Shown: one piece after another, positions 1 to 26,469 of the stretch | Layout of the letters: the number at the start of each line of letters is the position of its first letter | How positions within the stretch are numbered: position 1 is the stretch's first letter | Origin: a virus | Direction: 5' to 3' (one strand) | IMG/VR virus record: IMGVR_UViG_3300001533_000229 | Span: 1-26,469 of that record | DNA length: 26,469 nt | The notes under the pieces: model-generated | What the model saw: the letters and a program-made list of their open reading frames with translations, nothing else | What the model was told of the DNA's origin: nothing | Database searches by the model: none | Translations under genes and position numbers: made by a program

Positions 1-3000
1 AAAGCAGTGATACCATTACTCTTTGTTATTATATGTGAAGCACCGCTTGCATTGACCTGTATAGCACTTAAACTGTTTATACTCTGCCAATCTACCCCAT
101 CATTCACTAATATATTAGCTTTTGTAGCTTCTCCACTAGACGCTTCATACGTAGTACTTGCTAATAGATTATAAGGCACACCATCTCCCGGTATTTGTTG
201 CCATCTATGTTCAGGATTCTCTATATTAAACGTGTCTTTGTTTAATACATCAAATGTGGATGAACTACGTAAACGCCAATCTGCTACACTGTATGTTTCT
301 CCCTCTTCTTTTTCAATCACACAATCATATAGTCTTGTGTTGTTTAACCATATGTCTCCTAGAAAATAAGGAGGAGAAGGTTGCTCTTGGAATACTTTTA
401 TATTAGTAGAATTGTTTTGACGCTCTATGATACTTTGTAATGTAGCATCAATATCACCATATGTAGATGTGTTTACATAAGGAGCATCACTACCTAATGA
501 GGTGATACCACTCGACCATACCGGCATCTCAGCAAGGTTATACACAGCACTGTCATATTCTATTGCTTCTATTGTACATTCTAGATTCGCATTATAACCT
601 ATACTGGTGATGACACATTCAGATGTTTCTAGATTATACTCTCCAAAACTGAATAAATCTCCTATGAGTATTTCATCTTCTACTACTGTCTGATCTAGAT
701 AGAGTGTATTTGTAGTACCTTCATATGTGATAAGTTTGTATGTGACAAAATCATCTTCAGTTCTTATGAGGATACCATATTCTTTACCAGCCTCCATAGT
801 ACAAGCTTCATCTACTATGAGTTGAGTGATTAACCCACTATCTACTGTATAGTTAGACACACGCCCTGAACATAATCCTAGAAGAGCTGCGTCATGCTGT
901 ACTAATATCTTATCACCTCTTGTAGCAACAAGTGCGTCCATAGATGTAGTAAAATTAAATATCCTCTGCTGTATCTGCATTGAATTAAGAAAGTATCTTG
1001 CTAAATTATAAGCCTGTATAACGTTATCTACGTATGCTATTTCTATAGTTTCAGCATTAGTAGGGTTATCTGAGTCAGAAGCAGTGATAGTGTCTACTTT
1101 ATACCCTACATTTGCATTAATGAACTGTACTGTAACTCCATCAGGTAATTCTCCTAACACACGAGAAACACTAAATGAGTCTTTAATCATATTTCTAGCA
1201 GTAAACATCTGTATAGGATTAGGACGTTCAATTTCTGGAAGTATAGTGTATTTACCATCTATCACAGCAAACGTTGCTCTTGCAGTACCACAGATAAGTG
1301 TAAGTTCTTGTTCTAATGTTGTTTCAGTACTACACACACCATTACATGTATACCCTTCAGTTTCACACCATGTATGAAAAGCTTTTATAGATGGCATATC
1401 AAAGTATTCTTCAGTAAACGGTATAGGGTGTTGTGTTAATGATTCATTCGTCAATGCTTCGACAAATAAACTAGCAGGATTGTTAGTTTCACGTACAATC
1501 CACGTATCTGTGTCACTATCATAATCTTTTGCAAATCTACTCACAACTACATTTAGATTATTTATTGTACCTGATAACTGTTCTGATGCTTTAATACGTA
1601 ATGCCATGATGACTAATGTACTGGCAGTATCAGCATCTATAGGTGTAATATAATTATTTTCTGTATCTACTTGCTGTGTACGTATATTTGTCCATGTCAG
1701 ATTCTCTAAGTAAGCAGCATCAAGATGGTCTATATTGGTTTTAGTAATTTTGATATCATATTGACCTCTAACAGGAAAATCTATAGTATAAGCAGTCCTA
1801 ACACTTTTACGTGTACCGCCTCTTATAAAATCCGTATACGCAGTTGTCCATGTAGTATCAGTTTTTAATTTATATTCAATAGTAAAATCAACTTGTTTTC
1901 CTACTATCTTTGAATTTGAATTGATTTTTCCAATACCTTGTAATAATCCTAATTCTATATCTGCATGTTTCACATTCATAGATGTTGTGTAGTATTGAGG
2001 AATATCATATGTACAGTTTTTATTGAGAGATGTCTGTGTTACTTGATATGGGTAATGTTTTGGCATCGCTCCATTATAACCAAATGAAATATCAACATCA
2101 GTATAGATACCAGTCTTTTGTAAATATGAGAGCGTGATAGTAGCAGTTTCAGTTTGTAGTGTGTAGGTATCTTTTAATGTAATAACAGTATAGGTTGCAC
2201 TTTCTACTTGATATTCACCTTCATTTAATCCACCTTGAATCAAGACACGTGAACCAGCTTTTATCATAGTGGTATTAAAACCACTACCTGTGATAGTGTT
2301 CTGTGTAGCCTGTATAGTCACAGTTTTTTCTTCATACACACGTTCTGCAAGTGTAGTATCCCCTAATTGAATCATATTCACTACACTAGGCTCATATCCT
2401 ATTACATATAACTGATGAAGATATTGGTTTTGCTTAAATATCTGAGGGGTTTCTTGGCTTGTAGCACTTAATCTCTCTGTAGTATCTACATTATCTGTAT
2501 AATCATTACCACCATAACTAGGTGTTAGCTTTGTAGTACCATATACAACAGGGACTATCTGATATTGCTCTTGTGCATTGAGTTTCCCTTGCATAGAATA
2601 TGTAGGGTCTACATTTAGACCTTCTGGTGGTGATACATAGTCAAAGATACCGCCTGCAATCCATGCAGCTTGACTTGCTGCAGCCATAAGACCCCATGAC
2701 ATACCACCAGTAGCAATACCAATACCAATTACAAGGGCACCAACTCCTATCATTGTGGCTATTTTCCAACCATCTCTACCTGCTGGTAATACTTTAATAA
2801 TCAATGTGTCATCTATATAGGGCTTTATTTCTGCATAATTTTCAGTTATCTCAGTATCATTAAGAATAATAATACATTGTTCTATAGGAATATCTATCTT
2901 CTGTAAATCAAATAGTTCTTGTATAGTGTAATCTACGGAGTCATATTCAATAATTTCTTTTTCAGATGAAAAAGGGTTAGGTTGTACAATAACTTTTACT

Positions 3001-3005
3001 GACAC
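1..3005 (-). CDS. J: Tail tip attachment protein (lambda gpJ-like), partial
   Basis: Seen: a minus-strand frame open from a GTG at 3005 to the window start, 1001 codons with no stop, so the C-terminus is missing. The GTG has a GGAG seven bases upstream and lies inside the end of the NlpC/P60 gene (29-base overlap). Residues 1-80 look like the small beta-grasp domain of lambda tail assembly protein I; residues about 82-115 are a glycine/alanine-rich hydrophobic segment (MIGVGALVIGIGIATGG), as found at the I/J boundary. Next comes a J-like stretch (LNAQEQYQIVPVVYGT) followed by long beta-rich sequence. Known: J-type proteins form the tail tip hub, contact the receptor and seal the tail channel. 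Position as the last gene after M-, L- and K-like genes supports this. The receptor-binding end, usually the most variable part, is outside the window. Confidence 0.85.
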   Translation of the reverse strand, partial: MSVKVIVQPNPFSSEKEIIEYDSVDYTIQELFDLQKIDIPIEQCIIILNDTEITENYAEIKPYIDDTLIIKVLPAGRDGWKIATMIGVGALVIGIGIATGGMSWGLMAAASQAAWIAGGIFDYVSPPEGLNVDPTYSMQGKLNAQEQYQIVPVVYGTTKLTPSYGGNDYTDNVDTTERLSATSQETPQIFKQNQYLHQLYVIGYEPSVVNMIQLGDTTLAERVYEEKTVTIQATQNTITGSGFNTTMIKAGSRVLIQGGLNEGEYQVESATYTVITLKDTYTLQTETATITLSYLQKTGIYTDVDISFGYNGAMPKHYPYQVTQTSLNKNCTYDIPQYYTTSMNVKHADIELGLLQGIGKINSNSKIVGKQVDFTIEYKLKTDTTWTTAYTDFIRGGTRKSVRTAYTIDFPVRGQYDIKITKTNIDHLDAAYLENLTWTNIRTQQVDTENNYITPIDADTASTLVIMALRIKASEQLSGTINNLNVVVSRFAKDYDSDTDTWIVRETNNPASLFVEALTNESLTQHPIPFTEEYFDMPSIKAFHTWCETEGYTCNGVCSTETTLEQELTLICGTARATFAVIDGKYTILPEIERPNPIQMFTARNMIKDSFSVSRVLGELPDGVTVQFINANVGYKVDTITASDSDNPTNAETIEIAYVDNVIQAYNLARYFLNSMQIQQRIFNFTTSMDALVATRGDKILVQHDAALLGLCSGRVSNYTVDSGLITQLIVDEACTMEAGKEYGILIRTEDDFVTYKLITYEGTTNTLYLDQTVVEDEILIGDLFSFGEYNLETSECVITSIGYNANLECTIEAIEYDSAVYNLAEMPVWSSGITSLGSDAPYVNTSTYGDIDATLQSIIERQNNSTNIKVFQEQPSPPYFLGDIWLNNTRLYDCVIEKEEGETYSVADWRLRSSSTFDVLNKDTFNIENPEHRWQQIPGDGVPYNLLASTTYEASSGEATKANILVNDGVDWQSINSLSAIQVNASGASHIITKSNGITA

Positions 3006-3369
3006 TATAAAACTCCATTTTAGTAAATCTTTGTAATGAACGTGCATATATAGGTTCAAATATACTATCTTTTGTACTAGAGGCATGTAGTATACCGTTT
3101 TCCGTATATACCCCCATATGTACAGGATATTCTCCCATATACAACAACACTATAGCACATTCCTCTGGAGTGTCTATACGCTCTCCTAACAACAAAGCAC
3201 GCTCTACTGTAATCTCATGTTCTGCTTGCTCCAGTGTATATGAAAAATCATATTTTGGCAAGGTATATCCATGGTCTGCTAAATAGAGATATACTAAGCC
3301 ATAACAATCACATCCTGTTGAGGCTCTCCCATGTAGCTTGTACGGGATACCTATGTATTTATTGTCCAT
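2977..3369 (-). CDS. K: NlpC/P60 peptidase, tail assembly protein (gpK-like)
   Basis: A 130-residue NlpC/P60-fold cysteine peptidase. The nucleophile block is GCDCYGLVYLYL (Cys at residue 22 in the DCxGL pattern) and the catalytic His is in VHMGVYTENGILHAS near residues 84-96. Start ATG 3369 has AGGAG five bases upstream. Known: gpK-type proteins of lambda-like phages carry such a domain; it sits at the tail tip during assembly and may cut peptidoglycan during DNA entry. The JAMM domain seen N-terminally in lambda gpK is absent, so this is the short form. It lies between the L-like and J-like genes, the expected place. Preceded by a 59-base gap containing no convincing gene. Confidence 0.88.
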   Translation of the reverse strand: MDNKYIGIPYKLHGRASTGCDCYGLVYLYLADHGYTLPKYDFSYTLEQAEHEITVERALLLGERIDTPEECAIVLLYMGEYPVHMGVYTENGILHASSTKDSIFEPIYARSLQRFTKMEFYSVSKSYCTT

Positions 3370-3428
3370 ATGTACTCCTATTGCATATAAATGCTGTGGT
3401 GCGAATCCTCGTAAGTCTGAAGGGTGGT

Positions 3429-3914
3429 TTAGAAGATTCCAGGGAACTTGTCTGGAGTTTTACGTAGTTTTGGGTATGCATATTTCAGATATTCTAGATA
3501 ATATAATTCTCCAGATACTGTTTTTCTTGTAACCTGTACATTTCGTAATATATATTCACGTGTGATTTCTATACCATTATCAGATAATATAGAAGTTCTT
3601 GTAGCATCTGCCAAGCGTTCTGTGACTGTTATGATTTCACCAGAAGGTACTTGCATAACAAATTCAGCAAGTCGTCTATCTACGTTATTGATAACCAGTC
3701 TAGCAGGACGGATTGTCTCGCCCTCCTGCGGCATAGTAAAGTCAAACGCAAAAGGCTCATAGGTAACGCCATTGCTTTCTATAGCTTGGTAGTTGTTTAC
3801 AAAATGTAATGGAACAGTTGCTCCGGTATAATTTAATGTAAGTAATGTCACATAGGGGCTACCTAGAGATTGTTTCTGAGAATCATTTCTAAATATAGTA
3901 CTAATTGGTCTCAT
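3429..3914 (-). CDS. DUF1833-type minor tail protein (gpL position)
   Basis: 161 residues, beta-rich, resembling the DUF1833 family: it opens with a region giving YVTLLTLNYTGATVPLHFVNN, has YEPFAFDFTMPQEGE near residues 52-66 and ends in YAYPKLRKTPDKFPGIF. Seen: ATG 3914 overlaps the end of the upstream M-like gene by four bases (ATGA), a coupling arrangement. Known: in lambda-like tips, the L protein follows M and binds the hub. Inferred: by position this is the L-like adaptor between distal tail and NlpC/J proteins. The cysteine ligands of the lambda gpL iron-sulphur cluster are not visible, so it is not a simple gpL orthologue. Confidence 0.7.
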   Translation of the reverse strand: MRPISTIFRNDSQKQSLGSPYVTLLTLNYTGATVPLHFVNNYQAIESNGVTYEPFAFDFTMPQEGETIRPARLVINNVDRRLAEFVMQVPSGEIITVTERLADATRTSILSDNGIEITREYILRNVQVTRKTVSGELYYLEYLKYAYPKLRKTPDKFPGIF

Positions 3915-4273
3915 GGTAGCACCTCTACAGTGAATGTAGTTACAAAAGCATTATAGGCGAATGCCGTAGTAGAAGGTAGTTCACCTACAAACCGCATTTC
4001 AACAGCTTGTGTAGTTTTACGTGGGTGTACCCAATTAAAGGGTAATGTGCCATTTTTACATGTAGTAGTATAAAATACATCAAATATATCTACTTGTGCA
4101 GATGTTAATGTAATTTGGATAGAGAACCGTACAGGCACTGCTGTGAACAAACTACGCTGTAGGTTCGGCCCTGAATCCATTTCAGTTTCTAATTTTGCGT
4201 TTGCTCTAGTTTCACCAAAACCTGATTGATTAGTAAACTCTGGTAAACCTATATCCCAATCTATTTCTGTCAT
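3911..4273 (-). CDS. M: Minor tail protein, gpM-like
   Basis: 120 residues with the pattern of small distal-tail proteins: an Arg/Met/Gly stretch (LETEMDSGPNLQRSLFTAVP, residues 28-47), then LTSAQVDIFDVFY and a final beta strand ending EVLP. Known: lambda gpM (Phage_min_tail) has a similar size and organisation and sits between tape measure and gpL. Its ATG at 4273 shares a base with the stop of the tape measure gene, so it is probably translated by coupling. Function as distal tail ring is inferred from family resemblance and position. Confidence 0.65.
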   Translation of the reverse strand: MTEIDWDIGLPEFTNQSGFGETRANAKLETEMDSGPNLQRSLFTAVPVRFSIQITLTSAQVDIFDVFYTTTCKNGTLPFNWVHPRKTTQAVEMRFVGELPSTTAFAYNAFVTTFTVEVLP

Positions 4274-7215
4274 TATCGTACTCCTTGACGCCGTGTTCCA
4301 TATGTAGCACCCATAGTTTTATCAAATTCCCCTGAAGCCATACCACGTTTTACTACATCTAACACATACACATCTATACTTGTTGTGCCATCTGCATTCT
4401 TACGTTCTTTGGTTTCTACATTAGCTTGTGAATTATTGTTCACAGTAACATATACATTAGTATTACTACCGCCACCGCTCACACCTAATTTGCCATCAGA
4501 GCCACGTGTGAGGGGCAACACGGCTTCACTACCGGCTTCCCCTATTACACTTGCACCTGTAGGAGTATTGCGTGTAATCATACTATTTGCAATGTAGCCG
4601 TCTTTGAACACATCACCTTTTGCTGAATATGTGATAGCACCAGACCCTGTTGAAGCAGTACCTTCTGCTTCTCCGCTTATGAAACCATTTAGCATAGCTA
4701 TACCGCCACCTGCAGCTAGTAACGCCCAACCCTTATCATCATTAGATTTATCACTATCTAACAGTAATTTTATGCCTGATTCAATCAATAATGCAGGTAA
4801 TGCTTCCATGATAGCTTGAGCAACACCTGCCATAGATGCAGCGAACCCTTCACCGAATGTAGCACCTTCTTTTAAGCTCTTTCCTAAATCTTCAAAAGCT
4901 GGTATTAGTTGACTACGTACCGCAGAGGCAAGTCCAGTCAATATATCATAAAACATACTCGTTTCAGAAACTCCCAATGCTTCCATAAGAGCATCTTGCC
5001 ATTCAAGGTCTTTTATATCTGTAATGACTACTTTTAGTTTATCAATAAGTTCTTGTTGTTCTTCTGTGAAATCACCTTCATCAAAGAACTCAATAATGCC
5101 CATACCTTTAGGAAGTGTGATGCTATCAGCTAATTGTTTCATAAATTCCATACGTTTTATTTTCTCTACATATGTTTGCCAATCTTCTGGAGTGCCTAGG
5201 AATGCTTCTATTGCATCTTGTGAGACAGCTTGTTCTTCAATTTCTGTCACAAACCCTGTAAGTATTTCTTTAATATATGCTGTATAATCACCTTTTTCAA
5301 GATATTCACGCATAGCTTCTTCTGTAGTATATCCTAAAGCAACAAGAGCATCTTTGAGTGTATCAAATTTAGCTTCACGAGCGATTTTATCAGAATACTC
5401 TTTCCAATCATCTGGAGTACCTAAGAATGCCTCAAACAAGTCAGTAGGAGTTTCATAAATTTCAATAGCTTTATCAGTAGCCTTATTTAGCAAGGCGTTA
5501 ATTTGAGAAACAAGCAATGATATAGCATTTTCATTACCATATGCAGTAGATTGTAATAGTATAGCCTTTACAGATATACCCTGTGCTACAGAAGCTTGTT
5601 GTAACTCATCTCCTAACTTTTTCATTAAGACATCTAACTGTAATTGGTCTAGATAATCTTGCCATGCATCTGGGCCACCTACAAATGCTTTAATGAGAGC
5701 GTCATGATTATATTCAGCTTCTTTAACTTCACCTTTTAATAATTCCTGTAAAGCATCATAACCATTTTCTGCTACTATAAGCATCTGTATTACTTCGGCG
5801 TCAAGATGGTCAGCTAATGTGCCTTCTTCCATATACTTAAGAGCATCCTTATAACTTATACCAGCATCAGTTAACGCAACACCTAATTCCTTGTATGACT
5901 GCGCCAAGTCTGCTTCCATGAGCGTTTTCTTTGCTTCTTTAATACCGCCAGTAATATAAGCTTCAACTAATGCTGTTTGCTGTTTTACTGTATCTGCATG
6001 ATATTTTTCTAATGATTGTTCATCTAATAGCTTATTCATTTCTATGCTTAAGCTGTTGGCAAAATCCTTTAATACTTTTAAGTCAGCAGGAGTTAAATCA
6101 GGATTAAGTTTAAAGAATTCTAAATCTTCTGTAGTATATATCCTACTAGTTACTAATGCTGTGATTTCAGAAGACACAGCATTTAATTGACTTTGTATTA
6201 TTTCTTTATTAGATTTGAACGTATCTAATCCTAAGAAACTTGCAATTACATTTTCTTGAGCAGCTTCATCTTTTATCTCTGAAATTCTAGCCTTTGTTAT
6301 CCCAAGCATTTCATCAATGACAGCTTGTGTAGCTTTATCATAGGCATCAAGGTCTTTTTTTGATAGCATAACTTTTACAGGTATCTCTGTGGGGTGTTCA
6401 GACACATAGGTTATGAAATCAGTCAAATATTTACGCTTGTTTTCTTCTTCCAAGTCTTTTTTAATATTCTTTAAGGCAATTAACCGTGTACGTAATTTAT
6501 TTAAACCTGTGCTTAATGATGATACACCATCATCTAACTCTATGCTTAAATTATCAAGAGCGCTTCCTGTACCATATACTAGTTTATTAAATTTAGCTTT
6601 AATAGCATCTGCATCTATACCTAAAGCTTGTCTCAAAGCATCTGTATCCTTATTTTCTAGAAAATTAAGACGCTCTTCTTTTGCTTTTTTCCATGATTGT
6701 TCTGCTTTATCCCAGAAATTGTCAATCTCTTTTACTAATATAGGGATTAATTTATCTAAGTCTATATTTCTTAAAGACTGTGCTGTGATTTCACCAATAA
6801 ATTCTGTACCAGTAGATTTCTCTATCATCTTACGTAACTTTTCTTTATCAGGCATTGCTGTAAGTTGAGTGATGATAGCCTCTGCGCTATTAGTATAATC
6901 TTCTACATTAAAATCATCATCTGCATACATATACATAGTGCTTTTAAGCATACTATACATGCGTGCAATGTCTATAAGAATATTTAACTCTTCTTTTAAT
7001 GCTTTAGGCTTCTTAAAGCCTTTATCGAGGTCTCTACGTAATTGCTCTTTCTCCATAAGTAAAGAAACTGCCGCAGTTTCTGCATTATAGAGTTTTGTTA
7101 ATTCATAAGCTTCTTTAGATAATCCTAAGTAAGAAGCCTCTGCATATGTGTTAGCATTCGTAAGAGCGACAGTTTTTTCTTTTAAGTCTTTTGCAGCTTG
7201 GGCTGCTTCTTTCAT
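4273..7215 (-). CDS. Tape measure protein, C-terminal part (frame-disrupted)
   Basis: 980 residues from the first ATG, but the frame is open further upstream to 7365 and that ATG has no ribosome site. The extra upstream residues (AAIGPLTIVIGTAIKSIS, then a second hydrophobic stretch) are the usual membrane-like part of tape measure proteins and fit directly behind the end of the preceding frame. The body is alpha-helical, with three related modules of the form AF(V/L)G(G/T)P(D/E)xW at residues about 510, 596 and 671. The C-terminus has GEAGSEAVLPLTRGSDGKLG (about 892-911), a hallmark of tape measure C-termini. Known: the protein sets tail length and is threaded through the tube. Inferred: made as a fusion with 7353-8840 by a -1 shift, or separated from it by a real or sequencing indel. 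Confidence 0.85.
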   Translation of the reverse strand: MKEAAQAAKDLKEKTVALTNANTYAEASYLGLSKEAYELTKLYNAETAAVSLLMEKEQLRRDLDKGFKKPKALKEELNILIDIARMYSMLKSTMYMYADDDFNVEDYTNSAEAIITQLTAMPDKEKLRKMIEKSTGTEFIGEITAQSLRNIDLDKLIPILVKEIDNFWDKAEQSWKKAKEERLNFLENKDTDALRQALGIDADAIKAKFNKLVYGTGSALDNLSIELDDGVSSLSTGLNKLRTRLIALKNIKKDLEEENKRKYLTDFITYVSEHPTEIPVKVMLSKKDLDAYDKATQAVIDEMLGITKARISEIKDEAAQENVIASFLGLDTFKSNKEIIQSQLNAVSSEITALVTSRIYTTEDLEFFKLNPDLTPADLKVLKDFANSLSIEMNKLLDEQSLEKYHADTVKQQTALVEAYITGGIKEAKKTLMEADLAQSYKELGVALTDAGISYKDALKYMEEGTLADHLDAEVIQMLIVAENGYDALQELLKGEVKEAEYNHDALIKAFVGGPDAWQDYLDQLQLDVLMKKLGDELQQASVAQGISVKAILLQSTAYGNENAISLLVSQINALLNKATDKAIEIYETPTDLFEAFLGTPDDWKEYSDKIAREAKFDTLKDALVALGYTTEEAMREYLEKGDYTAYIKEILTGFVTEIEEQAVSQDAIEAFLGTPEDWQTYVEKIKRMEFMKQLADSITLPKGMGIIEFFDEGDFTEEQQELIDKLKVVITDIKDLEWQDALMEALGVSETSMFYDILTGLASAVRSQLIPAFEDLGKSLKEGATFGEGFAASMAGVAQAIMEALPALLIESGIKLLLDSDKSNDDKGWALLAAGGGIAMLNGFISGEAEGTASTGSGAITYSAKGDVFKDGYIANSMITRNTPTGASVIGEAGSEAVLPLTRGSDGKLGVSGGGSNTNVYVTVNNNSQANVETKERKNADGTTSIDVYVLDVVKRGMASGEFDKTMGATYGTRRQGVR

Positions 7216-7352
7216 TTTGCTATGAAATATAGCATAAGAAACAGCGCTTATTGCTGCTGCTAATACTGTTAATGCAAGTGACAGTTTCCAATTAAATTTT
7301 AACGCTAAAGAAATACTTTTAATAGCAGTACCTATAACTATTGTTAATGGTC

Positions 7353-8840
7353 CTATTGCAGCGCTCTAAATCCTTGCGACCAATCAATGAATTTTTCTAG
7401 GATTTTTTTGATACTATCTGTATACCCATCAGCTAGTGAAGCTAAGTTAAGTTTTAAGTTATCTAATGCTGTACTAAAGCGCCCTTCAAGTGTCGTTGAT
7501 ATCTCTTGAGTCATGTTATAGAATTTTCCACCTTCATTCGTTAAATCAGTGAGTGCCGTCTTGATATGTGCAAATGTAATCGTATTACCTTCAACCATCT
7601 TAAAGAGTTTTTCACCAGTGACACCTAAATTCTTATTTAACTGCTCAATGATAGGCACACCAGACATGATGAATCTATTCAATTCACGCATATGAACTAC
7701 ACCACGGCTACGCACTTTACCAAACGACATTGCTACACGTTCTAGTTTATCAGAATCACCTTGAGCAACATCACCTAATCTACGTAACTCATCCATGACT
7801 TCACTTGCACTACTACCGTAGGCTAAGAGGATTTGTGCAGCATCATCTAACTCATTCAGCTGGAACGGTGTTCTAGCACTAAATTCAACAAGCTGTTCAT
7901 ATAATCTAGCACCTTTTTCCATACTCTGTGTTAATATACCAAAACGTTTTATCTGTGATTCAATACTAGCTGCCATCTTCACACCTGCAGCTGCTGCACC
8001 TAATAGAGCCGTTGTTAGATATCGGGATAATGTTCTACCAAATCTAATTACCGCATTACTTGTAGCATTCATTTGCGTAGAAAGCTGTTTGAAATACTGT
8101 GTTTGCATTTTACTGATAGCAATAGTATTTTTCTGCATAAGTGTCTTCTTAGCTTCTTCTAACGCTAATTTACGTACAACATGTACATGACGTTCTTTTG
8201 TATTAATAGCTAATTGCTCTGCTTTACTTTCTCGTATGATTGCCTGTGTATATTGGTTAGCATAAGTATTAGCAGTACGTTTTAGTGTATTACGTGAGCT
8301 GAGTAATGTTTGTCCTTTTTGTATAATGCCAATAGAAGCTTGCATATGCAGCATTTCTTTTTTAGCTAAATCATTATATTGTTCAGTATATATTAAGGCT
8401 TCTTTTCTGATAGCATTATCATTATCACGGGCTTTTGTTTCTAATTTAAGCAATTCTGTCTTTGCTTTTGTAAGAGCAGTTGTGTGCATGTCAATGGTTT
8501 GTTGTAATTTTGCTGTATAGATAGACTCTTCAGTAGCATCTCTAGCATTCTCAATACTTATACGTAATGCATCAACAGTTCTCTTATGAGTCTCTTCTGC
8601 CATAGCTACTTGTGTATTTATAGAAATTCTTTTTTGTTCTATTGCGCTAAGACGCTGTAATCCTGCTACATATGTATCTATTCCTGTGATATTATTTGTA
8701 AAACTATAATTTGTGGTACTAGCACCAACAGTACCTAACACTTGCGCTCCTTGAGCTTGTGTAGTAGCTATAGCTGCTTTTTTCTTCTCTAACACATTTA
8801 ACTTCAAAGCTAATGTATTCTTTTTAATAGTATTAGTCAT
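7353..8840 (-). CDS. Tape measure protein, central part
   Basis: 495 residues. The first 250 are coiled-coil-like; residues about 280-480 are the conserved tape measure N-terminal domain, with SRYLTTALLGAAAAGVKMAA, ESQIKRFGILTQSMEKGARL, LDDAAQILLAYGSS and LNRFIMSGVPIIEQLNKNLG. ATG 8840 overlaps the TGA of the upstream frame (ATGA) and has AAGG seven bases upstream. It stops at 7353 just inside the usual hydrophobic continuation, which resumes in the -1 frame. A fused product with the next frame would be about 1522 residues. A repeat at residues 54-79 (IDTYVAGLQRLSAIEQ...) matches copies in the upstream 438-residue protein, arguing that all three pieces are one ancestral gene. Confidence 0.85.
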   Translation of the reverse strand: MTNTIKKNTLALKLNVLEKKKAAIATTQAQGAQVLGTVGASTTNYSFTNNITGIDTYVAGLQRLSAIEQKRISINTQVAMAEETHKRTVDALRISIENARDATEESIYTAKLQQTIDMHTTALTKAKTELLKLETKARDNDNAIRKEALIYTEQYNDLAKKEMLHMQASIGIIQKGQTLLSSRNTLKRTANTYANQYTQAIIRESKAEQLAINTKERHVHVVRKLALEEAKKTLMQKNTIAISKMQTQYFKQLSTQMNATSNAVIRFGRTLSRYLTTALLGAAAAGVKMAASIESQIKRFGILTQSMEKGARLYEQLVEFSARTPFQLNELDDAAQILLAYGSSASEVMDELRRLGDVAQGDSDKLERVAMSFGKVRSRGVVHMRELNRFIMSGVPIIEQLNKNLGVTGEKLFKMVEGNTITFAHIKTALTDLTNEGGKFYNMTQEISTTLEGRFSTALDNLKLNLASLADGYTDSIKKILEKFIDWSQGFRALQ

Positions 8841-10153
8841 TCAATGACCTTATCATAGCTATTCTCGGCAGCAATGGCAAGTTCTTTTATTTTAAGGGCG
8901 TTTCTATGTGCTGTTATATTTTTATCCATTACACCAATATGTGTGCGTGTTTCTTTTATCACAGTTTTTACTTGGTTATTATATGCATTAAGAATCACAG
9001 AGGCTTCTTTATCTATGATTGTTTTATTCTTCTGAGCTATACTTTCTAATTTTATGGTACTAGCGTTCTGCTTAGCCACTAGTGACTCGTTAGCCTTTAA
9101 TGCTAATTTTTGCTTTGTCACTTGTATATCTTTTTCTTTTATAACAATACTACGTTCTTCTTCTAACTCTGCTAATTTTGCAACATCTGTAGTGTTTTTT
9201 ATCTGTTTTGTGAGTTGTCCTTGCTGTGTGCGTAATTGTGCTATTTTATGGGTAGTACCTTCCAATACTACTTGTTGCTCTTTTTGGGCTTGCGTGGTTT
9301 GTGTGTTTATAGCAATCTTAGCACTTTCTACTGCCGATAATCTATTGATGCCTTCAGTATAATTATTCACTGTTTGTAGTGTGTTAGCTGTTTCTTTTGT
9401 ATAAGCAGTTAATATAGCTGTGGCTTCTTTTTTGACAGCGACTTCATTCTTCTGAGAAGCTGTTGATAATTTAACCATAGCTACATCTTTTTGTATAGCT
9501 ATTTGTGACTGTTCTCTTAATAAGAGCTGTTGTTGCAATGCAGCAGCTTCAGCTTTATTCTGTACCTCAAGTTGCTCTTTCACAAGTATTTCTGCATGTT
9601 CTTCATCCATAGTGTTTGATATACTTTTTTCAAGTTTTGTATACTCTGCTATTAATTCGTCTTCTGCATCTGATGTTTTTTTGATAGCCTCAGAATACCA
9701 ATCATACGTAGCAATTGCTTTATTTACTGCGTCTATTTTAGCACGTTCAATAACAGCAACACGTTCACTACCAGCAGAGTAACTGGCGATAGCTTGAGTA
9801 TTAGCTGTTAATTGATTTTTATATGTTGTGAGATTTTGTACAGCGTCTTTTAATACAGTAGATTGGCTCTGTAGTTTGATAGACCCGATATCTACTTCTT
9901 TCTGCAGTTTATTAGATGCAAGACTAACACCATTAAGCGTTTTTTGCATACGCTCCATGGTGTCAGTTGTGCCTTTAGCAGAAGTGGAAAGTTTATGCAT
10001 AGGGGTTTGTGCATCGTGAATCCTTTGTTGCAGTTTATCTATACTGGCATCTACGTCATAGGCAGCCACCTTTAACTCTTTTAGATAATCTAGCGTCTTG
10101 CCTTTATCTTCTTTAAGTATTACAAATTTTAGTGTACTGGTTTCTGTTGCCAT
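8837..10153 (-). CDS. Tape measure N-terminal / coiled-coil tail protein
   Basis: 438 residues, almost entirely helical and rich in Lys, Glu, Gln and Ala. The N-terminus (TLKFVILKEDKGKTLDYLKE) resembles the start of tape measure proteins. Two copies of a module are visible: residues 122-147 (IASYSAGSERVAVIERAKID) and 262-287 (VNNYTEGINRLSAVESAKIA); a third lies in the next frame. ATG 10153 has a GGGGGAG site only two bases upstream and follows the gpT-like stop by eight bases. Neither catalytic motifs nor membrane spans are visible. It may be a separate chaperone-like or tape-associated protein translated in coupling with the central part, or the true N-terminus of a roughly 1960-residue tape measure broken by a frameshift. 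Confidence 0.7.
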   Translation of the reverse strand: MATETSTLKFVILKEDKGKTLDYLKELKVAAYDVDASIDKLQQRIHDAQTPMHKLSTSAKGTTDTMERMQKTLNGVSLASNKLQKEVDIGSIKLQSQSTVLKDAVQNLTTYKNQLTANTQAIASYSAGSERVAVIERAKIDAVNKAIATYDWYSEAIKKTSDAEDELIAEYTKLEKSISNTMDEEHAEILVKEQLEVQNKAEAAALQQQLLLREQSQIAIQKDVAMVKLSTASQKNEVAVKKEATAILTAYTKETANTLQTVNNYTEGINRLSAVESAKIAINTQTTQAQKEQQVVLEGTTHKIAQLRTQQGQLTKQIKNTTDVAKLAELEEERSIVIKEKDIQVTKQKLALKANESLVAKQNASTIKLESIAQKNKTIIDKEASVILNAYNNQVKTVIKETRTHIGVMDKNITAHRNALKIKELAIAAENSYDKVIE

Positions 10154-10161
10154 AACTCCCC

Positions 10162-10467
10162 CTAGCTGGGTTTATCTTTTTTAGAATTTTTATGAAATGA
10201 TAACCTATGTTCGATAAAAGCATCAATTCGTAATAACTCATCCACCTCAAACCGTTCTATAACTTCTCCTGTTAATTGTTTATAGGCTAAAATTTCGTTA
10301 AATGAAAAAGAATCACTTCTACGAATTCTCCAATAAATACGCCAAATATCAGCATAACATTCAGGAGGGTTCAGCTTATCTAATAACCTATCCCTCCTGC
10401 CTGTTGTTTGTTCTATATGTAAAAGATGGTCCAATAAAATTGAGCCATCTTTCCTAGGATATGTCAA
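10162..10467 (-). CDS. Tail assembly chaperone, gpT-like part (made as G-T fusion)
   Basis: The listed start is a TTG, but the frame is open upstream to the slippery site at 10515-10521 and no ribosome site precedes the TTG, so this is best read as the 3' half of a G-T fusion. The fusion would be 128 residues of the G-like frame plus 117 residues from here, about 245 in all. Sequence features: ADIWRIYWRIRRSDSFSFNEI, then a helix pair with LAYKQLTGEVIERFEVDELL and a final LRIDAFIEHRL, the pattern of a chaperone-type C-terminal segment in which a residue contact helix follows a conserved LTG. Known: lambda G/GT proteins hold the tape measure during tube assembly and are lost from the virion. 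It lies directly before the tape measure, as expected. Confidence 0.8.
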   Translation of the reverse strand: MTYPRKDGSILLDHLLHIEQTTGRRDRLLDKLNPPECYADIWRIYWRIRRSDSFSFNEILAYKQLTGEVIERFEVDELLRIDAFIEHRLSFHKNSKKDKPS

Positions 10468-10484
10468 GTCTATCCTAGTTTCCG

Positions 10485-10521
10485 CAGTCTCACGAAGAGA
10501 CTGTCTTATTTCGATAAAAAA
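10485..10521 (-). promoter_or_regulatory. Programmed -1 ribosomal frameshift signal
   Basis: On the minus strand the heptamer T TTT TTA (10515-10521) is in the exact X XXY YYZ register of the G-like frame, two codons before its stop. Eleven bases downstream is a perfect 7-bp hairpin, CAGTCTC-TTCGT-GAGACTG (10485-10503). A -1 slip joins G to the open T frame. U UUU UUA is a classical slippery sequence, and G/GT frameshifting is conserved in long-tailed phages. Confidence 0.88.
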
Positions 10522-10898
10522 TTAGTACGGTCCGTAATGAAATCACTAAGCTGTCCTTCAAACTGGGGACAGAAACTCAGCATCTCTATGAGAGCCTCCC
10601 TATCACCATTCTTGATAAGATTACCCTGAAAAGCAATACCAGTTTCTGGGGAATCATCCCAAGACTTCACACATTCAGCCAAGAACCGTCTCATAGCCAT
10701 TTTCTTTTTTGCATCAGTTACATGCTTGTTGTCTGTAACAGCGCTAAACTCTTTACGAGCTTTGTTAATCTCATCACTGTCCATGCCATACACTACAAAT
10801 TTTGTAGGAATATATTCACCTGAAGCAATGTCCTCAAACTGAAATTCTACACCTTCGTTCGCAAGTTCTTTTACGTTATACTTTCCAAATTCAATCAT
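10506..10898 (-). CDS. Tail assembly chaperone, gpG-like
   Basis: 130 residues, acidic-basic mixed and mainly helical, starting at ATG 10898 with AGGAGAG about five bases upstream. It follows the tail tube gene and precedes the tape measure, the place of lambda gpG. The 3' end carries a slippery heptamer in frame, which is the strongest evidence for identity. A hairpin sits just upstream between it and the tube gene, so its mRNA level is probably lowered relative to the tube protein. Known role: coats the tape measure protein and recruits tube subunits; not part of the mature tail. Confidence 0.82.
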   Translation of the reverse strand: MIEFGKYNVKELANEGVEFQFEDIASGEYIPTKFVVYGMDSDEINKARKEFSAVTDNKHVTDAKKKMAMRRFLAECVKSWDDSPETGIAFQGNLIKNGDREALIEMLSFCPQFEGQLSDFITDRTNFLSK

Positions 10899-10921
10899 AT
10901 GTCTCTCCTAATCGATAAATA

Positions 10922-10942
10922 AGCCCCTCATACCGAGGGGCT
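10922..10942 (-). terminator. Hairpin after tail tube gene
   Basis: A perfect 8-bp stem, AGCCCCTC / GAGGGGCT, with a 5-base loop. On the minus strand it is followed by TTATTTAT, a weak U tract. It stands 9 bases beyond the tail tube stop and before the chaperone ribosome site. Probably a partial terminator or a 3' stabiliser letting the tube protein be made in excess. Confidence 0.72.
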
Positions 10943-10950
10943 ATAAAAAT

Positions 10951-12117
10951 TTATGCCACCTTTGGCTGTTTCCTGATAATAATGTTAGTTTTCTCAGTAG
11001 CATCATCCAATGCTTGAAAACTCATCGTATTCACAATTGCATCATCGCTCGCTACCGGAGTGTCTGCTGTAGTATACTTGATTCTTGGTAATGTTACAAC
11101 ATAGGCGTTGCCTTCATCATCTTTAAGCTGGAACTCAACAGAAGATTCTGTCTCTTCCACAAACTTAGCATAAACAAGACTATCCTTAAAATACAAAGTA
11201 ACAGACCCAGTTACATTAGACTTTCCACTTGTCATCTGAGAACAAGTAGTCTGCATAAGAACAAAGTTTCTGTTATAACCGTTATCCAGTGAGAATGAGA
11301 AGCTAGAAGCTTCTGCTAAAACAACACCACCCTCATTAATATACCCAGTAAATCCATCATATGGTTTACTCGTAGACACGTTTGAAGGTGTTTCTGTATG
11401 GAAAGCTGAACTATCATTGTCTGCATCTTTGAACAGCATCCCAAAAGACCCTGTAATCATTTTAGAACTCAAGTCCAAGCTCATAGTGTTCACTATACCA
11501 CCGGTATAAAGCTGATATTCACTAATATCGGTAAAAGCTTTCTCTACAACAAATGAATGTACTTTACTACCTTTCTTAATAACAGTAGCAGTAGTAGTAA
11601 CTGTTGCAGTTTCAGCCACTGTCACATCTTCAAGTCCAGTAACGCCAGTTTCTAGTGTCATATCGGTTGCAGTAACACTAGCAATAACACCAACAGCATC
11701 TGCTGTAAAACTTGTCATTGCAATAGTGACAGGGTCCCCAACTTTAATACCATCAGTAATCCAGCTACCGTCTGTACGTGAAATCACACGAGTAGAAGCA
11801 ACTACTGTAACGTCAGGCGCTACAGTACCATAAGCGTTGACCCACGCTGCTGCACCAAGAGCTGCCATAAGAAAGTCATCAAATGCTTCATAACTAAATT
11901 CAAACGAAATATCCCCTGCTGGTTGTTTATTACCCAGCCTCATGTCATGAATACCCCTGTCTCCTCTTCGCTCCTCGGAAACAAAACTATCTCTTGCTAA
12001 ACTAATAGAATCTTCTATATTTCTAACTTCTTTCATTTCGTCAAGGTTGTCCCCATCACCGAAATCAGTTTCTATAGCGTAATATAAATCTCTTTGTGCG
12101 CCAGAACTAAATGCCAT
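10951..12117 (-). CDS. Major tail tube protein
   Basis: 388 residues, Thr/Val/Ser-rich and beta-strand-rich, resembling the Phage_tube_2 type of tail tube proteins. Key stretches are FSYEAFDDFLMAALGA near residues 74-89, an internal beta domain rich in TVTTTATV (about 95-190, probably an inserted Ig-like or surface domain), and a C-terminal NGYNRNFVLMQTT ... SVTLYFKD block typical of tube folds. Starts at ATG 12117 behind AGGA. Known: hexameric rings of this protein form the tube. Length is well over the roughly 200 residues of simple tube proteins, in line with an extra surface domain. Followed by a strong hairpin, consistent with high-copy expression. Confidence 0.85.
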   Translation of the reverse strand: MAFSSGAQRDLYYAIETDFGDGDNLDEMKEVRNIEDSISLARDSFVSEERRGDRGIHDMRLGNKQPAGDISFEFSYEAFDDFLMAALGAAAWVNAYGTVAPDVTVVASTRVISRTDGSWITDGIKVGDPVTIAMTSFTADAVGVIASVTATDMTLETGVTGLEDVTVAETATVTTTATVIKKGSKVHSFVVEKAFTDISEYQLYTGGIVNTMSLDLSSKMITGSFGMLFKDADNDSSAFHTETPSNVSTSKPYDGFTGYINEGGVVLAEASSFSFSLDNGYNRNFVLMQTTCSQMTSGKSNVTGSVTLYFKDSLVYAKFVEETESSVEFQLKDDEGNAYVVTLPRIKYTTADTPVASDDAIVNTMSFQALDDATEKTNIIIRKQPKVA

Positions 12118-12134
12118 AATATATCCTCCAAAAT

Positions 12135-12566
12135 TTATTCATTATCAACGTATGCGTAATAGTCTACGTTAAACGGTAACATATACCAATCATCATCATG
12201 GTCTGCTGTACCTTCGTAAGCTATCTTACATTTTACTGATATTTCATCATTATACAAGGTAGCACCTCTAAAATATATAGATTTCAATTCACTTGTAATA
12301 GTATTCAAAATAGAAAGTCCATTACCTACAGGTACAAATATATTTATCTGAAATATCCCATCATATACTTGCTTTCCATATGTGCCTAGCCCTGCCTGTC
12401 TTGTGCCGGAACCTACAATATATGTAGCAATAAAAGGTTCATTATCATTATTTGTGTATATAGTATTCATATATACAACATGATCAGATGCAATAGATGT
12501 AAGAGAAGCTAAAGGTGTTTGCAACACTGTCTTTATGTCATATTCTGCTGTAGTAATACCACTCAT
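12135..12566 (-). CDS. Tail terminator protein (DUF4128-like)
   Basis: 143 residues. The central segment GSGTRQAGLGTYGKQVYDGIFQINIFVPVGNG is the conserved core of the DUF4128/gpU-like tail terminators (substrate strand pair with QAxLGxxG and YxGxFQIxIxxPxG). Starts at ATG 12566 a few bases after the neck protein stop, with AGGAGAT upstream. Known: forms the ring that caps the tube at its head-proximal end and joins it to the neck. Position directly before the tube gene fits. Confidence 0.82.
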   Translation of the reverse strand: MSGITTAEYDIKTVLQTPLASLTSIASDHVVYMNTIYTNNDNEPFIATYIVGSGTRQAGLGTYGKQVYDGIFQINIFVPVGNGLSILNTITSELKSIYFRGATLYNDEISVKCKIAYEGTADHDDDWYMLPFNVDYYAYVDNE

Positions 12567-12576
12567 CCACTATCTC

Positions 12577-13146
12577 CTATTTGTTATATATAGCTGCAAG
12601 TTTAGGATATTCAGTTCTAGCAGCCCTACGTGCAGCATCCTTAACCATACCTCTAGCTGCATGTAATTGTCTTAGTTTATAAGACACACCCCCTCGTGTT
12701 AGCCTAAACGGTGTGTGATTTCCCCAATAATAAGGCATTATGAAAGAGTCGCCTTTTTTATAGAGATGTCCCCTATAGGTTCCATTCTCTAATTGTAAGA
12801 TATATGGAGTCCTATTTATCAATGTATAATGTTGCATAATAGGTTCATCACGTATCCAATCATAAAATATATTACCAAACTGTTGCCCAAGCATATGTGA
12901 TGTTGTATTAGACCATCTAGTAGAAGCATTCGCAGGATTATTCTCTGGATTATTAAAATCTATCAATGTTATTTCAGAACCGCCACCTACTGACACTTTC
13001 CAATCGCTGATAGCAGCTCCACTCTTCATAGGAGTTTTACTTACAGCAAGCTCGTACGCTGTAGTTGAAGTAATATTAAATGTTTCTCTGGCTTTATCTA
13101 GTAATGTATCTATTGCATTTACTGTTTGTATGCCAAAATCTCCCAT
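12577..13146 (-). CDS. Neck protein, HK97 gp10-like
   Basis: 189 residues. The diagnostic region is TLINRTPYILQLENGTY (about 107-123), matching the N-xx-PY-xx-xLE-xG core of the HK97 gp10 family, followed by a C-terminal RQLHAARGMVKDAARRA helix where family members have QAPxGMV. ATG 13146 overlaps the stop of the head closure gene by one base. Known: this family sits at the head-tail junction and is needed to complete tail attachment. The stretch of about 40 residues between the N-terminal helix and the core is longer than in compact members. Confidence 0.8.
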   Translation of the reverse strand: MGDFGIQTVNAIDTLLDKARETFNITSTTAYELAVSKTPMKSGAAISDWKVSVGGGSEITLIDFNNPENNPANASTRWSNTTSHMLGQQFGNIFYDWIRDEPIMQHYTLINRTPYILQLENGTYRGHLYKKGDSFIMPYYWGNHTPFRLTRGGVSYKLRQLHAARGMVKDAARRAARTEYPKLAAIYNK

Positions 13147-13538
13147 TATTTCCTCACTGTTATCCGGTACAGTATAGATACAGTACTAGGCTTTATTTCA
13201 GAAACACCTACTACGTGGTATTCTTCACCATCTATAGTGACTTTCTCTCCCATGGAAGGTTTCGGAATAGCACTTGTAATTACAATTTTATCATTTTCTC
13301 GTACATAACCTTGTGCTCTGAAATAATCATTTATCGCTGTTTCTAAGCATGTACCTGTATATGTGGTAGGTGCAGGGGCTGGCACCTCTACACCATCTTT
13401 CATCCAAAACTTATCATTTGTGGCAGGATTATACACCTGAGGATATCCAGTCAAATCAGTTTTAGTATATGAGATTATAGAGTCAGAAAATCTATCTAAC
13501 AATGATTCTGCTCTTGCTTTTAACGCATTATAATCCAT
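13146..13538 (-). CDS. Head closure / head-tail joining protein
   Basis: 130 residues. An N-terminal helix is followed by a beta-barrel-like sequence in which KPSMGEKVTIDGEEYHVVGV precedes KPSTVSILYRITVRK; the order 'G-E-x-(V/I)-x-I-D-G-x-x-Y-x-V-x-x-V' then 'P-S' is that of small head closure (Hc1-like) proteins. It lies between the connector adaptor and gp10-like genes. Known: stops DNA leaking after packaging and provides the platform for the tail. Confidence rests on pattern and synteny. Confidence 0.68.
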   Translation of the reverse strand: MDYNALKARAESLLDRFSDSIISYTKTDLTGYPQVYNPATNDKFWMKDGVEVPAPAPTTYTGTCLETAINDYFRAQGYVRENDKIVITSAIPKPSMGEKVTIDGEEYHVVGVSEIKPSTVSILYRITVRK

Positions 13539-13541
13539 AGA

Positions 13542-14060
13542 TTACCCCTGTGTAAGCCGTATATTTACATTACTGTTACGGTTGTTTTTTATAAACCCAG
13601 AACTCTTTAACAAATTATCAAGCTCAGTGAATCTCTTATAAGAGCTACTATCACTAGCATATGTAATATCAATAGTATCTATCTTTTCTCGTATAGTGCG
13701 TCTATCCATATCAGGAGACAACTCTACACCACTTAGCATTTTACTAGCAGCTATGCAAGTAGCTTGCTGTATAACAGTAGAAATACCGGTAATTTCATTG
13801 CCTAGCGTGTCATATAAAGAAGCCCTTGGGAACTCTAATGCTTGTGTAGCTAAAGAACGTTCGCCATGGAATACATATGTTCTATCAAGATACACAGAAG
13901 CTCTATTTAATAAACGTTTCAGTGTCTCATCATTGGCATTACTCCAAAGAGTATACTCTGTATCACTGAAAAATGAATCAGCATATATTTCAGCATACTC
14001 CAGTGCAACATATGAAGTAGCATCGCTCTTTCCAGTACCATCTTCAACCACAAATATCAT
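13542..14060 (-). CDS. Head-tail connector adaptor (DnaT-like family)
   Basis: 172 residues. MIFVVEDGTGKSDATSYVAL followed by AEIYADSFF is the signature opening of the family labelled 'DnaT-like ssDNA-binding' in databases, and YLDRTYVFHGERSLATQALEFPR (about 57-79) is its second conserved block. In phage genomes the gene sits between capsid and neck genes, and structures of relatives place it as the adaptor ring on the portal; the DNA-binding label is historical. Start ATG 14060 follows the previous gene by three bases with AGGTAA upstream. Confidence 0.78.
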   Translation of the reverse strand: MIFVVEDGTGKSDATSYVALEYAEIYADSFFSDTEYTLWSNANDETLKRLLNRASVYLDRTYVFHGERSLATQALEFPRASLYDTLGNEITGISTVIQQATCIAASKMLSGVELSPDMDRRTIREKIDTIDITYASDSSSYKRFTELDNLLKSSGFIKNNRNSNVNIRLTQG

Positions 14061-14063
14061 AAT

Positions 14064-14369
14064 TTACCTCTTTGCATATTCTTGTGCAGAGCCAGTAGTA
14101 TCACTTATGTAATGAATATCATATTCTACTAACAATACGTCCCCAGTATAAGCATCAGCACCAGCGAATTCACCAGAAGCATTTGTAATGTCTCTATACA
14201 ATTTCACCTGCATAATAGAACTCAACGTATCATCTGCTTTAGCAAAATCAACAAATTCGCATAACTGTGAAATACTACCTGATGTATAGGGAATAACACA
14301 TCCATTAACTGGGATTAATGACCATGTAGAGGGCACAGCATCACCCATATTAAACCATCTATATGCCAT
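14064..14369 (-). CDS. Hypothetical small virion-region protein
   Basis: 101 residues, family not recognised with certainty. Seen: a beta-rich N-terminal half (NGCVIPYTSGSISQLCEFVDF) and a C-terminal half with MQVKLYRDI, then AYTGDVLLVEYDIHYISDT and GSAQEYAKR. The pattern 'VKLYRD ... YTGDxLLxEFDIHY ... DTxGSxxE' is one I associate with uncharacterised structural proteins from other phages. Its ATG lies 11 bases inside the preceding 56-codon gene with no clear ribosome site, so it probably depends on coupling. The location in the head block suggests a capsid-associated role. Confidence 0.6.
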   Translation of the reverse strand: MAYRWFNMGDAVPSTWSLIPVNGCVIPYTSGSISQLCEFVDFAKADDTLSSIMQVKLYRDITNASGEFAGADAYTGDVLLVEYDIHYISDTTGSAQEYAKR

Positions 14370-14529
14370 TATTATAGTTCACGGCGACTTCATCATAGTT
14401 ATAATCTATTCTACCTGCTGCAGTATCTAACCGCCTACCGATAAGTGAGAAGCGTAAATCTTCCCATGTATCTTGTATCTCAACAGAAGTAAGTCTATCT
14501 ATTTGTAAATCGCCGTTTATATATTCCAT
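14359..14529 (-). CDS. Small hypothetical protein (56 aa)
   Basis: A short gene filling what would otherwise be a 160-base gap: MEYINGDLQIDRLTSVEIQD then TWEDLRFSLIGRRLD, ending NYNNGI. Support: its ATG overlaps the stop of the upstream gene by one base (TGATG), its end overlaps the next gene by 11 bases, and the composition is protein-like with a probable amphipathic helix. Such tight chaining is the rule in this operon. No function recognised. Confidence 0.68.
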   Translation of the reverse strand: MEYINGDLQIDRLTSVEIQDTWEDLRFSLIGRRLDTAAGRIDYNYDEVAVNYNNGI

Positions 14530-14837
14530 CACACACCTGCTAGCAATAGTACAGTATACGTTCCGTCTGTGTAACTAGACAGATTAGCACGCACATATTT
14601 TACCTTTTCTTTAGATATGGTATATATCTGTGTACCATCTGCAGTAAGGGTGTAGGTTTCATATAAAGCCCAATTATCACCATCCAAAGAAGCTTCTATA
14701 GAAAGTGTAGCACCATCAGTGATGCTATCTGCTGTTATCTGAAATGTATATATATTATACTGCAATACATGTACTGCAGTACTGGCACCAGACGCCTCTA
14801 CAGCATCAAGCAACGTATATTCACGAACATCTCTCAT
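14529..14837 (-). CDS. Beta-rich small structural protein
   Basis: 102 residues, almost wholly beta: alternating strands with TADSITDGATLSIEASLDGD, then NWALYETYTLTADGT, KVKYVRANLSS and a terminal TDGTYTVLLLAGV. The layout is that of a small jellyroll or carbohydrate-binding-like sandwich (the 'SLDGxxW ... YVRANLSS' arrangement). Placed directly after the decoration protein block, so a capsid surface or head fibre role is a reasonable inference. Two bases separate it from the upstream stop. Confidence 0.65.
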   Translation of the reverse strand: MRDVREYTLLDAVEASGASTAVHVLQYNIYTFQITADSITDGATLSIEASLDGDNWALYETYTLTADGTQIYTISKEKVKYVRANLSSYTDGTYTVLLLAGV

Positions 14838-14839
14838 AG

Positions 14840-15361
14840 TTAATATCCTTTACTAAGGAGAAAGTCTGCCATCAATTTAATAGCAAAATCCTTAGTCACT
14901 TTTTTATACTCATTCCCTTGAAGACCGTCTACTGCTCTTAGCAGTGCCTTTAGCTTGAATACTCCAAGGTCTTCGTAATGTACAGGAATCTCAACTCCAT
15001 CAATAGTGTAACACTCTATCTCATCTGTAACAGGCTCTTTATCTTCAACAACAACTTCTGGTGTAGCCTGTACTGGCGCTTTAACATCTGCTTTAACATC
15101 TGCCTTATATGAAGCAAGTTCTCTACGTAACTGCATCACTATATCATGCTCAATATCATAACGTTCTTTCCAATCAACATTCACACTATTACATTCATAC
15201 ACACTGACCATTTCTGTGCTATTTGCTTCAGCATAACCAAGCTCTTTCAATCTAGTTATAATATAACTATCAGTCGTGTCAAGTAGCCCATTCATACCAA
15301 ATCTACATAATGCTTTCTTTTTTATAGCATCCCATACAATTCCTTTTCCTATAAATGTCAT
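14840..15361 (-). CDS. Hypothetical two-domain head-region protein
   Basis: 173 residues. N-terminal part (FIGKGIVWDAIKKKALCRFG, then LDTTDSYIITRLKELGY) matches a motif frequent in small phage proteins: a short strand 'WDxxKxKxLCRF-xxG-xxxTxD' and a helix ending 'LKELGY'. A low-complexity Asp/Lys/Ala/Val/Glu linker (about 88-112) leads to a C-terminal helical domain (VFKLKALLRAVDGLQGNEYK). AAGGAG lies seven bases before ATG 15361. It follows the hairpin after the decoration gene. The same N-terminal motif occurs in proteins encoded next to capsid genes elsewhere; role unknown. Confidence 0.62.
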   Translation of the reverse strand: MTFIGKGIVWDAIKKKALCRFGMNGLLDTTDSYIITRLKELGYAEANSTEMVSVYECNSVNVDWKERYDIEHDIVMQLRRELASYKADVKADVKAPVQATPEVVVEDKEPVTDEIECYTIDGVEIPVHYEDLGVFKLKALLRAVDGLQGNEYKKVTKDFAIKLMADFLLSKGY

Positions 15362-15382
15362 CCTAATCTCCTTATAAAAATA

Positions 15383-15413
15383 TAGGTGTCCCTAGCACTG
15401 CTAAGAACACCTA
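15383..15413 (-). terminator. Hairpin after decoration protein gene
   Basis: Minus strand: TAGGTGT, 3-base internal loop, TAGC, AGT loop, GCTA, 3-base internal loop, ACACCTA, then TATTTTTAT. An 11-bp interrupted stem plus U-rich tail fits an intrinsic (probably partial) terminator between a high-copy head gene and lower-copy genes. Confidence 0.72.
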
Positions 15414-15426
15414 CACTATATCAATC

Positions 15427-15822
15427 TTACAGTAAATTTACAATAGCGTCAGCATCTGCAACAGCGCCTACAAGAACGTATCCTACAAGCATATCAGCAG
15501 TATCAGCAGTATTGTCCCATAAGGCAATCTTACCATCAGCAGCTGCTTTCACACGTTCGCCAGCTACGACATCTTCTGAAGCAGTCAATGTAACAACACC
15601 CTGCTCTACATAAAAATAATCATCAGCAACTCTAGCAACATCCTGATTAGCACCCAACACCTGCATACTATCTGCCCCTGCAGCTTCAACAGCACCCGTA
15701 CTTGCATTTGCAGCTACAAGTCTATTTGCAGCAATAGCATCATCAGCCTGTAACCGTACAGTGAATTTATTAAATAATGCAGTTCTCAATGCAGTATTCT
15801 TAATAGAATAACTCTTTAACAT
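15427..15822 (-). CDS. Capsid decoration / stabilisation protein (DUF2190-like)
   Basis: 131 residues, Ala/Val/Asp-rich and beta-rich. A segment with AANRLVAANASTGAVEAAGA followed by MQVLGANQDVA, then VVTLTASEDVVAGERVKAAADGKI and LVGYVLVGAVADADAIVNLL is the 'G-D-x-V-A-G-x-x-V-K ... G-x-A-x-x-A' barrel pattern of DUF2190-type capsid decoration proteins. It lies directly after the major capsid gene, as decoration genes do, and is flanked by hairpins on both sides. Known: trimers stabilise the expanded capsid. Confidence 0.78.
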   Translation of the reverse strand: MLKSYSIKNTALRTALFNKFTVRLQADDAIAANRLVAANASTGAVEAAGADSMQVLGANQDVARVADDYFYVEQGVVTLTASEDVVAGERVKAAADGKIALWDNTADTADMLVGYVLVGAVADADAIVNLL

Positions 15823-15842
15823 ATCTCTCTCCTATAAATGTA

Positions 15843-15861
15843 GTGGGGGATATACCCCCAC
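15843..15861 (-). terminator. Hairpin after major capsid gene
   Basis: A perfect 7-bp GC-rich stem GTGGGGG / CCCCCAC with loop ATATA, in the 59-base gap after the capsid stop. No strong U tract follows on the minus strand (TACATTTAT), so it may act as an RNA 3' stabiliser or weak terminator rather than a full stop. Confidence 0.65.
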
Positions 15862-15881
15862 ATTAGTTCCATTTATTATAA

Positions 15882-16910
15882 TTAAATTCTAGTCTGAGCA
15901 AGCCCAGTCAGCTTAGCATGCATTTTCTCATGGCTATAATCCAGTCCCATATGCCCAACAAACTGCCCTTTGTAAGCAGCACCAGTCTTAGCAAGGTCTT
16001 CATATACCAGAAGTCCAGCATTTCCTTGGTCAGTGACAACTTCATTAAACACAGGTTTACATGCAGCCATAGATGCAATCAGGATAGTATCCGTAGAAGC
16101 ATCAGAGACATTAACCATAGGCTCAACAATAACACCAATAGGACCAAAGTCAGTATAAATCAGCTGAATATCTACCCCACCAATATTCCAAGACTCTGGC
16201 TGGTTGCCGTAAATCTTAGAAATATTCTGTTTCTGCTTTGAAGGCACAAACATGATAGGCATAGCATTAAACGCCTGATTAGACGTACTATCCGAAAGAT
16301 TACCAAACACTTCCTGCAACAGCGCTTCAGAAAGCTCAGCGCCACTTGCAGCCACAGCATTAGTAGTAACAGCAGTGATAACACCACGAGACTTGGAAGC
16401 AGTATCAGAATCAGTAGACTGTGCGAATGCTCCGTTAAGACTTGTGTAGTTGTAGTCACGTGCAAGTTTGGTCATCACGTATGCTTTGTTTCGGCTAATA
16501 GCATCCTGAATAGGGTCGCCCTCAGATGCCCAATAACCAACTCCATCCTCAACAATACCAGTAGCCATACGAGCCTCAGTAGACAGCTTCTTGTATGTCA
16601 CGTTTACACTTTCCTGATAGATACCACAAGCATTTCTTGCCTGACTATCAATAGGCGATACTGCTGTAGGAGCCGAGCCCGATGCATTTTCAGTAATATC
16701 CGGCTGTGCTGCGGTTGGGAATGTATACTCATTCACCATTGCAAAATCAAAATCAGGGACAACTCGCATATTATCTGCGTTCAACCCACCCATGAGAGTG
16801 AGAAAGGGAGTTCCTGTACCATTTTGTCCTGGTACAGATGCTGCTGTCCAAAGACGCCCTTCATATCTAAGACTATTCCAATAAGTAGCCGTTCCACTTA
16901 CATTTGCCAT
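15882..16910 (-). CDS. Major capsid protein (SU10 / DUF5309-like)
   Basis: 342 residues with no leader protease domain. Segments suggesting the SU10-type HK97-fold capsid family: VSPIDSQARNACGIYQESVNVTYK (about 84-107, here only described by its ends), TEARMATGIVEDGVGYWASE, a spine-helix-like AISRNKAYVMTKLARDYNYT, and an A-domain region IMFVPSKQKQNISKIYG with DFGPIGVIVEPM. Start ATG 16910 with GGAGGAAT upstream. It follows the scaffold and precedes the decoration protein. No prohead protease gene is visible, so maturation probably relies on scaffold exit rather than cleavage. Confidence 0.88.
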   Translation of the reverse strand: MANVSGTATYWNSLRYEGRLWTAASVPGQNGTGTPFLTLMGGLNADNMRVVPDFDFAMVNEYTFPTAAQPDITENASGSAPTAVSPIDSQARNACGIYQESVNVTYKKLSTEARMATGIVEDGVGYWASEGDPIQDAISRNKAYVMTKLARDYNYTSLNGAFAQSTDSDTASKSRGVITAVTTNAVAASGAELSEALLQEVFGNLSDSTSNQAFNAMPIMFVPSKQKQNISKIYGNQPESWNIGGVDIQLIYTDFGPIGVIVEPMVNVSDASTDTILIASMAACKPVFNEVVTDQGNAGLLVYEDLAKTGAAYKGQFVGHMGLDYSHEKMHAKLTGLAQTRI

Positions 16911-16943
16911 AAAAATTCCTCCATCAAATTAAATCAATATTTT

Positions 16944-17798
16944 TTATTCTGTAGATTTAAGTTGATCATTGAGACGCATCCATTCGTTGAGTGGTGTATT
17001 AGGGTCTTGTAGTTTCTGTATAACTTGCGCCTTTGCGTCTGCCGGCTGAGCATTTGCTCCACCAACCGCCCCACCACCAGAATTATCTGATGCTTTAAGG
17101 TAGCGCTGGTTATCTGCCGCCCAAGAATCCCAGAATTTAGTACCATCAACAGTTGTCTCATTGTCAACTCGAAAATCAACCTTATAGTTGCCGTTTTTAT
17201 CTTCTGCAATCTCAGCTCTGCTCAAATTTGCCTGTATAATCAGCGCTCTGTCCTCAGGATTAACACCGACTCTATCCAATTGTTCAGAAAGGGCTTCCTT
17301 TCTTAATTTAGTAAAGAACATATCCTTGAACTTTGTTGTTTCTTTGGTAAGCCCTTCATTTGCTTCTGTCAACTCTTTAGTTTTAGAAGTAAGCATACCA
17401 TCATACTCTGCTTTCAGATTAGCCATAGCAGCTTCATGTTTGGCATTAATCCCATCAATATCAACATTTCCATCTTTCAAGACAGTCTTCAGTTCATCAC
17501 GCTCTTTCACTAATGCATTATAGTCATTTTTGTGTTTTTCGTCAATAGAGCTTATTTTTTCATCCGTATTTGCCTTAAATGCTTCAAATTCTTCACTAAG
17601 TGTCAATTTCTCCTGCTTAAGAGCATCTCTGTTCTTAAGAATCCCATCGTTAGCCTTGTAGAAATCGTCTGTAAACGAATCATAGTCCAGCTTTTTTGCG
17701 TCTTCTGGCAGTTGTGCGTTCACTGCATCATAAACTTCCTTCTGTTTTAATAGAAACTTCTGTACTGACTTCACGTCAGCTAAATCGTACTTGCTCAT
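16944..17798 (-). CDS. Capsid scaffold protein
   Basis: 284 residues. A short N-terminal helix pair is followed by a long charged coiled coil (about 60-165), then a domain with KLRKEALSEQLDRVGVNPED, a Gly-rich hinge (SGGGAVGGANAQ), and a C-terminal basic-polar helix (EWMRLNDQLK). This order, coiled coil then a small C-terminal capsid-binding helix, is typical of scaffolds placed directly before the major capsid gene. Starts at ATG 17798 with GGAGG seven bases upstream; that ribosome site is buried in a hairpin (17801-17817). Known: scaffolds fill the procapsid and are later released. Confidence 0.85.
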   Translation of the reverse strand: MSKYDLADVKSVQKFLLKQKEVYDAVNAQLPEDAKKLDYDSFTDDFYKANDGILKNRDALKQEKLTLSEEFEAFKANTDEKISSIDEKHKNDYNALVKERDELKTVLKDGNVDIDGINAKHEAAMANLKAEYDGMLTSKTKELTEANEGLTKETTKFKDMFFTKLRKEALSEQLDRVGVNPEDRALIIQANLSRAEIAEDKNGNYKVDFRVDNETTVDGTKFWDSWAADNQRYLKASDNSGGGAVGGANAQPADAKAQVIQKLQDPNTPLNEWMRLNDQLKSTE

Positions 17799-17800
17799 GT

Positions 17801-17817
17801 ATAAACCTCCGGTTTAT
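17801..17817 (-). promoter_or_regulatory. Hairpin sequestering scaffold ribosome-binding site
   Basis: Minus strand ATAAACC-GGA-GGTTTAT: a perfect 7-bp stem with a 3-base loop. The ribosome site GGAGG (17806-17810) is half in the loop and half in the stem, seven bases before the scaffold ATG. A ribosome stopping at the upstream small gene (stop 17821-17823) would open it, so coupling or protein-mediated repression is likely. Confidence 0.6.
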
Positions 17818-17820
17818 GTG

Positions 17821-17973
17821 TTATTTATTTGCTTTATAGCCTGAAGCATAAGCAGCTCTGCCTTGCTTTTCGGCTTTAGCTTTAGCTCTTTTTCTTGAAG
17901 AAGCATTACCTGCTGTATAAGTGTAGCATGTCCCAGATTCACCCCACTTATATTCCAGTTTATTCCCCTTCAC
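17821..17973 (-). CDS. Small basic protein between portal and scaffold (50 aa)
   Basis: A 50-codon gene from GTG 17973, overlapping the portal end by 14 bases. Sequence begins MKGNKLEYKWGESGTCYTYT and continues into a Lys/Arg/Ala-rich helix (SSRKRAKAKAEKQGRAAYAS) ending GYKANK. Support: protein-like composition, one Cys in a conserved-looking context, a fitting place, and a ribosome-site hairpin directly after its stop. Small basic proteins of this form ('...AKxxAxxQGxAxxASGY') occur beside head genes in other phages, but I know no function. It may bind packaged DNA or the portal. Confidence 0.65.
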   Translation of the reverse strand: MKGNKLEYKWGESGTCYTYTAGNASSRKRAKAKAEKQGRAAYASGYKANK

Positions 17974-19588
17974 GCATCTCTGTGCTGGCATCCTGTGCCT
18001 CCGTAACCGTTCCCTTTGACTTTTTAAGGTCGACCAACTTCTCTTCTCTGTCTAATATAGCATTTACTCTAGTTTTCTCCAAGTAAGTGACTTTACTATC
18101 CTTTCCAATTAATGTACCTTCACGTGTACTATTAATTAATTCCAGTTCTTCAGTAGCTGTTCTGGTACTAGGCAGTAATTCTCCACGCTGTAATGCCCAG
18201 ATGTATGACTCATAGCTGATACCACCACGTTCAAGTTCATTACCAAGGGCTATGACCATGTTCGCTTCCATAGCGGTCGGTGTAAAGTCTTTTGTTATAT
18301 CTACAGTAATATCTCTCATAGAAACACCAGTGCCTTTCCAATTCAATATGAAAAACAATGTACGTTCTACAGCAAGTCCTATGGTAGTAGCTATATCAGC
18401 TAAAATACCCTGTTCACCTGCTCTATGTATCATAGCTGCTTCTCCAGACTCAACTTTACTAGCAGTATTTGCTAAGATTTTAGCACCTAATATAGCCATT
18501 AAATCTTCTTTCGCTTTTAATGCATTAGCTATATCTTCAAGTCCTTTCCCCTCATACTCTAAATACTTTGCAGTACCACCCTGAGCTATGAGGATAGCCT
18601 GTGAGCTTCCTATAGAAATATTATCTATATCTTCAGGAATACCAGAGAACACAGCTGTAGGACTGGCTGTCCATGCAATAGCTTTTTCAAAGAAAGCAGT
18701 ATCACGATAATGCGCTAAATTCACATTAATCAAATCGTCAATAATAGATTTAGATAATTCCCATGTGGCACCCTGTGCAGTGATAGGAATAAAAGGAATT
18801 TCCCTCATCTTTTTACCATCATGCTTAGGATATATAATATCTTGTACAACATTATACGTTTGCTTGATATTACCTTTTACAATCTGTGTAGGTACAATAA
18901 TGACTTGTCTATAATAACCTTCATCATCTAACTCTAATACTCTATAGGTAACCTGTTTTTGTGGTGTGTATACAGCAGTATGTACATAATTAATCTCACG
19001 TAATACTACAAGACTAGTCACTATTTTATTATTGACTCTACTTTCTTCCCAGTTCAATATATTCTCTGCTGAATATGTAGTAGCATATGGCGCTAAATTC
19101 AATGCAGCAACATCTGCTCGTGAACGTAGTTTTGTGTCTACTCTAGGAAAGTCAATAAAAATACCTACTCTATTTGTGGTAATAATCTCAACCTCAAGCT
19201 GTTCTATGAATGTGTAGATAGATTCACCTTTGATAGTGAACTTATCTAGAATAGTTCTGTCAGCCTCAGGAACACTGATAGAAGGTAGTTTTCTATTTAA
19301 CAGCCCTCGATAAGCGTCTACTGTCCTGCCGGTTGCATTATACAACATAGCATAATTCACAAAGGCATTATAGTCTGCATTACCTTCTGCTGTGTTGGTG
19401 TGTCCACCAAGCCGTGTAAGATACAACTCACGTTTTGCTTTAGATTTTAGCTGGGATTCCCCTGCTATCACATCTCTAGCCTTTACCCATAATGGAGCAT
19501 ACTTTTCATACAAAGGATGTACATACTCAATGCCATTTATATAGTCTTGTCCATTAGGAGCGACTTCTGCATAATTTGTAATCGCCAT
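17960..19588 (-). CDS. Portal protein (DUF4055-like)
   Basis: 542 residues. N-terminal part has YVHPLYEKYAPLWVKARDVI and GESQLKSKAKRELYLTRLGG, then a stretch ending YNATGRTVDAYRGLLNRKLP, the standard opening of the DUF4055 portal family; residues about 275-300 give LSKSIIDDLINVNLAHYRDT and about 390-400 the region VESGEAAMIHRAGEQGILAD, where portals have a conserved Glu/Arg helix. The C-terminus is charged. Start ATG 19588 is three bases past the TerL stop. Known: forms the dodecameric DNA gate at one capsid vertex and the base for terminase and connector. Confidence 0.9.
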   Translation of the reverse strand: MAITNYAEVAPNGQDYINGIEYVHPLYEKYAPLWVKARDVIAGESQLKSKAKRELYLTRLGGHTNTAEGNADYNAFVNYAMLYNATGRTVDAYRGLLNRKLPSISVPEADRTILDKFTIKGESIYTFIEQLEVEIITTNRVGIFIDFPRVDTKLRSRADVAALNLAPYATTYSAENILNWEESRVNNKIVTSLVVLREINYVHTAVYTPQKQVTYRVLELDDEGYYRQVIIVPTQIVKGNIKQTYNVVQDIIYPKHDGKKMREIPFIPITAQGATWELSKSIIDDLINVNLAHYRDTAFFEKAIAWTASPTAVFSGIPEDIDNISIGSSQAILIAQGGTAKYLEYEGKGLEDIANALKAKEDLMAILGAKILANTASKVESGEAAMIHRAGEQGILADIATTIGLAVERTLFFILNWKGTGVSMRDITVDITKDFTPTAMEANMVIALGNELERGGISYESYIWALQRGELLPSTRTATEELELINSTREGTLIGKDSKVTYLEKTRVNAILDREEKLVDLKKSKGTVTEAQDASTEMREGE

Positions 19589-19591
19589 ATA

Positions 19592-22096
19592 TTATCCCAA
19601 CCTTGTTTTTATACGTTTTGTAGCCTGTCTTTTATGAGTTAAACGATATTTAATCTCATCCATAATATGGTCTTCTTGACCTTTAGAAATTTCTTCTATA
19701 TTAGCTTTATCACGTTCTATGATAGGTAAAACCCTACCAACATGTACACAAGTATTAAAAAAGAAAAGACAAGGTGTACCAGTATCTATATTAGGATATT
19801 TTAAACTATTTTTCAAGTGAGACCTAACTTGTGCCCATCCACGTAAATTTGCCCCTTGTGTCTTATCTGAACGTGTGAAAATATCAAACAATCTATATGA
19901 AGCTTTTCCATAATATCCAGCATTTATCTCATGAGCTATACTAGAGAACATACTATCTATTTTAGGGTTACTATTCCATATTTGATTATCAGCTGGACCG
20001 GGGTGTACACGTCCAACTGTCTTAAAGACGGGGTCTTCTAATTCTTTCTGTTTGATACCTTCCCCTATCTCATAACCTGTTAATCCTAAACCTGTGTCTT
20101 CTTCACCAGTCCAGCCATACCACTCAGCTATTCTGAAAATAGTACCAGCAGGATATGTGATAGTCTCACCTTTTTTTGTTGTAATCTCAGTACCATCACT
20201 TTCAGCATACCAACCTACAGAAAACGGCACAGCAGACCCCCAGTCAAACGCTCTATCAACATACCATGACTCTGGAATCTCAAACGGCTCAATCATATGT
20301 GTAGAGGCATCCCATACGTCATCAAACATACCACCAGCAACAGCGTCCCAATCACCTTCCAACAGCATACGAGCAGTAGCTTCATTACCTACTGCCATGA
20401 CACGCCCTTCATACTCTTCTCTGTCAATCGTAGGATTATCATCTAATGTAGCTGGAATGAACTGACGAAGCATGCCCCCTTTATTTTTAGGCATCTGCAC
20501 AATACTTAAAGGTGGGACTATCTTTACAAATTCTCTACGCAAAAAATTATGACTTATGCCACCGGGATTTGTTCCTAATAATATTCTAGGAAAAAACTTC
20601 TTACCCCACTTTTCTGCAAATGCTTTGGGGGGTTCCCACGAAGTAGGCAGACGTACACGTGTACGTAAAAACTCGTATTTCGCTTTAGAAAAGTGGGTAG
20701 CCTCGTCAATCATCAACACACCCATCTCAGCACCCTGATATTTATACATATCTTTTTCATATTGACAATGACATAAATGTATAATAGACCCATTCATAAA
20801 GCTATTATTAGCCCCATTTCTAAACTGTATCTGATAGGCTGTGTTATTTATCTTTACAAAACCACTATTAACAGCAGCACTAAGTAGCTCATGAAAAGCC
20901 CCCGGACCAATCATATGGTTATCTTCAAGTTCTTTTCTAGTTAAACGAAATAAATATATCTGTAACCCCGGACATTCCATAGCCCATATAATAGCTGCAA
21001 CACGCATCAAGAAGCTATTATGTGTAGGGATTAAATGCTCCCCTGCTAAATATAAATGATTAGGGCTATCAACCTGTATACACTGCTTGGGTACATCAGG
21101 GATTTTCTCAACATTTATTATAGTATAATGTACATGCATTTTCATTATTGCATTACGCTTAACTTTTTCATAACGAGCTAACTTAAAAGATGTACGTGAT
21201 AAAGGCATTTTAGGGTAGAATCGTACCCTAAAATTTGTATCATTTTTATTACTTACATAGTCAAAATTAGCTACTTGTGAATAATGCCCTAAACTAATAA
21301 CAAGGAAATTTATATCACTAGCTAATTCATATGTCTTGAACTGTATTTCTGTTTGGCTGTTTACATATATAGAACCTACAATATCAAGGAAACCCTGCAA
21401 AAGTGCTATACGTTGTTCTACATCCCCATATAAATAATTAAATGGAATATGTTTATTATCATCACTAACGCCTACTTTGTCTAACAACGCTTTCATTTCA
21501 GCAGGATTAGTATATCTACCACCTTCATATTCTGTTAATTGCCACGTACTGCCCTTACTGACACTTTGCTGTTTTAATATATTACACTTTTTATCATATA
21601 AAAAACCACCAGCTAACCACATACCAAACATATAAGCTGGCATTGGTTGTTCTTTAGTAGGAAATTGCAAAGGTTTAGTAGCATATATGTAATGATTAGC
21701 ACGCTTGTCTGCTTCAACACGCAATGTGCGCCCAATTTCTTCAGTAGTATGTACTTTATGTACTCCTGTCCTATTCCTTCTATCTTTACCGGATATCGTA
21801 GCCCATTCATGTCTACCATCACAAACTAAAGATATATTATGTAAGAACGACACTTTGTAGGTGTTATCATACACAATATCACTTTTAGCTAAAACATTAC
21901 ATGGTTTTCCATTTTCATCAAATACTTGGTCACCAACTTCAAGCGTCTCCATGGTTTTCCACCCAGTAGTAGTGAGCATGGGAGTATCCAATGCTAATGC
22001 CTTACCACCACCAACAGCCCCTCCATATAATACTTCATTAGCAGGGGTAGTCAGTGCTTCTAGTTGCTTGGGATGTAAATGTATATCTAATGCCAT
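19592..22096 (-). CDS. terL: Terminase large subunit with intein
   Basis: 834-residue precursor: 506 residues of terminase plus a 328-residue intein at residues 33-360. The Walker A motif GGAVGGGK-S is split exactly between Lys32 and Ser361; without splicing the ATPase cannot form. Walker B is MGVLMIDEATHF (about 458-469). The RNase H-like nuclease domain has DRAFDWGSAVPFS (Asp618), ADNQIWN (Asp703) and a C-terminal DHIMDEIKYRLT block. Known: the large subunit pumps DNA into the procapsid and cuts it. It lies between TerS and portal. Activity must wait for protein splicing, which may delay packaging after synthesis. Confidence 0.93.
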   Translation of the reverse strand: MALDIHLHPKQLEALTTPANEVLYGGAVGGGKALALDTPMLTTTGWKTMETLEVGDQVFDENGKPCNVLAKSDIVYDNTYKVSFLHNISLVCDGRHEWATISGKDRRNRTGVHKVHTTEEIGRTLRVEADKRANHYIYATKPLQFPTKEQPMPAYMFGMWLAGGFLYDKKCNILKQQSVSKGSTWQLTEYEGGRYTNPAEMKALLDKVGVSDDNKHIPFNYLYGDVEQRIALLQGFLDIVGSIYVNSQTEIQFKTYELASDINFLVISLGHYSQVANFDYVSNKNDTNFRVRFYPKMPLSRTSFKLARYEKVKRNAIMKMHVHYTIINVEKIPDVPKQCIQVDSPNHLYLAGEHLIPTHNSFLMRVAAIIWAMECPGLQIYLFRLTRKELEDNHMIGPGAFHELLSAAVNSGFVKINNTAYQIQFRNGANNSFMNGSIIHLCHCQYEKDMYKYQGAEMGVLMIDEATHFSKAKYEFLRTRVRLPTSWEPPKAFAEKWGKKFFPRILLGTNPGGISHNFLRREFVKIVPPLSIVQMPKNKGGMLRQFIPATLDDNPTIDREEYEGRVMAVGNEATARMLLEGDWDAVAGGMFDDVWDASTHMIEPFEIPESWYVDRAFDWGSAVPFSVGWYAESDGTEITTKKGETITYPAGTIFRIAEWYGWTGEEDTGLGLTGYEIGEGIKQKELEDPVFKTVGRVHPGPADNQIWNSNPKIDSMFSSIAHEINAGYYGKASYRLFDIFTRSDKTQGANLRGWAQVRSHLKNSLKYPNIDTGTPCLFFFNTCVHVGRVLPIIERDKANIEEISKGQEDHIMDEIKYRLTHKRQATKRIKTRLG
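21017..22000 (-). other. Class 3 intein with inactivated LAGLIDADG endonuclease
   Basis: 328 residues inside TerL, starting at Ala33 (ALALDTPMLTTTGW) and ending LIPTHN-Ser. The first residue is Ala rather than Cys/Ser, and the class 3 triplet is present: Trp98 after the block B His (GRHEW), Cys339 in block F (QCIQVDSPNHLYLAG), Thr358 in block G (PTHN). The middle holds two LAGLIDADG-like motifs, MFGMWLAGGF (about 156-165) and LLQGFLDIVGS (about 232-242). In both, the residue where the catalytic Asp should precede Gly is replaced (Gly163, Val240). So splicing looks intact but homing activity looks lost. Boundaries are set by the restored Walker A. Confidence 0.9.
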
Positions 22097-22106
22097 TATA
22101 TTATTC

Positions 22107-22700
22107 CTATATTAATTTCGGTGCTACATACTCCATAATCTTTGGTTCTTTTTTCTTTTGATTTGTTATGTCAATCTTCACAACAAAGCCAGCTTCAGTT
22201 TTGTCTGTATCATCATGAACCAAACCTACAAAATTAGAAAGTTCTTTTAGTGCTTTATTTCTATCAGCAAATTGAATCTCAACCCAGCGATAATCCTGAT
22301 TCTTTGTATGTACATACGGCTTAACACCATCAATAACAACTGCTTTTGTGCCTAACACTTCTTTATAATTGGAGATGTCAAATCTAGGCTCTCCCTCTTC
22401 TGTTATGATATCAAACACATTGTAGAAAGCACGTTGCCATAATACATCAATAATCATTGATTTAAGTTTTCCAACCTTATCACCTAGGACAGCCTTTACA
22501 AATTCCTCTACCGCTTTATTGATAGTATCTTTTTTCATAAACTTTGCTGGAGTTTTAGCACCTACAGCTTTTGAGGCTAAAGTCGCATTGAATCCATTAG
22601 AGCAATATTCAGACACAAATAACTGTTCCTGTGGTGATAGTTTTTGAAAATATTCTGATTCATTCTGTAATCTATTTATCGTACCTTCATTATCAATCAT
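22107..22700 (-). CDS. terS: Terminase small subunit
   Basis: 197 residues. The N-terminal part LSPQEQLFVSEYCSNGFNAT followed by ASKAVGAKTPAKFMKKDTIN is the 'L-T-x-x-Q-x-x-F-x-x-x-Y-x-x-x-x-N-A-T-x-A-A' helix-turn-helix of the Terminase_2 family; a helical oligomerisation part follows and the rest (about 120-197) is beta-rich with a charged tail. ATG 22700 overlaps the upstream gene by four bases (ATGA). Known: recognises the packaging site and feeds DNA to TerL. A packaging site is often within or near this gene, but I cannot point to one by eye. Confidence 0.85.
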   Translation of the reverse strand: MIDNEGTINRLQNESEYFQKLSPQEQLFVSEYCSNGFNATLASKAVGAKTPAKFMKKDTINKAVEEFVKAVLGDKVGKLKSMIIDVLWQRAFYNVFDIITEEGEPRFDISNYKEVLGTKAVVIDGVKPYVHTKNQDYRWVEIQFADRNKALKELSNFVGLVHDDTDKTEAGFVVKIDITNQKKKEPKIMEYVAPKLI

Positions 22701-22966
22701 TTCTCTAGCCTTTTGTACGTGAGGACATCAACAGTAGTACCTGCATCTGTCATAGCATACGCTGTTGTGTTAAAATACACATACGTATAACTATCATCTT
22801 CAAAATACATGGTAATACGTGTATAAGGATTTTTACCACCTGAATATACATCACCATTTAGCATAGCCATCCCATCAGGACAATTAGCCACTCTATATCT
22901 TAACACATTCTCGTATGTTTCTTCTGAATACAATCCATCAAATTCGCCTACAACTTTTACTAACAT
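22697..22966 (-). CDS. Hypothetical 89-aa protein, first gene of the packaging operon
   Basis: 89 residues with alternating strand-like segments (MLVKVVGEFDGLYSEETYEN, then VYSGGKNPYTRITMYFEDD and a YVYFNTTAYAMTD stretch); a small beta-rich fold seems likely. Not recognised. It is the first gene behind the best promoter in the window (22999-23027), has AGGAG about nine bases before its ATG and overlaps TerS by four bases. Its place beside TerS suggests a packaging or regulatory part, but this is inference only. Confidence 0.7.
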   Translation of the reverse strand: MLVKVVGEFDGLYSEETYENVLRYRVANCPDGMAMLNGDVYSGGKNPYTRITMYFEDDSYTYVYFNTTAYAMTDAGTTVDVLTYKRLEK

Positions 22967-22998
22967 ACATTATATCTCCTATATTTAATTCTAATTAC

Positions 22999-23027
22999 AT
23001 TATGCACAACAAATTGTGTTTAGTCAA
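22999..23027 (-). promoter_or_regulatory. Sigma70-type promoter with operator-like dyad
   Basis: Minus strand: -35 TTGACT (23027-23022, 5 of 6 to consensus), 17-base spacer, -10 CATAAT (23004-22999, 5 of 6). The spacer holds a perfect dyad CACAA-TTTG-TTGTG (23005-23018). The -35 overlaps the final codons of the metallophosphoesterase gene. Predicted start near 22992 gives a roughly 25-base leader to the 89-residue gene. Confidence 0.65.
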
Positions 23028-24261
23028 TAGAGGTGAAATCAGGTGTGTAATATGTGATACTATACAGTCCCTGTGTTTTATGCCAAGCAAACGCCTGTGC
23101 CCTTCTATTCCCTCTATATGCACCTTCTATTTCCCACAAACTATCTTGTGCCAAACTTGGCACCGTTCTAATAATCACACTACCAAAATCTTCTACCACT
23201 TTTTCTTGGTGTGTGTGCCCACAATGAAACTCTACATTAGTACATGCAGAAAGATGCTCACGCATCTCAATCTGATATACAGATTTAAGACGTTTATAAT
23301 CTTCTTTCCCATGGGTAAACCCAATCAAATTTATCCCATATACAAAATATTTCCTAGGCATCGGGCTATTATCTATATGTACTGTGTTAATTGTCCTGTA
23401 CTGAGCCACTAATACGCACCCTAAGGCGTACATACGCTGTTTATCATGATTCCCCGATACTATCTTCACCTCTACAGCAACTTCAGTACTTCGCCAAAAC
23501 TCAATAGCATCCACTGCAGTCTTAATAGCCATATCAAAACTATCCATATACGTAGATTCTTCTAGTTGTCCCGTGCCATGGGTAGTAGACTGTGTGGTGT
23601 TATCTACATTCATGAAATCACTACCAATCATCAATATAACAGTATCAATATTCATATGCTTATGTCTATCATGAAAATACCGCTGTGCATCTATATACAC
23701 ATCATGCGCCAATTCCATAGTATATGTCTTATGCATATTCTGTGATACCAATCTACCTAGGTGAAGGTCAGGAATATTCACCTCTAACGTCACATCCCCA
23801 ATAGTTGCTGTATATTCTGGTAATGTTTTACACGTATAAGTGTCTGCATGTTTTTTCAAAGCCTTCGCAAACAACTCAGGAGTAATCCCACTGATTTTAC
23901 GCCATTCTACCTTAAACTGCCATGACACAAAATCAGCAGAAGTGTTCCATTGATTCGTTACTATTTTTGCAGCTTCCCATACATCAAGGTCTATGTCACA
24001 AAATGTAGCAAGTTCTTCTGTAGATGCAAACTTTTTCGTAGATATGATAGTCTGGTTGATAGTATCTTTAGTTCGTATATCCAATTCTATCCTGTCTTGC
24101 TTACCACTGTAATTTCTATTATTACGCTTCTGTAATTCCCTGTCATAACGTTTTATCGTCTGTGCTGATACATTATGCATAGTACATGCACGTTCTATTC
24201 CTAGCGTATTTGCTGTAGTGATAACTTCTTCCAATCGTCTTATCGGTATATCTTTTAACAC
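23020..24261 (-). CDS. HTH-metallophosphoesterase
   Basis: 413 residues. Residues 8-45 form a helix-turn-helix (RRLEEVITTANTLGIERACT then VSAQTIKRYDRELQKR). From residue about 155 comes a calcineurin-like phosphoesterase: DLHLG (165-169), GSDFMNVDN (213-221, equivalent to GDxxD/N), SGNHD (269-273), THGKED (316-321) and GHTHQE (348-353), all metal ligands in place. Residues 50-150 are an unassigned linker domain. Known: such HTH-phosphoesterases occur in phages near the terminase and may act as DNA-binding nucleases or phosphatases, but their substrate is not settled. Followed at once by the late promoter. Confidence 0.82.
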   Translation of the reverse strand: MLKDIPIRRLEEVITTANTLGIERACTMHNVSAQTIKRYDRELQKRNNRNYSGKQDRIELDIRTKDTINQTIISTKKFASTEELATFCDIDLDVWEAAKIVTNQWNTSADFVSWQFKVEWRKISGITPELFAKALKKHADTYTCKTLPEYTATIGDVTLEVNIPDLHLGRLVSQNMHKTYTMELAHDVYIDAQRYFHDRHKHMNIDTVILMIGSDFMNVDNTTQSTTHGTGQLEESTYMDSFDMAIKTAVDAIEFWRSTEVAVEVKIVSGNHDKQRMYALGCVLVAQYRTINTVHIDNSPMPRKYFVYGINLIGFTHGKEDYKRLKSVYQIEMREHLSACTNVEFHCGHTHQEKVVEDFGSVIIRTVPSLAQDSLWEIEGAYRGNRRAQAFAWHKTQGLYSITYYTPDFTSID

Positions 24262-24263
24262 AG

Positions 24264-24551
24264 TTAATCCTTAATAATTAATTTTCTTGCTTCTTTAGCT
24301 GCATACTGTACAGGTTCTCCATTTCGTATATACATAAAATACACCTCTGCAATAGGAAATTCCAACCTATGCACAGAAAATGGAATATCTAACATAATCC
24401 TACCATAATACGAAGTCAGAGAAATCCACTGTAAAAAATCTAAATAGTGTATATGCTTAGCCTCAACCTCTTTAATCAATTGAGAGGATACACAGCAATA
24501 CCTAGCCACTTCACTCACACTATGCTGTTTTCTTTGTCTAATGCTATCCAT
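24264..24551 (-). CDS. Small HTH-like protein
   Basis: 95 residues. N-terminal SVSEVARYCCVSSQLIKEVE (11-30) is compatible with a helix-turn-helix; the rest is aromatic-rich and mixed. The ATG at 24551 has GGAG seven bases upstream and lies 37 bases inside the end of the nuclease gene, so this is a real overlap rather than an ORF artefact. Two bases separate its stop from the phosphoesterase start. Could be a regulator or a partner of the neighbouring nuclease; not recognised as a known family. Confidence 0.65.
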   Translation of the reverse strand: MDSIRQRKQHSVSEVARYCCVSSQLIKEVEAKHIHYLDFLQWISLTSYYGRIMLDIPFSVHRLEFPIAEVYFMYIRNGEPVQYAAKEARKLIIKD

Positions 24552-25219
24552 GATTCAACTCCAAGTAATACATCTTGTATCCAATCTTTTGTATAGGCTT
24601 TACTATGCCCATCTAGTATATACGCAGTATCTTGTACCACTAATATATGAGAATTATACCGTATTGTGTCTTCATCCTCAATATACTGAAATCTCTCTAC
24701 ACACCCCATATCATATCTACTCACCAGATTATTATATATAGTGCGTATCCGTGGGCTATACTCCTGAAACTTTATCTGTTTGTCATTTCTGTGCATTTGT
24801 ATCTCACCATACCATTTCACATAATCACTACTCATCTTCAATACTATAGCACGCTCCAGATATGGACTAGCCACCCTTAGCTTTTTCGCACGCCTCGCCG
24901 TACTAAACCCAGCATCATACACAATCACCCCATAACGCTTATCCAACCGCTCACACAACGTTATAGCATCACACTGCAAATGCATAGGCACCACTAGATA
25001 AAAATACGTGACATCCATACTACCATGCTTCTCTTTTTTCAATTCACGCTGTAAATCACTATACGAAATCTTAATCTCAAACTCATAAAACCTATTAAAA
25101 TCCACATCACAAGCCAACACATCCTTCTCACAACACTCCTGCACGCAATACATCCCACGCACATATCGATAATGCCATAACAATTTACTCTTTATCTCAC
25201 GTGTCAGCTTGGTCTCCAT
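24515..25219 (-). CDS. Probable PD-(D/E)XK nuclease (MmcB-like)
   Basis: 234 residues. After an N-terminal helix, CDVDFNRFYEFEIKISYSDL (37-56) gives the Asp...Glu-x-Lys core (Asp38, Glu48, Lys50) of PD-(D/E)XK folds, followed by a Lys/Glu helix with KKEKH and a buried strand TYFYLVVPMHL, then ERLDKRYGVIVYDAG. This order matches MmcB-like/VRR-like nuclease folds. The C-terminal half (about 120-234) is unassigned. ATG 25219 overlaps the zinc ribbon stop by one base. Possible roles: DNA repair, host DNA degradation or DNA end processing before packaging; the substrate is unknown. Confidence 0.62.
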   Translation of the reverse strand: METKLTREIKSKLLWHYRYVRGMYCVQECCEKDVLACDVDFNRFYEFEIKISYSDLQRELKKEKHGSMDVTYFYLVVPMHLQCDAITLCERLDKRYGVIVYDAGFSTARRAKKLRVASPYLERAIVLKMSSDYVKWYGEIQMHRNDKQIKFQEYSPRIRTIYNNLVSRYDMGCVERFQYIEDEDTIRYNSHILVVQDTAYILDGHSKAYTKDWIQDVLLGVESWIALDKENSIV

Positions 25220-25407
25220 TACTGCCCATTCCTACCCTTATACTGCGTAAACCCACTACACTTATACAATGTAGCTGTGCCTCCTGACACCTTCCTCACC
25301 AACACCGCCCCACAATGCTCACACACATACTGAGGATTCTCAGACATACTATGAAACACCTCTATCTTCTTCCCACAATTCTCACACACATAATCATATG
25401 ACGGCAT
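25219..25407 (-). CDS. FmdB-type zinc ribbon protein
   Basis: 62 residues from ATG 25407, chosen over an upstream in-frame ATG at 25443 because GGGAGG stands six bases before 25407 and the family begins MPxYxYxC. The ribbon is MPSYDYVCENCGKKIEVFHS then YVCEHCGAVLVRKVSGG, with two CxxC knuckles (Cys9/12 and Cys28/31 approx.). Known: FmdB-type ribbons are small putative regulators; in phages they occur as one of several short zinc ribbon proteins of unclear function. First clear gene of the leftward cassette. Confidence 0.78.
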   Translation of the reverse strand: MPSYDYVCENCGKKIEVFHSMSENPQYVCEHCGAVLVRKVSGGTATLYKCSGFTQYKGRNGQ

Positions 25408-25435
25408 ACTACACCTCCCTACATACAACGAATCA

Positions 25436-25574
25436 TCAAGCATAATCCATTTTACACACCTTCACACCCTGTATATAAAACGAATCACTCCCCATCTCCC
25501 CGGGCGTCCAATCCATCCCTAACTGCATAATCTCATCCCAACTTTTTCGTAGCCAAAAACTGTACTATTTTCAT
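25436..25574 (-). pseudogene. Small leader gene with +1 frame break
   Basis: ATG 25574 has AAAGGAG five bases upstream, the best ribosome site in the region, yet the frame stops after 13 codons (MKIVQFLATKKLG). A +1 shift in the A5 run (25543-25547) gives a continuous 45-codon product ending SWDEIMQLGMDWTPGEMG, SDSFYIQGVKV and CKMDYA, with protein-like composition right up to the zinc ribbon gene. Either a true frameshift, a homopolymer sequencing error, or frameshift/slippage-controlled expression. Product not recognised. Confidence 0.5.
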
Positions 25575-25583
25575 ATTATCTCC

Positions 25584-25604
25584 TTTATCAATATATGAAG
25601 ATTA
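25584..25604 (-). repeat. 21-bp direct repeat, copy 1
   Basis: Plus-strand TTTATCAATATATGAAGATT plus a final A; identical to 25698-25718. It ends exactly next to the GGAG ribosome site of the small leader gene at 25574, so on the minus strand the leader mRNA starts in or near it. Confidence 0.8.
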
Positions 25605-25642
25605 CCTAATGTCTGAATATCACTAGGTAAAACTACTACCTA
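25603..25642 (-). promoter_or_regulatory. Possible alternative-hairpin attenuator
   Basis: TACCTA (25603-25608), TAGGTA (25624-25629) and TACCTA (25637-25642): the middle word can pair with either neighbour, with loops of 15 and 7 bases. Only 6 bp each, so weak, but the two are mutually exclusive and lie between the two 21-bp repeats ahead of the leader gene. Confidence 0.3.
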
Positions 25643-25662
25643 ACTCACCACTATATAACAAC

Positions 25663-25687
25663 TTGACATAAATCTAAAAACTGTCAA
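25663..25687. promoter_or_regulatory. Inverted TTGACA dyad
   Basis: TTGACA (25663-25668) and its complement TGTCAA (25682-25687) 13 bases apart: a -35-like word faces each way. Rightward, a TATAAC follows 19 bases after TTGACA (25688-25693), a long but usable spacer; leftward I see no matching -10 at 16-18 bases. It may be an operator rather than two promoters. Confidence 0.35.
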
Positions 25688-25697
25688 TATAACCAGT

Positions 25698-25718
25698 TTT
25701 ATCAATATATGAAGATTA
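25698..25718 (-). repeat. 21-bp direct repeat, copy 2
   Basis: Exact second copy of the 21-bp element, starting 114 bases right of copy 1. The flanks differ on both sides, so identity is confined to the element, as expected for a binding site rather than a duplication. Confidence 0.8.
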
Positions 25719-25782
25719 TGCTATATAACCTACTCTTTCGAGAAAGCTCACCACGGCACACGAAATAGTAATATGGTAAATC

Positions 25783-25800
25783 TATACTACTTTTAGTATA
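25783..25800. repeat. AT-rich inverted repeat
   Basis: TATACTA-CTTT-TAGTATA: a 7-bp perfect stem with a 4-base loop. No T tract follows on either strand, so it is more likely an operator or cruciform-prone site than a terminator. Confidence 0.5.
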
Positions 25801-25923
25801 AAATGCCACCACGCCAATCCTCGTAAGCCTCAACAGTACATGTAATCACCTCTATATACGCAATATTACTATATTTTTATTATTTTTACTAGAGTGTGCA
25901 TGAATTACCTTGATATTATTATA

Positions 25924-25932
25924 GGGGGGGGG
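25924..25932. repeat. G9 homopolymer tract
   Basis: Nine consecutive G in an otherwise very AT-rich stretch, at the border where the TATAG-rich sequence begins. Homopolymers of this kind are hotspots of length change and of sequencing error. Confidence 0.8.
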
Positions 25933-26177
25933 CTAAGCGTAAAGGAATATATAAAACTTAAGTAAGTGTGGATGCATAGAGTCTAACATATAAAATAGGT
26001 GTATAGACCCTAGGAATACAGAATATAGTGTATATAACAGAATAGCGTGTATAGGCGTATAGGGCTTAGAATACACCATAAAGGAACTATATACAGAAAT
26101 AAAGAGGACAGAGGAGAGAGGGTTTGATAGAAACTGCCCTCCCCATTGCCATACTATTTATTATGCCGGGGTATGTA

Positions 26178-26207
26178 TATACTATCGATAGTATAGTATC
26201 GATACTA
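26178..26207. repeat. Two overlapping ATCGAT palindromes
   Basis: TATACTATCGATAGTATA (26178-26195) is a perfect 18-bp palindrome, and TAGTATCGATACTA (26194-26207) a perfect 14-bp palindrome, overlapping by two bases with centres 14 bases apart. They directly precede the tandem array and share its 14-base step. Confidence 0.8.
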
Positions 26208-26469
26208 CGGCATAGATAGTACGGCATAGATAGTATAGCATAGATGGACTTATATAGATGGACTTATATAGATAAAAATATATAGATACCAGGATCAGGA
26301 TATATATAGATAAAAATATATAGATACCAGGATCAGGATCAGGATCAGGTAGATACCAGGATATATATAGATAAAAATATATAGATAAAAATATATAGAT
26401 AAAAATATATAGATACCAGGATCAGGATCAGGATCAGGTAGATACCAGGATATATATAGATAAAAATAT
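26208..26469. repeat. Modular AGAT tandem array based on a 14-bp unit
   Basis: Exact units in order: CGGCATAGATAGTA twice (26208-26235); AGATGGACTTATAT twice (26242-26269); AGATAAAAATATAT (26270-26283); a 24-bp CAGGAT unit; AGATAAAAATATAT (26308-26321); then an 89-bp composite made of a 29-bp unit with (GGATCA)3, an 18-bp AGATACCAGGATATATAT and three AGATAAAAATATAT (26322-26410). The composite begins again at 26411 and runs off the window, so true length is unknown. Seven GATC and five CCAGG sites occur in the last 180 bases. Reading as origin iterons is possible, not shown. Confidence 0.9.

Follow-up and report, generated by a model that had tools for sequence, protein, structure and literature searches.

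A class 3 intein with a predicted inactive homing endonuclease in the terminase Walker A motif of a phage lineage

Introduction

Why should an intein in the P-loop of a phage terminase keep a full-length homing endonuclease domain from which both catalytic acids are missing? The question is raised by the stretch of 26,469 nucleotides analysed here, positions 1-26,469 of the IMG/VR record IMGVR_UViG_3300001533_000229, which is called the window and to which all coordinates refer. The homing cycle of inteins has been described, and a mutualism between the splicing (HINT) domain and the endonuclease (HEN) domain has been proposed for archaeal inteins (Beyer and Iwai, PMC8966425).

Results

The terminase gene and its neighbours

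The translation and the profile search showed that the open reading frame (ORF) 22096..19592 on the minus strand, with a length of 834 aa, encodes the terminase TerL. Its identity is supported by the match to phrog_979 (E 1.4e-29) and by the packaging-gene context, with TerS upstream and the portal gene downstream. The parts of the locus are as follows:

22107..22700, minus strand: terminase small subunit, upstream of TerL (PF03592, 8.7e-08; phrog_51)
22001..22096, minus strand: TerL N-extein, residues 1-32, ending GGAVGGGK (Walker A to Lys), from the translation
21017..22000, minus strand: class 3 intein of 328 aa, Ala1 to Asn328 (alignments, profile match, translation)
19592..21016, minus strand: TerL C-extein of 474 aa, from Ser+1 (profile matches, translation)
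17960..19588, minus strand: portal protein, downstream of TerL (DUF4055 / phrog_145, 1.2e-96)

The N-extein was aligned with intein-free TerLs (GGAAGGGKSHLMR), and Ser+1 of the C-extein is at once the Walker A serine and the C-terminal splice nucleophile. A second contig of 85 kb, which is 99.8% identical to the window, carries an identical intein. The Rfam search of the window gave no match. At the end of the window (25500-26469), no plausible gene was recognised over about 1 kb. This part has tandem repeats of a 14-nt period (ATAGATAAAAATAT / ATAGATGGACTTAT), and a direct repeat of 79 nt, perfect and with 89-nt spacing, extends to the end of the contig. The virus's 85 kb contig likewise appears to end at this repeat region.

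Class and splicing residues of the intein

The insert is a class 3 intein in the TerL Walker A motif, which it splits between Lys and Ser (GGAVGGGK^SFLMR), occupying residues 33-360 of the TerL ORF. It starts with Ala1, so that there is no Cys or Ser nucleophile at residue 1, and it ends in THN with Ser at +1. The WCT triad, which defines class 3 inteins (PMC7664689), is formed by Trp98, Cys339 and Thr358 of the ORF, corresponding to W66, C307 and T326 of the intein in blocks B, F and G, respectively. These residues are invariant in the alignment of 13 phage and metagenome inteins, and also among 68 aligned relatives wherever the column exists (one truncated locus has no W column). The splicing domain comprises:

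21791..22000, minus strand: residues 1-70 of the intein with blocks A and B, forming the N-terminal part of the HINT domain (6BS8/6RIX by profile and by fold)
21803..21811, minus strand: block B His64 and Trp66, the W of WCT (alignments, translation)
21017..21145, minus strand: C-terminal part of the HINT domain, residues 286-328, blocks F and G (profile and fold match)
21080..21082, minus strand: block F Cys307, the C of WCT and the class 3 initiating nucleophile (alignments)
21017..21025, minus strand: block G Thr326-His327-Asn328, i.e., the T of WCT, the penultimate His and the cyclising Asn (alignments)

PHROG profiles of intein-bearing TerLs matched the insert with E values of 1e-17 to 1e-21, and the structures of class 3 DnaB inteins matched it by profile at about 1e-35, whereas the Pfam and NCBIfam searches gave no family for the intein itself. 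The AlphaFold2 model of the intein (pLDDT 83, pTM 0.78) was compared with known structures. Over the splicing domain it matched 6BS8 with Z 22.2, rmsd 1.6 A and 40% identity (126 residues aligned), the values for 6BS8 and 6RIX together being Z 22, rmsd 1.6-1.9 and 37-40% identity, and the whole-length model matched PI-SceI with Z 23.5. The initial annotation had placed a 328-residue intein within GGGK-S of the terminase at 21017-22000 and had called it class 3 from the Ala start and Trp98/Cys339/Thr358. The site was borne out by the translation and the extein alignment, and the class by the alignments of 13 and 68 sequences and the fold match. The comparison with DnaB and TerL inteins that it had proposed matched blocks A, B, F and G by profile and fold, the homology in blocks F and G being present. 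With the splicing residues intact and an intact P-loop needed, the intein is expected to splice by the class 3 route, and TerL packaging is predicted to depend on splicing because of the position of the intein in the P-loop.

The tblastn search of the intein in 50,697 phage records revealed a relative in 532 of them, all below 60% identity and the best at about 31-33%; these relatives lie in TerL, DnaB and Cas4/RecB-like exonuclease genes. The mycobacterial class 3 DnaB inteins MsmDnaB1 (6BS8) and MchDnaB1 (6RIX) resemble the window intein in the WCT triad, Ala1, the P-loop-type insertion and the HINT fold. The solved MsmDnaB1 and MchDnaB1 are, however, 139-145 aa long and have no endonuclease domain, while the window intein has a full LAGLIDADG domain and resides in TerL. 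Phage inteins of the same class, many of them in TerL, are known from mycobacteriophages (PMC5050341), Clavibacter phage CMP1, Rhodobacter phage RcKickapoo and Vibrio phage 489E54-1, and the TerL1-a site lies between the P-loop Lys and the next nucleophile (PMC5050341). Unlike the window intein, to which they are about 31-33% identical, the aligned phage relatives keep WLGDG and DTDG/DSDG.

Loss of both catalytic acids

The endonuclease domain was located by the match to PI-SceI:

21215..21652, minus strand: LAGLIDADG endonuclease core, residues 117-262, predicted catalytically dead (PI-SceI match; both acids lost)
21608..21610, minus strand: Gly131 (GGT) at the position of PI-SceI D218, the first catalytic Asp (PI-SceI alignment; Gly in 6/6 of the clade described below)
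21377..21379, minus strand: Val208 (GTA) at the position of PI-SceI D326, the second catalytic Asp (PI-SceI alignment; V/S/A/R/R/R in the clade)

In the profile alignment, D218 of PI-SceI (LWIGDG) stands opposite Gly131 (MWLAGG) in block C (YMFGMWLAGG), and D326 (LIDSDG) opposite Val208 (FLDIVG) in block E (LLQGFLDIVG). The model has both LAGLIDADG helices (122-129 and 194-208), and G131 and V208 each sit at the C-terminal end of their own helix, where the catalytic acid of a LAGLIDADG endonuclease is expected; both metal sites thus lack their acid. Asp occupies both positions in all ten annotated phage relatives aligned and in the outgroup TerL L008. The closest remaining acids are D136, which lies five positions further along, and D206, which is the conserved but non-catalytic Asp in DxDG.

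A catalytic acid shifted by one or two residues, which the initial annotation had named as the finding that would speak against it, was looked for in the alignment with 12 relatives and PI-SceI and ruled out. Among the related inteins described below, only that of L026, whose second site is Arg, has a D adjoining the lost first position (YVNGDG). An assembly error as the source of the losses was also ruled out, because the same sequence is present in the 85 kb contig and the same losses occur in five other lineages. The replacement of both acids (WLAGG, DIVG) was therefore confirmed at G131 and V208. Judging from these residues, the HEN domain is probably catalytically dead, and the earlier view of an intein able to splice but unable to home is supported as an expectation, the splicing residues being intact and both acids gone.

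Distribution and inheritance of the intein

Relatives were sought by extein-based scans, so that their retrieval was independent of the intein. Five further distinct TerLs were found at 64-77% extein identity to the window TerL: L003 (identical to L002), L023, L026, L027 and L107. All six TerLs of the lineage carry the intein at the same Walker A site, and all six have lost both acids. The motifs at the acid sites are FCNGG/DISG in L003, WLIGG/DVAG in L023, YVNGDG/DVRG in L026 and FLGGG/DVRG in L027 and L107; hence, position 131 is Gly in every member, while position 208 is V, S, A, R, R and R. As both losses are found in the whole clade and Gly131 is common to all, the acids were lost in the common ancestor of the six. 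A scan of genome contigs gave 19 TerLs, the best at 41-43% identity, with no close lineage member among them.

The search for intein-free alleles, which had also been proposed, yielded about 72 outgroup TerLs that could be read, with identities of about 38-45%, nearly all of them with an uninterrupted GGGKS and intein-free, against 6/6 intein-bearing members in the clade. In two of the outgroup TerLs, L008 and L083, this site is occupied by an intein that still has both acids. The inteins of the clade are set apart from the acid-intact ones with 99-100% tree support. The extein topology was not rejected by the intein (AU p 0.11) or by the HEN domain alone (0.30), and the splicing domain prefers the extein topology. 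The best intein tree joins the window with L003 and the extein tree joins it with L023. This conflict within {window, L003, L023} is not significant, and some exchange of intein sequence is possible in view of it. The simplest reading is mainly vertical inheritance of an immobile intein with TerL.

Selection on the endonuclease domain

Throughout the clade, synonymous sites are almost saturated, and the omega of saturated pairs was not used alone; L027/L107 is consequently the only pair with an unsaturated omega. As the two have the same dead motifs, their split postdates the acid loss. The Nei-Gojobori omega of this pair was 0.21 for the HEN core (bootstrap CI 0.13-0.33), 0.12 for the splicing domain and 0.07 for the extein. 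In the codon model on six sequences, the tree-wide omega was 0.085, 0.037 and 0.030, respectively, and omega=1 for the HEN core was rejected at a cost of 112 lnL units. Omega well below 1 means that the dead core is constrained.

The acid-intact control was a TerL clade with splicing-domain divergence equal to that of the dead clade. The ratio of HEN to splicing-domain distance was 1.45 (1.23-1.73) in the dead clade vs. 0.82 (0.66-1.04) in the control. The tree-wide omega of the control HEN was 0.058, and the 0.085 of the dead domain is not far above it; the claim of relaxation therefore rests on the relative-rate comparison. The dead HEN domain is thus under purifying yet relaxed selection. 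It measures 173 aa vs. 179 aa in acid-intact inteins, no member of the six being shortened, and its net charge is not lowered. Within the dead core, conservation is highest in the LAGLIDADG helices, in the short helix YxxGxY and in the strand RVRF (also WRVRF). The mean identity of strand 211-222 was 0.27 in the dead clade vs. 0.77 in the acid-intact one; from its position after the second LAGLIDADG helix, this strand is probably a DNA contact. The pattern of conservation suits a retained scaffold better than retained DNA recognition.

Other inteins found in the survey

The TerL of L107 (IMGVR_UViG_3300025362_000005, 90 kb) carries a second intein at positions 1954-3003, of class 1 type (Cys1, ...SGN^S), with its own LAGLIDADG domain and the site GGISH^, so that two inteins reside in one terminase gene. 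In the phage of L003, a ribonucleotide-reductase-like gene (L202, G002:C1:1-4600) has a class 1 intein whose LAGLIDADG acids look intact (FGDG, FDADG). A widespread lineage of TerL inteins at KKxGKx^S was found at many loci (L128-L188, e.g., L128, L150 and L183) from many metagenomes; these have Asn for the first LAGLIDADG acid (WLGNG) and an intact second one (DSDG), i.e., a half-altered active site. An unrelated TerL class 3 intein (L136:3001-4005) has lost both acids (WLGKG, DSGG), apparently independently. The acid-intact class 3-like intein of the distant TerL L083 (1753-4455), at the same Lys^Ser site, starts with Met and not with Ala or Ser.

Discussion

With the class and site of the intein, both acid losses and their sharing by the clade, the near-congruent trees and the purifying but relaxed selection obtained by computation, the locus is probably best explained by a splicing class 3 intein that has been immobile since the ancestral loss of the acids, is inherited mainly vertically with TerL and keeps its dead HEN both as a scaffold (HINT-HEN mutualism) and because precise deletion is almost always lethal. 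Splicing would begin with the attack of Cys307 on the bond preceding Ala1; the acyl group would then move to Ser+1, and the cyclisation of Asn328 would leave GGGK joined to S and the P-loop restored. Homing would have been lost in the common ancestor of the phage lineage, as both metal-binding acids of the LAGLIDADG nuclease were lost, and the intein would afterwards have been passed on mainly vertically with TerL. The splicing domain would have come to depend on the dead HEN as a folding scaffold. The dead HEN would then be kept because splicing depends on it and because exact excision from a P-loop codon would almost always be lethal, and the scaffold is the most likely reason for its retention.

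The archaeal VMA inteins offer both outcomes. The splicing of TliVMA is greatly reduced once its HEN is deleted (PMC8966425), and the present clade would fit this type, in which splicing is weakened without the HEN. PhoVMA of Pyrococcus horikoshii (7QST) resembles the window intein in that active-site residues are missing from both LAGLIDADG helices while the architecture is kept; both acids are absent and the domain fold is preserved, and its HINT domain still splices without the HEN (PMC8966425). A dead HEN can therefore persist without mutualism, which counts against the scaffold as the reason. PhoVMA is, however, a single class 1 case in an archaeal VMA with block E partly truncated, whereas here a six-member phage clade shows no truncation. 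Dead HENs are likewise kept across a lineage, and in an essential ATPase, in the class 1 yeast VMA inteins (PMC1508164). Their dS/dN is below 4 in 70/74 comparisons (PMC1508164), against about 4.8 in the unsaturated dead pair L027/L107, so that the dead domain here is more constrained than the yeast VMA ones.

PhoVMA also lends some weight to a less likely account, in which the loss of the intein from the P-loop codon is nearly impossible and the constraint reflects residual folding stability against aggregation, not dependence of splicing. The position of the insert between the invariant Lys and Ser agrees with it, as does the best conservation falling on the core LAGLIDADG helices and the WRVRF strand. 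In-frame HEN deletions giving mini-inteins are, however, common elsewhere and would lift the need for stability, and none of the six has one. The initial annotation had considered a relic that had lost homing but not yet the domain. In such a relic, following the classic homing cycle, homing would have been lost recently and the domain would be decaying neutrally, to end as a mini-intein or to be lost. That cycle does predict the loss of catalytic acids after fixation (PMC8966425, PMC1654191), and, measured against the splicing domain, the dead HEN changes more quickly than the HEN of acid-intact inteins. Against this, the loss is older than the divergence of the six TerLs, which share 64-77% identity, the length is kept throughout, and omega stayed well under 1 after the loss. 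A transient relic is thus strongly disfavoured and unlikely, and the dead intein is a long-lived, lineage-wide state.

The initial annotation had also offered control of terminase activation by splicing as a possible reason for retention, for which dependence of the splicing domain on the HEN scaffold is the plainer alternative, with precedents in PMC8966425. Regulation of splicing by the dead HEN, e.g., via binding of DNA or TerS, would free the TerL ATPase only at packaging. The P-loop site makes splicing an on-switch for the ATPase, and the domain is retained in the whole clade, constrained after catalysis was lost and undiminished in net charge; redox control of splicing has been published for the class 3 DnaB intein of M. 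smegmatis (PMC6195587). The putative DNA-contact strand is nevertheless the least constrained relative to acid-intact inteins (211-222), and no regulatory partner or signal was found, which makes such exaptation improbable. Cleavage of DNA through other residues, or homing supplied in trans by another endonuclease, is very unlikely. The constraint on the domain would agree with it, the dS/dN of L027/L107 being above the value of 4 used as a rule in PMC1508164, and the second LAGLIDADG intein of L107 could be a source in trans. Both metal-binding acids are, however, missing in the entire clade and the putative DNA-contact strand is weakly conserved. In the 85 kb contig, which is possibly incomplete, neither LAGLIDADG_3 nor a class 3 intein turned up a second time and no HNH_3 match exceeded the threshold, these being the families covered by the search.

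The domain structure and the splicing chemistry of such inteins were already known, while the phage clade and the evidence of selection appear to be new within the open-licence literature; no such class 3 case was described in the limited set of open-licence papers searched. According to the homing-cycle model a dead HEN should decay and then be deleted, yet this clade keeps a full-length, constrained dead HEN in 6/6 members. Together with acid-intact and intein-free outgroups, the immobile clade makes the dependence of splicing on a HEN scaffold testable with a natural series of class 3 sequences. It is rather unlikely, but conceivable, that the dead HEN has become a co-opted regulator or obligate chaperone of TerL maturation; if so, an immobile selfish element would now be a required part of the assembly of the packaging motor.
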